Of a stretch of DNA of 64,000 bases, positions 1 through 64,000 are shown piece after piece. The stretch lies in the NCBI RefSeq assembly GCF_017833035.1, contig NZ_JAFIBM010000001.1, forward strand, positions 2,501,762 through 2,565,761, written 5' to 3'. The position numbers and the translations under genes are program-made. Within the stretch, counting starts at the first letter, position 1, and the number at the start of each line of letters is the position of its first letter. The notes below the pieces were generated by a model. That model did no database searches, had not been told where the DNA came from, and worked only from the letters and a program-made list of their open reading frames with translations. This DNA is from Frigoribacterium sp. PvP032. GTDB taxonomy: Bacteria > Actinomycetota > Actinomycetes > Actinomycetales > Microbacteriaceae.

Positions 1-1
1 C

Positions 2-460
2 AACGACGACATCCTCACGCTCACCACCGAGGACATCGACTCGACCATCAAGACCAACGTCTACTCGCTGTTCTGGCTGTCGCAGGCGGTCATCCCGCAC
101 CTCGAGCCCGGCTCGTCGATCGTCACGACCGGCTCGGTGCAGGGCACGCAGCCGAGCCCCGACAAGATCGACTACGCGCTGACGAAGGGTGCCATCGGCG
201 TCTTCACCGCGGGCCTCGCGCAGCAGCTCGCCCCCAAGGGCATCCGCGTCAACCAGGTCTCGCCCGGCCCGGTGTGGACGCCGCTGCAGCCCGGCTCGGA
301 CGACGCCGAGACCGTGTCGGAGTTCGGCGGCCAGGCGCCGTACGGCCGCCCCGGCCAGCCGGCCGAGCTGGCCGCGGCCTACGTGCACCTCGTGAGCCCT
401 GAGTCGAGCTACACCTCGGGTGCGACCATCACGATCGCGGGGGCCATGCCGGCGGTCTGA
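2..460 (+). CDS. SDR-family oxidoreductase, 5' end outside window
   Basis: This is the C-terminal part of a short-chain dehydrogenase/reductase; the open frame runs from the window edge to a TGA at 458-460. The catalytic Tyr-x-x-x-Lys is visible in DYALTKGA, preceded by the Ser-containing segment IVTTGSVQG and followed by the PGPVWT segment usual in this family. The Rossmann glycine motif lies upstream, outside the window. The same NVY...PHL.PGS.IV pattern and a GLAQQL..KGIRVN stretch recur in the complete gene at 15556-16455, so the two are paralogues. They resemble the YghA/YhdG-like SDRs often met in stress-gene regions of actinobacteria. The substrate cannot be told from sequence. Confidence 0.85.
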   Translation, partial: NDDILTLTTEDIDSTIKTNVYSLFWLSQAVIPHLEPGSSIVTTGSVQGTQPSPDKIDYALTKGAIGVFTAGLAQQLAPKGIRVNQVSPGPVWTPLQPGSDDAETVSEFGGQAPYGRPGQPAELAAAYVHLVSPESSYTSGATITIAGAMPAV

Positions 461-604
461 CCGGCACCGCGCCTCCTCGGCTCCGCTCGCGGCCCGCTCC
501 CCCGTCCAGGCGGGGAGGCGGGCCGCCGCAGTCCGCGGACGCCACCACACACGGTGTGTGCCGCACAGAACACGCCGCGAGCATGATCGAGGTAGCTGCA
601 CCCC

Positions 605-680
605 GTCGAGGGCGGGTCGCCCGCACCGAGGGCGGGTCGCTCGCTACCCGCCCTCGACGCAACGGACCCGCCCTCGACGA
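605..680. repeat. 20-bp phased GGCGGGT array, two forward then two reversed
   Basis: In the 283-base gap before ligD, CGAGGGCGGGTCGC occurs at 607-620 and 627-640, and its reverse ACCCGCCCTCG at 646-656 and 666-676. Each pair is offset by exactly 20 bp, so all copies face the same side of the helix and the whole can fold into one hairpin. A second array with the same core lies at 58397-58529. It may be a protein-binding array or a small palindromic repeat element. Nothing else is seen in the gap except a GGCA run at 710-721 and the ligD ribosome binding site. Confidence 0.75.
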
Positions 681-743
681 AGCGCGCGGGCGGGAGGCGG
701 CGGGTAGGCAGGCAGGCAGGCAGACGACACGAGGAGGCGGCGG

Positions 744-3290
744 ATGGCCAGCAAGGGACGCGGCGAGCGCGTGCAGGTCGGCGGGCACACGCTGCAGCTC
801 ACCAACCTCGACAAGGTGCTGTACCCCGCGAGCGGCACGACGAAGGCGGACGTCCTCGGCTACTACGCCTCCGTCGCGGAGTGGATGCTGCCGCACGTCG
901 AGGGGCGTCCCGCGACGCGGAAGCGCTGGGTGAACGGGGTCGACGGCGAGGTGTTCTTCGAGAAGAACCTGCCCGACTCCGCACCCGACTGGGTCGCCCG
1001 GCACGAGATCGAGCACAAGGACCACGCGAACGTCTACCCGATGGTCAACGACCTCGCGACGCTCACCTGGCTGGCGCAGGTCGCCGCTCTCGAGGTGCAC
1101 GTGCCCCAGTGGCGCTTCGGCCCGCGCGGCGCGCAGCGGAACCCCGACCGGCTCGTGCTCGACCTCGACCCGGGCGAGGGCGTCGGCCTGGCCGAGTGCG
1201 TCGAGGTCGCGCAGCTGCTGCGGCCCCTGCTCGACGGGATGGGCCTCGAGCTCGTGCCGGTGACGAGCGGCAGCAAGGGCGTGCACCTCTACGCGCGGCT
1301 CGACGGGAAGCAGACGAGCGCGCAGGTGAGCGACGTCGCCCACGAGCTCGCCCGGGCCGTCGAGGCCGACCACCCCGACCTCGTGCTGAGCACGATGGGC
1401 AAGGCCGACCGCCACGGCAAGGTGCTGCTCGACTGGTCGCAGAACAACGGCAACAAGACGACGGTCGCGCCGTACTCGCTGCGCGGCCGCGAGCGCCCGA
1501 CCGTCGCGATGCCGCGCACCTGGCGCGAGCTGGCGTCGAAGCAGCTGCGGCAGCTCGAGTACACCGAGGTGCTGGAGCGGCTGAGGCGCCGCGGAGATCC
1601 CCTGGCCGACGTGTCGAGCGGCACTCCGGTGCCCCCAGGAGAGCTCGGCGACGACATGCGCAACACCGAGTCGCCCGAGCACGAGCACGACGACGACACG
1701 GCGACGGGCGGCGACGGAGAGAAGCGCGAGGGGCGCGACCGCCTCGCGAAGTACCGCTCGATGCGCGACGCGTCGAAGACCGCCGAGCCGGTCCCCGCCG
1801 CCGCACCGCCGACGAGCGACGGCCGCAGCTTCGTCATCCAGGAGCACCACGCCAGCCGCCTGCACTGGGACTTCCGCCTCGAGCACGACGGCGTCCTCGT
1901 CAGCTGGGCCCTGCCCAAGGGCGAGCCGGACGACCCCGGCACGAACCACCTCGCGGTGATGACCGAGGACCACCCGCTCGAGTACGGCACCTTCGAGGGC
2001 ACGATCGCGAAGGGCGAGTACGGCGCCGGCGAGGTCACGATCTGGGACTCCGGCACGTACGACGTCGAGAAGTGGCGCGACGGCAAGGAGGTGATCGCGG
2101 TGCTGCACGGCGAGCAGCGCGGCACCCGCCGGGTCGCCCTGATCCACACCGGCCACGGCGGTGGCAAGGCCGACCGGAACTGGCTGATCCACCGGATGGC
2201 GGACGATGCCGCCGACGGCGGCTCGGGCCGGAAGAAGCGCGGCAAGACCGTGATCGGCTCGGGCAGGGGATCCGGTCCCGACCGCGGTTCGAGCACCGGG
2301 CGCGCGTCCTCCGACGCGAGCGACGGCGACGCCCCCGACCCCGTCTCCCCCATGCTCGCCGTCGCGGGCACCGCAGCCGACGTCGACGACGACAGGGCGA
2401 TCGAGATGAAGTGGGACGGCATCCGCGCGATCGCCGTCGTCCAGGGCGGCCGCGTCACGCTGACCAGCCGCAACGGCCACGACCTCACTCCCGCCTACCC
2501 CGAGCTGCAGGTGCTGGCCGAGCAGGTCGTCAGCGAAGGAGGCGCGGTGCTCGACGGCGAGGTCGTGGCCGTCGACGAGTCCGGTCGCCCCGACTTCGGG
2601 CTGCTGCAGACGCGCATGGGCCTGACGAAGCCGCGCGAGGTCGAGCAGGCCGCGAAGGGAGCGCCGATCCGCTACCTGCTCTTCGACGTGCTGCAGGCCG
2701 AGGGCAGGTCGCTGCTGCGGGAGACGTACGACGAGCGTCGGGAGGTGCTCGAGCGGATCGTGACGTCCGGGGGCCCGATCGACGTGCCGGCCGTCTTCGA
2801 CGGCGACCTGGAGGAGGCGATGCGGACCTCTCAGCGCCTCCGGCTGGAAGGGGTGGTCGCGAAGCGCCGCGACGCGACCTACAGCGCCGGTCGACGCTCG
2901 CGCGCCTGGATGAAGCTGAAGCACCACGCGACGCAGGAGGTGGTGATCGCGGGCTGGCGTCCCGGGAACGGTCGTCGCGCCTCCGGTGTCGGCTCACTGC
3001 TGATGGGGGTGCCCGGCGACGACGGGCTCGTGTACGTCGGGCGGGTCGGCACCGGGTTCCGCGACCGCGACCTGGACGAGCTGCTGACGGAGTTCAGGAA
3101 GGTCGAGCGGAAGACGAGCCCGCTCGTCGACGTGCCCGCCGCCGACGCCGGCGACGCGCACTGGATCACGCCGTCGCGCGTCGGCGAGGTGTCGTTCGCG
3201 GAATGGACGTCGACCGGTCGCCTCCGCCAGCCCTCGTGGCGCGGCTGGCGCCCCGACAAGTCGCCCGACGACGTCGTCCGCGAGAGCTGA
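744..3290 (+). CDS. ligD: ATP-dependent DNA ligase D (polymerase-phosphoesterase-ligase)
   Basis: This is a multifunctional end-joining ligase of 848 aa acting in Ku-dependent repair of DNA double-strand breaks. Domains run in the mycobacterial order. A primase-like polymerase domain occupies about residues 10-290, with metal-binding Asp140 and Asp142 in LDLDPGEG. A 3'-phosphoesterase domain lies at about 340-500, with His368 and His369 in HHASRLHWDFRLE. The ATP ligase domain follows from about 535, with nucleotidyl Lys556 in EMKWDGIR, then an OB fold. The start is ATG 744 with GAGGAGG at 731-737. The partner gene ku is not in the window. The exporter gene follows after 22 bases and may be cotranscribed. 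Confidence 0.95.
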   Translation: MASKGRGERVQVGGHTLQLTNLDKVLYPASGTTKADVLGYYASVAEWMLPHVEGRPATRKRWVNGVDGEVFFEKNLPDSAPDWVARHEIEHKDHANVYPMVNDLATLTWLAQVAALEVHVPQWRFGPRGAQRNPDRLVLDLDPGEGVGLAECVEVAQLLRPLLDGMGLELVPVTSGSKGVHLYARLDGKQTSAQVSDVAHELARAVEADHPDLVLSTMGKADRHGKVLLDWSQNNGNKTTVAPYSLRGRERPTVAMPRTWRELASKQLRQLEYTEVLERLRRRGDPLADVSSGTPVPPGELGDDMRNTESPEHEHDDDTATGGDGEKREGRDRLAKYRSMRDASKTAEPVPAAAPPTSDGRSFVIQEHHASRLHWDFRLEHDGVLVSWALPKGEPDDPGTNHLAVMTEDHPLEYGTFEGTIAKGEYGAGEVTIWDSGTYDVEKWRDGKEVIAVLHGEQRGTRRVALIHTGHGGGKADRNWLIHRMADDAADGGSGRKKRGKTVIGSGRGSGPDRGSSTGRASSDASDGDAPDPVSPMLAVAGTAADVDDDRAIEMKWDGIRAIAVVQGGRVTLTSRNGHDLTPAYPELQVLAEQVVSEGGAVLDGEVVAVDESGRPDFGLLQTRMGLTKPREVEQAAKGAPIRYLLFDVLQAEGRSLLRETYDERREVLERIVTSGGPIDVPAVFDGDLEEAMRTSQRLRLEGVVAKRRDATYSAGRRSRAWMKLKHHATQEVVIAGWRPGNGRRASGVGSLLMGVPGDDGLVYVGRVGTGFRDRDLDELLTEFRKVERKTSPLVDVPAADAGDAHWITPSRVGEVSFAEWTSTGRLRQPSWRGWRPDKSPDDVVRES

Positions 3291-3312
3291 CCGCGAGGAG
3301 GAGACTCGGGGG

Positions 3313-4707
3313 ATGACAGACGCCCGCGGCCAGCGCATCGTCCTCGTGGTCGCGGTGCTCGCCTCCTTCGTGGCGTTCCTCGACGGGTCGATCGTGACCG
3401 TCGCGCTGCCGGCGATCGCACGGGGCCTGGGCGAAGGAGGCGCGGGCCCGGCGAGCGGAGCCGACCTGACCCTGCAGCAGTGGGTCGTCGACGCGTACCT
3501 GCTCGCGCTCGGCTCGCTGATGCTCGTCGCGGGGTCGCTCAGCGACACGTTCGGGCGGGTGCGCGTGCTGCGCGCGGGCCTCGTCGCCTTCGCACTGACG
3601 AGCCTGCTCGCGGCGCTGGCCCCCGACCCCGGCCTGCTCATCGCCGCCCGTGCGCTGCAGGGCGTGGCCGCGGCGCTGCTCGTGCCGTCGAGCCTCGCGC
3701 TGATCACGTCGACGTTCACCGGGCCGGCCCAGGGCCGCGCGATCGGCTCGTGGACCGCGTGGACCGGCGTCGCTTTCCTGATCGGGCCGCTCGCCGGCGG
3801 CGCCCTCGTCGACACGCTCGGCTGGCGGTGGGTGTTCGCCGTGGTCGTCGTGCCGGTGGTGCTGACGCTGCTGCTGATGACGCGCCTGCCCGGCGACGCG
3901 CACCGGGGCGGACCCGACCAGCCCGCCCGTGTCGACGTCGTCGGCGCCGTGCTCGCCGCCGTCGGCCTCGCGGGCCCGGTGTTCGCGCTGATCGAGGGCC
4001 AGCGCGTCGGCTTCGGCGCCTGGTTCGTCGTCGTGCCGCTCGTCGTCGGCGTCGTCGCGCTCGCCGCCTTCGTCTGGTGGGAGCGGCGAGCGCCGCAGCC
4101 GATGATGCCGCTCGACCTGTTCCGCACCCGCGAGTTCGCCGTCGGCAACCTCGCGACGGTCGGGCTCTACGCCGCGATCAGCCTCGGCACGCTGACCATC
4201 CCCCTCGTGGTGCAGGAGCTCGCCGGCCTCTCCGCAACCCTCGCCGGCCTCGTCACCCTGCCGACGACCATCGTCTCCCTGCTCTTCTCGACGATGTTCG
4301 GCACGCTCGCCGCGACGCACGGACCGCGCCTGTTCATGACGATCGGCCCGCTGATCACGGCGAGCGGGTTCCTCTGGATGCTGCTCGTGCGCGACCCGAT
4401 CGACGTCTGGTGGCAGGTCGTGCCCGGGGTCGTCCTGTTCGGGCTCGGGCTCTCGGTGACGGTCGCCCCGCTCACCTCGGCCGTGCTGTCGGGCATCTCG
4501 CCGGCCCGGTCGGGCATCGCGTCGGCGGTCAACAACGCGATCTCGCGGGTGGCAGGACTGGTCGCAGTCGCGTTCCTGGGCGTCATCGCCGGAGGCGCGC
4601 TCACGGTCGACGGGTTCCACCGCGTCGTCGTCGTGGTCGCGGTGCTGCTCGTCGGCAGCTCGCTCGTCTCGTTCGTCGGCCTGCGGGGCACGCGCCGCGC
4701 CTCCTAG
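3313..4707 (+). CDS. MFS drug:H+ antiporter, DHA2-like
   Basis: A major facilitator superfamily efflux protein of 464 aa. The first helix carries FLDGSIVTVALPAI, the D1 motif of the 14-helix DHA2 group (QacA/EmrB type). The loop after helix 2 has the GSLSDTFGRVRVL version of motif A, and the GPLAGGALVDTLGWRWVF segment in helices 5-6 is the antiporter motif C region. This predicts proton-driven export of a hydrophobic or cationic compound; the substrate is unknown. It starts 22 bases after ligD stops, with a GAGGAGGAG stretch at 295-303 bases past 3000, and ends before an inverted repeat that may serve as terminator. Confidence 0.9.
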   Translation: MTDARGQRIVLVVAVLASFVAFLDGSIVTVALPAIARGLGEGGAGPASGADLTLQQWVVDAYLLALGSLMLVAGSLSDTFGRVRVLRAGLVAFALTSLLAALAPDPGLLIAARALQGVAAALLVPSSLALITSTFTGPAQGRAIGSWTAWTGVAFLIGPLAGGALVDTLGWRWVFAVVVVPVVLTLLLMTRLPGDAHRGGPDQPARVDVVGAVLAAVGLAGPVFALIEGQRVGFGAWFVVVPLVVGVVALAAFVWWERRAPQPMMPLDLFRTREFAVGNLATVGLYAAISLGTLTIPLVVQELAGLSATLAGLVTLPTTIVSLLFSTMFGTLAATHGPRLFMTIGPLITASGFLWMLLVRDPIDVWWQVVPGVVLFGLGLSVTVAPLTSAVLSGISPARSGIASAVNNAISRVAGLVAVAFLGVIAGGALTVDGFHRVVVVVAVLLVGSSLVSFVGLRGTRRAS

Positions 4708-4720
4708 CGTCGCCGCCCCC

Positions 4721-4788
4721 TGTCCCGTCCTGTTCCGGGCGTCCCGTCGTGCCACGGCGCGACGCGATGCCCGGGACAAGACGGGACA
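4721..4788. repeat. Intergenic inverted repeat with 20-bp arms
   Basis: TGTCCCGTCCTGTTCCGGGC at 4721-4740 is mirrored by GCCCGGGACAAGACGGGACA at 4769-4788 with two mismatches. The loop carries a further GTCCCGTC copy at 4741-4748, so the motif is iterated at roughly 10-bp steps. It sits between convergent genes and may end transcription of both, but there is no T-run. Its build resembles the other repeat islands of this window although the sequence differs. Confidence 0.65.
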
Positions 4789-4794
4789 CGGGCC

Positions 4795-5439
4795 CTAGAC
4801 CGGAGGAGTCGGCGCCGGCGACCCGCCGACGAGGTCGCCGAAGCGCCGCCACGACGCGTCCTGCTGCGCCAGCCGCCGGAGCGCCAGCAGCAGCGGCTCG
4901 ACCAGCACCGTCCCCAGCACGACGTACTGCACGGCGGCGTCGACGCTCTCGAGCGGGACCCCGGCGATCTCGGCGTCCGCGACGTCGTGCATGGCCCGCG
5001 CGTAGCCGTCGAGACGCTCGGGCGGCAGGTCGAAGCCGGCGGCCTCGAGCCCGTCGACGGCGACCTCGAGCGCGGCGAGCACGGGGCCGTCGCCCGGGTC
5101 GACGGTCCAGCCCCAGCGCTCGACGAGGCCGCGCGCCCTGGCGTGGTCGACTCCCTCGGGCGCGGCGGGCGTGACCGCGTGCTGGGCGACGCCGAGCACC
5201 TCCCCCACCGAGTCGTGCTCCAGGTCGAGGAACTCGAGCACCCCGCGAGCCCGCGCGACGCTGAGCCCGCCGGGGCCGACCAGGGCCCGCACGAGTCGCA
5301 GCCGTCGTGCGTGCTCGTCGCCGTAGCGGGCCTGCGTGGCCGAGGTGCGCTCGCCCTCGGGCAGCAGCCCCTCGCGCAGGTAGTACTTGATCGTCGCGAT
5401 CGGGACGCCGCTCACGTCGGCGAGCTCGGAGATGCGCAT
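4795..5439 (-). CDS. MerR-family transcriptional regulator
   Basis: A 214-aa regulator with an N-terminal MerR winged helix-turn-helix, beginning MRISELADVSGVPIATIKYY and running to about residue 70. The C-terminal effector domain is helical and lacks cysteine clusters, so a metal-sensing MerR is unlikely; an organic ligand is more likely. The start is ATG 5439, with AAGGGGG just upstream. It is divergent from the DUF4188 gene at 5554, and the shared 114-base gap holds two matching dyads, which suggests it controls both genes. MerR-DUF4188 pairs recur in actinobacteria, as I recall. Confidence 0.88.
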   Translation of the reverse strand: MRISELADVSGVPIATIKYYLREGLLPEGERTSATQARYGDEHARRLRLVRALVGPGGLSVARARGVLEFLDLEHDSVGEVLGVAQHAVTPAAPEGVDHARARGLVERWGWTVDPGDGPVLAALEVAVDGLEAAGFDLPPERLDGYARAMHDVADAEIAGVPLESVDAAVQYVVLGTVLVEPLLLALRRLAQQDASWRRFGDLVGGSPAPTPPV

Positions 5440-5448
5440 GGGGCCCCC

Positions 5449-5508
5449 TTGACATTGGATAGCGGCACTCTCCAAGATGGGGGAGCACTGGAGAGCAACA
5501 CTATCCAA
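5449..5508. promoter_or_regulatory. Twin dyad operators in merR/DUF4188 divergent promoter
   Basis: TTGGATAG-N5-CTCTCCAA at 5455-5475 and CTGGAGAG-N5-CTATCCAA at 5488-5508 are inverted versions of the same 21-bp dyad, TTGGAKAG-N5-CTMTCCAA. A TTGACA hexamer at 5449-5454 with CAAGAT at 5473-5478 would place the first dyad between -35 and -10 of the rightward promoter with an 18-base spacer, the geometry MerR proteins use. Confidence 0.6.
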
Positions 5509-5553
5509 TCTCCGGGCACCCACCCGCGGCAGACGCGTCGAAGGAGCGAGATC

Positions 5554-6057
5554 ATGGCCCGTGTCATCCCCGGCAGGACGACCCACCGGCACGAGGGCGA
5601 GCTCGTCGTCTTCCTGATCGGCATGAGCGTCAACAAGATCTGGCGGCCCGACCAGTGGCTGCCCGTGTTCGCCGCCATGACCCCGATGATCGTCGAGCTG
5701 TTCAGGGACAAGGAGTCGGGGCTCCGCGGCCTGCGCACCACGATCGGCTCGCGAGGGCCGGTGCTGGTGCAGTACTGGGACTCGCTCGAGAAGCTCTACG
5801 CCTACGCCGGCTCGGCCGACCAGGCCCACCGCCCCGCGTGGAGCGCCTTCAACCGCCGGGCCCGCAAGGCACCGGGCGCGGTCGGCATCTGGCACGAGAC
5901 GTTCGTCGTCGAGCGCGCCGAGAGCATGTACGTCGGGATGCCCGCCTCCGGCCTCGCCCTGGCCACGGAGGCCGTGCCCGTCGGCCCGCGCGCCGACACC
6001 GCCCGCGCCCGCGCCGCCGCCGGCCGCACCGCGGCCGGCCCCGCCTCCTCCTCCTGA
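5554..6057 (+). CDS. DUF4188 (monooxygenase-like) protein
   Basis: A 167-aa protein matching the DUF4188 family, recognised from GRTTHRHEGELVVFLIGM near the N-terminus and the later VQYWDSLEKLYAYA and W..F segments, which suggest a dimeric ferredoxin-like (ABM-type) fold. Some family members are labelled monooxygenase without solid biochemical proof. The C-terminal 35 residues are Ala/Arg-rich and probably disordered. The start ATG 5554 has AAGGAG at 5541-5546. It is probably under control of the divergent MerR regulator through the twin dyads in between. Confidence 0.8.
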   Translation: MARVIPGRTTHRHEGELVVFLIGMSVNKIWRPDQWLPVFAAMTPMIVELFRDKESGLRGLRTTIGSRGPVLVQYWDSLEKLYAYAGSADQAHRPAWSAFNRRARKAPGAVGIWHETFVVERAESMYVGMPASGLALATEAVPVGPRADTARARAAAGRTAAGPASSS

Positions 6058-6072
6058 AGCTGCTGCAGCACC

Positions 6073-6136
6073 ATGAACCGCATTCCGAACCATGAACCGC
6101 GTTTTTTCGCGGTTCATGGTTCGGAACGCGGTTCAT
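6073..6136. repeat. 64-bp palindromic element, copy 1 (intergenic)
   Basis: Two 29-base arms, 6073-6101 and 6108-6136, pair with one mismatch around a six-T loop. Each arm carries ATGAACCG twice, 19 bases apart (6073 and 6092), mirrored by GCGGTTCAT at 6109 and 6128. A near-identical element of the same 64-bp length lies inside the ABC ATPase gene at 48817-48880. The pairing arms with a GC-rich stem could also stop transcription after the DUF4188 gene. Confidence 0.85.
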
Positions 6137-6168
6137 CGCGCAGGCCGATGCCCCGGGAGACGCAGGCC

Positions 6169-6212
6169 GGGCCCGCAGGAGGCACGGGTCGGGCCCGCAG
6201 GAGGCGCGGGTC
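6169..6212. repeat. 22-bp tandem duplication
   Basis: GGGCCCGCAGGAGGCACGGG plus TC at 6169-6190 is followed directly by a copy with one changed base at 6191-6212. It lies just upstream of the acetyltransferase promoter. The second copy contains one occurrence of the window-wide 10-mer AGGAGGCGCG. Confidence 0.8.
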
Positions 6213-6240
6213 GGCACGCCCGCTCCGCTACCGTCGACCC

Positions 6241-6831
6241 GTGCTCACCACCGACCGCCTCCTCCTCCGCCGCTGGCGCGACGCCGACCGCGAGCCGTTC
6301 GCGGCGCTGAACGCGGACCCCGTCGTGATGGAGTTCTTCCCCTCGACGCGGACGCGCGCCGAGTCGGACGAGATGATCGACCGCGTCGAGCGGGGCTTCG
6401 AGGCGAACGGCTTCGGCCTCTGGGCCGTCGAGCGGCGCGCGGACGGCCAGCTGCTCGGCTTCGTCGGCCTGTCGCGCCCGGCGGTCGACGTGGTCGTCGG
6501 CGGCCGCCCGCTCTCCGAGCGCGTCGAGATCGGCTGGCGCCTGCGCCGCGACGCGTGGGGGCAGGGCCTCGCGAGCGAGGCCGCGCGCGAGGTGCTCCGC
6601 GACGCCTTCGACCCCGACGGGCTCGCCCTGCCCGAGGTCGTCAGCTTCACCGCCGCGACCAACGTCCGCTCCCGCGCGCTGATGGAGCGGCTCGGCCTCG
6701 CCCGCGACCCGGCCGACGACTTCGAGCACCCGGCCCTGCCGCCCGGCCACCGCCTCCGCCCCCACGTCCTCTACCGCGCCTCCCGCGATCGTCCCTCCCC
6801 GGACGGCGCTCCCCCGGCGACGGGGTCCTGA
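6241..6831 (+). CDS. GNAT-family N-acetyltransferase (RimJ/RimL-like)
   Basis: A 196-aa acyl-CoA acetyltransferase of the RimJ/RimL group. It opens with LTTDRLLLRRWRDADREPF, typical of this branch, and has the GWRLRRDAWGQGLASEA segment that forms the acetyl-CoA pyrophosphate-binding motif A, then SFTAATNVRSRALMERLG. The target amine is not evident. I chose GTG 6241 because TACCGT at 6229-6234 stands exactly 6 bases before it, a leaderless promoter arrangement repeated elsewhere in this window. The in-frame ATG at 6073 belongs to the palindromic element. Confidence 0.88.
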   Translation: MLTTDRLLLRRWRDADREPFAALNADPVVMEFFPSTRTRAESDEMIDRVERGFEANGFGLWAVERRADGQLLGFVGLSRPAVDVVVGGRPLSERVEIGWRLRRDAWGQGLASEAAREVLRDAFDPDGLALPEVVSFTAATNVRSRALMERLGLARDPADDFEHPALPPGHRLRPHVLYRASRDRPSPDGAPPATGS

Positions 6832-6899
6832 CCGTCGCGCCGAGGGCGCGACGGACCACGAAGCCCTGGCAGGATCGTCGTGACCAGGAGGGGGAGACG

Positions 6900-7169
6900 A
6901 TGAGAGCAGAAGACGTCCAGGCGAAGCGGTTCTCGCCGGTGAAGTTCCGCGAGGGCTACGACATGGCCGACGTGGACGCGTTCCTCGCCCGCGTGCAGTC
7001 AGTCATGGCGGCCGACGACGAGGGTCGGACGGGCGCGCCCGACATGATGCCCGAAGACGTCGTGAACGCCCGGTTCACGCCGACGAAGTTCCGCGAGGGC
7101 TACCACCAGGACCAGGTGGACGACTTCCTCGACGAGATCGTCGCCGACCTCCACCGTCGCGGCCTCTAG
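6900..7169 (+). CDS. Mini DivIVA-domain protein with two tandem motifs
   Basis: An 89-aa protein made almost only of two copies of the DivIVA N-terminal signature: FSPVKFREGYDMADVDAFL at about residues 11-29 and FTPTKFREGYHQDQVDDFL at about 60-78. In full DivIVA/Wag31 proteins this segment binds curved polar membrane and is followed by a long coiled coil, absent here. It may modulate polar growth or be a degenerate partner; its function is unknown. AGGAGGGGGA precedes ATG 6900. The stop overlaps the convergent gluconokinase stop by 4 bases. Confidence 0.8.
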   Translation: MRAEDVQAKRFSPVKFREGYDMADVDAFLARVQSVMAADDEGRTGAPDMMPEDVVNARFTPTKFREGYHQDQVDDFLDEIVADLHRRGL

Positions 7170-7750
7170 GCGACCGGCGCCAGGCCGAGCAGGCGCAGCA
7201 CGTCGTCCGCCTCCTCCTCAGGGGTGCGGGTGGCGTCGACGACGATGTGGCGCTCGTCGGCCTGCGGCGGCTCGAGCGTCGCGACCTGCGAGTCGAGCAG
7301 CGTCGTCGGCATGAAGTGGCCCGAGCGCTCGGCCATCCGGCCGCCGATCAGGTCGCCGCTGCCCTGCAGGTAGACGAAGACGACGTTGTGCTCGCGCAGC
7401 ACGTCGCGGTACTTGCGCTTGAGGGCCGAGCAGGTGATGACGCCGGGGACGCCCTGCATCGCGTGCTCGACGATCCACGACGAGACCGTGTCGAGCCACG
7501 GCGCACGGTCGTCGTCGTCGAGAGGCTGGCCCGCGGCCATCTTCGCGACGTTCTCGTCGGGGTGCAGGTCGTCGCCCTCGGCGAGGTCCCAGCCGAGGCG
7601 CTCGGCGACGAGCGCGGCGACGGTCGACTTGCCCGACCCCGACACCCCCATGACGACGAGCACCGGGTCAGAGTCGTGTGCCGGGTGGCGAGCCGACCCC
7701 GGCACGAGCGGGGCCGAGGAGGCGGCGCCCGCGTTCTCGAGGGTCGCCAT
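7166..7750 (-). CDS. gntK: Gluconokinase, AAA/P-loop type
   Basis: This enzyme phosphorylates gluconate to 6-phosphogluconate, feeding the pentose phosphate pathway. The 194-aa protein has Walker A GVSGSGKS at residues 35-42, then the family segments AEGDDLHPDENVAKMAAGQPL and VITCSALKRKYRDVLRE, the latter with the lid and substrate lysine/arginine residues. The first 30 residues are an extra, probably disordered N-terminus. ATG 7750 overlaps the stop of an upstream 17-codon frame, suggesting coupled translation. A GntR-type operator stands upstream at 7901-7911. Confidence 0.9.
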   Translation of the reverse strand: MATLENAGAASSAPLVPGSARHPAHDSDPVLVVMGVSGSGKSTVAALVAERLGWDLAEGDDLHPDENVAKMAAGQPLDDDDRAPWLDTVSSWIVEHAMQGVPGVITCSALKRKYRDVLREHNVVFVYLQGSGDLIGGRMAERSGHFMPTTLLDSQVATLEPPQADERHIVVDATRTPEEEADDVLRLLGLAPVA

Positions 7751-7803
7751 CAGCGTGCCTCGTCAGCGGCGAGGCGGGAGGGCGCGGGGATCGGGCTCGT
7801 CAT
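7750..7803 (-). CDS. Possible 17-aa leader peptide coupled to gntK
   Basis: ATG 7803 follows a good ribosome binding site, AGAGGAC, 5 bases away. It opens a short frame, MTSPIPAPSRLAADEAR, whose TGA overlaps the gntK ATG as TGATG. The site is stronger than the one directly before gntK. The peptide may only serve to bring ribosomes to gntK. There is no homologue I recognise, so a chance frame cannot be excluded. Confidence 0.35.
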   Translation of the reverse strand: MTSPIPAPSRLAADEAR

Positions 7804-7900
7804 GTCGTGTCCTCTCGAGGTCGCGACCATGCGATCTCGTCGTCGGATGGGGCTGCGGGCCGCCGATGCCGGTGAGGCGTCGGGGCAGCTCCCTGTGCAA

Positions 7901-7911
7901 TGGTATTACGA
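7901..7911. promoter_or_regulatory. Candidate GntR/FadR-type operator upstream of gntK
   Basis: TGGTATTACGA fits the FadR-subfamily consensus TNGTNNNACNA exactly and stands about 100 bases before the leader frame of gntK. Gluconate genes in corynebacteria are controlled by GntR-family repressors. No gntR gene is present in the window. Confidence 0.45.
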
Positions 7912-8010
7912 ATGAGCGCACCGGGCCATCTCGCAGCGACTGGTCGACCGCACAGCAGACCGTCACCTCGCGTTCACGTGCGCGTCGCCCGCCGGGTGCA
8001 CCATCTCCGC

Positions 8011-8322
8011 ATGATCGCGATCAGCGCCGAGGTGCGGCAGGCCGACGGCATCGACTCCGTCCGCCAGCTCGAGACCAGCCTGCGGCGGCACTGGGAGAGC
8101 ATCCCCGTGAAGTCGCACCAGTACCTGCTGCGCTTCTGCGACGGCCCCGTGCTCGTCACCGACGAGCTGCGCTCGCTGCGCCTCGACGTCGTCGTCTCGG
8201 ACGAGCGCTCGGCCGCGCACTTCGTCGAGTCGTTCCGCAGCGAGATCGAGTCGCGGGTCGTCGGCCGGCCCGTCGACGTCCGCTGGTCGCGTCCCGCCGT
8301 CGCCCCGCAGCCGCTGCGCTGA
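8011..8322 (+). CDS. Hypothetical protein
   Basis: A 103-aa soluble protein without a family I recognise. It begins MIAISAEVRQADGIDSVRQLE and has alternating hydrophobic/charged strands with no signal peptide, membrane helix or cysteine cluster. ATG 8011 has no ribosome binding site, but CACCAT at 7999-8004 stands 6 bases before it, the leaderless pattern. It ends 4 bases before the phosphopantetheinyl transferase gene, so it is probably in the same transcript as that gene and the peptide synthetase. A role in that pathway is possible but unproven. Confidence 0.6.
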   Translation: MIAISAEVRQADGIDSVRQLETSLRRHWESIPVKSHQYLLRFCDGPVLVTDELRSLRLDVVVSDERSAAHFVESFRSEIESRVVGRPVDVRWSRPAVAPQPLR

Positions 8323-8326
8323 CCTC

Positions 8327-9076
8327 GTGACCACCGTCCTGTTCCCGCCGGCACCGGTGTCGACCTGGCTGGTGCCGCTCGACGACACGGCCGACGGCGT
8401 CGTCGCGTCGCTCCGGCTCGCGCGGCCGGAGGGCGACCCTGCGTCGTGGCTCGACGCCGACGAGCGGGTCAGGGCCGCGCGGCTGCACGACGCGACCGAC
8501 CGTCATCGCTGGCTGATCTCGCACGTCGCTCTCCGCCTCCTGCTGGGCGCGTCGCTCGAGGTGCACCCGTCGGCGGTCGAGGTCGTCCGTGAGGCGTGTC
8601 CGCGCTGCGGCGGCCCGCACGGCCGCCCGGCGCTGGCGCCCGGCCGACCGCTGCGCTTCTCGCTCAGCCGCTCGGAGGGGCACGCTCTGATCGCCCTCCG
8701 CCGCGGGCTCGACGTCGGCGTCGACCTCGAGACCGCGAGCCCGACCCCGGCTGCGACCGCGACGACGGGCCCGTCGGCGTCCGACGGCCTGGCCCGGTGG
8801 GTGCGCACGGAGGCGCTGCTCAAGTCCACGGGCGAGGGCCTGGCCCGTGACCCCGACGCCGTGACGCTGCGGCCGCTGGCGCCGGGAGTCTGGGGCGAGC
8901 ACGACGTCGCGGACGAGACCTACGGGACCGACGAGGACGCCGGGGGCCCCGACGTCGGCCCGGCCCGCACCGTCGCCGACCTCGCGCTGCCGGGGCCGTT
9001 CGTCGCCGCCGTCGCCGGCCCGGGGCTCGACCGAGCCCGCGTCCGCGTTCACCTCCCGGTCACCGCGGCGGCCTAG
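8327..9076 (+). CDS. 4'-phosphopantetheinyl transferase, Sfp type
   Basis: This enzyme moves the phosphopantetheine arm from coenzyme A to the serine of a carrier domain, turning apo- into holo-peptide synthetase. The 249-aa protein shows the three family signatures: the CPRCGGPHGRP segment, GVDLE with the metal-binding Asp and Glu, and WVRTEALLKSTGEG, a variant of the W..KEA..K motif. Thr in place of the usual first Lys of that motif is worth noting. The GTG start follows the hypothetical gene by 4 bases. Its likely client is the carrier domain of the Pls-type synthetase 102 bases downstream. Confidence 0.85.
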   Translation: MTTVLFPPAPVSTWLVPLDDTADGVVASLRLARPEGDPASWLDADERVRAARLHDATDRHRWLISHVALRLLLGASLEVHPSAVEVVREACPRCGGPHGRPALAPGRPLRFSLSRSEGHALIALRRGLDVGVDLETASPTPAATATTGPSASDGLARWVRTEALLKSTGEGLARDPDAVTLRPLAPGVWGEHDVADETYGTDEDAGGPDVGPARTVADLALPGPFVAAVAGPGLDRARVRVHLPVTAAA

Positions 9077-9113
9077 GTTCCCAGGCGACCACGCCGCCCG
9101 CCGCGAGCCGCCC

Positions 9114-9147
9114 CACGACCGGGCAGCCCGCACGACCGGGCAGCCCG
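9114..9147. repeat. 17-bp tandem duplication upstream of pls-like gene
   Basis: CACGACCGGGCAGCCCG occurs at 9114-9130 and again directly after at 9131-9147, in the gap between the transferase and the peptide synthetase genes. It could be a binding site pair or a slippage product. Confidence 0.7.
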
Positions 9148-9178
9148 CGCCCCCGAGCCCACCCGGAGAGCACGACCG

Positions 9179-12100
9179 ATGCCGGACACCCCCTCGACGC
9201 CGACGCCCGCCCCGTTGCCCGCCGAGGCCTTCCTCCGATCGCCGCTCGCGGCCGAGCCGCGCACGCTCGTCGAGGTGCTGCGGGCCACGACCCTCGCGCA
9301 CCCCGAGGCCTCGGCCCTCGAGGACGAGCGCGGGGCGCTGAGCTACCGCGAGCTCTCCGCGCAGGTCGCGACGGCGGCCGGCGTGCTCGTGTCGGCCGGC
9401 GTGCGCCGGGGCGACCGGGTCGGCGTGCGGATGCCGTCCGGCGACCGCCGCCTCCACCTCGCGATCCTCGCCGTGCTCACCGCGGGCGCCGCGTACGTGC
9501 CGGTCGACGCCGACGACCCCGAGGAGCGCGCCGCCCTCGTCTTCGGCGAGGCCGACGTGGCCGGCGTCGTCGGGGCCGGCGGCGTCTACCGGACCCCTGG
9601 CCAGGGCGACCTCGAGGGCGCGGCCCTCTTCAGCGGGCGGGTGCCGCACGCGAGCACGACGACGGAGGGGGTGCCGTCGGTCGCCGCTGCGGCCCCGCGC
9701 CCCTCGGACGACGCCTGGATCATCTTCACCTCGGGCTCGACGGGCACGCCCAAGGGCGTCGCCGCCAGCCACCGCGCCGCGGCCGCCTTCGTCGACGCCG
9801 AGGCACGGCTGTTCCTGCAGGAGGCGCCGCTCGGGCCGGGCGACCGGGTGCTGGCCGGTCTCTCGGTCGCCTTCGACGCCTCCTGCGAGGAGATGTGGCT
9901 CGCCTGGCGGAGCGGCGCCTGCCTGGTGCCCGCGCCGCGCAGCCTGGTGCGGTCGGGCGCCGACCTCGGGCCGTGGCTCGTGACGCACGGCATCACCGTC
10001 GTCTCGACCGTGCCCACCCTCGCCGCGCTCTGGCCGGCCGAGGCGCTCGAGTCGGTCCGCCTCCTGATCTTCGGCGGCGAGGCGTTCCCGTCCGACCTCG
10101 TCGGCCGGGTCTGCGCCGACGGCCGCGAGGTCTGGAACACCTACGGCCCGACCGAGTCGACGGTCGTCGCGACGGGCGCCCTGGTCGTGCCCGGCGAGCC
10201 CGTCCGCATCGGGGTGCCCCTCGACGGCTGGGACGCCGCCGTCGTCGACGAGTCCGGCCGCCCGGTCGCCGAGGGCGAGGTCGGCGAGCTGATCATCGGC
10301 GGCGTCGGCCTCGCGCGCTACCTCGACCCGGCGAAGGACGCCGAGAAGTACGCGCCGCACGACGGGCTCGGCTGGGCCAGGGCCTACCGCAGCGGCGACC
10401 TGGTGCGCCTCGAGCGCGAGGGCCTGGTCTTCCAGGGCCGCGCCGACGACCAGGTCAAGGTCGGCGGGCGGCGCATCGAGCTGGGCGAGATCGAGGCGGC
10501 CCTGCAGGCGCTGCCGCACGTCGCGGGCGCGGCTGCCGCGGTGCGCACCACCGACGCCGGCAACCAGGTGATCGTCGGCTACCTCGCCCTCGGGGCAGGC
10601 GCCTCCCTCGACCGCACGGAGGCGCTGGCCCGGCTCCGGGCGGAGCTCCCCGCCGCGCTCGTCCCGCTCCTCGCCGTGGTCGACGGAGACCTGCCGACGA
10701 AGACGTCGGGCAAGATCGACCGCGAGGCACTGCCCTGGCCCCTGCCGGAGCAGGCTGCCGCCGAGACGGGGCTGCGCGCCGACGAGGCCGTCCTCTCCGC
10801 CGACTGGCAGGCCGTGCTCGGGCTGCCCGTCGTCGACACTGCCGCCGACTTCTTCGACCTCGGCGGCGGCTCGCTCGCGGCGGCGCAGCTCGTCGCCCGG
10901 ATCCGCTCACGCGACCCCGAGTACACCGTGGCCGACGTCTACTCGCACCCCCGGCTCGGCTCGATGGCGGCCGACCTCGCCTCGCGGGCCGAGGAGCGGG
11001 GCGAGACGGGCGGAGGCGCGGGCTCGGCGGGCGGCGCCGGCACCGGTCGCGACGACTACCGGCGCTCGGCGCCGACGCCCCTGCGCGCGCAGTGGCTGCA
11101 GACCCTGCTCGCGCTCCCCCTGCAGACGCTCAGCGGCCTGCGCTGGCTGGTCTGGGCGCTCACGGCGTCGGCAGTGCTGCGGACGGTCGACGGCTTCGAG
11201 TTCCTGCCCCGCACCTCCCCGTGGCTGCTGGTCGTCGGCCTCGTCCTGTTCGTGACCCCGCCGGGTCGGATGCTGATCTCGGTCGTCGCCGCGCGCCTCC
11301 TGCTGCGGGGCGTCCAGGCCGGCGACCACCCGCGCGGCGGCAGCGTGCACCTGAGGCTCTGGGCGGCCGAGCAGGTGCAGGAGCAGGTGGCCGCCGTCGG
11401 CCTCGCGGGCGCCCCGTGGGTCAGCTACTACGCCAGGGCGCTCGGCGCACGGATCGCCCCCGACGTCGACCTGCACGCCCTGCCGCCCGTCACGGGCATG
11501 CTGCGGATCGGCCGGGGCGCCTCGATCGAGCCGGAGGTCGACCTCTCGGGCTGGTGGCTCGACGGCGACGTGCTCCGCCTGGGCGCCGTCCGCATCGGCG
11601 CGGGCAGCACCGTCGGCATGCGCAGCACGCTGCTGCCCGGCACCCGCATCGGCAAGAACGCGACCGTCGCCCCCGGCTCGGCCGTCTTCGGACGCGTGCC
11701 GGCCGGGCAGGCGTGGTCGGGGTCGCCCGCCGCCCGCAGCGGCCGCGCGAAGGCCTGGTGGCCTGCCGAGCGTCCGCCGCGCGCGACCCGCTGGCTGTGG
11801 GCCTACGGCGCCTCGTCGGTGCTGCTGTCCCTGCTGCCCGGCGTCTCGCTCGTCGCGGGCGCCCTCGTCGTCGCGGCCGGGATGCGCGGCTCGGCGACCC
11901 TGGGCGAGGCCTGGTGGCGCGCGGTCGCCTGGGTCGTGCCCGGCACGGTCGTGGCCGGCGTCGTCGCGGCGGTCGCGGTCGTCGTGCTGGTCCGCCTGCT
12001 CGGCGTGGGCGTGGCCGAGGGGACGTGGCCGGTGCGCAGCCGCGTCGGCTGGCAGGTCTGGAGCACCGAGCGGCTGCTCGACCTCGCCCGCACGTACCTG

Positions 12101-13204
12101 TTCCCGATCTACTCGAGCCTCGCGACCCCGGTCTGGCTCCGCCTCCTGGGGGCTCGCGTCGGCCGCGACGTGGAGGCGTCGACGGTGCTGCTGCTGCCCG
12201 TCATGACGACCGTCCGCGACGGGGCCTTCCTCGCGGACGACACCTTGGTCGCCTCGTACGAGCTCGGCGGCGGGCACCTCCGGGTGGCCAGGGCCGAGAT
12301 CGGGCGACGCGCTTTCCTCGGCAACTCGGGCATGGCCGGGCCCGGACACCGGGTGCCCGACGACGGCCTCGTCGCGGTGCTCTCGGCCGCTCCCCCGAAG
12401 TCGCGCCCCGGCTCGTCCTGGCTCGGGTCGCCGCCCGTCCGGCTGCGGCGCACGGTCGCCGCTGCCGACGAGGCGCTCACGTTCCGCCCGCCCACCCGGC
12501 TGCGGGTCGCGCGGGCCGTGTGGGAGCTCGGCCGCATCGTGCCCGTCGTCGTCACCGTGCTGCTCGGCACGGCCGTGCTCCTCGCCCTCGCCGGCCTCGC
12601 CGCCGCGCGGGGACCGCTGCTGGCGGGGCTCGCGAGCGGACTCGTGCTGATCGCGGCCGGGCTCGTCGCCGCCGTCGTGACCACCGCCTCCAAGTGGGCC
12701 CTGATCGGGCGCGTACGGGCAGGTGAACAGCCGCTCTGGTCGTCGTTCGTCTGGCGCAGCGAGGTGGCCGACGTGTTCACCGAGATGCTGGCCGCGCCCT
12801 GGTTCGCCCGGGCCGCGACGGGGACGCCTGCCCTCGTGTGGTGGCTGCGCAGCCTCGGGGCCCGCATCGGCCGCGGCGTCTGGACCGACAGCTACTGGCT
12901 GCCCGAGGCCGACCTGGTGACGCTCGGCGACGGATCGACCGTCGGACGGGGCTGCGTCGTGCAGACGCACCTGTTCCACGACCGGATCATGTCGATGGAC
13001 ACCGTGACCCTCGACGCCGGTGCCGCACTCGGCCCGCACAGCGTCGTCCTGCCGGCGGCCGTGGTCGGCAGCCACGCCACCGTCGGCCCTGCCTCGCTCG
13101 TGATGCGCGGCGAGGGCGTGCCCGACGGCAGCCGCTGGAGCGGCAACCCGATCGGGCCGTGGCGCGAGGTCCGGCACTCCGACTACCACGCGGCCACCTC
13201 GTGA
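9179..13204 (+). CDS. Pls/PosA-type non-ribosomal peptide synthetase (poly-amino-acid synthase)
   Basis: A 1341-aa membrane peptide synthetase built like the Streptomyces epsilon-poly-lysine synthetase Pls (about 1320 aa). An adenylation domain covers residues about 20-520 (IIFTSGSTGTPKG from 181, Asp233 in FDAS, NTYGPTES from 320, Lys in KTSGKID). A carrier domain follows with Ser565 in FFDLGGGSLAA. Then come three pairs of membrane helices, each followed by a cytoplasmic domain with left-handed beta-helix (hexapeptide) repeats. There is no condensation or thioesterase domain; in Pls the three tandem C-terminal domains join free and bound monomers. The pocket code DAESIGTVVK suggests a basic amino acid. 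The M1 peptidase gene overlaps its stop. Confidence 0.92.
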   Translation: MPDTPSTPTPAPLPAEAFLRSPLAAEPRTLVEVLRATTLAHPEASALEDERGALSYRELSAQVATAAGVLVSAGVRRGDRVGVRMPSGDRRLHLAILAVLTAGAAYVPVDADDPEERAALVFGEADVAGVVGAGGVYRTPGQGDLEGAALFSGRVPHASTTTEGVPSVAAAAPRPSDDAWIIFTSGSTGTPKGVAASHRAAAAFVDAEARLFLQEAPLGPGDRVLAGLSVAFDASCEEMWLAWRSGACLVPAPRSLVRSGADLGPWLVTHGITVVSTVPTLAALWPAEALESVRLLIFGGEAFPSDLVGRVCADGREVWNTYGPTESTVVATGALVVPGEPVRIGVPLDGWDAAVVDESGRPVAEGEVGELIIGGVGLARYLDPAKDAEKYAPHDGLGWARAYRSGDLVRLEREGLVFQGRADDQVKVGGRRIELGEIEAALQALPHVAGAAAAVRTTDAGNQVIVGYLALGAGASLDRTEALARLRAELPAALVPLLAVVDGDLPTKTSGKIDREALPWPLPEQAAAETGLRADEAVLSADWQAVLGLPVVDTAADFFDLGGGSLAAAQLVARIRSRDPEYTVADVYSHPRLGSMAADLASRAEERGETGGGAGSAGGAGTGRDDYRRSAPTPLRAQWLQTLLALPLQTLSGLRWLVWALTASAVLRTVDGFEFLPRTSPWLLVVGLVLFVTPPGRMLISVVAARLLLRGVQAGDHPRGGSVHLRLWAAEQVQEQVAAVGLAGAPWVSYYARALGARIAPDVDLHALPPVTGMLRIGRGASIEPEVDLSGWWLDGDVLRLGAVRIGAGSTVGMRSTLLPGTRIGKNATVAPGSAVFGRVPAGQAWSGSPAARSGRAKAWWPAERPPRATRWLWAYGASSVLLSLLPGVSLVAGALVVAAGMRGSATLGEAWWRAVAWVVPGTVVAGVVAAVAVVVLVRLLGVGVAEGTWPVRSRVGWQVWSTERLLDLARTYLFPIYSSLATPVWLRLLGARVGRDVEASTVLLLPVMTTVRDGAFLADDTLVASYELGGGHLRVARAEIGRRAFLGNSGMAGPGHRVPDDGLVAVLSAAPPKSRPGSSWLGSPPVRLRRTVAAADEALTFRPPTRLRVARAVWELGRIVPVVVTVLLGTAVLLALAGLAAARGPLLAGLASGLVLIAAGLVAAVVTTASKWALIGRVRAGEQPLWSSFVWRSEVADVFTEMLAAPWFARAATGTPALVWWLRSLGARIGRGVWTDSYWLPEADLVTLGDGSTVGRGCVVQTHLFHDRIMSMDTVTLDAGAALGPHSVVLPAAVVGSHATVGPASLVMRGEGVPDGSRWSGNPIGPWREVRHSDYHAATS

Positions 13205-14616
13205 AGGCACCTGTCGACGGCGCCGCACCGTCCGACGACACGGCGGCCGACGAGAGCGTGTTCGATGACACTGTGCCCGACACCGCAGTGCCTGCCAACG
13301 CAGTGCCCGACAGCTACACGCCCGACAGCGGCGCTGACGACTTCACCGTCGCCTCCTACGACCTCGAGCTCTCGTACCGGGTCGCCACCAACCGGCTCGA
13401 CGGCCGGGCGACGATCTCGGCGGTGGCGACGGCGCCGCTGCGTCGCGCGGTGTTCGACCTCGTCGGCCTGCGGGTCTCGCGGGTGCGCGTCGACGGCCAC
13501 AAGGCGCGCTTCAGCCAGAGCGCGACGAAGCTGACGGTCACGCTGCCCGACACGGCGGAGGCAGGCACCCGGTTCAGCACCGTCGTCGACTACTCGGGCC
13601 GGCCGGCACCACGCCGCGGACCGTGGGGCGAGATCGGCTGGGAGGAGCTGACGGACGGCGTCATCGTCGCGGCACAGCCGAACGGCGCCGCGACCTGGTT
13701 CCCGTGCAACGACCGCCCGGACGACAAGGCCACGTACCGCACGCGGATCGACGTCGAGCACGGCTACCACGTCGTCTGCAACGGCGACCTCGTCTCGCGC
13801 CGATCGACCCCCGGCAAGGTCACCTGGACGTTCGAGCAGCCCGAGCCGACCTCGAGCTACCTGGCGACGGTGCAGATCGGGCGCTACGAGTCGCGAGAGC
13901 TGGCCCTCGGCACCGACGACGAGCCCGTCCACGGCGCCCTCGTCGGCCCGGCGGACCTGCGCACGCGCATCGACCACGACTTCGGCGCCGTGCCCGAGAT
14001 GGTGCGCTGCTTCACCGCCTCCTTCGGCCCCTACCCGTTCGGCGGCTACACCGTGGTGGTCACGGCCGACGACCTCGAGATACCGCTGGAGGCGCAGGGC
14101 GTCGCCGTCTTCGGGGCGAACCACGCCGACGGGCGGTCGGGCAGCGACCGGCTGATCGCGCACGAGCTGGCGCACCAGTGGTTCGGCAACAGCGTGGGCG
14201 TGGCGTCGTGGCGCCACATCTGGCTCAACGAGGGCTTCGCCTGCTACGCCGAGTGGCTCTGGTCGGAGTGGTCGGGAGGCGCGTCGGTCGCGACCCACGC
14301 CCGCCGCACCCACCTGCGGCTCGCCCTGCCGACACACGACATCACGGTGGGCGACCCCGGGCCGGACGCGATGTTCGACGACCGCGTCTACAAGCGCGGC
14401 GCGCTGACGCTGCAGGCCCTCCGGCTGACGATCGGCGACGACGCGTTCTTCGCCGTGCTGCGGAGCTGGACCGACGAGAACCGGTACGGCGCCGTGTCGA
14501 CCGACGACTTCGTGCGGCACAGCGTGCGCGTCAGCGGCCACGACGCCGGCGAGCTCGAGCGCTTGTTCGCGGCGTGGCTCCTCGAGCGCCCGCTGCCGCG
14601 CCTGCCCCGCGACTGA
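13201..14616 (+). CDS. M1-family zinc metallopeptidase
   Basis: A 471-aa gluzincin. The zinc site is HELAH at residues 321-325 with the third ligand Glu344 in NEGF, giving the family spacing of 18 residues. The N-terminal beta domain runs from about residue 45. In place of the classical GAMEN exopeptidase motif there is LEAQG. The first 45 residues are acidic and unstructured, and no signal peptide is seen. GTG 13201 overlaps the synthetase TGA (GTGA), so the two proteins are translationally coupled. M1-type aminopeptidases are known to degrade epsilon-poly-lysine in Streptomyces, so it may trim or detoxify the polymer; this is inference. Confidence 0.9.
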   Translation: MKAPVDGAAPSDDTAADESVFDDTVPDTAVPANAVPDSYTPDSGADDFTVASYDLELSYRVATNRLDGRATISAVATAPLRRAVFDLVGLRVSRVRVDGHKARFSQSATKLTVTLPDTAEAGTRFSTVVDYSGRPAPRRGPWGEIGWEELTDGVIVAAQPNGAATWFPCNDRPDDKATYRTRIDVEHGYHVVCNGDLVSRRSTPGKVTWTFEQPEPTSSYLATVQIGRYESRELALGTDDEPVHGALVGPADLRTRIDHDFGAVPEMVRCFTASFGPYPFGGYTVVVTADDLEIPLEAQGVAVFGANHADGRSGSDRLIAHELAHQWFGNSVGVASWRHIWLNEGFACYAEWLWSEWSGGASVATHARRTHLRLALPTHDITVGDPGPDAMFDDRVYKRGALTLQALRLTIGDDAFFAVLRSWTDENRYGAVSTDDFVRHSVRVSGHDAGELERLFAAWLLERPLPRLPRD

Positions 14617-14639
14617 GCTCGTCTCTCGGCCCCGAGCTC

Positions 14640-15155
14640 TCAGCTCTCAGCGGCGGCGATCAGCTTCGACATGGTGCGGTGCAGCAGCACCAGCTCGTCG
14701 CGAGTGACGTCGAGCCGGGCCATCATCCGCTCGGGGATCGACTCGGCCTGCTCTCGGAGGGCGGCCCCGGCAGCCGTCAGCTCGATGCTCAGCGCTCGTT
14801 CGTCCTCAGCGCTGCGCCCGCGAGTGACCAGCCCCTGCGCCTCGAGCCGCTTGACCAGCGGCGACAGCGTGCCAGGGTCGAGCCTCAGCAGCTCGGCCAG
14901 GTCGCGGAGCGCCAGCGGCTGCCGCTCCCACAGGGCGAGCATCACGAGGTACTGCGGGTGCGTGAGCCCCATCGGCTCGAGCACGGGCCGGTAGGCGGAG
15001 ACCACGCTGCGGGAGGCGACCGACAACGCGAAGCAGATCTGGCTCTCGAGCGCGAGCGGGTCGACCGGCGCCGGGTCGGCCGGCACCGGGTCGACCGGCG
15101 CCGAGTCGACGGGCACGGGGTCGACCGGCACGGAGGCGCGGTCCGCGGCGCTCAC
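14640..15155 (-). CDS. MarR-family regulator, OhrR-like
   Basis: A 171-aa winged-helix repressor. ESQICFALSVASRSVV at about residues 38-53 matches the OhrR helix that carries the peroxide-sensing cysteine, and the wing follows in LDPGTLSPLVKRLEAQGLV. The first 36 residues are an odd low-complexity Pro-Val-Asp repeat (VDPVP units), reflected as a minisatellite at about 15058-15132. GTG 15155 overlaps the stop of the small gene before it, so they form an operon. No ohr peroxidase gene is adjacent, so the regulated target is unclear. Confidence 0.87.
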   Translation of the reverse strand: MSAADRASVPVDPVPVDSAPVDPVPADPAPVDPLALESQICFALSVASRSVVSAYRPVLEPMGLTHPQYLVMLALWERQPLALRDLAELLRLDPGTLSPLVKRLEAQGLVTRGRSAEDERALSIELTAAGAALREQAESIPERMMARLDVTRDELVLLHRTMSKLIAAAES

Positions 15156-15439
15156 TCGCCTGCGTCCCGAGGGCAGTGCAGCATCGTGCGCGGTCCGGAG
15201 CGGTCGACGACGTGCTCGTCCATCGGGCGGCCGCAGAGCGGGCAGGCCCCGCCGTGCTCGGGGGCGACGATCGGAGCCTCGTCGCGGATGCCGAGCTGGG
15301 CGCCGCCGATGTAGGGACGCAGCCGGGAGTTCATCCGTTCGACGGCGTCGCCGAACCAGCTGCCGTGCTCGTGCCCGGGCTCGCGGCCCTGCGCATCGCC
15401 CTGTTCGTCGCCGTGTCGCCGTGATCTCTTCGTCGCCAT
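15152..15439 (-). CDS. Small protein with CxxC...C zinc-ribbon-like end
   Basis: A 95-aa protein of no family I can name. The first 30 residues are basic and hydrophilic; the middle has WFGDAVERMNSRLRPYIGG; the end has CPLCGRPMDEH and, 17 residues on, MLHCPRD. These three Cys plus His could bind zinc. ATG 15439 is preferred over in-frame starts further upstream because the operator at 15449-15465 would otherwise be inside the gene. It is coupled to the OhrR-like gene by a GTGA overlap, so it may act in the same response. Confidence 0.65.
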   Translation of the reverse strand: MATKRSRRHGDEQGDAQGREPGHEHGSWFGDAVERMNSRLRPYIGGAQLGIRDEAPIVAPEHGGACPLCGRPMDEHVVDRSGPRTMLHCPRDAGE

Positions 15440-15448
15440 GTGCTGAGC

Positions 15449-15465
15449 GTACCAATCATTGGCAC
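15449..15465. promoter_or_regulatory. Palindromic operator before the OhrR-like operon
   Basis: GTACCAATCATTGGCAC has perfect CCAAT/ATTGG half-sites around one central base and ends 10 bases before the operon start. Its size and AT-rich core suit a MarR/OhrR dimer, which suggests autorepression. The Bacillus OhrR site TACAATT-N-AATTGTA is similar in layout. Confidence 0.55.
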
Positions 15466-15555
15466 GCCAAGCTATGGCCGAGGAGGCGGCCCCCGCGTAC
15501 CCCGGCACCCGCTTGCCCTGAGCAGGCGGCCAGCCCCACGGCGTATCACGGGTGC

Positions 15556-16455
15556 ATGACCCGCGATCAGTACACCTTCGACGACCCCCGCACCCGCTAC
15601 CCCGTGATCAGCCCGGAGGTGCAGCAGCAGCCGGAGCCCGGGCTCCAGTCGCGCATGACGCCCGTCCCCGACCTCGGCGAGGACACCTACCGCGGGACCG
15701 GCCGCCTGACTGGCCGCAAGGCGCTCATCACCGGCGCCGACTCCGGCATCGGCGCGGCCGTGGCCATCGCCTTCGCCCGTGAGGGCGCGGACGTCACCCT
15801 CTCGTACCTGCCCGAGGAGGAGGAGGACGCCCGCCACGTCGTGTCGCTCGTCGAGGCGGCCGGGCAGAAGGCCGTGGCCGTCCCCGGCGACCTGACCAGC
15901 GCCTCCTTCTGCCGCGAGCTCGTGCAGCGGGCCGTCGACGGCATGGGCGGGCTCGACGCGATCGTCAACGTCGCCGGCGTCCAGGTCTGGCAGGAGTCGA
16001 TCGACCAGATCACGGACGAGCAGTTCGACCGGACCTTCAAGACCAACGTCTACGCGCCGTTCTGGATCATCAAGGCCGCACTGCCGCACCTGCAGCCCGG
16101 CTCCACGATCGTCAACACGGCCTCGCTCGAGGCCTACACGCCCGCCCCCGACCGCCTCGACTACGCGACGACCAAGGGCGCGATCAACAACTTCTCGAAG
16201 GGCCTGGCGCAGCAGCTCGTCGGGAAGGGCATCCGCGTGAACGTCGTCGCCCCCGGGCCGACCTGGTCGGTGCTGCAGGTGACGCAGGGCGTCGACCCCG
16301 AGACCCTGCCCGAGTTCGGCTCGAGCGAGTCGCCGATGGGGCGCGCAGCCCAGCCGGCCGAGCAGGCTCCGGCGTACGTGTTCCTCACCAGCGCCGAGTC
16401 GAGCTTCGTCGCGGGCGAGACGCTGAACGTGAACGGCGGGATGGTCACGCCGTGA
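15556..16455 (+). CDS. SDR-family oxidoreductase (YghA/YhdG-like)
   Basis: A 299-aa NAD(P)-dependent short-chain dehydrogenase. An extension of about 45 residues (RTRYPVISPEVQQQPEPG and following) precedes the Rossmann motif TGADSGIG at about 56-63. NVAG, the catalytic Ser in NTASLEAY, and Tyr-x-x-x-Lys in DYATTKGA follow. The N-terminal extension is characteristic of a subgroup often seen among stress-induced or glucose-dehydrogenase-like proteins. It is a clear paralogue of the partial gene at the left edge. ATG 15556 has no good ribosome binding site. A strong terminator follows at 16485. Confidence 0.9.
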   Translation: MTRDQYTFDDPRTRYPVISPEVQQQPEPGLQSRMTPVPDLGEDTYRGTGRLTGRKALITGADSGIGAAVAIAFAREGADVTLSYLPEEEEDARHVVSLVEAAGQKAVAVPGDLTSASFCRELVQRAVDGMGGLDAIVNVAGVQVWQESIDQITDEQFDRTFKTNVYAPFWIIKAALPHLQPGSTIVNTASLEAYTPAPDRLDYATTKGAINNFSKGLAQQLVGKGIRVNVVAPGPTWSVLQVTQGVDPETLPEFGSSESPMGRAAQPAEQAPAYVFLTSAESSFVAGETLNVNGGMVTP

Positions 16456-16484
16456 GGCGCTGAGCCGTCGGGCTCGGTCTCGGC

Positions 16485-16522
16485 ACGACGAAGGGCCCCG
16501 CTGGTGCGGGGCCCTTCGTCGT
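16485..16522. terminator. Bidirectional terminator
   Basis: ACGACGAAGGGCCCCG at 16485-16500 pairs perfectly with CGGGGCCCTTCGTCGT at 16507-16522 across a six-base loop. It lies between the ends of two convergent genes. Confidence 0.85.
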
Positions 16523-16546
16523 TCGTACGTGTCCGCGAGGCTGCAG

Positions 16547-17293
16547 CTAGGCGACCTTGCGCCCCTGGGCGAGCACCTGGTGGGCGCGGGCGGAGAGCTC
16601 TCCGCGCACGAGGACCTCGTAGCGACCCGCCTCCATGGTCTTGACCGAGGCGAAGTCGCGACGGCCGCGAGTGGCGGCATGTCCGACCGCACCCCAGAGG
16701 GCGCCCCACAGGGCTCCGGCACCGAGCGCGATCAGCAGCACGCCGATGAACGCGACCCCGGGGGCGAAGATGCTGAAGAGCAGGCCGAGCAGGAGGCCGA
16801 ACCACGCACCGCCGGCAGCGCCGCGAGCAGCAGCCTTGCCGGTGGTGAGGCGGCCGGCGACGTTCTCGACCGTGCGGATGTCGTGACCCACGATCGAGAC
16901 GCTCTCGACGGGGAAGCCCTCGTCGCTCAGCAGGTCGACCGCGGACTGGGCGTCCTCGTAGCGGGTGAAGGTGGCCAGCGTCTGCGGGTGGCCCTCGCCG
17001 GCGAAGGCGCCGATGCCCTTGGGGCCGGGGGCGCCGGTCGTCGGGGACGAGGCGGGCGCGCCCTGCTGCGGGGCACCGTAGGGCGCACCCTGCTGGGGTG
17101 CGCCGTAGGGAGCGCCCTGAGGTGCGCCCGGAGCGGTCGTCGGCTGGTCGGCCGGCGCGGTCGGGCCGCCGGCAGGGGTCGGCGCGTACTCGCCGTACGC
17201 AGGACGGGGGCGGTCCGCACCCGTCGGCGTCCCGGAGGCGCGGGTCGCGTCGTCGTCGGGGACGGGAGTCTGGCCAGGCTGCTCGTTGCTCAT
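16547..17293 (-). CDS. General-stress-type membrane protein
   Basis: A 248-aa protein. Residues 1-90 are Pro/Gln/Gly-rich and contain the repeat GAPYGAPQQ twice. The domain at about 95-170 (TLATFTRYEDAQSAVDLLSDEGFPVESVSIVG) matches the general stress protein 17M/YflT-like fold. Two hydrophobic, glycine-rich helices follow, FGLLLGLLFSIFAPGVAF and GVLLIALGAGALWGALWGA, and then a basic C-terminal tail. Such proteins are common in actinobacteria and poorly understood. The perfect palindrome at 17343-17358 lies 50 bases upstream and may regulate it. Confidence 0.8.
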   Translation of the reverse strand: MSNEQPGQTPVPDDDATRASGTPTGADRPRPAYGEYAPTPAGGPTAPADQPTTAPGAPQGAPYGAPQQGAPYGAPQQGAPASSPTTGAPGPKGIGAFAGEGHPQTLATFTRYEDAQSAVDLLSDEGFPVESVSIVGHDIRTVENVAGRLTTGKAAARGAAGGAWFGLLLGLLFSIFAPGVAFIGVLLIALGAGALWGALWGAVGHAATRGRRDFASVKTMEAGRYEVLVRGELSARAHQVLAQGRKVA

Positions 17294-17342
17294 GCATGAT
17301 GTCTACCCCGTCAGCCAGCCGCGTGGAGCCGATGCACAGCGC

Positions 17343-17358
17343 ACGTCCAGATGGACGT
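17343..17358. promoter_or_regulatory. 16-bp palindrome upstream of stress protein gene
   Basis: ACGTCCA-GA-TGGACGT is a palindrome with perfect 7-bp halves, 50 bases before the ATG at 17293. It could be an operator; no regulator is assigned. It lies in the 324-base gap between the stress gene and tRNA-Ala, which otherwise holds only the repeat at 17422-17512 and a tRNA terminator. Confidence 0.4.
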
Positions 17359-17421
17359 TCCCCTCCTGCACCGCCGACCCGCGCCTCCGGCGCTCGCCTG
17401 CGCCGGCCTGCGCTCGCGCAG

Positions 17422-17512
17422 TTCAGGAACCGCGTGCGCCCGAGTCCTGAACAGTGCACGAGTCAGGATCCGCAGTCCTGCACAACACCAACTCAGGACT
17501 CACGTTCCTGAA
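17422..17512. repeat. Nested inverted repeats of CAGGA/TCCTG
   Basis: CAGGA occurs three times (17424, 17464, 17494) and TCCTG three times (17445, 17476, 17506) in alternation. The outer arms TTCAGGAAC (17422-17430) and GTTCCTGAA (17504-17512) pair, and an inner TCAGGATCCGCAGTCCTG forms its own hairpin at 17463-17480. No gene is seen here. Confidence 0.6.
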
Positions 17513-17555
17513 TTGAGGGCCGCACCGCAGCCGGCGGCACGGCTGCAGAACGAGA

Positions 17556-17583
17556 AATGGCCCCACCCGGAGGTGAGGCCATT
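17556..17583 (-). terminator. Stem-loop after tRNA-Ala
   Basis: AATGGCC (17556-17562) pairs with GGCCATT (17577-17583) and CACC with GGTG inside. It lies 35 bases past the 3' end of tRNA-Ala. Confidence 0.5.
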
Positions 17584-17617
17584 CGCGGTGATGCTCGGTG
17601 TTGCTGTTGCTTCTCGG

Positions 17618-17690
17618 TGGATCTGAGGGGACTCGAACCCCTGACCCCCTGCATGCCATGCAGGTGCGCTACCAGCTGCGCCACAGACCC
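17618..17690 (-). tRNA. tRNA-Ala (GGC)
   Basis: The 73-base cloverleaf has acceptor GGGTCTG pairing with CAGATCC (one G-U), anticodon stem CCTGC/GCAGG around a loop with anticodon GGC, and the T arm GGTTCGAGTCC. The discriminator is A. The 3' CCA is not encoded (CCG follows). Confidence 0.95.
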
Positions 17691-17798
17691 AGGAAGTGTT
17701 GCTGTCTTGCTCGTGTTGCCGCTGCCGAAGCAACTCGTCAACCTTACTACAGAATCCGAGGCTGCAAGTACACCGGCCGCGAGGCCCGCCACCGCAGC

Positions 17799-18506
17799 TC
17801 AGAGGTGTCGCAGGTACCGCCCCGGCTCGTCCAGGAAGGCCCGCCAGTGCTGCACGAGGTCGAGCTCGCCCCACGTCGTCCGCTCGATGCCCCGCTCACC
17901 GAGCTGCAGCACCGACGCGCCGGGAAGCGCCGTGAGCACCGGCGAGTGGGTCGCGCAGACGACCTGCCCGCCGGCGTCGACGACGTCTGCCAGCGTGCCC
18001 ATGAGCTGGAGGCAGGCCGAGAACGAGAGCGCGGCCTCTGGCTCGTCGAGCAGGTACAGCCCCTTCTCGGCCAGCCGGGCGTCGAAGGCGTGCAGGAAGC
18101 TCTCGCCGTGGCTCACGTCGTGGAACCCCGGGTCGCACTTCTCGTACCGCGAGAACATGTCGAGCGCCGTCTCGGACCGCAGGAACCAGCCCTTCGCCTT
18201 CCGGCCCACCATGCGGCTGCCGGTCGGCGTGCGACCGAGCGCGAGGACGGCACCCAGCTCGGATGGCTCGAGCTCGGACGAGTACCTGCCGTGCGAGCGA
18301 CCGCCGCGCACATCGGCACCCCACGCCTCGGCGAGGGCCTCGACGATCGTGGACTTGCCGCTGCCGTTCTCGCCGACGAGGAAGGTCACGGGGGCATTGA
18401 GGGACACGCCCGCACCCACGAGCGCCGCGACCGCCGGGACGGTGAACGGCCACTCGTCGGGGTCGACCACCCGCTCATGTGGCACGTGGACCCGGTCGAT
18501 GATCAT
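17799..18506 (-). CDS. AAA-family ATPase (ABC/SMC-like)
   Basis: A 235-aa soluble ATPase of the AAA_15/21 type. Walker A is GENGSGKS at about residues 45-52, the signature-like SHGESF is near 133, and Walker B is LYLLDEPEAAL near 150 with the catalytic Glu; VCATHSP contains the switch His. There is no transmembrane partner nearby. Such stand-alone proteins are widespread and often uncharacterised, with some involved in defence or repair. ATG 18506 is preceded at 6 bases by GACCCT, a leaderless promoter. It stands alone between rsfS and tRNA-Ala. Confidence 0.85.
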   Translation of the reverse strand: MIIDRVHVPHERVVDPDEWPFTVPAVAALVGAGVSLNAPVTFLVGENGSGKSTIVEALAEAWGADVRGGRSHGRYSSELEPSELGAVLALGRTPTGSRMVGRKAKGWFLRSETALDMFSRYEKCDPGFHDVSHGESFLHAFDARLAEKGLYLLDEPEAALSFSACLQLMGTLADVVDAGGQVVCATHSPVLTALPGASVLQLGERGIERTTWGELDLVQHWRAFLDEPGRYLRHL

Positions 18507-18569
18507 GCCGTCAGGGTCGCACGGACCACCGACGGCGGACCCTCGGCGCGAGGCCGAGAGGGTGCCGGG

Positions 18570-18977
18570 CTAGGCCTCGGACGACGCCGGAGCCGAGGCG
18601 GCCTCGGCGGAGGAGGCGGTCACCACGTCGAGCGGGATCGCCGGGCAGTCGCTCCAGAGGCGCTCGAGCGAGTAGTACTGGCGGTCTTCGTCGTGGAAGA
18701 CGTGGACGACGACGTCGCCGAAGTCGAGCAGGATCCAGCGGCCCTCGGCGCGACCCTCGCGGCGCAGGGTGCGTGCGCCGGCCTCGAGCATCTTGTCCTC
18801 GATCTCGCCGGCGATGGCGACGACGTTGCGCTCGCTGCGACCGGAGGCCAGGAGGAAGATGTCGGTGAGGGCCAGCGGCTCGGAGACGTCGAGCGCGACG
18901 AGGTCGTCGGCCTGCTTGTCGTCGGCGGCGCGGGCTGCGATCTGCAGGAGCTCGATGGCACGAGGGGTGGCTGTCAC
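18570..18977 (-). CDS. rsfS: Ribosomal silencing factor RsfS
   Basis: RsfS binds protein L14 of the large subunit and blocks subunit joining, silencing translation in stationary phase. The 135-aa protein shows the family core ALDVSEPLALTDIFLLASGRSERNV and later GRWILLDFGDVVVHVFHDEDRQYYSLERLW. The Ala/Ser-rich last 20 residues are an extension. It is the last gene of the leftward obgE-proB-proA-nadD run, as usual in actinobacteria. Confidence 0.95.
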   Translation of the reverse strand: MTATPRAIELLQIAARAADDKQADDLVALDVSEPLALTDIFLLASGRSERNVVAIAGEIEDKMLEAGARTLRREGRAEGRWILLDFGDVVVHVFHDEDRQYYSLERLWSDCPAIPLDVVTASSAEAASAPASSEA

Positions 18978-19022
18978 GGATTCCTTCGGGGTGGGTCGCC
19001 CCGGGACGGGACGACGGCGGCG

Positions 19023-20246
19023 TCAGCCGCCGAGGATGCCCGTGGCGAACCCGGCGATGACGACACCGATGATACCTGCTCCGAGGACGCCCCCGCCGAT
19101 CCCGAGGATCAGGGGCAGCCTGCTGGAGGCGGGCTGCGAGGCGGCGAGCACGACCGACCGCGTCGAGGTGTGGGTGCTGATGGCCCGGCTGGCCCTGACG
19201 GGGGCAGCGTCGGTCTCGGCGCTCTCGGCGTCGCCCTGCTCGAGCAGGCGGTCGATGTCGGAGTTGTCGATGCGGGCCTGCGAGCCGGTGGCGCCCAGGC
19301 TGCGGGGCAGGTCGATGGAGCCGGTGATGATGATCTCGCCCGTGGCGTTGAGGGCCCCGGTGACGTCGGCGACCTGCTGGTCGGTGAGGATCAAGGCGTT
19401 CGTCTGGCCCGTGTGGGTGCCGAGGGCACGACCGGGGACGGTGTCGTCGTCGGGCTCGTCGGACTGGGTCGTCCAGTGGCCGACGGGCGGCACGAAGCCG
19501 CTCGGCTCGGGGACGGACGCGGGTGCCGGCTCGGCCGCGGCGGCTGCCGGCGCGGACGGCTCGGAGCTGTCGGCGGCGGTCGTGGACGAGGCGGCGGCCG
19601 AGTCGCCGTCGACCGGAGTCGACGCGGAGCCCGGACGAGAACCGCCCAGGTCGAGGGGGAACACGGAGGGCGCGGACGTGGGCGCGGCTGCAGGCCCGGA
19701 GGACGGCGCAGTCGGCTGTCCGGTGCGACGCGGGCCGGGTGCGCGCCCGTCGTCGTCGACTTCGGGGACTCGGCCGTCGGCGGCGGGGCCCGGCACGACG
19801 GACGCGTCGTCGCCGGCCGTCTGCCGCGCGCTGGCCGGGGCGCTCTCGTCGAGCGGCGCCACGATCTCGTCGACCGTGCTCAGGGCGTCGACCAGGCGGC
19901 GGCGCGGCTCGGGCCCGGGAGCCTGGAGCGGGACGGGGGCCGACGGCCCGGTCTGCTCGGCACGCTGTGCACGCATCTGCCGACGGGTGAGCCCGTCCGG
20001 ACCGGCGACGGAGGCCGGAGGAGGCGTGGGTGCGGACGCGGGGACCGGCGCGGCAGCCGGCGCGGACGTCGCAGCTGCCTGCGGGGCCGAGGCCGGGACC
20101 GGCCGGGCCGCTGCGGACGCGGGCGACGGGCCCGAGGCGGGGGCGCCTCCTGCGGTCCCCTCGGCGACGGCGCGACCTGCCTCGCGGGCACGTTCGCGCT
20201 CGCGGATCTGGCGCCGGGTCAGCGGCTGCTCGTCGGACGTGCTCAT
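19023..20246 (-). CDS. Low-complexity protein with LTRRQ motifs and C-terminal membrane helix
   Basis: A 407-aa protein lying between nadD and rsfS. Two short motifs, [12 protein letters not shown] at about residues 9-20 and [12 protein letters not shown] at about 86-97, stand in long Ala/Pro-rich, probably disordered stretches. A short ordered part follows ([20 protein letters not shown], then [14 protein letters not shown]), and a glycine-rich membrane helix ends the protein. Similar proteins occur in this place in related actinobacteria as I recall; the function is unknown. Its ATG overlaps the nadD stop by ATGA, so the two are coupled. Confidence 0.75.
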
Positions 20247-20878
20247 GCGTTGCTCCGATACAGGTGGTGCTTGGAGATGTACTGGACGACCCCGTCGGGG
20301 ACCAGGTACCACACCGGGAAGCCGCGTCCCACCCTGGCACGGCAGTCGGTCGACGAGATGGCGAGGGCGGGGACTTCGAGCAAGCTTACGTCGCTCTCCG
20401 GGAGGCTGCCGACGCTGAGGTCGTGGCCCGGGCGGGTGACCGCGACGAAGTGCGCGAGGTCCCACAGCTCGCGGACGTCCTTCCAGTCGAGGATCTGCGA
20501 GACGGCGTCGGCCCCGGTGATGAAGAAGAGCTCGGAGTCGGGCCGCTGGGCGCGGATGTCGCGGAGGGTGTCGATCGTGTACGTCGGCCCGTCACGGTCG
20601 ATGTCGACCCGGCTGACGGTGAACATCGGGTTGGAGGCGGTGGCCACGACGGTCATCAGGTAGCGGTGCTCGCTGTCGCTGACGCCGGACTTCATGTAAG
20701 GCTGTCCCGTCGGGACGAACAGCACCTCGTCGAGGTGGAACGACTGCGCGACCTCGCTCGCGGCCACGAGGTGCCCGTGGTGGATCGGGTCGAACGTGCC
20801 GCCCATGATGCCCACGCGGGGTCGACGACCGGTGACGAACGCCCCGGGGGTGCTCGTCGCAGGCGTCGTGCCGACCAT
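20243..20878 (-). CDS. nadD: Nicotinate-nucleotide adenylyltransferase
   Basis: NadD joins nicotinate mononucleotide and ATP to deamido-NAD in NAD synthesis. The 211-aa protein carries the nucleotidyltransferase motif [11 protein letters not shown] at residues 26-36 and the second signature [10 protein letters not shown] near the C-terminus (ISSTxxR). The N-terminal 20 residues are extra. It lies within the leftward proA-nadD-rsfS run; its stop overlaps the next gene start. Confidence 0.96.
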
Positions 20879-20895
20879 GCTGCGGTGCCGCCGGG

Positions 20896-21114
20896 TCAGT
20901 GCTGCTCGGGGTGCCCGAACTCGTCGATCGGGCCGGCGTGGTGCGCCTGCGTCGACGCCTTGCGGGGCGAGCGGTTGGCGACGTCGCGGTAGCTCCAGAC
21001 GACGAAGCCGAGGAACAGGAAGAAGAGGCCGAAGACGGCGCTGATCACGACGGGGGGCGCGATCAGGGGCGCGAGTTCTTCGTGGGCTGCGGCCAGGAGG
21101 GCGACGTCGAGCAT
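20896..21114 (-). CDS. Small single-pass membrane protein
   Basis: A 72-aa protein with one long hydrophobic helix, [19 protein letters not shown], at about residues 22-40, followed by a basic loop and a His-rich end ([17 protein letters not shown]). No function is known to me. The position between proA and nadD within an operon and the good coding pattern support a real gene. Confidence 0.7.
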
Positions 21115-21148
21115 GGGTTCTCCGTTCCGAGGGGCGATCTCGGACAGT

Positions 21149-22429
21149 CTAGCCGCGCGTCCGGACCTGGCTGCGCACCTGGCCCTGCCCTCGAACGACC
21201 CACTTCGTGCTGGTGAGCTCCGGCAGGCCCATCGGGCCCCTGGCGTGCAGCTTCTGCGTCGAGATGCCGACCTCGGCGCCGAAGCCGAACTCGCCCCCGT
21301 CCGTGAAGCGCGTCGACGCGTTCACCATCACGACGGCGCTGTCGACCTCGAGGAGGAACCGCTCGGCCACCGCGTGGTCGTTCGTCAGGATCGACTCGGT
21401 GTGGTGCGTCGACCAGCGGGCGATGTGCGCCATCGCCTCGTCGACGTCGGCCACGACGCGGACCGCCAGGTCGAGGCTCATGTACTCGGCGGCCCAGTCG
21501 GCGTCCGTCGCCGGGACCGCGTCGGGGAACGCGCGCAGGACGCGCTCGTCCCCGTGCACCGTCACGCCGGAGGCGCGGAGGGCGGCCAGCACCGGCGGCA
21601 GCAGGCGGTCGGCCGCGTCCTCGTGCACGAGCAGGGTCTCGAGCGCGTTGCAGACGCTCGGCCGGCTGACCTTCGCGTCGAGGACGACGTCGACCGCCAT
21701 CTCCTCGTCGGCGGACGCGTCGAGGAACACGTGGACGACGCCGGCCCCCGTCTCGATCACGGGCACGGTCGACTCGCGCACGACGGTCTCGATCAGCTCG
21801 GCGCTGCCGCGCGGCACGAGCACGTCGACCAGCCCCCGTGCCCGCATCAGCTCGGCGGCCCCGGCACGACCGTGCTCGTCGACCGTGACGACCGCGTCGG
21901 CGGGCAGGCCAGAGGCGACCAGCGCCTCCTGCAGGACGTCGACGAGCACCCGGTTCGTCTCGCGCGCCGCGCTGCCGCCGCGGAGCACGGCCGCGTTGCC
22001 GCTCTTGAGCGCGAGGGCGGCGATGTCGACGGTCACGTTCGGGCGGGCCTCGTAGATGACGCCGACGACGCCGAACGGGACGCGCACCTGGTCGAGCCGC
22101 AGGCCGTTCGGCAGCACGCGGCCGCGGAGGCTCTCGCCCACCGGGTCGACGAGCCCGGCGACGAGCCGCACGGCGTCGGCCAGCGCCTCCAGCCGGACCT
22201 CGTCGAGGCGCAGGCGGTCGCGCAGGGCCTCACCGACCCCCTCCTCGAGCGCGCGCGCCAGGTCGAGCTCGTTCGCGGCCACGATCCGTGGGCCCTCGGC
22301 GACGAGCGCGGCGGCGACGGCGTGCAGGGCGGCGTCCTTCTCTGCGGCGGTCAGGGTCGCGAGGCGGACGGACGCCGCCTTCGCGGCACGCAGGGTCTCG
22401 GTGAACGACGGGGCGACGGTCGACGACAT
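21149..22429 (-). CDS. proA: Gamma-glutamyl phosphate reductase
   Basis: ProA reduces gamma-glutamyl phosphate to glutamate semialdehyde with NADPH, the second step of proline synthesis. The 426-aa protein has family length and shows [17 protein letters not shown], the nucleotide-binding part around [15 protein letters not shown], the catalytic Cys in [10 protein letters not shown], and the C-terminal [19 protein letters not shown]. It follows proB after 59 bases. Confidence 0.97.
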
Positions 22430-22488
22430 CCCCGGATCCTACGGCGAGGGGCTCCGCCACCGCATCGACGGCGCCGTCAGCGGCGCCG

Positions 22489-23325
22489 TCAGCGGCGGGG
22501 CGCCGCCGCGAAGAACGTGCCGACCGACGCGCCGTTCAGGGCCGAGGCGACGTTGGCCGCCGACGTGACGAGCACGGGCGTGCCGGCTGCGGCCGCGTAG
22601 CGCGCGGCGGCCACCTTCGTGCCTGCTCCCCCGGTGCCGACGCCGGCCGCGCCCGCGTCGCCGAAGGTCACCCCGGCCAGGTCGTCGCCCTGCGGCACGT
22701 CGTCGATGCGCACCGCGCCCGGCTCGTGCGGCGGGCGTGTGTAGAGAGCGTCGACGTCGCTGAGCAGCACCAGCACGTCGGCGCCGATCAGCTCGGAGAC
22801 GAGCGCGGCGAGGCGGTCGTTGTCGCCGAAGCGGATCTCCTGGGTCGCGACCGTGTCGTTCTCGTTGACGATCGGCAGGATGCCCAGCTCGAGGAGGCGC
22901 CCCATCGCCCGCTGCGCGTTGCTGCGCGGCGTCGGGTCGGCCATGTCGCCGGCAGTGAGCAGCACCTGGCCCGCGACGATGTCGTGGCGGCGGAGGCTCT
23001 GCTGGTACCGGAAGATGAGCACGTTCTGGCCCACCGCCGCGGCTGCCTGCTGCGTGGCGAGGTCGGTCGGCCGCGAGTCGAGCCGCAGGTGCGGCATGCC
23101 GGTCGCGATGGCGCCCGACGAGACGAGCACAACCTCGGCGCCGCGGGCGTGGGCACCGGCCAGGGCGTCGACGAGCGGCTCGATCTGGTGGGCGGCCTCG
23201 CCGCTGATCGACGACGACCCGACCTTGACGACGATGCGCCGGGCCAGGGCGATGTCCGCCCTGGCGGCGACGACCGGCTCGCCGCCGGGGCGCAGCAGGG
23301 TCTCGGCAGGGCCCTCGGCGCTCAT
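22489..23325 (-). CDS. proB: Glutamate 5-kinase
   Basis: ProB phosphorylates glutamate, the first and feedback-controlled step of proline synthesis. The 278-aa amino-acid-kinase domain shows [33 protein letters not shown] and [25 protein letters not shown]. It ends after this domain, so the C-terminal PUA domain of the E. coli enzyme is missing, as in many actinobacteria. I chose ATG 23325 because it overlaps the obgE stop (ATGA) and brings the length to the short-form size. Confidence 0.95.
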
Positions 23326-24857
23326 CGTTCTTCGTCGCCCTCCTTGACGAGGAAGCCCTCGTCGTCGGTCCACAGTCCGGCGGCGCGCTCTCGCTGAAGC
23401 TCGGCACGGGCCTCAGCCTTGGCGTCCATGCGCTCGAAGTAGTCCTCGCGGCGCTGGTTGCGGGTCGGGCGGTCGTTCTTGATCAGGCGCGGGTCCGTGC
23501 CGCGGGCCGAGGTCATCAGCTCGGCGGTCGACGTCAGCGTCGGCTCCCAGTCGAAGACGATGCCGCCCTCTGGGCCGATGACGACGGTCGAGCCGGCCTG
23601 CGCACCGGCCTTGAAGAGGGCGTCCTCGATGCCGATCGCGTTGAGCCGGTCGGCGAGGTAGCCCACCGCCTCCTCGTTGTTGAACTGGGTCTGCACGACC
23701 CAGCGCTCGGGCTTCTGGCCGAGGATGCGGTACACGTTGCCGTACGTGCCGCCCTCGACCTTGATGACGAACGGCTTCTCGTTGACCGCGCGGGGGCGCA
23801 TGACCAGACGAGGAGGCGCGGGCCGGGCCGCGATCTCGGCGCGGCTCTGCTCGACGACCTCGGCGAGGGCGAACGAGAGGTTGCGGAGGCCCTCGTGGCT
23901 GACGGCCGAGATCTCGAAGACGCGGTAGCCGCGGGCCTCGAGCTCGGGCGTGACGAAGTCGGCCAGCTCGCGCCCGTCGGGCACGTCGACCTTGTTCAGC
24001 GCGATCAGCTGGGGACGCTCGAGCAGGGGCGTCTGCCCCTCGGGCACCGGGTACGCCTCGAGCTCGCGACGGATGATCTCGAGGTCGGTCAGCGGGTCGC
24101 GGCCGGGCTCGAGCGTGGCGCAGTCGAGGACGTGCAGCAGCGCCGAGCAGCGCTCGACGTGGCGGAGGAACTCGAGCCCGAGGCCCTTGCCCTCGCTGGC
24201 GCCCTCGATCAGGCCGGGGACGTCGGCGACCGTGTAGCGGGTCTCGCCCGACTCGACGACGCCGAGGTTCGGGTGCAGGGTCGTGAACGGGTAGTCGGCG
24301 ATCTTCGGCTTGGCGGCCGAGAGCGCGGCGACGAGGCTCGACTTGCCGGCCGACGGGTACCCGACGAGGGCGATGTCCGCGACGACCTTGAGCTCGAGCA
24401 GGACGTCGCCCTGCCAGCCGGGAGTGCCGAGCAGCGCGAAGCCGGGGGCCTTGCGCTTGGTCGACGAGAGCGCGGCGTTGCCGAGCCCGCCGATGCCGGC
24501 CTCGGCGATGACGTAGCGCATGCCGTGCTCGGTCATGTCGACCAGCTCGTCGCCGTCGACCGTCTTGACGACGGTGCCGAGCGGGACCGCGAGCTCGAGC
24601 TCTTGGCCCTGGGTGCCGCTGCGGTGGTCGCCCATGCCGGGGCCGCCGTTGTCGCTCGAGCGGTGCGGCGCACGGTGGAAGCCGAGCAGCGTGGTGACGC
24701 CGGCGTCGGCGACGAGCACGATGTCGCCGCCGTTGCCGCCGTTGCCGCCGTCGGGGCCGGCGAGGGGCTTGAACTTCTCGCGCTTGACGGAGACGCAGCC
24801 GTTGCCCCCGTTGCCTGCTCGCAGGTGGAGGGTCACGTGGTCGACGAATGTGGCCAT
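23322..24857 (-). CDS. obgE: Obg/CgtA GTPase
   Basis: An essential GTPase in large-subunit ribosome assembly and stress response. In the 511-aa protein the glycine-rich Obg fold takes residues 1-160 ([27 protein letters not shown]). The G domain follows with GYPSAGKSS at 166-174, DVPGLIEGA and NKVD, then a C-terminal OCT domain and a charged tail. ATG 24857 has AAGAGA upstream. In most bacteria rplU and rpmA stand directly before obgE; here they do not. Confidence 0.97.
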
Positions 24858-25061
24858 GTATCGATCTCTTCTAGCTCTGGTGCCGGCGCGCGCTGCCCCG
24901 GGTCTGACGCGCACGGTCGACCGGTGACGGGCCGTGCGGTGGTGCCTCGCCGTCGGCGGACGGAGGCGACGATGGTGTCGAGAGGCCCTGGGTGTCCGAC
25001 AGGACCTGTGGCCTCGCGGACTCCCGCGGAGCCGGGCGCACCTGGGCCGGGTGAGCACCAA

Positions 25062-25077
25062 CCTGTCATGATACAGG
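25062..25077 (-). promoter_or_regulatory. Candidate obgE operon promoter with inverted repeat
   Basis: TATCAT (leftward, 25068-25073) is a good -10 box and lies inside the inverted repeat CCTGT-N6-ACAGG. Transcription from here would give a leader of about 200 bases before obgE, in which I see no known RNA motif. Confidence 0.45.
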
Positions 25078-25128
25078 GCCTGTCTGGGCCGGTCAACGCG
25101 ACGACGACCGTCCGGCTAGCATCGGCCC

Positions 25129-25401
25129 GTGACCATCCTGATCGACGAGCCGGTGTGGCCCGCGCACGACACCGTCTGGGCCCACCTGGTCAGCGACGCG
25201 TCGTACGACGAGCTGCACGCCTTCGCGGCAGCCCAGGACATCCCCCGCAGGGGCTTCGACCACGACCACTACGACGTGCCCGAGTCGCGCTGGCACGACC
25301 TCGTCGCCGCCGGCGCGCAGCCGGTCACCGGGCTCGACCTCGCCCGCCGGCTCGAGCGCAGCGGGCTGCGCGTCTCACAACGGGTCAAGCGCGGGCTCTG
25401 A
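25129..25401 (+). CDS. DUF4031 protein
   Basis: A 90-aa protein of the DUF4031 family, starting TILIDEPVWPAHDTVWAHLVSD, then the family segment RRGFDHDHYDVPESRW with conserved His and Asp residues, and a basic end. Function is unknown; the conserved polar residues suggest an enzyme or nucleic-acid-binding role. GTG 25129 has TAGCAT at 25117-25122, exactly 6 bases before it: leaderless. The last codons and stop are part of a 36-bp tandem duplication. Confidence 0.85.
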   Translation: MTILIDEPVWPAHDTVWAHLVSDASYDELHAFAAAQDIPRRGFDHDHYDVPESRWHDLVAAGAQPVTGLDLARRLERSGLRVSQRVKRGL

Positions 25402-25462
25402 CCGGACCCGCGGCGCGGCCGCCGGCGCGGGCTCTGACCGCACCCGCGGCGTGGCCGCCGCC
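25391..25462. repeat. 36-bp tandem duplication across the DUF4031 stop
   Basis: The unit beginning GCGGGCTCTGACCG at 25391 (which includes the DUF4031 stop) is repeated at 25427 with two changed bases. It fills most of the gap between two convergent genes. Confidence 0.8.
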
Positions 25463-25494
25463 GACAGCTGCTGCACCCGCGGCTCCCCTGCGGC

Positions 25495-26901
25495 TCACCA
25501 GGCCGCGGCGTGCCCCGTGAAGCTCGCGACGACGGTCCCGGTCTCGACGTCGACCACCGTCGTGGTCGTCCCCTCCGGCACGGGGTCGATCGTGTAGCTG
25601 TAGTCGGTGGTGTCGTCCGCAGAGGCGGTCTCGACGGCCAGGTACTGCCCGTTCGGCGAGACGGAGAAGCCCTCGATCTGCGACGACTCGCCCGCGGGGC
25701 GGAACAGCACCCGCGCCTCCTCCTCGTCGTCCAGCACGATGAGGTTGGTGAAGCTGGCCCCGCCGTCGGCCGGCACGGCCACCTGCTGCACGTACTCGGT
25801 CGCGGCGACGGCGACGAGGTCGCCGCGGTAGGGCGTGCCGCCCTCGACGGCCGAGAAAGGGATCGGCGTCTGCTCGCCGGTCGCCAGGTCGACACGGAAC
25901 GCCTGGAGCGCCGTGGCCGCCACGATGCCGCGGCCGTCGAGCGAGACGCCCTGCAGGGCGACGAACGTGCCGAGGGGACGAGGAGGCGCGGTGCCGGCCA
26001 GGTCGTACAGGGCCACCTGCTCGTCGCCCGCCTGGGCGACGAGGCTCGCCTGGCCCGGGACGACCGCCCAGTCGAGCACGGACACGGGCTGGCCGGAGAG
26101 CGAGAGGACCGGGGCGACGGCGCGCTGGCCCTGCAGCGGCAGCGTGTAGAGCAGTTCCCGCTCGGAGCCCTGCGGCCGCCAGGAGAACGCGAGGGTGGTC
26201 GTGGCGGCGTCGGCGCCGAGCTTCGTGATCAGCCCCGTGCCCTCGGGCAGCGGGAGGGTCTCGGCGGCGACGCCGTCGTCCGACACCAGGCTCAGGGTCG
26301 ACTGCTCGCCGTCGTCGGTCACGACGGCGACGGCCGTGTCGAAGGCCTCGAAGGCCTGGATCCGGGGCGCCGACCAGATCGGGGTCCTGTCGCCGCCTCC
26401 GAGGAGGGGGGCCCGTTCGAGCACGTCGTCGGCGCCCTCGCCGCCGTGCACGACTCGCAAGGTCACGGCCGGGTCCGTGCTGAAGGTCGTGCTGAGGGTG
26501 GAGTCCTGGCGCTGGTACACGCTCGAGACGCCCTGCACCGTGACCGTGTAGTCGGTGCCGTAGCGCAGCCGGTCCGCGAACTCGACGGCGACCACGTCGC
26601 CCGAGGTCTGCACCCGGAAGTCGGCGGCCGGCGACACCGTCACCTGGCCGGGGTCGACGTGGGCGACGGGCTGGTTCGCGAACAGGCGCAGCTGCTGGCC
26701 GGACCGGTCCACGACCGCCGTCGTGTCGACCTGCACGTCGGTCAGCTTCGGGCCCTGCAGGTGCGTGAGCACGCCGAACACTGTGCAGACGAGCGCGAGC
26801 ACGACGACGAGCGCGACGAAGCGACGCCGCTGCCGGGCGTGCCTGTCCGCCTCGTCGAGATCGCCGTCGGCCGCCCAGAGATCAGTAGAGGTAGGGGTCA
26901 C
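25495..26901 (-). CDS. Membrane-anchored extracytoplasmic beta-propeller-like protein
   Basis: A 468-aa protein with one membrane helix at about residues 27-47 (RRRFVALVVVLALVCTVFGVL without cleavage site), then an Ig/fibronectin-like region (LRLFANQPVAHVDPGQVTV) and a series of short beta blades to the end, with patterns such as FSVSPNGQYLAVETAS that recall WD40/TolB repeats. Function is unknown. GTG 26901 lies inside the last codons of the preceding TIGR03943 gene, a 20-base overlap, so it belongs to the permease operon. Confidence 0.7.
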   Translation of the reverse strand: MTPTSTDLWAADGDLDEADRHARQRRRFVALVVVLALVCTVFGVLTHLQGPKLTDVQVDTTAVVDRSGQQLRLFANQPVAHVDPGQVTVSPAADFRVQTSGDVVAVEFADRLRYGTDYTVTVQGVSSVYQRQDSTLSTTFSTDPAVTLRVVHGGEGADDVLERAPLLGGGDRTPIWSAPRIQAFEAFDTAVAVVTDDGEQSTLSLVSDDGVAAETLPLPEGTGLITKLGADAATTTLAFSWRPQGSERELLYTLPLQGQRAVAPVLSLSGQPVSVLDWAVVPGQASLVAQAGDEQVALYDLAGTAPPRPLGTFVALQGVSLDGRGIVAATALQAFRVDLATGEQTPIPFSAVEGGTPYRGDLVAVAATEYVQQVAVPADGGASFTNLIVLDDEEEARVLFRPAGESSQIEGFSVSPNGQYLAVETASADDTTDYSYTIDPVPEGTTTTVVDVETGTVVASFTGHAAAW

Positions 26902-27790
26902 TCGGCTGGCCGACCTTCTCGAGCTCGTCGGGCACGAGGGCGATCGGGTCGCTCGACGTGCGGCTCGGGTTCGTCTGGAAGCCGCCGGACACGTCGAGCC
27001 ACTCGTCGGCCGACACCTGGCTCTGCCAGTCGACGAGGTGCACCGGCACCCCGACCGGCTGGGCGTCGACGGCGCAGCAGGTCACGACGAAGCGCGACAC
27101 GTAGAAGACGTCGGGGTCGTCGCCGGCCGGCACGACGAAGCCGACCACGTCGGCGGTCTTGCCCTCGAAGAACGACAGGTCGCTGGTCTGCCGCAGCAGG
27201 CCCGCCCAGTCGAGCACCGAGAACGCCGCGTAGGCGTCGGCGTCGGCCGACGCGGCGTCCTCGACACTGGTGCCGGCGAGGGAGGCGGTGGACGAGTTCA
27301 CGTCGCGCTGGCCGGCCGTCGCGCTCGTGAGCGTCGCAGGCGGGAGGACGACGAGCGACACGGCGACCGCAGTGGTGACGAGCGTGCCCGCGGCGACGGC
27401 GGCGGTCCGGGCTGCGGCACGACCCCGTCGACGCCGCCGCGGGCGCTCGGCGGGGGCACGGAGCTCGTCCTCGAGCGCGTGCGGGTGCCCGTCGTGGTCG
27501 TGCCCGTGGTCGTGCCCGTCGCCGTCGTCGCCCGCGTCGCGGGAGGACGGGGCGAGGACGAGGACCCCGAGCGACAGCACCATGCCGATCGCGATCATGA
27601 TCACGGTGAACACGACGTAGCGCGGGTGGATGTAGAGCACGAGCTGCCCCGTCGCCGACAGCCACAGGGTCGAGATGCCGACGACGAGGGTCAGGAGCAC
27701 GCCCTGCCAGCGATCGGCGAGGCGGGACACGGCGTCGAGCCGGAGCGGCGTGCGGGAAGCGCCGGGAGCACGGGAGGAGGGGTCAGGCAA
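26882..27790 (-). CDS. TIGR03943/DUF1980 putative permease subunit
   Basis: A 302-aa partner of the UPF0718 permease encoded just upstream. It has two N-terminal membrane helices (LLTLVVGISTLWLSATGQLVL and the next), a histidine-rich cytoplasmic loop HDHGHDHDGHPH, a third helix, and a soluble domain with the family motif VTCCAVDAQPVGVPV. His and Cys clusters suggest a metal or metal-bound cargo. Related pairs occur in zinc-starvation regulons in some bacteria, as I recall. The start appears to be TTG 27788-27790, overlapping the permease stop. Confidence 0.82.
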   Translation of the reverse strand: MPDPSSRAPGASRTPLRLDAVSRLADRWQGVLLTLVVGISTLWLSATGQLVLYIHPRYVVFTVIMIAIGMVLSLGVLVLAPSSRDAGDDGDGHDHGHDHDGHPHALEDELRAPAERPRRRRRGRAAARTAAVAAGTLVTTAVAVSLVVLPPATLTSATAGQRDVNSSTASLAGTSVEDAASADADAYAAFSVLDWAGLLRQTSDLSFFEGKTADVVGFVVPAGDDPDVFYVSRFVVTCCAVDAQPVGVPVHLVDWQSQVSADEWLDVSGGFQTNPSRTSSDPIALVPDELEKVGQPSDPYLY

Positions 27791-28838
27791 AGTAGTTCAC
27801 CACCAGTCCGATGGCGGCGCTGGTCAACGCCACCACGAGGGTCAGCTGCGCGAGGGTGCGCGGTCGGTACGTCGTGCGGAGCAGGGCGAGCATCTTGACG
27901 TCGATGATCGGCCCGAAGACGAGGAAAGCGGCGATGCCGCCGGGCATGAAGGTCGACGCGAACGGCAGCACGAAGAACGCGTCCACGTTCGAGCAGAGGG
28001 AGATGACGAACGCGAGCACCATCATCGCGAGCACGGACCAGACCGGGTTGCTGCCGAGCGTGACGAGCACCGAGCGCGGCACCGCGGTCTGGATGCCGCC
28101 CGCCACGGCGGCGCCGATGAACAGCGCGGGCATCATCGTCGACATCTCGCGACGGAACAGCTCGACGCTCTCGCGCAGCTTGGAGGCACCGCTGTGGCCG
28201 TGCTCCTGCGGCAACGCGCACTCGGCCGCGAACGACCGGGTGAGCAGGCTCTCGGGGTCGGGGTGGCGGCTGTAGAGCCAGCCGATCAGGTTCGCGATCA
28301 GGAACCCGCCCGCGAGCCGGGCGACGAGGATGCCGTCGCTCCAGCCGAACGCCTGGTGAGTCGTGATGATCGTGATCGGGTTGAGGATCGGGGCGGCCAG
28401 CAAGAAGGTCATCGACTCGGACACGGTGAAGCCCTTGAGCACGAGCCCCCTCGCCAGGGGCACGTTGCCGCACTCGCAGACCGGCAGGAACATGCCGAGG
28501 AACGAGATGACGGCACGGCGCAGCAGGGGCTGGCGGGGCAGCCACGAGGTGAAGAAGGCCTGCGGCAGCCACACCTGCACGATGATCGACAGCACGATGC
28601 CGAGCAGCACGAACGGCACCGACTCGACGATGACGCTGATCGTGAGGGTGACGAAGTCCTGCAGGGTGTCGGGCAGCAGCTGCGAGCCGAGCGCAGGGCT
28701 GGCGAGGCGCAGCACGAGGAGCACCACCGCGATGCCGATCCCGACCGCGAGCAGAGGCCCGCGCCTCGACCGTCGGGCCGGGGCGTGCTCGTGGGCGGCC
28801 CTGCGCAGGGCGTCGCGTTCCCGGAGGGGCGCGGTCAC
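27783..28838 (-). CDS. UPF0718/YraQ-type permease
   Basis: A 351-aa polytopic membrane protein with about eight helices. The family motif FLPVCECGNVPLARGL, with two Cys, sits in a membrane re-entrant position and is repeated in form by SLCSNVDAFFVLPF in the second half. Members work with TIGR03943 proteins, probably in transport of a metal or metallo-compound; the substrate is not established. GTG 28838 lies in the left copy of a 62-bp duplication and overlaps the stop of the mini-frame before it. Confidence 0.88.
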   Translation of the reverse strand: MTAPLRERDALRRAAHEHAPARRSRRGPLLAVGIGIAVVLLVLRLASPALGSQLLPDTLQDFVTLTISVIVESVPFVLLGIVLSIIVQVWLPQAFFTSWLPRQPLLRRAVISFLGMFLPVCECGNVPLARGLVLKGFTVSESMTFLLAAPILNPITIITTHQAFGWSDGILVARLAGGFLIANLIGWLYSRHPDPESLLTRSFAAECALPQEHGHSGASKLRESVELFRREMSTMMPALFIGAAVAGGIQTAVPRSVLVTLGSNPVWSVLAMMVLAFVISLCSNVDAFFVLPFASTFMPGGIAAFLVFGPIIDVKMLALLRTTYRPRTLAQLTLVVALTSAAIGLVVNYFA

Positions 28839-28922
28839 CGCTCGTCCCCGTCGTCGGCGGCTCGGCGGAGCACGTCGCGTTCGCGGAGGGGCGCGGTCAC
28901 CGCTCGTCCCCGTCGTCGGCGG
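28811..28922. repeat. 62-bp tandem duplication of a gene junction
   Basis: The 50 bases 28811-28860 and 28873-28922 differ at one position only. Each copy carries the stop of one gene overlapped by the GTG of the next, so the permease now has two copies of its start region. The repeat period is 62 bp. Confidence 0.9.
28835..28900 (-). CDS. 21-aa mini-frame created by the junction duplication
   Basis: GTG 28900 opens VTAPLRERDVLRRAADDGDE plus Arg and a stop. Its first half copies the permease N-terminus and its second half the C-terminus of the upstream protein. It keeps GTGA overlaps on both sides and so would be translated in passing between its neighbours. Confidence 0.5.
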   Translation of the reverse strand: MTAPLRERDVLRRAADDGDER

Positions 28923-29703
28923 CGGGGGGCGCGAAGCGCGACCAGTCGTCGGCGGCGGAGGTGCCCCGAGGAGGCGTCGGCCGGGTCGCGGGAGCAGGGT
29001 CGCGTTCCGGGTGCGCGACTCGGTCCGCGGCCGAGACGGGCGCCTCCTCGACCGCAGGGGTCTCGACCGTCGCGGTCGCGGCGGGTGCGGTCTCGGCCGG
29101 TGCGGTCTCGGCGGCATCGTCGAGAGACGGCGTGCCCGCGCGCGACCCGTGCCACGCGACCACCACGCCGACCAGCAGCAGGGCCGTGTCGACGACGCCG
29201 GCGGCGAAGGGGATGGTCGTGAGGTACAGCGCGAGGTTGACCCAGGTGCCCCCGCTCAGCGACGCCGCCACGCCGGGAACGATGCCGACCACGGCCAGGG
29301 CCACGGTGCCCGCGGCGCCGGCGACGACGCCGTGGCGCAGCACTCTGGGCAGCGGCAGGTCGGGATCGACGGGGCACACCACGAGCAGCACCACGAACGC
29401 GACCAGGTAGAACGGGAACGGATAGAGCACGAAGCTGCCGAGGAACTGCCCGACCGGCGTCGCCGTGAAGTCGCTCGGCCAGGGCGTCACCGAGTAGCCG
29501 AGCGCCGAGCCCACGAGCGCGGCGAGGCCCAGGGCGAAGCGCGCCACGAGGACGACGCCGAGGGCGGTGGCGGCGGCCAGGAGGCGGCGCCTGCCCTGGT
29601 CGGACCGCAGGCCGCGGACCTCGACGACGGCCCGGCGCAGGAACACCGCAGCCCGACGGGACGACCGGTCGGTCGCCGCGTCGGGCTGCGGTGTCGAAGT
29701 CAC
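28897..29703 (-). CDS. Polytopic membrane protein, unknown
   Basis: A 268-aa protein with about five membrane helices in residues 40-195 (for example LLAAATALGVVLVARFALGLA and FYLVAFVVLLVVC) and a long Ala/Pro/Glu-rich cytoplasmic tail. No family is recognised. It begins 19 bases past the rne stop and has its own leaderless promoter: TAGGGT at 29710-29715 is 6 bases before GTG 29703. It heads the permease operon and may be an accessory subunit. Confidence 0.7.
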   Translation of the reverse strand: MTSTPQPDAATDRSSRRAAVFLRRAVVEVRGLRSDQGRRRLLAAATALGVVLVARFALGLAALVGSALGYSVTPWPSDFTATPVGQFLGSFVLYPFPFYLVAFVVLLVVCPVDPDLPLPRVLRHGVVAGAAGTVALAVVGIVPGVAASLSGGTWVNLALYLTTIPFAAGVVDTALLLVGVVVAWHGSRAGTPSLDDAAETAPAETAPAATATVETPAVEEAPVSAADRVAHPERDPAPATRPTPPRGTSAADDWSRFAPPAADDGDER

Positions 29704-29721
29704 GCTGTCACCCTAGACGAG

Positions 29722-32649
29722 TCACAGTTCGTCGGAGCTGACCCCCACGCCCAGGATGAACGGCCCGCCCTCGCCCTGCTCGGACGAGTCGGCCGCCGCG
29801 GCCGGCGTCGTCGTGCCCGAGCTGGAGGCGCGGCGCGAGCGGCCACGGCCCTGTCCGGGCTGCTTCGGCTCGGGCAGCGCGCCGAGCACGCTGTCGAGGA
29901 TCTGCTCGGCGTCCTGCGTGCTCATCTTGCGGGGCTCGCGACGGGTCGCGGCCACCGGGATGTCGAGGATCGCGACGGACGCCTCGGGGGTGACCGTGGC
30001 GGTCGACGCCGCACGGCGGCTGCCGCGCTTCGCCGGGGCGGCCGGGGCCTCGGTCGCTGCGGGCGCCGCGGCCGCGGCTGCCGGCTGTGCCGCCACGGGA
30101 GCGACGTCGGCAACCGGTGCCTCGTCGACGGGCGCCGAGCTCGGCGCCTCGACCGACGGGGACGCCTCGCGGCTCGGCTGGTCGCCCTGCTCGGAGTCGC
30201 GCGACCGGGAGCCACGACGGCCCTTGCGGCCGCCACGGCTGCGGCGAGGCTCGTCGGACGAGTCGTCCTGGGCCTCGTCGGGCCGGCTGGACGACACCGA
30301 CGCCGCGGCGGCGTCGATGGCCGCCTCGACGGCGGCCGCCGCGGTGGCGGCGCTGTCGCTGTCGGCCGGCCGGTCGCCGTCCTCGGCGTGCGCGATCGTG
30401 GACGCCGCGATGCGCGAGAGCGCGTTCTTGACGTCGTCGGTGATGGCGTGGGTGCCGGTCGTCGGGTGTGCCGACGAGCCCGCCTGGCCGCCCTGGCCGT
30501 TCGAGCCGCGACCCTGACCGCCGGAGGCGCCGGTCGTGCCGCCCTGCTTGCCGGCCTGCGCTCCGCCCCGGCGACGCTGCTCCTGGCCCTTGCGGGGCTG
30601 CTGCTCCTGCACGCGTGCGGCGCTGCCTGCCTCGGCGAACGACTCGGCGAGGCCGAGCCCGAGCTTCTTGCGCGTCATCTGCACGAGTCCGAGCGAGGTG
30701 ACCTCGGCGACCTGGTGCTTGGTGCGGTCACGGCTGAGGCACTCGACCAGGCGACGGAGCACGAGGTCGCGGTTCGACTCGAGGACCATGTCGATGAAGT
30801 CGACGACGATGATGCCGCCGATGTCGCGGAGGCGCAGCTGACGGACGATCTCCTCTGCGGCCTCGAGGTTGTTCTTCGTGACCGTCTCCTCGAGGTTGCC
30901 CCCCGAGCCGACGAACTTGCCGGTGTTGACGTCGACGACCGTCATGGCCTCGGTGCGGTCGATGACCAGCGAGCCGCCGGACGGCAGCCAGACCTTTCGG
31001 TCGAGCGCCTTCTCGATCTGCTCGTTGAGGCGGTACTCGTCGAAGGCGTCACGGTCGCCCTCGTAGCGCTTGACACGGTCGAGCAGGTCGGGCGCGACGG
31101 CCGACAGGTACGACTGCAGGGTGTCGTAGGCGTCGTCGCCGTCGATGACCAGCTCGTGGAAGTCCTCGTTGAAGACGTCGCGGACGATCTTGATCAGCAG
31201 GTCGGGCTCCGAGTGCAGCTGCGCGGGGGCGTTGCCGACCTCGACCTTGCTGCTGATGTCGGCCCACTGGTTCGTCAGGCGCGTGATGTCGAGGGTGAGC
31301 TGCTCCTCCGTGGTGCCCTCGGCCGCGGTGCGGACGATGACTCCCGCGTTCTCGGGGAGCGCCTCCTTCAGGATCTTCTTGAGGCGCGCGCGCTCGGTGT
31401 CGGGCAGCTTGCGGCTGATGCCGTTCATCGAGCCGTTCGGCACGTAGACGAGGTAGCGGCCGGGCAGCGAGATCTGGCTCGTGAGGCGGGCGCCCTTGTG
31501 GCCCACCGGGTCCTTCGTGACCTGGACGAGCACACGGTCGCCGGGCTTCAGCGCGAGCTCGATGCGGCGCGGCTGGTTGCCGTTCGACAGCGAGTCCCAG
31601 TCGACCTCGCCCGAGTAGAGCACGGCGTTCCGGCCGCGTCCGATGTCGACGAACGCCGCCTCCATGCTGGGCAGGACGTTCTGCACGCGACCGAGGTAGA
31701 CGTTGCCGATCAGCGAGACGTTCTGCGCCTTGGCGACGTAGTGCTCGGCGAGCGTGCCGTCCTCCATGACGCCGATCTCGATGCGGTCGCCCGACGAGCG
31801 GACGATCATCTTGCGGTCGACGCTCTCGCGGCGGGCCAGGAACTCGGCCTCGGTGATGACCGTGCGGCGGCGGCCGGCGTCACGGCCGTCACGGCGACGC
31901 TGCTTCTTCGCCTCGAGACGGGTCGAGCCCTTGATGCGCTGCGGCTCGGTGATGAGCTCGACCTGGCGCTGCGGGCGCTCGCGACGATCGCCGCGGTCGC
32001 TGCCCTGACGCTGCTCGGAGTCGCGCTCCTCGCGGTCCTGCGAACGGCCGCGCTGACGACGGCGCGAGGTGCCGCGCTGAGGCTCGTCACGGTCGTCGTC
32101 GTCGCCGTCGTCGTCACGCTGGTCGCGGTCGTCGTCGTCGCGGTCGTCACGGTCGTCGCGGTCGTCCCACTCGTCGTCGTGGCGACGACGCCCCGGCCTG
32201 GCCGGCAGCGGGAGGATCTCGGGCGCGTGGAAGATCAGGCTCGTGGTGGTGAGCTGGGCCGGGATGGGGCCCGCCTCGGCGTCGACGGCGGCGTCCGCGT
32301 CGTCGACGGGGGCCTCGGCGCGCGGCGGCGCGACGGCCGCGATGTCGGCCTGGACGGCCTCGGTGTCGACCACGGCCTCCGTCTGCGCGGGCCTGGCGGT
32401 GTCGATCTCGGTGATGGCGCTGTCGGTGCTGGTGCTGTCGCTGCTGGTCGCGGCCTCGGCCCCGACCTCCTTCTCGCTGGTCACGGGTGAGGCCTCCTGG
32501 GCGTCGTCGTTCCGGTCGTGGGGGGCGGTGCCGAGCGCGCGGCGCGCGGTCGTCGCCGGTGCGGGCACCTGGCGCGACAGGAGCCCGGCGAACAGGCCCC
32601 TCTTCTTCTTCGGCTGACCGTCTCTGTCGTGTTCGTTCTTGTCCACCAC
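29722..32649 (-). CDS. rne: Ribonuclease E/G
   Basis: The main endoribonuclease of mRNA decay and rRNA/tRNA maturation, about 975 aa. A long charged N-terminal tail (Asp/Arg-rich around residue 160) precedes the S1 domain (GNVYLGRVQNVLPSMEAAFVD) and the catalytic DNase-like part with magnesium ligands in VVDVNTGKFVG and GGIIVVDFIDM. A disordered Ala/Gly/Ser-rich C-terminus is expected to bind partners. After VQMTRKKLGLGLAESF one expects the CxxC zinc link; here it reads AEAGSAARVQEQQP with no cysteine. I prefer GTG 32649, preceded by CGAGGA, over the upstream GTG at 32742. Confidence 0.93.
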   Translation of the reverse strand: MVDKNEHDRDGQPKKKRGLFAGLLSRQVPAPATTARRALGTAPHDRNDDAQEASPVTSEKEVGAEAATSSDSTSTDSAITEIDTARPAQTEAVVDTEAVQADIAAVAPPRAEAPVDDADAAVDAEAGPIPAQLTTTSLIFHAPEILPLPARPGRRRHDDEWDDRDDRDDRDDDDRDQRDDDGDDDDRDEPQRGTSRRRQRGRSQDREERDSEQRQGSDRGDRRERPQRQVELITEPQRIKGSTRLEAKKQRRRDGRDAGRRRTVITEAEFLARRESVDRKMIVRSSGDRIEIGVMEDGTLAEHYVAKAQNVSLIGNVYLGRVQNVLPSMEAAFVDIGRGRNAVLYSGEVDWDSLSNGNQPRRIELALKPGDRVLVQVTKDPVGHKGARLTSQISLPGRYLVYVPNGSMNGISRKLPDTERARLKKILKEALPENAGVIVRTAAEGTTEEQLTLDITRLTNQWADISSKVEVGNAPAQLHSEPDLLIKIVRDVFNEDFHELVIDGDDAYDTLQSYLSAVAPDLLDRVKRYEGDRDAFDEYRLNEQIEKALDRKVWLPSGGSLVIDRTEAMTVVDVNTGKFVGSGGNLEETVTKNNLEAAEEIVRQLRLRDIGGIIVVDFIDMVLESNRDLVLRRLVECLSRDRTKHQVAEVTSLGLVQMTRKKLGLGLAESFAEAGSAARVQEQQPRKGQEQRRRGGAQAGKQGGTTGASGGQGRGSNGQGGQAGSSAHPTTGTHAITDDVKNALSRIAASTIAHAEDGDRPADSDSAATAAAAVEAAIDAAAASVSSSRPDEAQDDSSDEPRRSRGGRKGRRGSRSRDSEQGDQPSREASPSVEAPSSAPVDEAPVADVAPVAAQPAAAAAAPAATEAPAAPAKRGSRRAASTATVTPEASVAILDIPVAATRREPRKMSTQDAEQILDSVLGALPEPKQPGQGRGRSRRASSSGTTTPAAAADSSEQGEGGPFILGVGVSSDEL

Positions 32650-33043
32650 TGCTGGTGTGCTCCTCGACCCGCCGTCGGCATCGCCGTCGCCGGGTGGTCT
32701 CGTGTCGTGGCCGGGAGGCGCCCTGCACCTGCCTGCGGCCACCGCGCCCTCTCACGGCGCGCATCGTCAGCGACGTCGCGTTCGGTCAGCCGGAGCCGGC
32801 GCCCGTCTCTGCGGGCGTCTCCCCGGATGTCGTTCGTCGACGTCAGGTTCTTCGTTGCTCTGTCCGGAACTGGCTGTCCGGCGGTGGGCGACTGCGCCCT
32901 GGCCCGGATCTAGCTGCCACCTGACGGTGTCCGCCCGCCGGGACGGCCACTCGTGGAGGCCGACCTGCAGACGGCCCCGCGGTGCAGCACGGCCCGGAAA
33001 GTCTTGATCCCGGGACCTTCGCCCCGCGACTGGCTCGATTATC
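32650..33043 (-). promoter_or_regulatory. Long 5' leader of rne
   Basis: A leftward -10 box GATAAT lies at 33038-33043, so the rne transcript would start near 33031 and carry a leader of about 380 bases. No gene is seen in these 430 bases. E. coli rne has a similarly long leader through which the enzyme controls its own mRNA; the same may hold here. The same ATTATC region may serve the divergent VKOR gene. Confidence 0.4.
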
Positions 33044-33079
33044 GCACGCCTCGCCTCGGACCACGCTCTGGACGGTGAG

Positions 33080-33724
33080 ATGATCGTCGTCGTGACCGAG
33101 CAGAGAGCGCCTCAGCGCACCCACCCGTCGACGGGTCGACCCGTCGTCGTCCCGGCCGTCCTCCTGGTGATCGCCGGGCTCGTCGGGCTGCTCGGGTCGT
33201 TCGCCCTCACGGTCGACAAGTTCCGGCTGCTGGAGAACCCGACGGCGTCACTCGGCTGCGACGTCAACCCGTTCGTCGGCTGCTCGCCCGTCATCAACAG
33301 CTGGCAGGCGTCGCTGTTCGGCTTCCCCAACCCGATCCTCGGCCTGGTCGGCTTCGCGGCTCCGGTCGCCGTCGGCCTCGGCCTGCTCGCCAGCGGCAGG
33401 TTCGCCCGGTGGTTCTGGATCGCCTTCACCACGGGCGTGTTCCTGGCCTGGGTCTTCATCACGTGGCTGTTCACCCAGACGGTGTTCGTCATCGGCGCCC
33501 TCTGCCCGTGGTGCATGCTCGTCTGGTCCGTCACCATCCCGCTCTTCTGGATCCTGCTGGTCTGGGGGCTCGCCCGCGGCGTGACCGTGCCGCACGGCCG
33601 CCTCCAGCGGGCCGCCGCGGCGTTCCTGCCGTTCTCGTGGGTCCTGCCCGTGCTGAACTACATCGTCGTCGCGACGGTGATCCTGGTCCAGTTCCCGCTC
33701 CTCCTGCCCACCCTGCTCGGCTAG
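33080..33724 (+). CDS. Vitamin K epoxide reductase-family membrane protein
   Basis: A 214-aa VKOR homologue that reoxidises the periplasmic thiol oxidase using a quinone, taking the place of DsbB in actinobacteria. The cysteine pair C60/C68 in GCDVNPFVGCSP lies in the first outer loop, and the CPWC redox motif (C142, C145) near the fourth helix; the usual Ser/Thr after the first pair is present. About five membrane helices. A start at GTG 33092 is possible, as GGTGAG lies right before ATG 33080. The DsbA-like partner follows 70 bases on. Confidence 0.93.
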   Translation: MIVVVTEQRAPQRTHPSTGRPVVVPAVLLVIAGLVGLLGSFALTVDKFRLLENPTASLGCDVNPFVGCSPVINSWQASLFGFPNPILGLVGFAAPVAVGLGLLASGRFARWFWIAFTTGVFLAWVFITWLFTQTVFVIGALCPWCMLVWSVTIPLFWILLVWGLARGVTVPHGRLQRAAAAFLPFSWVLPVLNYIVVATVILVQFPLLLPTLLG

Positions 33725-33794
33725 TCCGCTCAGCCTCCCCATGGGGAGGTGCGAGAGGGTCGACGAGGCCACGAACACCGACGAGCGAGGACTC

Positions 33795-34718
33795 ATGACG
33801 CCACCAGCCGCACCCGGAGAGACCAAGCGCGAGCGACGGGAGTCGGCCCGCGAGAAGGCCCGTGTCACCCGTGAGGCGGAGGCCAAGCGACGACGCCGCA
33901 ACAAGTGGGCCCTGCAGGGCGGCCTCGTCGTCGGCGTCCTCGCGGTGCTCGCCGTCGTGGCCCTCGTGATCACGCGGTCCCTGGCGCCGGCGGGCCCCGG
34001 CCCCCTGAACATGGCCAGCGACGGCATCGTGCTCTCGGGCGACGGCACGACCGTCTCCGCCGTGCAGACGGACGCGACGCCCGCCGACGGCTCCCCCACC
34101 CCGTCCGCCGCGGGCACGGCCGAGAAGCCGAGCATCGTCGTCTACCTCGACTACATGTGCCCCTACTGCGGCCAGTTCGACACCACGAACGCCGAGCAGC
34201 TCGAGACCTGGGTCACCCAGGGCGTGGCCGACCTCGAGATCCACCCCCTCGGGTTCCTCGACAACGCCAGCCTCGGGTCGAAGTACTCGACCAGGTCGGC
34301 CAACGCCCTGGCCTGCGTCGCGAACTACCAGCCGGACACCGCGCTCGACGTCAACACCGCCCTGTTCGCGCAGCAGCCGGCTGAGAACACGACCGGCCTG
34401 ACGAACGACGAGCTGGTGACGCTCGTGCAGGGCGCCGGTGCGGACGACCCTGCCGTCGCCTCCTGCATCACCGACGGGCAGTTCACCGACTGGGTCGCCT
34501 CCGCGACCGAGCGGGCGCTGAACGACCCGCTGCCGAACTCCGACCTCGCCGCGGTGTCCGCGACGCCCACCGTCCTGGTCAACGGGCAGCAGTACCAGGG
34601 CTCGCCGACCGACGCTGCGGCGTTCGCGCAGTTCGTGGCCGAGGTCGCCGGCGGCCAGCCGACCGGCGACACGAGCACGGGCGAGCTGCCCGGCTCGACT
34701 GCGACGCCGTCCCCCTGA
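33795..34718 (+). CDS. DsbA-like thiol:disulfide interchange protein
   Basis: A 307-aa membrane-anchored thioredoxin-fold oxidase. A basic, charged head (residues 1-37) is followed by one membrane helix (about 39-60), a Pro/Ser-rich linker and the DsbA domain with active site CPYC (C122, C125) in VVYLDYMCPYCGQF; the cis-Pro is in SATPTVLVNGQ. It introduces disulfides into exported proteins and is re-oxidised by VKOR. ATG 33795 has GAGGA 5 bases before it. A strong terminator follows. Confidence 0.93.
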   Translation: MTPPAAPGETKRERRESAREKARVTREAEAKRRRRNKWALQGGLVVGVLAVLAVVALVITRSLAPAGPGPLNMASDGIVLSGDGTTVSAVQTDATPADGSPTPSAAGTAEKPSIVVYLDYMCPYCGQFDTTNAEQLETWVTQGVADLEIHPLGFLDNASLGSKYSTRSANALACVANYQPDTALDVNTALFAQQPAENTTGLTNDELVTLVQGAGADDPAVASCITDGQFTDWVASATERALNDPLPNSDLAAVSATPTVLVNGQQYQGSPTDAAAFAQFVAEVAGGQPTGDTSTGELPGSTATPSP

Positions 34719-34737
34719 CCGACGCCCTGTCGCGAAC

Positions 34738-34790
34738 GACGAAGGAGGGGCGGTGCCGGTCTCGGAGACCGGCACCGCCCCTCCTTCGTC
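34738..34790. terminator. Long bidirectional terminator hairpin
   Basis: A perfect stem of about 26 bp, from GACGAAGGAGGGGCGGTGCC at 34738 to GGCACCGCCCCTCCTTCGTC ending 34790, lies between the convergent DsbA-like and ndk genes. Confidence 0.9.
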
Positions 34791-34798
34791 TCAGACGA

Positions 34799-35215
34799 TC
34801 AGAACCACAGAGCGAGCTCGCGCGCGGCGCTCTCGGGGCTGTCGCTGCCGTGAACGAGGTTCTGCTGCACGGCGAGGCCCCAGTCGCGGCCGAGGTCGCC
34901 GCGGATGGTGCCGGGCGCCGCGGTGGTCGGGTCGGTCGTGCCGGCCAGCGAGCGGAAGCCGGGGATCACGCCGTTGCCCGCCACGCGGATGGCGACGGTC
35001 GGGCCGCTCTGCATGAACTCGACGAGGGGCTCGTAGAACGGCTTGCCCACGTGCTCCTCGTAGTGCTGCGCGAGCAGGTCGCGGTCGGCCTGGACGAGGC
35101 GCAGGTCGACGAGTGAGTAGCCCTTCGCCTCGATGCGGCGCAGGATCTCGCCGGTGAGGCCGCGGGCGACGCCGTCGGGCTTGACGAGGACGAGGGTCTC
35201 TTGGAGGTCGGTCAC
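34799..35215 (-). CDS. ndk: Nucleoside diphosphate kinase
   Basis: Ndk balances nucleoside triphosphate pools by transferring phosphate from ATP through a phosphohistidine. The 138-aa protein has the standard length, begins TLVLVKPDGVARGL, and carries the active His122 in NLVHGSDSPE. GTG 35215 has AAGGAG 5 bases upstream. It is the end of the leftward ileS-folC-DUF4233 run. Confidence 0.97.
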   Translation of the reverse strand: MTDLQETLVLVKPDGVARGLTGEILRRIEAKGYSLVDLRLVQADRDLLAQHYEEHVGKPFYEPLVEFMQSGPTVAIRVAGNGVIPGFRSLAGTTDPTTAAPGTIRGDLGRDWGLAVQQNLVHGSDSPESAARELALWF

Positions 35216-35290
35216 TGGTGCTCCTTCGTGTGGGACGGATGGTGGTTCGGGTGGCTGGTGGCTGCTGGCCTGGCGCGCCGGTGCGGGCCG

Positions 35291-35701
35291 TCAGGGCTGC
35301 GGGCCGAAGCGCGCCGCGTTCATGCGGTCGAGCTGCGTCCCCTTGACGAGGCAGTAGGTCCAGATCGCGACGAACAGGGCCGCTACGACGTACATGACGG
35401 GGTCGAGCAGCCCGCAGGCGACGAGCCCGAGCTGGACGACCCAGCCGAGCACGATCCCCCAGCGCCAGCGCAGGGTGCGCGACACGAGCAGGATCAGGAC
35501 GATCGCGCCGAGGCCGCCGCCGAACGCGACGCCGGTGGGCAGCAGGTCGCGGCCGTTGACGACGAGCATGACGAAGAACAGCGACATGGCCTCGAGCACG
35601 AGCACGATCGAGAGCAGGCTCTCCGCGGCGCCGCGACGACGGGCCCTGCGGGTCGGGCGAGCGGGGCCGGCAGGCCCCTCAGGAGGCGGTGCCTCGGTCA
35701 C
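35291..35701 (-). CDS. DUF4233 membrane protein
   Basis: A 136-aa protein of the DUF4233 family with four membrane helices after a basic head (RPTRRARRRGAAESLLSIVLVLEAMSLFF is read in part as ESLLSIVLVLEAMSLFF). Function is unknown; the family lies behind folC in most actinobacteria. GTG 35701 overlaps the folC stop (GTGA), showing coupled translation. Confidence 0.88.
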   Translation of the reverse strand: MTEAPPPEGPAGPARPTRRARRRGAAESLLSIVLVLEAMSLFFVMLVVNGRDLLPTGVAFGGGLGAIVLILLVSRTLRWRWGIVLGWVVQLGLVACGLLDPVMYVVAALFVAIWTYCLVKGTQLDRMNAARFGPQP

Positions 35702-37101
35702 GAGAGCCCGCCCTCGGACTGCGAGAGCGCGATGACGTCGCCGACCAGCGTGATCGAGCCGGTCACGACGACGCCGCCGGGCTCGTCGCCCTCGGCCTCG
35801 TCGGCGAGGTCACGCGCCGTGCGGAGCGCCGACACGAGATCGGTCTCGACGACGACCCGTGCCGCGCCGACGACGCCCACGGCGACGGCGGCGAGCTCGT
35901 CGGCGTCGACGGAGCGGTCGGAGCCGCTCTGCGTGACGACGAACTGGTCGACCGTGCCGGAGAGCGCACGCACGATGCCGGCGGCGTCCTTGTCGGCGAG
36001 TACGGACAGCACCGCGACGACGCGCCCGAACTGGAAGTAGTCGTCGATCGCCTTGGCCAGGGCGCGGGCGCCGTGCGGGTTGTGCGCCGCGTCGACCAGG
36101 ATCGTCGGCTCGTTCGCGACGATCTGCAGCCGCCCCGGTGACGTCGCCGCGGCGAGCCCCTCGGCGAGCACGTCGTGGTCGAGCGCCTGGCTGCCGCTGC
36201 CGAGGAACGACTCGACCGCGGCCACGGCGACGGCCGCGTTCTGGGCCTGGTGGTCGCCGAAGAGCGGCAGCAGCAGGTCTTCGTAGCGACCGGCGACCCC
36301 GCGGATCGTGACGACCTGGCCACCCACCGCCACCGTCGTCGACTCGACGCCGAAGGCGACGCCCTCGACGGCCAGCGACGACTCGGTGAGCTCGGCGGCG
36401 CGCTGCAGCTCGGCCAGCGCCTCCGGCAGCTGGGCCGCGCTGACGACGGAGGCGGCCGGCTTGACGATGCCGGCCTTGGTGCGCGCGATGGCCTCGACGG
36501 TCGAGCCCAGTCGTGCCTGGTGGTCGAGCGCGATCGGCGTGAAGACGGCGACCTGGCCGTCGGCGACGTTCGTGCTGTCCCACTCGCCGCCCATGCCGAC
36601 CTCGAGCACGACGACGTCGGCCGGGGCGTCGGCGAAGCACGCGAAGGCGAGCGCCGTCAGGGCCTCGAAGAACGTGAGGGTCGGCTCGCCGGCAGCCGCC
36701 AGCTCGGTGTCGACCATCGTCAGGTAGGGCTGGATGTCGTCCCAGTTGGCGACGAGGCGCTCGTCGCTGATCGGCTCGCCGTCGACGACGATGCGCTCGT
36801 TGAGGCGCACGAGGTGGGGGCTGGTCATCAGCCCGGTCCGCAGCCCGTGAGCCCGGAGGACGCTCTCGATCATGCGGCTGGTCGACGTCTTGCCGTTCGT
36901 GCCGGTGATGTGGATGACGGGGTAGGCGCGCTGCGGGTCGCCGAGCAGCTCCACGGCACGGCGCGTGGCCGAGAGGCGCGGCTCGGGGGCGGACTCCCCC
37001 ACCCGGGCCAGCAGCTCGTCGTGCACCCGAGTCGCCTCGGCGGCGAACTCGCCGTCGTCGTGTCCGGCGCCGTCGTCCTTCTTGTTCTTCTTCGGGCTCA
37101 C
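35698..37101 (-). CDS. folC: Dihydrofolate synthase/folylpolyglutamate synthase
   Basis: FolC adds glutamates to folates. The 467-aa protein carries the Mur-ligase-type P-loop [16 protein letters not shown], the omega loop region [15 protein letters not shown], the Lys/His segment [14 protein letters not shown] (the lysine-modified site region), and [12 protein letters not shown] in the C-terminal domain. GTG 37101 overlaps the ileS stop. Expression would follow that of ileS and so be under T-box control. Confidence 0.95.
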
Positions 37102-40100
37102 GCTCGTCGCACCTCCACCGTCACGGCCGAGCCGGAGCCGACCGCGACCTTCCCGTCGCGTCCCGCGACGTCGTCCTGCACGTCGACGACCAGCTCGGTC
37201 GTCAGGGTCTCGGCCTGCACCATGTCGCGGTGCGTCCCGAGCGCCGCGGCCGCGACCGCGTCGGTCGTCACGGTCGTCACGACGCGGTCGGAGACGTCGA
37301 GGCCCGCGGCCTTGCGTGCCTGCTGCACGGCCCGGACGACGTCGCGGGCCAGGCCCTCGGCCTCGAGCTCGGGCGTCGTCGCGGTGTCGAGCAGCACGAA
37401 GCCGCCGTCGCCGACGAAGGCGATCGCGGCCGACGGGTCGTCGACCGCCAGCTCGAGCGTGAACTCGCCGGGCAGCAGCTCGACGCCGCCGACGACGACG
37501 TTCTCGCCCGCCGGGGCCCAGTCGCCCTTCTTCGCGGCCGGGATGACCTGCTGCACCTGCTTGCCGATGCGAGGGCCGGCGGCGCGGGCGTTGACGGTCA
37601 GCTTGCGGGTGACGCCCCACTCGCCGAGGCTCTCCTCCGTCAGGGGCGTGAACGCCACCTCCTTGACGTTCAGCTCGTCGCGGAGGATCGAGCCGAACGG
37701 CTCGAGGCCAGCCGGGTCGGGCGCGACGACGGTGAGGCGCGCCAGCGGCAGGCGGACGCGCAGGCCGGTCGCCTTGCGCAGCGCCAGGCCGGACGACGCG
37801 ATCGCCCGGACGGCGTCCATCGAGGCGACGAGGGCCTCGTCCTCGGGGAACGCGGAGGCGTCGGGCCAGTCGGTGAGGTGCACGCTCCGACCGCCGGTGA
37901 GGCCCTTCCAGATCTCCTCCGTCACGAGGGGCGCCAGGGGCGCCGCCACCCGCGTGACCGTCTCGAGGACGGTGAAGAGCGTGTCGAAGGCGTCACGGTC
38001 GTCGCCGGCCCAGAACCGGTCGCGCGAGCGGCGCACGTACCAGTTGGTGAGCACGTCGGCGAAGTCGCGCAGGGCGGCCGCAGCGAGCGGCGAGTCGAGC
38101 GCGTCGAGGTGTCGCTCGACGTTGGTCACGAGGAGGCGCGTCTTCGCCAGCAGGTACCGGTCGAGCACGTCGGTCGAGTCGGTCCGCCAGGTCGCGACGA
38201 GGCCGTCCGCGACGTGCCGGCCCTCGCCTCCCGAGCTGCCGCCGTCGGCGGCGTTCGCGTACAGGGTGAAGAAGTAGTAGGTGCTCCACAGCGGCAGCAG
38301 GAACTGCCGGACGCCCTCGCGGATGCCCTCCTCGGTCACGACGAGGTTGCCGCCGCGGATGACCGAGCTCGACATGAGGAACCAGCGCATGGCGTCGGCG
38401 CCGTCGCGGTCGAAGACCTCGGAGACGTCGGGGTAGTTGCGGAGGCTCTTCGACATCTTCTGGCCGTCCGAGCCGAGCACGATGCCGTGGCTGATCACGT
38501 TCGAGAACGCGGGCCGGTCGAAGAGCGCCGTCGAGAGCGCGTGCATGACGTAGAACCAGCCGCGCGTCTGCCCGATGTACTCGACGATGAAGTCGGCGGG
38601 GGCGTGGGTCTCGAACCACTCCTGGTTCTCGAACGGGTAGTGGACCTGGGCGAACGGCATCGAGCCCGAGTCGAACCAGACGTCGAAGACGTCCTCGATG
38701 CGGCGCATCGTGCTCTGGCCCGTGGGGTCGTCGGGGTTCGGCCGGGTCAGGTCGTCGATGTACGGACGGTGCAGGTCGGGCTCGCCCTGCTCGTTCGTCG
38801 GCAGGCGGCCGAAGTCGGCCTCGAGCTCGGCGAGCGAGCCGTAGACGTCGGTGCGCGGGTACGCGGGGTCGTCGCTGCGCCACACCGGGATCGGCGAGCC
38901 CCAGTAGCGGTTGCGCGAGATGGACCAGTCGCGGGCGCCCGCGACCCACTTGCCGAACTGGCCGTCCTTCACGTTCTCGGGCACCCAGGTGATCTCCTGG
39001 TTGAGGTCGCCCATGCGGTCGCGCACGTCGGTGACGCGCACGAACCAGCTCGAGACGGCCTTGTAGATCAGCGGGTTGCGGCAGCGCCAGCAGTGCGGGT
39101 AGCTGTGCTCGTAGCTCGCGAGGCGCACCAGGCGGCCGTCGGCACGGAGGCGCTGCACGAGCACCTTGTTGGCCTCGAACACCTGCAGCCCGGCGACGCC
39201 GAGCTCGTCGAACATCGGCAGGAACCGACCGGCCTCGTCGACGGAGACGATGACGGGGATGCCGGCGGCGGCGCAGACCAGCTGGTCGTCCTCGCCGTAG
39301 GCGGGCGCCTGGTGGACGATGCCGGTGCCCTCGCCGGTCGCGACGTAGTCCGCGACCAGCAGGCGCCAGGCGTTCTCGGTGCCCCACGCCTCCGTGTCGG
39401 CGTAGACGTCCCAGATGCGGTCGTACTCGACGCCCTCGAGCTCGGCGCCCGCGAAGGTCGCCGTCACGGCGGCCTGCGCGGCCTCGGCCGACTCGTAGCC
39501 GAGGTCCTTCGCGTAGGCGGCGAGCGTGTCGGCGGCGAGCAGGAACACGCTGCCCGTGAGCAGCTGCTGGTCGCCGGCGCGCTCGCCGGGCAGCAGCGCG
39601 TGCGGCACCGTCACGTACGAGATGTCGGGCCCCACGGCGAGCGCCATGTTCGTCGGCAGCGTCCACGGGGTCGTCGTCCAGGCGAGCGCCTCGACTCCGG
39701 TCAGGCCGAGCGACTCGGCCTTGGCGCCGACGAGCGGGAAGGCGACGGTGACCGTCTGGTCCTGGCGCATCTTGTAGACGTCGTCGTCCATGCGCAGCTC
39801 GTGGTTCGACAGCGGCGTCTGGTCGTGCCAGCAGTAGGGCAGCACGCGGAAGCCCTCGTAGGCCAGCTGCTTGTCCCAGAGCTGCTTGAAGGCCCAGAGC
39901 ACGCTCTCCATGTAGCTGACGTCGAGGGTCTTGTAGTCGTCGTCGAAGTCGACCCAGCGGGCCTGGCGGGTGACGTAGCCCTGCCACTCGTCGGTGTACT
40001 GCAGCACCGAGCTGCGGGCCGCGGCGTTGAACGCGCCGATGCCCATCTCGTCGATCTGGTGCTTCTCGGTGATGCCGAGCTGGCGCATCGCCTCGAGCTC

Positions 40101-40379
40101 GGCGGGCAGGCCGTGGGTGTCCCAGCCGAAGCGGCGGTGCACCTGCTTGCCGCGCATGGTCTGGTACCGCGGGAACACGTCCTTCGCGTAGCCCGTGAGC
40201 AGGTGGCCGTAGTGCGGCAGGCCGTTGGCGAAGGGCGGGCCGTCGTAGAAGACCCACTCGTCGCGGCCCTCGCGGGCGCGGATCGACTCCTGGAAGGTGT
40301 CGTCGCGACGCCAGAAGGCGAGCACGCCCTGCTCGACGTCGGGGAACCGGGGCGATGCGGGTACCGGCTTGTAGGCCAT
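37098..40379 (-). CDS. ileS: Isoleucyl-tRNA synthetase
   Basis: Charges tRNA-Ile. The 1093-aa class I enzyme has the HIGH motif as HYGH at residues 56-59 ([15 protein letters not shown]) and KMSKS at 641-645, an editing domain in between, and the anticodon-binding part after it. The N-terminus [20 protein letters not shown] and the size mark it as the IleS2 (eukaryote-like) type, which in general is less sensitive to mupirocin. It lies behind a T-box leader and is translationally coupled to folC. Confidence 0.96.
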
Positions 40380-40597
40380 GGGGGCTCCAGGTGCTGCGGA
40401 TGTCCGTCCACGAGGACGCCTGCCGAGGGTTCTCGGTCTGCGCGGTACCACCTCGCTTGCCGCCCCTGACGGGACGACCTCTCTGCTGCGGCTGTGACGG
40501 GCCTGCCCCGCTCGGGTCTAGTGACGCCTCCTGCCCCAGGTGTCGGGACGGTCGACGCGTTCTGCCGAGTGCTCCCCGGTGATGGCCGGATCAGTGC
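40380..40597 (-). promoter_or_regulatory. T-box leader of ileS (tRNA-Ile sensing)
   Basis: Read leftward, the leader carries the T-box core AGGTGGTACCGCG at 40441-40453 and, upstream of it, CCATCACCGGGGAGC with the isoleucine specifier codon ATC at 40581-40583. A -10 box TATGAT at 40604-40609 sets the start near 40597. There is no terminator T-run, and the ribosome binding site GGAG lies close to the ATG, so control of translation start is likely, as in other actinobacterial ileS T-boxes. Confidence 0.9.
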
Positions 40598-40661
40598 TCG
40601 TCCATCATACGAGCCGAGGAGGCGCGACGCGATCAGCTGCAGGCAGTGCAGAATCGGGAGC

Positions 40662-41648
40662 ATGACACCAGAGCCCCCTGCGGCGGCGCCCGCGGCGACC
40701 GAGGCCGGATCCGCGGCGAAGCCGGAGAGCACGACGACGGTGATCGTGGCATTCCTCGCGAACCTGCTGATCGCCGTCGCGAAGACCGTGGCGGCCTTCC
40801 TCACGGGCTCCGCCTCGATGGTGGCGGAGTCGGCACACTCGTGGGCCGACACGGGCAACGAGATCTTCCTGTTCATCGCCGACAAGCGCGGCGTCAAGGA
40901 GAGGGACGAGGACCACCCGCTCGGCTACGGCAAGGAGACGTACGTCTGGTCGATGTTCGCTGCGTTCGGGCTCTTCACGGTCGGCGCCGTCGTGTCGATC
41001 CAGCACGGCATCTCGCAGCTCGGCGCGGCCGAGGAGGCGGAGGACTACCTCGTCAACTACGTCGTGCTCGGCGTGGCCTTCCTGCTCGAGGGGACGTCGT
41101 TCCTCCAGGCCCTCCGCCAGGCCCGCGGCAGCGCCAGGGCCGGGCAGGTGCCCACGCTGCGCTACGTGCTGCGGAGCTCGAACTCGACGCTGCGCGCCGT
41201 CTTCGCCGAGGACGCCGCCGCCCTGGTCGGCCTGCTCATCGCGTTCCTCGGCATCTTCCTGCACCAGGTCACCGGCTCGGCCGTGTTCGACGCGGTCGGG
41301 TCGATCCTCGTCGGCGTGCTGCTCGGCGTCGTCGCGCTGGTGCTCGTCGACCGCAACCGCCGGTTCCTGGTCGGCGAGAGCCCGAGCGACGAGCTCGAGA
41401 CGACGGTGCTCGAGCGGCTGCTCGCCCGGCCCGAGATCGCCCGCGTCACCTACCTGCACACGGAGTTCGTCGGGCCGAGCCGCCTCTACCTGGTCGCCGC
41501 CGTCGACATGACCGGCGACGACACCGAGGAGCACGTCGCCGTCGCACTCCGCCGCGTCGAGCGCGAGCTCGAGGAGCACGACGTCGTCGAGGAGGCGGTG
41601 CTCACCCTCTCGACACCGGACGAGCCGAGCCTGCAGCCGCGTCGCTGA
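40662..41648 (+). CDS. Cation diffusion facilitator family transporter
   Basis: A 328-aa metal:proton antiporter exporting zinc or a similar divalent metal. The transport-site motifs HSWADTGNE (helix 2) and AEDAAALVG (helix 5) are present, with six helices and a C-terminal cytoplasmic domain. The N-terminal 25 residues are Ala/Pro-rich. ATG 40662 follows CAGAAT by 7 bases, which suggests a leaderless start, although GGGAG is directly adjacent. It is divergent from ileS. Confidence 0.92.
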   Translation: MTPEPPAAAPAATEAGSAAKPESTTTVIVAFLANLLIAVAKTVAAFLTGSASMVAESAHSWADTGNEIFLFIADKRGVKERDEDHPLGYGKETYVWSMFAAFGLFTVGAVVSIQHGISQLGAAEEAEDYLVNYVVLGVAFLLEGTSFLQALRQARGSARAGQVPTLRYVLRSSNSTLRAVFAEDAAALVGLLIAFLGIFLHQVTGSAVFDAVGSILVGVLLGVVALVLVDRNRRFLVGESPSDELETTVLERLLARPEIARVTYLHTEFVGPSRLYLVAAVDMTGDDTEEHVAVALRRVERELEEHDVVEEAVLTLSTPDEPSLQPRR

Positions 41649-41675
41649 CCGCGCCCCGCTCGGCCTGCCGACGAC

Positions 41676-41707
41676 GAGGGCCCGCCTCCCGCGAGGAGAC
41701 GGGCCTC
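41676..41707. terminator. Imperfect hairpin between convergent genes
   Basis: GAGGGCCCGCCTCC pairs with GGAGACGGGCCTC across five bases, with one bulge and one G-U. Confidence 0.5.
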
Positions 41708-41733
41708 GAGCTCCGGCTCGACCGGACGTGAGG

Positions 41734-42930
41734 TCAGGCCCGGCGTGCCCTCCTGGCCACGAACAGCGAGGCCCCTCCGAGCAGGACCAGGCCCGCGCCG
41801 ACGAGTCCGGCCCACGGCGTGGCCTCGTCCGTGCCGGTGGACGCGAGAGCACGAGGCAGGGACGGGACGACCGACCGCGCCGGCACGACGGGCACGACGG
41901 CGGTCGCCTCCACGACGGGCAGGACGACCGGGGCGGCCGGAGCAGCCGCGGGCTCGACCACCAGGACGTCGGTCGAGTCGAAGCTCGAGCGCAGCGACGT
42001 CGCGAAGCCGTTCGCGTCGAACGACTGCTGTGCGGCGGAGACGCGCCACGATCCGTACGGCATCCAGACCACGTCCTGCCACGATCCGTCCGCGGCGACG
42101 AGGGGAGCCTCGTCGTCGTAGCCCCAGGGCACGACGGGGTCCAGCGCGAGCAGGTCGACGTCGATGACCGCACGGGGCGCCCCCGTCCCCGTCAGCTCGA
42201 TCGCGCCGGTGCTGAAGTCGCCCGAGGAGTACGGGACGCCCACGACGGCGGCCCCCGTGGCCGGCGTGACGAGGACCGGCGCAGGAAGGGGCGCCAGGGC
42301 CGGGGCGACGACCCGGCGCTGCACGGAGCCGAGGTCTCGTCCGTCAGGGCTCGTCACCTGGACGGTGACGACGTGCTCGACGGGCACCGTGGACGCGTCG
42401 AGGAAGAACGCCTGCGAGATGCTCGTGCCGGACGACGGCTCGTAGCGGCCGCCCCCGCCGGGCGAGCTGCTCATCCTGACCGCGCTGCCCTCCGGCACCT
42501 CCGCGGTCACGACGACGCCGGCGGACGGCAGCACGGTGCCGTCGAGCGGGCTCGTGACCGAGAACTCCGTGGGCTCTGCGGCGATCTGTGCCCCAGTGCC
42601 CTGCGTGGCAGGTGCCTCGGGGGCAGGCGCTGCCGCCTCCTCCGGCTCGACGACCTCGGGGGCAGGCGCTGCCGCCTCCTCGGGCTCGACAGCCTCGGGG
42701 GCAGGCGCTGCCGCCTCCTCCGGCTCGACGACCTCGGTCGGCACCTCGACAGCAGGCGCCCCCGCACCCTCGTCCGCCGCGACCGCGTCCTCGGGAGCGG
42801 CGGACACCGCCTCCGTGGTCCCGATCGGCGCCGGCTCGGCCAGCGCGGGCGCAGCCGTCAGGGCGACTCCCCCGAGAGCCAGCGCGACGATCGTCGGAAG
42901 CGCGAGCGCGACCGCCTTGTAGTCCTTCAT
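41734..42930 (-). CDS. LAXTG cell-wall-anchored surface protein
   Basis: A 398-aa exported protein. A signal peptide (residues about 1-31, ending ALAEPA) is followed by an acidic linker with three copies of EEAAAPAPE-VEP-like units (about 65-105), and by beta-rich segments such as FSVTSPLDGTVLPSAGVVV and VLVTPATGAAVVGVPYSSG that suggest Ig-like domains. It ends with the sorting signal LASTG, a membrane helix and RRARRA. LAXTG is the site of class E sortases. The ligand is unknown. Confidence 0.85.
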   Translation of the reverse strand: MKDYKAVALALPTIVALALGGVALTAAPALAEPAPIGTTEAVSAAPEDAVAADEGAGAPAVEVPTEVVEPEEAAAPAPEAVEPEEAAAPAPEVVEPEEAAAPAPEAPATQGTGAQIAAEPTEFSVTSPLDGTVLPSAGVVVTAEVPEGSAVRMSSSPGGGGRYEPSSGTSISQAFFLDASTVPVEHVVTVQVTSPDGRDLGSVQRRVVAPALAPLPAPVLVTPATGAAVVGVPYSSGDFSTGAIELTGTGAPRAVIDVDLLALDPVVPWGYDDEAPLVAADGSWQDVVWMPYGSWRVSAAQQSFDANGFATSLRSSFDSTDVLVVEPAAAPAAPVVLPVVEATAVVPVVPARSVVPSLPRALASTGTDEATPWAGLVGAGLVLLGGASLFVARRARRA

Positions 42931-43181
42931 GATGTGTCCGTCCCCGTGGGAAGCAAGGCCGCAGCGCTCCTCCCCACCCCCGGAGCGCCGGCCCCGGCGG
43001 CGTCGATGCCTGCCGGTGATCAGAACGTACCGACCCGAGACGCCCCCAGGACGCGCCATGAGCGATCCTCGTCCTCACGTCGGGCAACATCATCCTGGAG
43101 AGGTACGGCTGTCGCTCAGCCCGCGTGCGTCCAGGGGACAACGCCCGGCGCCCTCCTAGGGACGCCCTGTATCGTCGGCCC

Positions 43182-43691
43182 GTGCGCACGATGATCCGAC
43201 TGGCCAAGGCCAACCCCTCCGCCCTCCGCTTCCTCGTGGTCGGCGGCATCGGCTTCGTGATCACCATGGCGATCAACTACGGGCTCAAGCTCTTCGTCAT
43301 CCCCCAGCACCCGGTGACCGCGCTGTCGCTCGGCATCATCGTGGCGACGATCGTGTCGTACTGGATGAACAAGAAGTGGTCGTTCGACGACCGCGGCGAT
43401 CGACACACCGGCCAGGAGATGCTCCTGTTCGTGGTCGTGAGCGTCATCGGCGTGGCCATCAACTCCGCTCCCCTCTACCTGTCGCGCTACGGCCTCGGCT
43501 TCGAGGTGCCCCAGGTCTCGCGCACCACACAGGAGATCGCGGACTTCGTCAGCGGCCCCGTGATCGGCACGATGCTCGCGATGGTCTTCCGCTACTGGGC
43601 CATGAACAAGTTCGTGTTCCCGAAGCGCGCCCAGCTCGACGACGTGCTGTCCCCCGTCTCGCCCTCGACCGCCTCCACCCCCACGGCCTAG
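43182..43691 (+). CDS. GtrA-family membrane protein
   Basis: A 169-aa protein with four membrane helices and the GtrA/DPMS signature: ALRFLVVGGIGFVITMAINY near the start and FRYWAMNKFVFPKR at the end, plus IVSYWMNKKWSFDDR in the middle. The family flips or supports polyprenyl-phosphate-linked sugars in surface glycan assembly. GTG 43182 has TATCGT at 43170-43175, exactly 6 bases before it, so the mRNA is leaderless. The stop overlaps the convergent TetR gene by 4 bases. Confidence 0.9.
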   Translation: MRTMIRLAKANPSALRFLVVGGIGFVITMAINYGLKLFVIPQHPVTALSLGIIVATIVSYWMNKKWSFDDRGDRHTGQEMLLFVVVSVIGVAINSAPLYLSRYGLGFEVPQVSRTTQEIADFVSGPVIGTMLAMVFRYWAMNKFVFPKRAQLDDVLSPVSPSTASTPTA

Positions 43692-44332
43692 CCCTCGGCG
43701 GCTCTCCCGGCGCCCGCGAGGCCGTCGGCCACGGGGGCCAGGGCCTCCGCCACCTCCTGGTCGAGGGCTCGCCTGTGCACGCCGGCCCGCGCCCACGTGA
43801 CGACGGCCGTGGCCGCCGCGGCCAGCAGGGCCGACGCCGCCACCTCGGCCCTGGCGTCCCCGCGGGGCGCTCCGGCCGTCTCGCAGAGGAACGACGTCAA
43901 CGTCGCGCGGATCCGGACGAGACGCACGGCCGCCGACGACACGAGGTCGTCGCCGAGCCCCATCGCGTCCGACTGCGTCAGCGCCCACGGCACCCGGTCG
44001 GCGGGGTGCGCAGCGGCCAGCTGCACCAGCGCCGACTCGACCCTGCGCACGGGCGAGGCACCAGAGGAGGCGCGGAGCGCGTCGCCGAGGCCGGCCGCGG
44101 TCGCGTCCAGGTCGAGCCAGAAGGTGTCCGCCTTCGACTCGAAGTAGTTGAAGAACGTGCCGCGGCTGACCCCGGCCCGCTGGGCGATCTGGTCGACCGT
44201 CGTGCGCGACCAGCCCTGCTCGAGGAACAGCTCGGCCGCGGCGTCCGCCAGGACGTCCGCCGACGACCGGCGTGGCCGCCCCGAGGATCGACCGGTGCGG
44301 GGTCCCACGTCGCCTGACATGGGGTCCATCAT
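43688..44332 (-). CDS. TetR-family transcriptional regulator
   Basis: A repressor of about 214 aa. The N-terminal helix-turn-helix reads VLADAAAELFLEQGWSRTTV then IAQRAGVSRGTFFNYF; the C-terminal ligand domain is Ala-rich. The start could be ATG 44332, 44329 or 44320; none has a clear ribosome binding site. It is divergent from the peptide ABC transporter, and the palindrome at 44354-44376 in between is a likely operator, so it probably controls itself and the transporter. Confidence 0.88.
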   Translation of the reverse strand: MMDPMSGDVGPRTGRSSGRPRRSSADVLADAAAELFLEQGWSRTTVDQIAQRAGVSRGTFFNYFESKADTFWLDLDATAAGLGDALRASSGASPVRRVESALVQLAAAHPADRVPWALTQSDAMGLGDDLVSSAAVRLVRIRATLTSFLCETAGAPRGDARAEVAASALLAAAATAVVTWARAGVHRRALDQEVAEALAPVADGLAGAGRAAEG

Positions 44333-44353
44333 GCCGCTAGACTCGACGGCGGC

Positions 44354-44376
44354 CTTGTTGTACCGAGTGCAACAAG
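44354..44376. promoter_or_regulatory. Candidate TetR operator
   Basis: CTTGTTG-N9-CAACAAG forms a 23-bp palindrome whose inner part TTGTAC-CGA-GTGCAA is also near-symmetric. It lies between the divergent TetR and substrate-binding protein genes. Confidence 0.6.
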
Positions 44377-44410
44377 CAGGCACGTCCCGTCATCCCCCGT
44401 TCGGAGCCCC

Positions 44411-46048
44411 ATGCGCACGCGCCCTCTCTCCCTGCTCGCCCTCGCCTCGGCGGGAGCCCTGCTGCTCGCCGGCTGCACCCCGGGCGGCGCTGCCACCGAC
44501 GACGGCACCCCGCGCGCCGGCGGCACCCTGACCTACGCGACCGGAGACGCCGAGCCCACCTGCCTCGACCCGCACGTCGGCGGGAACTACCCGCAGGCGC
44601 TCGTCTCGACCCAGTACCTCGAGTCGCTCGTGTCGAAGGACGCGGACGGGGAGATCGTGCCGTGGCTCGCCGACTCGTGGGTCGAGGCCGACGACGGCCT
44701 CAGCTGGACCTTCACGCTGCGCGACGGCGTCCAGTTCACGGACGGCACGCCCTTCGACGCTGCTGCGGTCGCGGCCAACGTGGCGCACCTGCAAGACCCG
44801 GAGACGCTCTCGTCGACCGGCTACCTCGCCCTGCAGAAGGTCACGGGCGTCGAGGCCGTCGACGCTCGGACCGCCCGCTTCGACCTCAGCGAGCCCGACA
44901 GCGCGCTGCTCGAGTCGCTCACCCAGCCGTGGCTCGCCATGGAGTCGCCGGAGGCGCTGCAGCGATCCCAGGAGGTGAACTGCGAGTCGCCGGTCGGCAC
45001 CGGCCCGTTCGTGGTCGAGTCCTGGACGAAGCAGGACCGCGTCGTCCTCAGCCGCAACGACGACTACTCGTCGCCGCCTGCCGACGCCGATCACGACGGC
45101 CCCGCCCACCTCGACGAGGTCGTCTGGCGCTTCATCCCCGACTCCGCCGCTCGCTACGCGGCCCTCCAGGCCGGCCAGGTCGACGTCATCGACAACGTCC
45201 AGCCCGACACCCTGGTCGCCGCCGCGAAGGACGACACGCTCGACGAGATCGACGCGCCCCGTCCGGGCGCCGCGAACCGGATCGAGCTGAACTCGGGCAA
45301 GGCGCCCTTCGACGACGAGCGCGTGCGACAGGCCTTCATCACCGGGGTCGACGTGAACGACGGCATCGACTCGCTCTTCTTCGGCACGGCGAAGCGCTCC
45401 TACTCGCCCCTCTCGAGCGTCGAGCCGCTCGCGTGGTCGGACGAGTCGCTCTTCGACGTCGACCCCGACGCCGCCGGCGACCTGCTCGACGAGGCAGGCT
45501 GGACGGAGCGCGACTCCGAGGGCTACCGCACCAAGGGCGGCGAGCGCCTCTCCCTCGAGTTCCCCGTCAGCACGAACCAGTCGATCCCGGCCGAGCAGTC
45601 GCTCTTCGAGCAGATCCAGGCAGGGGCCAAGCAGCTGGGCATCGAGGTCGTGCTCTCGCCGCTCGACCTCTCGAGCTGGTACGGCGCCCTCGCCGCGAAC
45701 GACTACGACCTGGTGAGCGCCCCGTACACGAAGGTCGGCCCCGACGTGCTGCGCATCCTCTACGACACGGCCGGCATCACGCCTGCCCCGAGCGGCTACT
45801 TCGCCAACCTGGCGCAGCTGAGCGACCCGGCGCTCGACGAGCTCCTGACCGACGCCGCTCAGACGAGCGACACCGACGAGCGGGCAGACCTGTACCAGCA
45901 GGCCCAGCAGACCATCCTCGAGAGCTACACGGTGCTGCCGCTCTACGACCAGCAGAACCACTACCTCGTGCGCTCGTCCGTGACCGGCGTCCGCGCCCTG
46001 CCGCCGGTCTCGGCCGTCACCTTGTATGACGCTTCCCGTACCGACTGA
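44411..46048 (+). CDS. ABC transporter substrate-binding lipoprotein (peptide type)
   Basis: A 545-aa family 5 extracellular solute-binding protein (DppA/OppA-like). The lipobox LLAGC places the lipidated Cys at 22. The SBP_bac_5 signature appears in LADSWVEADDGLSWTFTLRDGVQFTDG and the later INVxP-like and HPxx segments are typical. It captures peptides, or possibly nickel or a siderophore-like ligand. Its end overlaps the first permease gene by 23 bases. Confidence 0.92.
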   Translation: MRTRPLSLLALASAGALLLAGCTPGGAATDDGTPRAGGTLTYATGDAEPTCLDPHVGGNYPQALVSTQYLESLVSKDADGEIVPWLADSWVEADDGLSWTFTLRDGVQFTDGTPFDAAAVAANVAHLQDPETLSSTGYLALQKVTGVEAVDARTARFDLSEPDSALLESLTQPWLAMESPEALQRSQEVNCESPVGTGPFVVESWTKQDRVVLSRNDDYSSPPADADHDGPAHLDEVVWRFIPDSAARYAALQAGQVDVIDNVQPDTLVAAAKDDTLDEIDAPRPGAANRIELNSGKAPFDDERVRQAFITGVDVNDGIDSLFFGTAKRSYSPLSSVEPLAWSDESLFDVDPDAAGDLLDEAGWTERDSEGYRTKGGERLSLEFPVSTNQSIPAEQSLFEQIQAGAKQLGIEVVLSPLDLSSWYGALAANDYDLVSAPYTKVGPDVLRILYDTAGITPAPSGYFANLAQLSDPALDELLTDAAQTSDTDERADLYQQAQQTILESYTVLPLYDQQNHYLVRSSVTGVRALPPVSAVTLYDASRTD

Positions 46049-47048
46049 GGCGGGGCGCGACGCGCGGCCGGGCCGCCGCGCACGCCTGACGCGGGCCGCC
46101 GGGAGAGGTCGCGTCTCCTCGGCGGCCCGGTGGCTGCTCGGTCGCGTCGTCGGCGGCGTCGTCGTGCTCTGGGCGGTCGCCACGATGGTCTTCTTCGCGA
46201 TCCGCCTGGTGCCCGGCGACCCGGCCGAGGCGATCCTCGGCGGGCCGGGCTCGCAGGCGTCGGCGGAGGCGCTGGCCCTGGTGCGGGAGCAGTACGGGCT
46301 GGACGACCCGCTCCTCCTGCAGTACCTGGCCCAGCTCGGCCGGCTGGCCACGGGCGACCTCGGCACGTCGTACTCGCTGCGCACCGACGTCGGCGCCCTG
46401 CTGCTCGACCAGCTCCCCGGCACGATCGTGCTGGCCGCGTGTGCGCTCGTGGTCGCGTGGCTGATCGCGCTCGGGACCGCCTGGTGGGCGACGCTGGGCG
46501 GCCGCGTGGCCGCCGCGGTCTCGTCCGGCCTCGAGGTCGTCGCGGCCGCGGTGCCGCACTTCTGGCTGGGCAGCGTGCTCGTGCTGGTGCTCAGCACCCA
46601 GCTCGGCCTGCTCCCGCCGGTGAGCACCGGCACGCCGATCGGGCTCGTGCTGCCCGTCGTCACGCTCGCCGTGCCGGTGGCAGGGTTCCTCGGCCAGGTG
46701 ACCCGCGACTCCCTGCTCGACGCGGCGTCGTCGCCCTTCGCCCTGTCCGCGCGTGCCAGGGGCGAGTCGACCTCCGGGCTCTTCGGACGGCACCTGCTGC
46801 GGCACGCCGCGCTGCCCGGCCTGGCGCTCTCCGGCTGGGCCTTCGGCTCGCTGCTCAGCGGTGCCGTCGTCGTCGAGTCCGTCTTCGCCCGGCCGGGTCT
46901 CGGCCGCACGCTGCTCGGCGCCGTGACGCTGCGGGACATCCCGCTGGTCACCGGGGTCGCCCTCGTCTCCGCCCTGTCGTACGTCGTGGTCGTCGCGCTC
47001 GGCGACCTGGCCGAGCGGCTCGTCGATCCTCGGGAGCGAGCGTCGTGA
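46026..47048 (+). CDS. ABC transporter permease (DppB-like)
   Basis: A 340-aa inner-membrane permease with about six helices. The N-terminus has FFAIRLVPGDPAEAILGG, the DppB/OppB hallmark, and GLFGRHLLRHAALPGLALSG contains the EAA-like loop that contacts the ATPase. A basic head of about 30 residues precedes the first helix. ATG 46026 lies within the end of the binding-protein gene; the stop overlaps the next GTG. Confidence 0.92.
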   Translation: MTLPVPTEAGRDARPGRRARLTRAAGRGRVSSAARWLLGRVVGGVVVLWAVATMVFFAIRLVPGDPAEAILGGPGSQASAEALALVREQYGLDDPLLLQYLAQLGRLATGDLGTSYSLRTDVGALLLDQLPGTIVLAACALVVAWLIALGTAWWATLGGRVAAAVSSGLEVVAAAVPHFWLGSVLVLVLSTQLGLLPPVSTGTPIGLVLPVVTLAVPVAGFLGQVTRDSLLDAASSPFALSARARGESTSGLFGRHLLRHAALPGLALSGWAFGSLLSGAVVVESVFARPGLGRTLLGAVTLRDIPLVTGVALVSALSYVVVVALGDLAERLVDPRERAS

Positions 47049-47911
47049 GCGTCCTGCCGCGCACCCGGACGCCTCTCGCCCGCCTGGTCCACACCCGGCT
47101 CCGCGCCCCCGAGCTCGTCGCCGCCGTCGCCCTCTGCCTCGTCGTCGTGGCGGCCGTCGCGCCCGGCCTGCTCGCCCCCGCCGATCCCCTGGCGGTCTCG
47201 CCGACGGACGCGTTCACGCCCCCGTCGCTCGCGCACCCGTTCGGCACCGACGAGTCCGGCCGGGGCATCTGGACGCGCATGGTGCACGGCGCCGGCGCCA
47301 GCCTGTCGATCGGCGTCGCTGCCACGATCATCGGCACGGGCCTCGGCGTCGTCCTCGGCGTGGCCGCGGGCTTCGGGGGCGGCCGCCTGCCGGGGCGAGT
47401 GGCGGACGTGGCGGTGTCGCGCCTCCTCGAGGTCATGTTCGCCCTGCCGGGGCTGCTGCTCGCGCTCGTCGTGATCGCGTTCACGGGGCCGGGCGCCCTG
47501 CCCGCGACCGTCGCGGTGGGGCTCGCGACGGCACCGGGCTACGCGCGCATCGTGCGCAGCCAGGTCGTGCGCGTCCGTCGCTCGGCGATGGTCGAGGCGG
47601 CCGTCGTGCTGGGCCGCCGTCCGGGCGTCGTGCTCTGGCGACACGTCCTGCCGAACGCGCTCGCACCCGTCGTCGTGCTCGCGACGCTGGGCCTCGGCCA
47701 GGCGGTCGTCTGGGCGTCGTCGCTGAGCTACCTCGGGCTCGGGGCCCCGCCTCCTGCACCGGAGTGGGGCGCGATGCTCTCGGCTGGCCGGCTCTACGTC
47801 ACGAGCGCGTGGTGGATGACCGTGTTCCCCGGGCTCGCCGTCGTGCTCACCGCAGCCTCGGCGACCGTGCTCGGCAGAGGACTCGCACGCCGGGGCGGAG
47901 GAGCCTCGTGA
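47045..47911 (+). CDS. ABC transporter permease (DppC-like)
   Basis: A 288-aa second permease. HPFGTDESGRGIWTRMVHGA is the OppC/DppC N-terminal signature and VEAAVVLGRRPGVVLWRHVLPN is the ATPase-contacting loop. It starts at GTG 47045 with a GTGA overlap and ends with a GTGA overlap onto the ATPase gene, so the four transporter genes form one tightly coupled operon. Confidence 0.93.
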   Translation: MSVLPRTRTPLARLVHTRLRAPELVAAVALCLVVVAAVAPGLLAPADPLAVSPTDAFTPPSLAHPFGTDESGRGIWTRMVHGAGASLSIGVAATIIGTGLGVVLGVAAGFGGGRLPGRVADVAVSRLLEVMFALPGLLLALVVIAFTGPGALPATVAVGLATAPGYARIVRSQVVRVRRSAMVEAAVVLGRRPGVVLWRHVLPNALAPVVVLATLGLGQAVVWASSLSYLGLGAPPPAPEWGAMLSAGRLYVTSAWWMTVFPGLAVVLTAASATVLGRGLARRGGGAS

Positions 47912-49665
47912 CCGCCGCCGCTCCCCTGCTCGTCGTCGACGACCTCCGGGTCTCGTTCGGCTCCGGCCCGGTCGTCGACGGTGTCTCGTTCTCCCTCGCG
48001 GCCGGCGAGTGCGTGGCGATCGTGGGCGAGTCGGGCTCGGGCAAGAGCGTGACGGCGCGGGCCCTGCTCGGGCTCCCCGGCGGGACGGTCGCCTCCCGCC
48101 GTCTGACGCTCGGCGACACGGACCTGGGCAGCCTGCGCGAGGCAGGCTGGCGACGCGTGCGCGGCGCCCGCGTGGGCCTCGTCCTGCAGGACGCCCTCGT
48201 CTCGCTCGACCCCCTCCGCCCGATCGGCCGCGAGATCGACGACGCCCTGCGGCTGCACACCCGCCTGACCCCGCGACAGCGACGGGAACGGGCCCTGGAG
48301 GTGCTGGCCGAGGTGGGCATGCCCGACCCGGAGGCGCGGCTCGGCTCCCGCTCCGGCGAGCTGTCGGGCGGGCTGCGACAGCGGGCGCTGATCGCGGCGG
48401 CCCTCGCCGTGCGCCCCGAGCTGGTCGTCGCCGACGAGCCGACCACGGCGCTCGACGCCGAGGTGCAGCGGGTCGTCGTCGACCGGCTGCGGGCGCTGCG
48501 CGACGGCGGCACCGCCGTGCTGATGATCAGCCACGACCTCGGCGTCGTGCGGCGCCTGGCCGACCGCGTGGTCGTGATGCGGGCGGGCGAGGTCGTCGAG
48601 ACGGGGCCGACGGCCGCCGTGCTCGACGCACCGCAGCACGAGTACACGCGGATGCTGGTCGCCGCCCTGCCGGGCGGTGCGCCCCGCGGTGCGCGGCTCT
48701 CCGCGCCGGCCGCTGCCGCCTCCCCGCCGGCACCGACGCCCGCGCCCGCGTCCCCGCCGGCACCAACGCCCGCGCCCGCGCCTCAGGCGCCGCTTCACCC
48801 AGCCGTGTCCTCCTCCATGAACCGCGTTCCGAACCATGAACCGGGACATGTCCCGGTTCATGGTTCGGAACGTGGTTCATCGTCGGCGACGCCCGCGTCG
48901 GTCGTGCTCGCCGCGAGCGGGCTCCGCCGCGTGTTCGCGGGCCGCCGCGGCGCACCCGACAGGGTCGCCGTCGACGACGTCTCCCTCGAGCTGCGCGCGG
49001 GCGAGACACTCGGCCTGGTGGGCGCCTCCGGGAGCGGCAAGACGACGACCGCGCGCCTCCTGCTCGGGCTGGACGACCCTGACGCCGGCACGGTCGAGCT
49101 GCTCGGCGAGGCGTGGGCACCCCTCCGCGAACGGGAACGCCGCGCACGGCGTCCGCTGCTCGGCGCGATCTACCAGGACCCGGCGAGCTCGTTCGACCCC
49201 CGGCTGCCCGTGGGCCGGCTCCTCGCCGACGCGCTCACGAGCGGCGAGCGCACGCGCGTCGGCGGCGGCGCGCTCCGTCGCGACGTGCTCGCCCTGCTCG
49301 ACCGTGTCGGGCTCGCGGCCGACCTCGTCGACCGGGGCACCGCTTCCTTGTCGGGAGGTCAGCGGCAGCGCGTGGCCATCGCCCGTGCCCTCGCGCCGCG
49401 CCCGCAGGTGATCGTCTGCGACGAGCCGGTGTCAGCACTCGACGTCTCGGTGCAGGCGCAGGTGCTCGACCTGCTCGACGACCTGCAACGCGAGGAGGGG
49501 CTCGCCTACCTGTTCATCTCGCACGACCTCGACGTGGTCGGGCACATGGCCGACCGCGTCGCCGTGATGCAGGACGGCCGGGTCGTCGAGCAGGGCCGCA
49601 CGACAGAGGTCTTCGCGGCGCCGCAGCACGAGCACACGCGGGCGCTGCTGGCCGCGCGTCCCTAG
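47908..49665 (+). CDS. Fused dipeptide ABC transporter ATPase (DppD-DppF type)
   Basis: A 585-aa protein with two ATPase domains that drive the two permeases. Domain 1: Walker A GESGSGKS near residue 40, LSGG in SGELSGGLRQR, Walker B VVADEPTTALD. Domain 2: Walker A GASGSGKT near 376, SLSGGQRQR, VIVCDEPVSALD. The linker (about 262-330) is Ala/Pro-rich, contains an exact-length 30-bp tandem repeat (48721-48780), and then the 64-bp palindromic element translated as MNRVPNHEPGHVPVHGSERG. The linker is therefore partly made of repeat DNA. Confidence 0.94.
   Translation: MTAAAPLLVVDDLRVSFGSGPVVDGVSFSLAAGECVAIVGESGSGKSVTARALLGLPGGTVASRRLTLGDTDLGSLREAGWRRVRGARVGLVLQDALVSLDPLRPIGREIDDALRLHTRLTPRQRRERALEVLAEVGMPDPEARLGSRSGELSGGLRQRALIAAALAVRPELVVADEPTTALDAEVQRVVVDRLRALRDGGTAVLMISHDLGVVRRLADRVVVMRAGEVVETGPTAAVLDAPQHEYTRMLVAALPGGAPRGARLSAPAAAASPPAPTPAPASPPAPTPAPAPQAPLHPAVSSSMNRVPNHEPGHVPVHGSERGSSSATPASVVLAASGLRRVFAGRRGAPDRVAVDDVSLELRAGETLGLVGASGSGKTTTARLLLGLDDPDAGTVELLGEAWAPLRERERRARRPLLGAIYQDPASSFDPRLPVGRLLADALTSGERTRVGGGALRRDVLALLDRVGLAADLVDRGTASLSGGQRQRVAIARALAPRPQVIVCDEPVSALDVSVQAQVLDLLDDLQREEGLAYLFISHDLDVVGHMADRVAVMQDGRVVEQGRTTEVFAAPQHEHTRALLAARP
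48817..48880. repeat. 64-bp palindromic element, copy 2 (inside a gene)
   Basis: Two 32-base halves are complementary apart from one mismatch pair. The arms carry ATGAACCG at 48817 and 48836 and CGGTTCAT/TGGTTCAT at 48854 and 48873. Apart from the central loop and one arm base it matches the intergenic copy at 6073-6136. It adds 21 residues in frame between the two ATPase domains. Confidence 0.9.
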
Positions 49666-49725
49666 CGCCCTGCGCCGACCGCCGCACCAGCACCCCCCTG
49701 GCCGCCGACACCCTCCAGAACCGCA

Positions 49726-49772
49726 GAGACCCCTCGGCGCGCGCGAGGGTACGCGCGGGTCCGAGGGGTCTC
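49726..49772. terminator. Bidirectional terminator
   Basis: GAGACCCCTCGG pairs with CCGAGGGGTCTC around an inner CGCGCG/CGCGCG helix. It lies between the convergent ABC ATPase and MHS transporter genes. Confidence 0.8.
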
Positions 49773-49797
49773 GACGTGCTGGCGAATGCGTGCGGCG

Positions 49798-51339
49798 CTA
49801 GGCCCTCGCCGAGGCCTCGGCCGTCGTCTCGTCGTCGGCCGGCGGGCGCACGACCTGGATCGGCCCCGACTCGGCGAAGGCGAGCGCCCACTCCGACTTC
49901 GAGACCTCGCTCGACTCGTCCGAGTAAGCGGCGATCAGCTCCTGGGCCTCGGCGTCGGTGGCGACGGACGGGCCGGAGCCCATCAGCGGCTCGTTGGCCG
50001 TCTCCTTGGTGAACCAGACGGCGACGAGGCCGATCACCGCGGCGGCCATCAGGTAGAACGCGGGGATGTCGTGGGCCCAGCCGAAGCCGCGGCCCTCTGC
50101 CCAGACGACCAGCGCCTCCGTGGCGAGGGGCGTGGTGCCGCCGAACAGCGAGACGGACACGTTGAACGCGATCGCGAGGGCGCCGTAGCGGATGATCGTC
50201 GGGAACAGCGCGGGCAGCGTCGAGGGCATCGTCGAGGTGAACGTGACGAGCACGAGTCCGAGCACGAGCAGGCCCGCGAACGACAGCACGCCGTTGTCGC
50301 TCTGCACCATGCGGAGCGCCGGGAACGACAGCACCAGGAACCCGATGCAGCCGGCGAACAGCACGGGCCGTCGACCGAAGCGGTCGCTGAGCCGCCCGCC
50401 GAACGTGATGACGAGCATCATCAGCACCATCACGACGATGATGAAGAGCAGGCCGCTGGTGGCGTCGCGGCCGAGGGTGTTGGTCAGGTACGTCGGCATG
50501 TACGACAGCAGCATGTAGTCGGTCACGTTGAAGACCAGCACCAGGCCGACGCAGACGATCAGCGCACGCCAGTTCTCGCGGAACAGCTTGAGGAACGGCA
50601 CCTTCTGGTGCTCGCGCTCGGACGCCTCGGCCTGCTGCTTCTGGAACGCGGGGGTCTCCTCGAGCTTGAGGCGCAGGTAGAGGCCGATCAGGCCGAGCGG
50701 CCCGGCGACGATGAACGGGATGCGCCAGCCCCAGCCGAGCAGCGCCTCCTCGCTCAGGCCGAGCTGCAGGGCGGTCACGAGGGAGGCGCCGAGCACGTAG
50801 CCGCCGAGGGTCCCGAACTCGAGCCACGAGCCCATGAAGCCGCGGCGCTTGTCGGGCGAGTACTCGGCGATGAAGGTCGCGGCGCCGCCGTACTCGCCGC
50901 CGGTCGAGAAGCCCTGCAGGAGGCGCGCCAGCAGCAACAGGATCGGCGCCCAGATGCCGATGGTCGCGTACGACGGGATGAGGCCGATGGCCAGCGTTCC
51001 CGCGGCCATCAGGATCATCGTCATGGCCAGCACCTTCTGCCGGCCGATGCGGTCGCCGAGCGGGCCGAAGAACGCGCCGCCGATCGGGCGGACGACGAAG
51101 GCCGCGGTGAACGTGCCGAACGTGAAGAGGATGTTCAGGGCGTCGTTCCCTGGCGGGAAGAAGACCTGCGCGATGGTCGTGGTGATGTAGGCGTAGACGC
51201 CGAAGTCGAACCACTCCATGGCGTTGCCGAGCGCAGCGGCGCTGACGGCGCGCTTGAGCATCGACTCCTCGACGACGGTGACGTCGTCGGTGGTGAGCTC
51301 GCGGCGCGTGGCCTTCGGGCTGTTCTTGCGGGCAGACAT
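49798..51339 (-). CDS. MFS transporter, metabolite:H+ symporter (MHS) family
   Basis: A 513-aa symporter of the ProP/ShiA/KgtP group. MHS hallmarks are NAMEWFDFGVYAYITTTIAQVFFP in helix 1, the PIGGAFFGPLGDRIGRQK motif A, RLLQGFSTGGEYGGAATFIAE in helix 4, and a second motif GGRLSDRFGRRP. The substrate may be proline/betaine or an organic acid. The last 70 residues are a hydrophilic tail. Start at ATG 51339 with GGAGG about 12 bases upstream. It is divergent from valS. Confidence 0.9.
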   Translation of the reverse strand: MSARKNSPKATRRELTTDDVTVVEESMLKRAVSAAALGNAMEWFDFGVYAYITTTIAQVFFPPGNDALNILFTFGTFTAAFVVRPIGGAFFGPLGDRIGRQKVLAMTMILMAAGTLAIGLIPSYATIGIWAPILLLLARLLQGFSTGGEYGGAATFIAEYSPDKRRGFMGSWLEFGTLGGYVLGASLVTALQLGLSEEALLGWGWRIPFIVAGPLGLIGLYLRLKLEETPAFQKQQAEASEREHQKVPFLKLFRENWRALIVCVGLVLVFNVTDYMLLSYMPTYLTNTLGRDATSGLLFIIVVMVLMMLVITFGGRLSDRFGRRPVLFAGCIGFLVLSFPALRMVQSDNGVLSFAGLLVLGLVLVTFTSTMPSTLPALFPTIIRYGALAIAFNVSVSLFGGTTPLATEALVVWAEGRGFGWAHDIPAFYLMAAAVIGLVAVWFTKETANEPLMGSGPSVATDAEAQELIAAYSDESSEVSKSEWALAFAESGPIQVVRPPADDETTAEASARA

Positions 51340-51491
51340 GTGTCGGGATACCTCCGGGTGATCGGACGGAGCGCGACCACGGTGTCGGGCAAAACCGGAC
51401 GAGGCTAACAGAGACCGGCATGTCAGTTCCAGTGCAGTCATCGCAACACTGCCCTGACCGCACCTTTCCGTGCCGCCGCCCGCCCGGTGCG

Positions 51492-51497
51492 TACACT
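51492..51497 (+). promoter_or_regulatory. valS: -10 box of valS
   Basis: TACACT, 66 bases before the valS start. The short leader carries CGGAGC as ribosome binding site and no T-box motif. Confidence 0.45.
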
Positions 51498-51562
51498 GGG
51501 GCAGTCCCACAACCAGGCGCCTCCCCACCGACACGGCGCCGCCCACAGAACCGGAGCAGCCC

Positions 51563-54226
51563 ATGACGTCACCTATGCCCGAGAAGCCCGCCCTCGAGGG
51601 GCTGGAAGCCCGCTGGGGCCAGGCCTGGGAAGAGTCGGGCACCTACCGGTTCGACCGTGACCAGGCGACCCGCGCCTCCGTGTTCTCGATCGACACCCCG
51701 CCGCCGACCGCGTCGGGCAGCCTGCACATCGGCCACGTCTTCAGCTACACGCACACCGACGTCAAGGCGCGCTTCGAGCGCATGCGCGGCGCGAGCGTCT
51801 TCTACCCGATGGGCTGGGACGACAACGGCCTGCCCACCGAGCGCCGCGTGCAGAACTTCTACGGCGTGCGCTGCGACCCGTCGCTGCCCTACGACGCCTC
51901 GTTCACGCCTCCCTTCGAGGGCGGCGACGGCAAGTCGGCCAAGGCCGCCGACCAGGTGCCGATCTCGCGCCGCAACTTCGTCGAGCTCTGCGAGCGCCTC
52001 ACCGTCGAGGACGAGAAGCAGTTCGAGGACGTCTGGCGGAAGCTCGGCCTCTCGGTCGACTGGACGCAGAGCTACCGCACGATCGACGACCGGTCGCAGG
52101 CGATGGCGCAGAAGGCCTTCCTCCGCAACCTCGCCCGAGGTGAGGCCTACCAGGCCGACGCGCCCACGCTGTGGGACGTGACCTTCCGCACCGCGGTCGC
52201 CCAGGCAGAGCTCGAGGACAAGGAGGTGCCGGGCGCGTACCACAAGCTCGCGTTCCACCGCACGGACGGCGAGGGCGACGTCCTCATCGACACGACGCGA
52301 CCCGAGCTGCTCCCCGCCTGCGTGGCCCTCGTCGCGCACCCCGACGACGAGCGCTACCAGGCCCTCTTCGGCACGACCGTCCGGTCGCCGCTCTTCGACG
52401 TCGAGGTGCCCGTGGTCGCGCACCACCTGGCGCAGCCCGACAAGGGCTCCGGCATCGCGATGGTCTGCACCTTCGGCGACACGAACGACGTCGTGTGGTG
52501 GCGCGAGCTGCAGCTGCCGAACCGTGCCGTGATCGGCTTCGACGGCCGCTTCGTCAGCGAGGCCCCCGCCGCGATCGAGTCGGAGGCGGGTCGCGAGGCC
52601 TACGCCCAGCTCGCCGGCAAGACCGTCTTCAGCGCGAAGACCGCGATCGTCGAGCAGCTGACCGCCTCGGGCGAGCTGATCGGCGAGATCCGCAAGATCT
52701 CGCACCCCGTCAAGTTCTTCGAGAAGGGCGACAAGCCGCTCGAGATCGTCTCGACCCGCCAGTGGTACATCGTGAACGGCGCCCGCGACGAGGCCCTGCA
52801 GCAGTCGCTGCTCGAGCGCGGCCGCCAGGTCGGCTTCCACCCCGACTTCATGCGCGTGCGCTACGAGAACTGGGTCAACGGCCTCAACGGCGACTGGCTC
52901 ATCTCGCGCCAGCGCTTCTTCGGCGTGCCGCTGCCCGTCTGGTACCCGCTCGACGCCGACGGCAACCCCGTCTTCGACGACGTGATCGTGCCCGACGAGG
53001 CGTCGCTGCCCGTCGACCCGTCGAGCGACCCTGCACCCGGCTACGACGAGTCGCAGCGCGGCGTGCCCGGCGGGTTCCAGGGCGAGCTCGACGTGATGGA
53101 CACCTGGGCGACGTCGTCGCTCACCCCGCAGCTGGCGGGCGGCTGGGAGGCCGACCCCGAGCTCTTCGAGCTCGTGTTCCCGTACTCGCTGCGCCCCCAG
53201 GGCCAGGACATCATCCGCACCTGGCTCTTCTCGACGGCGCTCCGCTCGCAGCTCGAGCACGGCACGGTCCCGTGGACGGACGCGTCGATCTCGGGCTTCA
53301 TCGTCGACCCCGACCGCAAGAAGATGTCGAAGTCGAAGGGCAACGTCGTCACGCCGGCCGCGATGCTCGACGACCACGGCTCCGACGCGGTCCGATACTG
53401 GGCCGCCTCCAGCCGGCTCGGCACCGACGCGGCCTTCGACCCGCAGAACCCGAAGCAGATAAAGATCGGCCGCCGCCTGGCGATCAAGGTCCTGAACGCG
53501 GCGAAGTTCGTCTACTCGTTCGAGCTGCCGTCGGGCGAGTTCTCGATCACCGAGCCGCTCGACCGCGACCTGCTCGCGTCGTTCGCCGCCGTCGTGTCGA
53601 CCGCGACCGAGGCGCTCGAGGGCTACGACCACGCCAGGGCGCTCGAGGTCACGGAGAAGTTCTTCTGGACCTTCTGCGACGACTACCTCGAGCTCGTCAA
53701 GGAGCGCGCGTACGGTGCGACGACGCCCGCCGAGCAGGCCTCGGCCGTGCTCGCCCTGCGCACCACCATCGACGGCCTGCTGCGCCTGCTCGCGCCGTAC
53801 CTGCCGTTCGCGACGGAGGAGGTGTGGTCGTGGACGCACGACGACTCCGTGCACCGCGCCTCCTGGCCGACCGCTGCCGAGCTCGGCGAGGTGGGCGCGC
53901 CGACCGGCCTGCTCGGCCTCGTCGGCGAGGCGCTGATCGGCGTCCGCCGTGCGAAGTCGGACGCGAAGGCGTCGCAGAAGACGCCGGTCGTGTCGGCGAC
54001 GATCTCGGCGCCGGCCGCCCAGCTCGAGGTGCTCCGCGGGGCGTCCTCCGACCTGGCCGCGGTGGGCAAGATCCAGTCGCTCGAGTTCGTCGAGGGCGAG
54101 TCGCTGGCCGTGACCGCGATCGAGCTCGGCGAGCTGCCGGAGGCGGCTGCTGCTGCCCCGGCTGCGGGTGCGGCTGCGGCTGCTGCTGGCTCCTCGGCCG
54201 CACCGACCCCGGCAGCGGGCGCCTGA
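51563..54226 (+). CDS. valS: Valyl-tRNA synthetase
   Basis: Charges tRNA-Val. The 887-aa class I enzyme has HIGH at residues 55-58 (TASGSLHIGHVF) and KMSKS at 587-591 (KKMSKSKGNVV), with the editing domain between. Features such as FPYSLRPQGQDIIRTWLFST belong to the branch common in actinobacteria. The C-terminal coiled-coil arm of E. coli ValS is shortened, and the last 30 residues are an Ala/Pro-rich tail encoded by GC-rich simple repeats. The next gene starts at the stop (TGATG). Confidence 0.95.
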   Translation: MTSPMPEKPALEGLEARWGQAWEESGTYRFDRDQATRASVFSIDTPPPTASGSLHIGHVFSYTHTDVKARFERMRGASVFYPMGWDDNGLPTERRVQNFYGVRCDPSLPYDASFTPPFEGGDGKSAKAADQVPISRRNFVELCERLTVEDEKQFEDVWRKLGLSVDWTQSYRTIDDRSQAMAQKAFLRNLARGEAYQADAPTLWDVTFRTAVAQAELEDKEVPGAYHKLAFHRTDGEGDVLIDTTRPELLPACVALVAHPDDERYQALFGTTVRSPLFDVEVPVVAHHLAQPDKGSGIAMVCTFGDTNDVVWWRELQLPNRAVIGFDGRFVSEAPAAIESEAGREAYAQLAGKTVFSAKTAIVEQLTASGELIGEIRKISHPVKFFEKGDKPLEIVSTRQWYIVNGARDEALQQSLLERGRQVGFHPDFMRVRYENWVNGLNGDWLISRQRFFGVPLPVWYPLDADGNPVFDDVIVPDEASLPVDPSSDPAPGYDESQRGVPGGFQGELDVMDTWATSSLTPQLAGGWEADPELFELVFPYSLRPQGQDIIRTWLFSTALRSQLEHGTVPWTDASISGFIVDPDRKKMSKSKGNVVTPAAMLDDHGSDAVRYWAASSRLGTDAAFDPQNPKQIKIGRRLAIKVLNAAKFVYSFELPSGEFSITEPLDRDLLASFAAVVSTATEALEGYDHARALEVTEKFFWTFCDDYLELVKERAYGATTPAEQASAVLALRTTIDGLLRLLAPYLPFATEEVWSWTHDDSVHRASWPTAAELGEVGAPTGLLGLVGEALIGVRRAKSDAKASQKTPVVSATISAPAAQLEVLRGASSDLAAVGKIQSLEFVEGESLAVTAIELGELPEAAAAAPAAGAAAAAAGSSAAPTPAAGA

Positions 54227-54486
54227 TGCAGCTCGGCACGCGCTGGAGCGTGGGAGGCGCGGCCCCGGCCAGCCTCCCCGCCCCGGTGCTCGGCGCGGTC
54301 GCCCAGGTCGAGCGCGAGCTCGCCGACGAGGGCGTCGACGCGTCGTCCTGGCGCTGGACGCTCACGTACCTCGAGCACCGGCCCGTCGTCGAGCTCGACG
54401 ACGGCACGGTCATCCGTGTCGACGCCGTGACGGGCGAGGCGCACGTGCACGCCCCCGACGACGCCGACGCCTCCGACGAGGACTAG
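54226..54486 (+). CDS. Small hypothetical protein coupled to valS
   Basis: An 86-aa acidic soluble protein. SWRWTLTYLEHRPVVELDDGTVIRVDAVTGEAHVH forms an evident beta-hairpin region; read in parts, WTLTYLEHRPVVELDDG is the most ordered stretch. The end is Asp/Glu-rich. No family is recognised. Its ATG shares a base with the valS TGA, so it depends on valS translation. Confidence 0.7.
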   Translation: MQLGTRWSVGGAAPASLPAPVLGAVAQVERELADEGVDASSWRWTLTYLEHRPVVELDDGTVIRVDAVTGEAHVHAPDDADASDED

Positions 54487-54519
54487 CCCGGCCTCACCTC
54501 CGGTACAGCCCCCGTAATT

Positions 54520-54588
54520 CGAGAGGGATCCGCCCCGCCGAGCCCGGCCTGCCCCGCAGACGGCTCTCGCGGCCGCGGATCCCTCTCG
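54520..54588. repeat. Inverted repeat with 14-bp arms
   Basis: CGAGAGGGATCCGC (54520-54533) and GCGGATCCCTCTCG (54575-54588) are perfectly complementary over a 41-base GC-rich loop. It lies behind the valS operon and may end its transcription. Confidence 0.75.
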
Positions 54589-54612
54589 CTTTGCGCCCCC
54601 GCGCCCCTGGTC

Positions 54613-54701
54613 CTCCGCAAATGCCGACCGCTGAGCCCGCTCACCACCTCCAGTACCCGGATCTCCCGCTATTGGACGGGGCGCGGTCGGCATCTGCGGA
54701 G
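54613..54701. repeat. Inverted repeat with 19-bp arms
   Basis: CTCCGCAAATGCCGACCGC (54613-54631) and GCGGTCGGCATCTGCGGAG (54683-54701) pair with one mismatch over a 51-base loop. With the repeat just before it, it fills the 235-base gap; no gene is seen there. Confidence 0.75.
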
Positions 54702-54721
54702 CTCTGCCCGCGGGACGTAGG

Positions 54722-54970
54722 TCAGGCTCCGGGATCCGAATGCGACCCGTTGCCTTCACAGGGGGTCCGAGCATGAGCACGATCCGCAGTTCCTCGGACA
54801 GTGCGGTCTGGCCTGAAGACGCACGTGATCATGCCGACCATCGCGATGATGACCACGTACGAGACCGTGCCGCCTCCATCTCCGCCTGACGACCATGCGG
54901 CGCTGATGCTCGCGACGATGACGAGCACGCACAAGAAGACAGCCGAGATCTGGAGTTCGGCGCGCGTCAT
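54722..54970 (-). CDS. Small two-helix membrane protein in atypical region
   Basis: An 82-aa protein with two membrane helices, ISAVFLCVLVIVASISAAW (about 8-26) and VSYVVIIAMVGMITCVF (about 37-53), and a hydrophilic basic tail. No family is recognised. ATG 54970 lies 2 bases past the stop of the secreted-protein gene upstream, so the two are an operon. Codon use is less GC-biased than in neighbours. It could be an immunity or partner protein; this is only a guess. Confidence 0.6.
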   Translation of the reverse strand: MTRAELQISAVFLCVLVIVASISAAWSSGGDGGGTVSYVVIIAMVGMITCVFRPDRTVRGTADRAHARTPCEGNGSHSDPGA

Positions 54971-54972
54971 CG

Positions 54973-55386
54973 TCACACCAGCGAGTAGAACTCGTTCTCG
55001 AACCCGACCGTGAAGATGGGGCCCCCTGTCGAACCGAGAGGCACCATGATGGCGGCGCGGATCTGCCACTTGATCCTCTGGTACTCAGCGTTCCTGAGAC
55101 CTGCGTGGTACACCTTCTGCGCCGCTGCGGACCCCATCGCGTGGTGTGTTCCGCCCACGGCGATGACGCCGAGGATGATCGGGAGGAACGCGATCTCGGT
55201 TCCGTTCGCGGGATCATCCACCGCCCCGCCCTCGCCGCGCCCGTCCAGGGCCCGTTCCGTTCCGACTTCACCGGCGGCCGTCGCCACCCTTTCGTTCGCG
55301 GATGCGCCTGTCGCACACCCAAGCGTCAGTGAGATTCCCAGGGCCGTGGCCAGCCCGAGTCTCGAGATCTTGCGGATGACTGGCAT
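54973..55386 (-). CDS. Small secreted protein, unknown, atypical codon use
   Basis: A 137-aa protein with a clear signal peptide (basic head, hydrophobic core LGLATALGISLTLG, cleavage likely after ASA at about residue 31). The mature part has a Gly/Asp-rich linker, a hydrophobic segment IAFLPIILGVIAVGG and a C-terminal domain ending FTVGFENEFYSLV. No family is recognised. ATG 55386 has GGAAGGAA 5 bases upstream. Codons AGA, AGG, CTT, TCA and GAT appear that neighbours avoid, a sign of transfer. Confidence 0.65.
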   Translation of the reverse strand: MPVIRKISRLGLATALGISLTLGCATGASANERVATAAGEVGTERALDGRGEGGAVDDPANGTEIAFLPIILGVIAVGGTHHAMGSAAAQKVYHAGLRNAEYQRIKWQIRAAIMVPLGSTGGPIFTVGFENEFYSLV

Positions 55387-55470
55387 GTCGTTCCTTCCGA
55401 TCGAGGGCAATTGTGCGCCCGATCGCAGACTAGGTCACATCTGGAACGATGTATATCAAGTGCGCCGGAA

Positions 55471-56289
55471 TCAGGCGCGGGCGACGATCTCGCCGTGCGG
55501 CATCAGCAGCCACCCGTCGGGGGTGTCGCGCCACGCCCGCCAGGCGTCCGCGATCGCGCGCAGCTCGGCGTCGGTCGCGACGCCCTTGGCGATCGCGTCC
55601 CCGTGGAACGCCGACTCCGTCGCACGGGCGGCCCAGCTGTCGCCCCACCAGGTCCGCTCCTCGTCCGAGGCGAAGCACCATGAGGAGGCGCTGCTCGAGA
55701 CCGCCTCGAGGCCGGCCTCGAGCGCCCAGCCCTTGAGGCGCCTCCCGGCATCGGGCTCGCCGCCGTTCCCGCGGTGCACCTGCTGGTAGACGTCCATCCA
55801 GCGGTCGAGGCCCGCCGACTCGGGCGCCCAGAACGTGCCGTGGTAGTCGACCTCGCGAGCGGCGACGACTCCCCCGGGCCGGGCGACGCGGCGCATCTCG
55901 CGGAGTGCGCCGACCGGGTCCGCCACGTGCTGGAGCACCTGGTGCGCGTGCACGACGTCGAACGTGTCGTCGTCGAACGGCAGCTCGTACAGGTCGGCCG
56001 TGACGAACTCCACGTTCTCGACGCCCCTGGCTGCCGCGAGCTCGGCGGCCTGCGCCACGATCCCGGCCGCCGCGTCGACGCCGACGACCCGGCCCGGCGC
56101 GAGCCGCTCGGCGAGGTCGACCGTGATCGTGCCGGGACCGCACCCGACGTCGAGCAGCGACTGCCCCGGACGGAGGTGCGGCATGAGGTAGGCCGCGCTG
56201 TTCTCGACCGTGCGCCACGCGTGGCTCCGCAGCACGCTCTCGTGGTGCCCGTGGGTGTACGTCGCGCGCGGTGCTGTCGGTTCGCTCAT
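55471..56289 (-). CDS. Class I SAM-dependent methyltransferase
   Basis: A 272-aa methyltransferase of the UbiE/COQ5-like type. The SAM-binding motif LLDVGCGPGTITVDLA lies at about residues 45-60, the acidic end of strand 2 is GVDAAAG, and DLYELPFDDDTFDVVHAHQVLQH holds motifs II and III. The substrate is unknown. It is divergent from the M3 peptidase gene; the two starts are 35 bases apart. Confidence 0.88.
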   Translation of the reverse strand: MSEPTAPRATYTHGHHESVLRSHAWRTVENSAAYLMPHLRPGQSLLDVGCGPGTITVDLAERLAPGRVVGVDAAAGIVAQAAELAAARGVENVEFVTADLYELPFDDDTFDVVHAHQVLQHVADPVGALREMRRVARPGGVVAAREVDYHGTFWAPESAGLDRWMDVYQQVHRGNGGEPDAGRRLKGWALEAGLEAVSSSASSWCFASDEERTWWGDSWAARATESAFHGDAIAKGVATDAELRAIADAWRAWRDTPDGWLLMPHGEIVARA

Positions 56290-56324
56290 GCGCCCGACCC
56301 TAGCGAGCCTCCTAGTGTGGGCTG

Positions 56325-58367
56325 ATGACGAACCCGTTCCTCGAGCCGAGCTCCCTGCCGTACGCGCTGCCGCCCTTCGCCGAGATCACCGACGACGACT
56401 GGCTGCCCGCCTTCGAGGCCGGCCTCGAGCAGCAGCGAGCCGAGCTGGAGGCGATCGCGACCGACCCCGCCGAGCCGACGTTCGCCAACACGCTCGAGGC
56501 GCTCGAGCGCAGCGGCCGGATCCTCGCCCGGGTCGAGCACGCCTTCTTCGACAAGGCCTCGAGCGACTCGAACGACGTCACGAACGCCCTCGAGCTCGAG
56601 CTCGCTCCCCGACTCGCCGCCCACGCCGACGCGATCCGCCTCGACCCGCGGCTGTGGCGGCGCCTCGACGCCCTGCACGCGCGACGCGCCGAGCTCGACC
56701 TCACCGCCGAGCAGCGCTACCTGCTCGAGCGCACCGTGGCCGACTTCGTCCGGGCCGGTGCCGCCCTCGGCGATGACGACAAGGAGGCGCTGCGCCAGCT
56801 GAACCAACAGCTGTCGACCCTGACCACCCGCTTCGAGAAGGCGCTCCTGGCTGACACGAACGAGCTGGCGGTCGTCGTGCGCGACCCCGACGAGCTGCGC
56901 GGCCTCAGCGAGGGCCAGCTCGGCGCGGCGGCCGAGGCGGCACGCGAACGTGGGCTCAACGACGCCTGGGTGGTGTCGCTCGTGCTGCCGACGGGGCACC
57001 CGCTGCTGGCGTCGCTCGACGACCCGGGGCTGAGGGAACGCGTGATGACCGCGTCGCTGTCGCGCGGGCGGCGCGGAGGCGAGAACGACACCCGGGCGCT
57101 CGTACTCGAGATCACCCGGCTCCGGGCCCGGCGCGCCGTCCTCCTCGGATTCCCCGACCACGCCTCCTGGGTGACGGCCGGTGAGACGGCGGGCAGCCCT
57201 ACGGCCGTCGCCGACCTGCTCGGCCGGCTCGCGGTGCCCGCGGCCAGGAACGCCGCCGCCGAACTCGTCGACCTCCGCGAGCTCGCTGCGGACGAGTCCT
57301 CCGGCACAGACGTCCGTGCCTCCGACTGGGCGTGGTGGGCCGAGAAGGTCCGCGCCCGGCGCTTCGACGTCGACACGACCGTCATGCGCGACTACTTCGA
57401 GGCCGACCGGGTGCTGCACGACGGCGTCTTCCACGCCGCCTCCCGCCTGTACGGCCTCGAGTTCGCGGAGCGGGACGATCTCGTCGGCCCGCACCCGGAC
57501 GCCCGCGTCTTCGAGGTGACCGAGAACGGCGGCGAGCCGGTCGGCCTGTACGTGCTCGATCTGTACACCCGGGACTCGAAGCGCGGCGGGGCCTGGATGA
57601 ACCCGCTCGTGTCGCAGTCGGACCTGCTCGGCCTGCCCCCGGTCGTCGTGAACAACCTCAACGTCTCGAAGCCCTCGACGGGCTCGCCGACCCTGTTGAC
57701 GCTCGACGAGGTGACGACGCTGTTCCACGAGTTCGGCCACGCCCTGCACGGTCTGCTCGCCCGGGTGACCTACCCGTCGTTCTCGGGCACGAACGTGTTC
57801 CGCGACTTCGTGGAGTTCCCGAGCCAGGTCAACGAGATGTGGATGCTCTGGCCAGAAGTCCTCGAGAACTACGCCGTCCACCACGTCACCGGCGAGCGCA
57901 TGCCGCAGGAGCTCGTCGAGAAGCTCGTCGCCTCCCGCAGCTACGGCGAGGGCTTCGCGACGAGCGAGTACCTCGCCAGCGCCCTGCTCGACCAGGCGTG
58001 GCACACGCTCTCGCCCGAGCAGGCGGACCAGGTCGACGACGTCGAGGCCTTCGAGCAGGAGGCGCTGGCCGCGGTGGGCCTCGACCTCGCGCAGGTGCCC
58101 CCTCGCTACTCGTGCACGTACTTCGCGCACACCTTCGCGGGCGGCTACGACGCCGGCTACTACTCGTACATCTGGAGCGAGGTGCTCGACGCCGACGCCG
58201 TGGAGTGGTTCGAGCAGAACGGCGGCCTGAGCCGGGAGGCAGGCGACCGGTTCCGCGCGCGGCTGCTCGGCGTCGGCGGGTCGAGGGACCCGCTCGAGGC
58301 CTACCGCGACTTCCGCGGCCGCGACGCCCGGGTCGAGCCCCTGCTGGAGCGTCGCGGGCTCGCCTGA
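56325..58367 (+). CDS. M3-family metallopeptidase (Dcp/oligopeptidase A-like)
   Basis: A 680-aa cytoplasmic zinc peptidase that cleaves short peptides. HEFGH at residues 468-472 is the zinc site (LDEVTTLFHEFGHALHGLL), and SQVNEMW carries the third ligand Glu. The overall length and the FAEITDDDWLPAFEAGL opening fit the Dcp group. ATG 56325 has TAGTGT at 56313-56318, exactly 6 bases upstream, so the mRNA is leaderless. Confidence 0.94.
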   Translation: MTNPFLEPSSLPYALPPFAEITDDDWLPAFEAGLEQQRAELEAIATDPAEPTFANTLEALERSGRILARVEHAFFDKASSDSNDVTNALELELAPRLAAHADAIRLDPRLWRRLDALHARRAELDLTAEQRYLLERTVADFVRAGAALGDDDKEALRQLNQQLSTLTTRFEKALLADTNELAVVVRDPDELRGLSEGQLGAAAEAARERGLNDAWVVSLVLPTGHPLLASLDDPGLRERVMTASLSRGRRGGENDTRALVLEITRLRARRAVLLGFPDHASWVTAGETAGSPTAVADLLGRLAVPAARNAAAELVDLRELAADESSGTDVRASDWAWWAEKVRARRFDVDTTVMRDYFEADRVLHDGVFHAASRLYGLEFAERDDLVGPHPDARVFEVTENGGEPVGLYVLDLYTRDSKRGGAWMNPLVSQSDLLGLPPVVVNNLNVSKPSTGSPTLLTLDEVTTLFHEFGHALHGLLARVTYPSFSGTNVFRDFVEFPSQVNEMWMLWPEVLENYAVHHVTGERMPQELVEKLVASRSYGEGFATSEYLASALLDQAWHTLSPEQADQVDDVEAFEQEALAAVGLDLAQVPPRYSCTYFAHTFAGGYDAGYYSYIWSEVLDADAVEWFEQNGGLSREAGDRFRARLLGVGGSRDPLEAYRDFRGRDARVEPLLERRGLA

Positions 58368-58396
58368 CCCCCCTCCCGCCCCGCTCGGCCCTGGCC

Positions 58397-58529
58397 GGCG
58401 GGTTCCCGTCCCGGCCGGCGGGTTCCGCTCGCCCCCGGCGGGCGGGCGCTGACCCGCCGGGCACGACGGGAACCCGCCGACATCAGTGGCGGAGGCGTGG
58501 TGACCCGCCGGGGAGGGCAGGAACCCGCC
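58397..58529. repeat. 20-bp phased GGCGGGT array, three forward then four reversed
   Basis: GGCGGG(T/C) starts at 58397, 58417 and 58437, each 20 bases apart. The reverse ACCCGCC starts at 58452, 58472, 58503 and 58523, two pairs each 20 bases apart. GGTTCC/GGAACC extends the core at alternate copies. It fills the 240-base gap between the convergent M3 peptidase and clpX genes and shares its core with the array at 605-680. Confidence 0.8.
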
Positions 58530-58550
58530 GACTTCGGAGCGGGCACACGA

Positions 58551-58582
58551 GAACGCCCTGGGCCGCGAGGACCAGGGCGTTC
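58551..58582. terminator. clpX terminator
   Basis: GAACGCCCTGG pairs with CCAGGGCGTTC over a 10-base loop, 26 bases past the clpX stop. Confidence 0.75.
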
Positions 58583-58607
58583 AGGAGGTGCGGCGACGGC
58601 GCGCGGG

Positions 58608-59888
<1,281 letters not shown>

Positions 59889-59990
59889 GCCCGGCCTCCC
59901 TACGAGATCGTCGACGCCCCCTGTCGGACGCCGTCCTCCGAGCCTAACCCGATCCCCCGACACTGAGGGACCGACCTGCGGTCCGGACGC

Positions 59991-60025
59991 GACGGAGCCC
60001 CGGGCAGCGTGCCCGGGGCTCCGTC
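59991..60025. terminator. Terminator between clpP2 and clpX
   Basis: GACGGAGCCCCGGGCA and TGCCCGGGGCTCCGTC form a perfect 16-bp stem over a three-base loop. It would end the leftward clpP1-clpP2 transcript, leaving clpX to its own promoter. Confidence 0.85.
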
Positions 60026-60053
60026 GTCGTGCCGCGGAACGGCGCGTGGTCAG

Positions 60054-60716
60054 CTAGCGCGTGAGCGCGGGCTGGTTCTTGCGCGAGGTCAGCACCTGGT
60101 CGACCAGGCCGTAGGCCAGCGCCTCGTCGGCACCCAGGATGTTGTCGCGCTCGATGTCGCGGTTGACCTGCTCCGGCGTCTTGTTCGAGTGCTTCGACAG
60201 CGTCTCCTCGAGCCAGGTGCGCATGCGCAGCACCTCTTTCGCCTGGATCTCGATGTCCGACGCCTGGCCGCCGCTGCTGCCGCCGGTCGCGGGCTGGTGG
60301 ATCAGCACACGGGCGTTGGGCAGGGCGAGGCGCTTGCCGGGCTGACCGGCGGCGAGCAGGACGGCCGCGGCCGACGCCGCCTGGCCGAGGCACACCGTCT
60401 GGATCTCGGGACGGATGTACTGCATCGTGTCGTAGATCGCCGTCATGGCCGTGAAGGAGCCGCCGGGCGAGTTGATGTAGAGCGTGATGTCGCGATCGGG
60501 GTCCATGCTCTCGAGCACGAGCAGCTGGGCCATGATGTCGTCGGCCGAGGCGTCGTCCACCTGCACCCCGAGGAACACGATGCGGTCCTCGAAGAGCTTG
60601 GCGTACGGGTCCTGGCGCTTGTAGCCGTAGGCCGTGCGCTCTTCGAAGCTGGGGAGGATGTACCGGGAGCTGGGGGTCTGCAGTCGGCCTGCGCCGCCCA
60701 TCATCGGGAGTTCCAT
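60054..60716 (-). CDS. clpP2: ATP-dependent Clp protease proteolytic subunit ClpP2
   Basis: One of the two ClpP paralogues that in actinobacteria form a mixed 14-mer. The 220-aa protein has Ser115 (GQAASAAA) and His140 (LIHQP) of the triad, [12 protein letters not shown] before them, and an N-terminal stretch of about 25 residues longer than in ClpP1. It follows clpP1 after 40 bases in the same transcript. Confidence 0.96.
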
Positions 60717-60756
60717 GAGTGTGTCTCTTTCTCTGCTGACGATCGGGGAGGGAGGT

Positions 60757-61344
60757 CTACGACTGGTCCGTGCCGGCGCCGCCGACGACGTCGATGGCCG
60801 AGCCGCGGATGTGGTCGACGAAGCCGTACTCCAGGGCCTCCTCGGCGGTGAACCAGCGGTCGCGGTCGCCGTCCTCGTTGATCTGCTCGACGGTCTTGCC
60901 CGTCTGGGCCGCGGTGATCTCGGCGAGGCGCTGCTTCATCGAGAGGATGAGCTGTGCCTGCGTCTGGATGTCGGAGCTGGTGCCGCCGAAGCCGCCGTGC
61001 GGCTGGTGCAGCAGCACGCGCGCGTTCGGCGTGATGTAGCGCTTGCCCTTGGTGCCGGCGGTCAGGAGCAGCTGGCCCATCGAGGCCGCCATGCCGATGC
61101 CCACCGTCACGATGTCGTTCGGCACGAACTCCATGGCGTCGTAGATCGCCATGCCCGCGGTGATCGACCCGCCGGGCGAGTTGATGTAGAGGTAGATGTC
61201 CTTCTCGCTGTCCTCAGCGGCGAGGAGCAGGAGTTTCGCTGCGATCTCGTTGGCGTTCTCGTCGCGCACCTCAGAACCGAGCCAGATGATGCGGTCCTTG
61301 AGAAGTCGGTCAAAAACACTGTTGGGCAGTGTCACGTCGGCCAT
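60757..61344 (-). CDS. clpP1: ATP-dependent Clp protease proteolytic subunit ClpP1
   Basis: The first ClpP paralogue, 195 aa. Catalytic Ser88 is in GMAASMGQ and His113 in LLHQPHGG; the oligomer sensor segment [11 protein letters not shown] is intact. ATG 61344 follows GGGAGC. A TAGATT -10 box at 61378-61383 and a ClgR-like site at 61410-61427 lie upstream, which suggests stress control of the clpP1P2 operon. Confidence 0.97.
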
Positions 61345-61377
61345 GGTGGAGCTCCCATTCGTTGTCGCTTGTCGTCG

Positions 61378-61427
61378 AATCTATCCGGTGGGGCGCACGG
61401 GTTCCGGGCTGTTCGCCCACGGCAATA
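61378..61427 (-). promoter_or_regulatory. clpP1P2 promoter with candidate ClgR site
   Basis: TAGATT (leftward, 61378-61383) is the -10 box. TGTTCGCCCACGGCAATA at 61410-61427 fits the actinobacterial ClgR consensus (CGCYNANRGCG core) except for one core base. ClgR is the known activator of clp genes in related bacteria. Confidence 0.45.
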
Positions 61428-61446
61428 ACTTCCGCCCCGCACGACG

Positions 61447-61476
61447 GAGGGCCGGGTGCAGAAGCACCCGGCCCTC
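61447..61476. terminator. tig terminator
   Basis: GAGGGCCGGGTGC and GCACCCGGCCCTC form a perfect 13-bp stem with loop AGAA, 30 bases past the tig stop. Confidence 0.85.
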
Positions 61477-61505
61477 TCGACTCGTCAGCGACGCGTCAGC
61501 TCAGC

Positions 61506-62828
61506 TCACGCGTGGTCGTGACCCTCGTGGTCGTCGTCGCCGCCGACGCCCGCGGTGGCGGTGAAGGCAGACAGGTCGACCTCGTTGCCCTCGCCGTCGA
61601 CGACCTTGGCCTTCGACAGCACGACCGCGAGGGCCTTGCTGCGGGCGACCTCTCCCACCATGGCCGGGATCTGGCCGTTCTGGTCGAGCACCTTGATGAA
61701 CTCGCCGGGCTCCATGCCGTACTGGGCGGCGCCCTGGATCAGGTACTGGGTCAGCTCGTCCTGCTCGACCTTGACCTCTTCCTTCTCGGCGATCGCGTCG
61801 AGGAGGATCTGGTTGCGGAAGGCCTTCTCGCTGCTCTCGGTCACCTCGGTGCGGTGCTCAGCATCTTCGAGGCGGTTCTCCTGCTCGAGGTGACGGTGCA
61901 CCTCGTCCTCGACGAGCTTCTCGGGCACGGGGATCTCGACGGACTCGAGCAGCTTCTCGACGACCTGGTCGCGAGCCTGGGCGCCCTGGCCGAACGTCTT
62001 CGACTTGGCCAGCTGCTCCTTCAGGTCGCCCTTGAGCTCGTCGATGGTGTCGAACTGGCTGGCGATCTGCGCGAAGTCGTCGTCGGCCTCGGGGAGCTCG
62101 CGCTCCTTGACCGCGGTGACGGTCACGGCGATCTGGGCGGTCTCGCCCTCGCGGTCCCCGCCGAGCAGCTTCGACTCGAAGGTGGTGCTCTCGTCGGCGG
62201 TCAGCGACTCGAGGGCCTCGTCGATGCCCTCGATGAGCTCGCCTGAGCCGAGCTCGTACGACACGCCCTGGGCGGTGTCGACGGTGTCGTCGCCGATGGT
62301 GGCCGTCAGGTCGATCTGGACGAAGTCGCCGGTCGTGGCCGGGCGGTCGACGGTGACGAGGGTGCCGAAGCGCGTGCGCAGGTTCGACAGCTCCTCGTCG
62401 ACCTCGTCGTCGCTGATCTCGACCGAGTCGACCGTGAGCTCGATGCCCTCGTAGTCGGGCAGGTCGAAGTCGGGACGCACGTCGACCTCGACGGCGATGG
62501 TCAGGTCGCCGGAGAAGTCCTTCACGTCGGGCCAGGAGACGACATCGGCCTCGGGGCGACCCAGGACGCGGATCTCGGTCTCGGAGACGGCCTCGCGGTA
62601 GAACTTGTCGAGGCTCTCGCTGACCGCGTGGTTCAGGACCTCTTCACGACCGACGCGCTGGTCGATGATGGGCGGCGGCACCTTGCCCTTGCGGAAGCCG
62701 GGGATGTTGATCGACTCCGCGATGTGGCCGTAGGCGTGCGTGACGCTGGGCTTGAGCTCGTCAGGGCTGACGACGATGTTGAGCTTGACGCGCGTGGGGC
62801 TGAGCTTCTCAACGGTGGTCTGGACCAA
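61506..62828 (-). CDS. tig: Trigger factor
   Basis: The ribosome-bound chaperone and prolyl isomerase. The 440-aa protein has the N-terminal ribosome-binding signature GFRKGKVP at about residues 44-51, a central FKBP domain ([20 protein letters not shown] and [13 protein letters not shown]), and the C-terminal arms, then an acidic His-containing tail. The reading frame begins with TTG at 62826-62828 (next codons read [10 protein letters not shown], the expected N-terminus), with AGGAG about 11 bases upstream; no better start exists. Confidence 0.95.
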
Positions 62829-62890
62829 TGTGGGGCTTCTCCTGTGTTGGTTGTGCTGAACTCACGTCCGAGACAGCAGGTAGACGATCG

Positions 62891-62963
62891 TCGGGGCGAC
62901 AGGACTCGAACCTGCGATCTTCCGCCCCCAAAACGGACGCGCTAGCCACTACGCTACGCCCCG
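62891..62963 (-). tRNA. tRNA-Pro (TGG)
   Basis: 73 bases. Acceptor CGGGGCG/CGCCCCG, anticodon stem TCCGT/GCGGA with loop TTTGGGG giving anticodon TGG, and T arm GGTTCGAGTCC. Discriminator A; CCA not encoded. Confidence 0.95.
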
Positions 62964-63115
62964 TATATCACCTGTCACGACGAGCTCCGTTGGTCCCGTT
63001 GAGGTCGGGTGGAGACAAGCCTCGTAGGAGTCTAGCCGACCTGACGGGCGCCCGTGCGGGGCCGGTCGGAGACATGCCCTATAGTTGGCAGCACCCATGT
63101 GGCGCAGGTCACTCC

Positions 63116-63186
63116 GGGGATGTAGCTCAATGGTAGAGCCTCAGTTTTCCAAACTGATGGCGCGGGTTCGATTCCCGTCATCCCCT
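63116..63186 (+). tRNA. tRNA-Gly (TCC)
   Basis: 71 bases. Acceptor GGGGATG/CATCCCC, anticodon stem TCAGT/ACTGA with loop TTTCCAA giving anticodon TCC, T arm GGTTCGATTCC. Discriminator T; CCA not encoded. A -10 box TATAGT lies at 63080-63085. Confidence 0.95.
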
Positions 63187-63275
63187 CCGAATTCTCGTCT
63201 GCTGCCCCCGAAGAGGGGATGCCTGCAGCTGCGGCTTGGTCGTGAGCCGCCGCGGGGATGCCTCATGATCTGAGG

Positions 63276-64000
63276 ATGGATCGCGCGAAGATCGCCGGGG
63301 CCGCGCTCGCGGCGGCGGGCCTGGCCCTGCTCGCGACGGGGTGCAGCGCCCCCGCGACCACCGCCTCCTTCGGGTCTGCCCCGGCCTCTGCCCCGCAGGC
63401 CGCCGCGTCGGCCGTGCCCGGCGACCACGCGGCCGACGAGGACCGAGACGCCGTGCGCGTCGCGATCGTCGGCGACTCGCTGACCGCCGGCGGCGGGCGA
63501 CTGCTCAGCGACGGCCTCGACGCGAACACGTGGATGACGTACGCGCGCGGCGACGGCGTCGAGTGGGTCGGCGGGTACGCCAAGGGCGGCAGCACGATCC
63601 AGGAGCAGGCCGCGGTCGTGACCCCGGTCGCCGACGTCGACGTGCTCGTGCTGATGTCGGGCACGAACGACGTGCGCAAGGGGATCGGCTTCGCCGAGTC
63701 CGCGGCCTCGTACGACGCGGTCGTCGCCACGATCGCCCCTCGGCACGTCGTCGTCGCGGCCATCCCGCCCTACGACCGCTCCCCCGCGGCCGCCGCCGTG
63801 TACCAGCGCGCCCTCGAGCGGCACGTGCTCGAGAAGGGCTGGACCTGGACCGACCCGTGGGGCTTCGCCCGCGACGGCCTCGTCTTCGCGGCAGGCACGT
63901 CGCCCGACGGCATCCACCCCACGACGGCCGGCTACCAGCGACTGGGCGAGTCGCTCCGCGAGACGATCCTCGACGTGGGCGACCCGCGCGACGACCTGCT
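63276..64000 (+). CDS. SGNH/GDSL-family hydrolase lipoprotein, 3' end outside window
   Basis: The frame is open from ATG 63276 to the window edge (241 codons). A signal peptide with lipobox LLATGC puts the lipidated Cys at 23. Block I is VGDSLTAGGG (catalytic Ser), block III is SGTND, and block V is DGIHP with the catalytic Asp/His. It is thus a cell-surface esterase or lipase; the substrate is unknown. CATGAT at 63264-63269 stands 6 bases before the ATG, the leaderless pattern of this genome. Confidence 0.9.
   Translation, partial: MDRAKIAGAALAAAGLALLATGCSAPATTASFGSAPASAPQAAASAVPGDHAADEDRDAVRVAIVGDSLTAGGGRLLSDGLDANTWMTYARGDGVEWVGGYAKGGSTIQEQAAVVTPVADVDVLVLMSGTNDVRKGIGFAESAASYDAVVATIAPRHVVVAAIPPYDRSPAAAAVYQRALERHVLEKGWTWTDPWGFARDGLVFAAGTSPDGIHPTTAGYQRLGESLRETILDVGDPRDDL

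Follow-up and report, generated by a model that had tools for sequence, protein, structure and literature searches.

A putative epsilon-poly-lysine operon in the window

A block of three genes in the window, i.e. in the whole stretch of 64,000 nucleotides that was analysed, very probably represents an operon for biosynthesis of the antimicrobial polymer epsilon-poly-L-lysine (epsilon-PL), in which a phosphopantetheinyl transferase (PPTase), an epsilon-PL synthetase (Pls) and a peptidase act as a set, their functions being read from the genes themselves. With equally high confidence, we describe the block as a predicted pls-pldII operon that carries its own PPTase. ORF calling located the PPTase gene at positions 8327 to 9076 of the forward strand (249 aa, GTG start). 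It is followed on the same strand by the putative pls gene at 9179 to 13204 (1341 aa, ATG start), recognised by the model TIGR02353, by similarity to the structure 7wew and by the specificity code DAESIGTVVK, and by the gene of a PldII-like M1-family metallopeptidase at 13201 to 14616, also on the forward strand (471 aa, GTG start), recognised by PF01433, PF17900 and an HExxH motif. The GTG codon of the peptidase (13201-13203) lies over the TGA codon of pls (13202-13204), giving a 4-bp gene overlap. The ORF coordinates agree with the preliminary description of this DNA, which placed all three genes in one direction and noted that the peptidase start overlaps the synthetase stop.

Several features surround the three genes. 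A small ORF ending at 8322 gave no Pfam match and no tblastn match in the best 80 of 564 loci. The intergenic gap between the PPTase gene and pls holds a 17-bp unit in 2.4 copies (9110-9148), and a MarR-family regulator gene on the reverse strand (14640-15455) is convergent to the peptidase gene.

Within the synthetase, Pfam at E 0.01 detected five families (AMP-binding, AMP-binding_C, PP-binding, Hexapep and Hexapep_2), of which the AMP-binding_C and Hexapep_2 matches were below their own cut-offs, and found no condensation or thioesterase domain, in line with the earlier claim that both are absent. The search with the NCBIfam model TIGR02353 (Pls/PosA family), which the preliminary description had called for, gave a match over residues 640-1325 with 702.2 bits against a cut-off of 423.1. 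On the forward strand, the predicted adenylation (A) domain spans 9248 to 10741 (about residues 24-521), the peptidyl carrier domain 10793 to 10972 (PF00550, residues 539-598, with the putative phosphopantetheine site Ser565 encoded at 10871-10873) and the putative C-terminal polymerisation region of Pls/PosA type 11096 to 13153, as judged from TIGR02353, an AlphaFold2 model, Foldseek and conservation. The architecture proposed before, an A and a carrier domain followed by three helix pairs with hexapeptide-type domains, is thus predicted also by Pfam, TIGR02353 and AlphaFold2/Foldseek. We rejected an ordinary nonribosomal peptide synthetase (NRPS), e.g. a siderophore module, by the lack of condensation and thioesterase domains together with the TIGR02353 score over the cut-off, and a DltA-like D-alanine ligase by its NCBIfam score (164 bits vs a cut-off of 560).

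Distribution and co-occurrence of the three genes

A genome scan confirmed 564 relatives, of which the best 80 were kept as loci for comparison. Pls was present in 87 of the 199 genomes of the window's family, the Microbacteriaceae, and in 79 of 296 genomes sampled from its class. The preliminary description had suggested an unrecognised producer. The assignment to epsilon-PL stands at the level of sequence, but the word "unrecognised" is overstated, since a study of 2021 had already listed coryneform Pls homologues, from Microbacterium, Arthrobacter, Brevibacterium and other genera (PMC8117764, retrieved text), and many genomes of the window's family carry the gene. The sequence spoke neither for nor against the biofilm role that the preliminary description had also raised. 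Among the open-licence papers searched, none brought together poly-L-lysine, a synthetase and Microbacteriaceae, and none poly-L-lysine and Frondihabitans.

Within the window's genus, eight of 16 genomes contain Pls over the cut-off, and in each of the eight the region covers query positions 2-695 of 695 with no internal stop. The PPTase was found in exactly the same eight genomes, as was the close peptidase (at least 62% identity), and the remaining eight are devoid of all three genes. Where present, the PPTase gene, pls and the peptidase gene follow one another in this order on one strand of one contig, within about 6 kb. All 16 genomes additionally carry a distant peptidase homologue of 26-28% identity, presumably aminopeptidase N. 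The chance of one gene occurring in exactly the same eight of 16 genomes is 1 in 12,870 if the genomes are independent, but because the genus genomes are related the real surprise is smaller, and the all-or-none pattern may in part come from shared ancestry of the eight. The three genes are found together or not at all in the genus, which is the pattern expected of a functional cassette. A tree of the C-terminal region largely tracks families and sets the window beside Frondihabitans.

The scan also returned some less regular cases. In one family genome the Pls region is split over two frames (G070:C1:2188642-2190701), and three genomes of one genus (G065, G123 and G169, genus g65) each have two TIGR02353 matches over the cut-off. 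A match over the cut-off was likewise obtained in the Corynebacterium glutamicum control genome, though C. glutamicum has been used for heterologous expression of pls (PMC8117764).

An intact locus may still be silent, or may yield short oligomers without an antimicrobial role; we consider this an unlikely but serious possibility, which is compatible with the proposed gene functions and does not compete with them for probability. For Corynebacterium variabile, the retrieved text of PMC8117764 reports a native culture with no epsilon-PL, in which the Pls protein was not detected, and half of the genus genomes do without the genes altogether. A simple scan of our locus for a sigma-70-like promoter or terminator found none, which carries little weight in a GC-rich actinobacterium. 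Silence is opposed by the retained code residues and carrier serine, by a frame that is open over 1341 aa and by the whole, stop-free Pls region in all genus members with the gene.

The linked probable phosphopantetheinyl transferase

The first gene of the predicted operon encodes a divergent protein. It gave no Pfam match at E 0.01, and its match to the NCBIfam model HetI (2.4e-11, 43 bits) is below the cut-off of 370; six homologues from other loci all matched PF01648, four of them over the gathering score. We take GxD and WxxxEAxxK to be the active-site motifs of Sfp-type PPTases. Residues D205, W230, E234, A235 and K238 of the window protein are present in all 33 aligned rows and G203 in 31 of them (this numbering counts residues upstream of the GTG). 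By these sequence features, the protein is probably an Sfp-type 4'-phosphopantetheinyl transferase dedicated to the carrier domain of the synthetase.

With a profile built from the window gene, a PPTase close to pls was detected in 32 of the best 80 of 564 loci, namely in 32 of 36 loci of the Micrococcales group vs none of the 44 others. The group includes a metagenome-assembled genome labelled Propionibacteriaceae (L056), because it was placed among Microbacterium in the C-terminal tree. In 30 of the 32 loci the PPTase gene is downstream and faces pls-pldII, in one (L078) it is downstream and co-directional, and in one, from Frondihabitans (L003), it is upstream and co-directional as in the window. 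Four Micrococcales-group loci were without the gene, three of them with full flanks (L006, L012 and L013), while the fourth (L044) ends about 0.5 kb past the peptidase.

Conserved-neighbour clustering at E 1e-15 covered 37 loci, i.e. the 36 of the Micrococcales group and the window. Among the 14 largest clusters, four have a window member, and these correspond to Pls, to the frame of the peptidase and to shadow frames on the reverse strand. Other listed clusters, which the window copy did not join, sit at the PPTase position (e.g. one of 15 loci at a median of +5333, with 14 of the 15 members on the strand opposite to pls) and probably represent PPTases.

In the window's own genome, the PPTase sequence found only itself at E up to 1. 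PF01648 at E 0.001 yielded one protein, which matches models of holo-ACP synthase (AcpS); a second PPTase, equally divergent but unlike the first, could escape this search, since even the window PPTase gives no match to PF01648. PF00550 at E 0.001 yielded two carriers, Pls and a small ACP, the latter by eye a fatty-acid ACP between ketoacyl-ACP-synthase-like frames.

It is improbable, in our judgement, that the PPTase is an accidental neighbour that serves other carriers. Such a reading would account for the 48 of the best 80 of 564 loci that have no PPTase close to pls, including the three Micrococcales loci with full flanks. Yet among the same 80 loci the gene accompanies pls in nearly the whole Micrococcales group in three different arrangements, it follows Pls exactly through the genomes of the genus, and the sole other PF00550 carrier found is a fatty-acid ACP, for which the genome has an AcpS. 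In the open-licence literature searched, we found no description of a PPTase linked to pls; PMC4361855, in its retrieved text, names PPTases solely in a gene-ontology count.

Predicted lysine specificity of the adenylation domain

When the A domain was compared with the protein chains of solved structures, by far the best score was that of the Streptomyces albulus epsilon-PL synthase 7wew (632 bits). The next-best chain is linear gramicidin synthase (335 bits), and the delta-poly-L-ornithine synthetase PosA (8g95), whose chain is shorter at 414 residues, scored 186 bits. The predicted lysine pocket consists of D233, A234, E237, S276, I297, G299, T321, V329, V330 and K512, which together give the code; the ten positions were set by the motif spacing that we take to be that of PheA, not by structure superposition. 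The aligned sequence of 7wew gives the same ten residues, and neither the code nor the carrier Ser565 varies in any of the 81 rows of the alignment (the window and the best 80 of 564 homologues, all from named genomes).

According to the retrieved text of PMC10522769, alanine at pocket position 2 is associated with lysine, methionine with ornithine and phenylalanine with diaminopropionate or diaminobutyrate, while DGESISVVNK corresponds to beta-lysine. Alanine at this position in the window fits the published rule and points to a lysine-type pocket. Other poly-diamino-acid products were set aside by the pocket code, and it is very improbable that the protein is a Pls relative polymerising 2,4-diaminobutyrate, 2,3-diaminopropionate, ornithine or beta-lysine: the domain order is common to all these synthetases (PMC8117764, PMC10522769), but the code is that of 7wew and is unlike what has been published for the others, either as a full code or as the residue at position 2 (PMC10522769), the score for PosA is far below that for 7wew, the operon with a peptidase is a context unlike that of the other three synthetases compared (retrieved text of PMC8117764), and no diamino-acid biosynthesis gene was seen among the seven flanking ORFs scanned.

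The putative C-terminal polymerising region

An AlphaFold2 model of residues 606-1341 was built from 41 sequences (the window and 40 of the 80 loci) and reached a mean pLDDT of 80.6 and a pTM of 0.85. It contains three pairs of long helices with a short-strand region after each pair. The six lowest-E Foldseek matches in the PDB are hexapeptide (left-handed beta-helix) acyltransferases, with a best E of 1.3e-5, and the lowest-E matches comprise serine acetyltransferases, LpxD, galactoside acetyltransferases and QdtC. When normalised to the query length, no TM-score among the 50 matches listed exceeds 0.15, and no match spans the whole C-terminal region.

Conservation highlights individual residues in this region. 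Sixty-three C-terminal positions are near-invariant (at least 86 of 88 full Pls rows) and also identical in three of three distant relatives without an adenylation domain. H1264 is the sole histidine among them, with Q1262 and D1268 nearby. We infer that Q1262, H1264 and D1268 in the third hexapeptide-fold domain form a candidate catalytic site; as every one of the 50 structural matches listed leaves part of the region uncovered, the conserved Q-H-D set offers concrete residues to mutate.

Distant TIGR02353 proteins were observed at L089, L102 and L103, in genomes of one family (G354, G336 and G327). The protein of L102 (1408-4014, reverse strand), 868 aa long, combines a carrier domain with hexapeptide repeats but is without an adenylation domain, and by eye its gene adjoins an NRPS-like frame and an isochorismatase-type hydrolase-like frame. 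Proteins of this kind may obtain their amino acid from a partner enzyme.

The putative PldII-like peptidase

The third protein matched PF01433 (M1 family) with 92.5 bits and PF17900 with 58.5 bits. Its HExxH motif starts at His321, and the motif is present in 81 of 81 rows (the window and the best 80 of 564 loci). No hydrophobic signal sequence was seen by eye at its N-terminus, and a search for its relatives in viral contigs found none. In all of the best 80 of 564 loci, pls is followed on its own strand by a peptidase homologue, at a distance of no more than 250 bases in 75 of them and of 622 to 2206 bases in the remaining five; the nearest peptidase start gives a 4-bp overlap in 41 of these 80 loci and a 1-bp overlap in 19. 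A further 32 loci, 30 of which are only about 5 kb long, yielded a peptidase by tblastn in 26 cases and not in six (L087, L089, L102, L103, L104 and L114). The six include the three distant synthetases without an adenylation domain and Rhodococcus opacus plasmid pROB01 (L087), on which pls is preceded by genes for a MarR protein and a response regulator, and the annotation shows no peptidase within 6 kb.

From sequence and context, the window protein is predicted to be a PldII-like enzyme that degrades epsilon-PL. In S. albulus, pls and pldII overlap by 4 bp in their operon, and PldII is described as the main degradase (PMC4361855). Translation of PldII is reported to be coupled to that of pls, and the enzyme to reside outside the membrane (PMC9223678); the lack of a visible signal sequence in the window peptidase speaks against a full likeness. 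The role of the peptidase is unsettled in the retrieved text of the published sources, as production and chain length in S. albulus were, according to a review, unchanged when Pld and PldII were inactivated (PMC8506220), whereas repression of pldII by CRISPRi in the same species resulted in longer chains (PMC9223678).

Proposed mechanism and significance

In the mechanism that we propose, the PPTase would attach the 4'-phosphopantetheine arm to Ser565 of the carrier, and the A domain, judged by the identity of its pocket, would activate L-lysine and load it onto this arm. The C-terminal region would then join lysines from alpha-carboxyl to epsilon-amino and release the chain outside, both of which are reported for Streptomyces Pls. 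Finally, the translationally coupled M1 peptidase would trim or destroy epsilon-PL and in this way probably protect the producer, as reported or postulated for S. albulus PldII. The scheme of activation, polymerisation and degradation put forward in the preliminary description holds at the level of sequence, with the Pls code, an A domain closest to 7wew and a peptidase coupled by 4 bp as in pls-pldII.

We extend this tentatively, with somewhat more doubt than confidence, to a broader model. In Micrococcales, pls, pldII and a dedicated PPTase might form a portable, self-contained cassette that is gained or lost as a unit, so that half of the species of the window's genus would be epsilon-PL producers with their own activation and immunity. 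Bond formation would take place at Q1262, H1264 and D1268, a Q-x-H...D arrangement in the third hexapeptide-fold domain that is kept in distant relatives without an adenylation domain.

Epsilon-PL is produced by fermentation of Streptomyces for use as a food preservative (PMC8117764). A self-contained cassette could make non-filamentous actinobacteria practical as producers, and the occurrence of pls operons across many actinobacteria of soil and plants would suggest a little-understood ecological role.

Comparison with known systems

One of the systems compared is PosA of Acinetobacter baumannii, which shares the A domain, the carrier and a C-terminal region of putative membrane type with the window protein, but has methionine at pocket position 2 where the window has alanine (PMC10522769), and is separated from it by the A domain scores given above.

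The Pls and peptidase of C. variabile are encoded in one operon, and expression of this Pls in S. coelicolor gave epsilon-PL of 26-35 residues (Jiang et al. 2021, PMC8117764). With this system the window shares a coryneform actinobacterial Pls of like architecture and a peptidase in one operon. It differs in belonging to another actinobacterial family and in the linked PPTase, which is not mentioned for C. variabile in the retrieved text. The same source reports no detectable epsilon-PL when the C. variabile Pls was placed in C. glutamicum.

The S. albulus pls-pldII locus has the same synthetase architecture, the same lysine code and a metallopeptidase gene that follows pls directly and overlaps it by 4 bp. 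A Streptomyces plasmid among our loci (L086) similarly carries Pls, overlapped by 4 bp by a gene whose annotation reads M1 family metallopeptidase. The window peptidase is 44% identical to the peptidase downstream of pls on this plasmid; no PPTase is annotated there within 6 kb and none was matched by tblastn. Together with the work of Jiang et al. (2021, PMC8117764) and the Pls homologues named in a Nocardia survey of 2014 (PMC4035055), this makes the block a fresh example of an already known system. To the pls-pldII system the window adds a PPTase directly upstream, and this linkage looks to be the sole part that is under-described.
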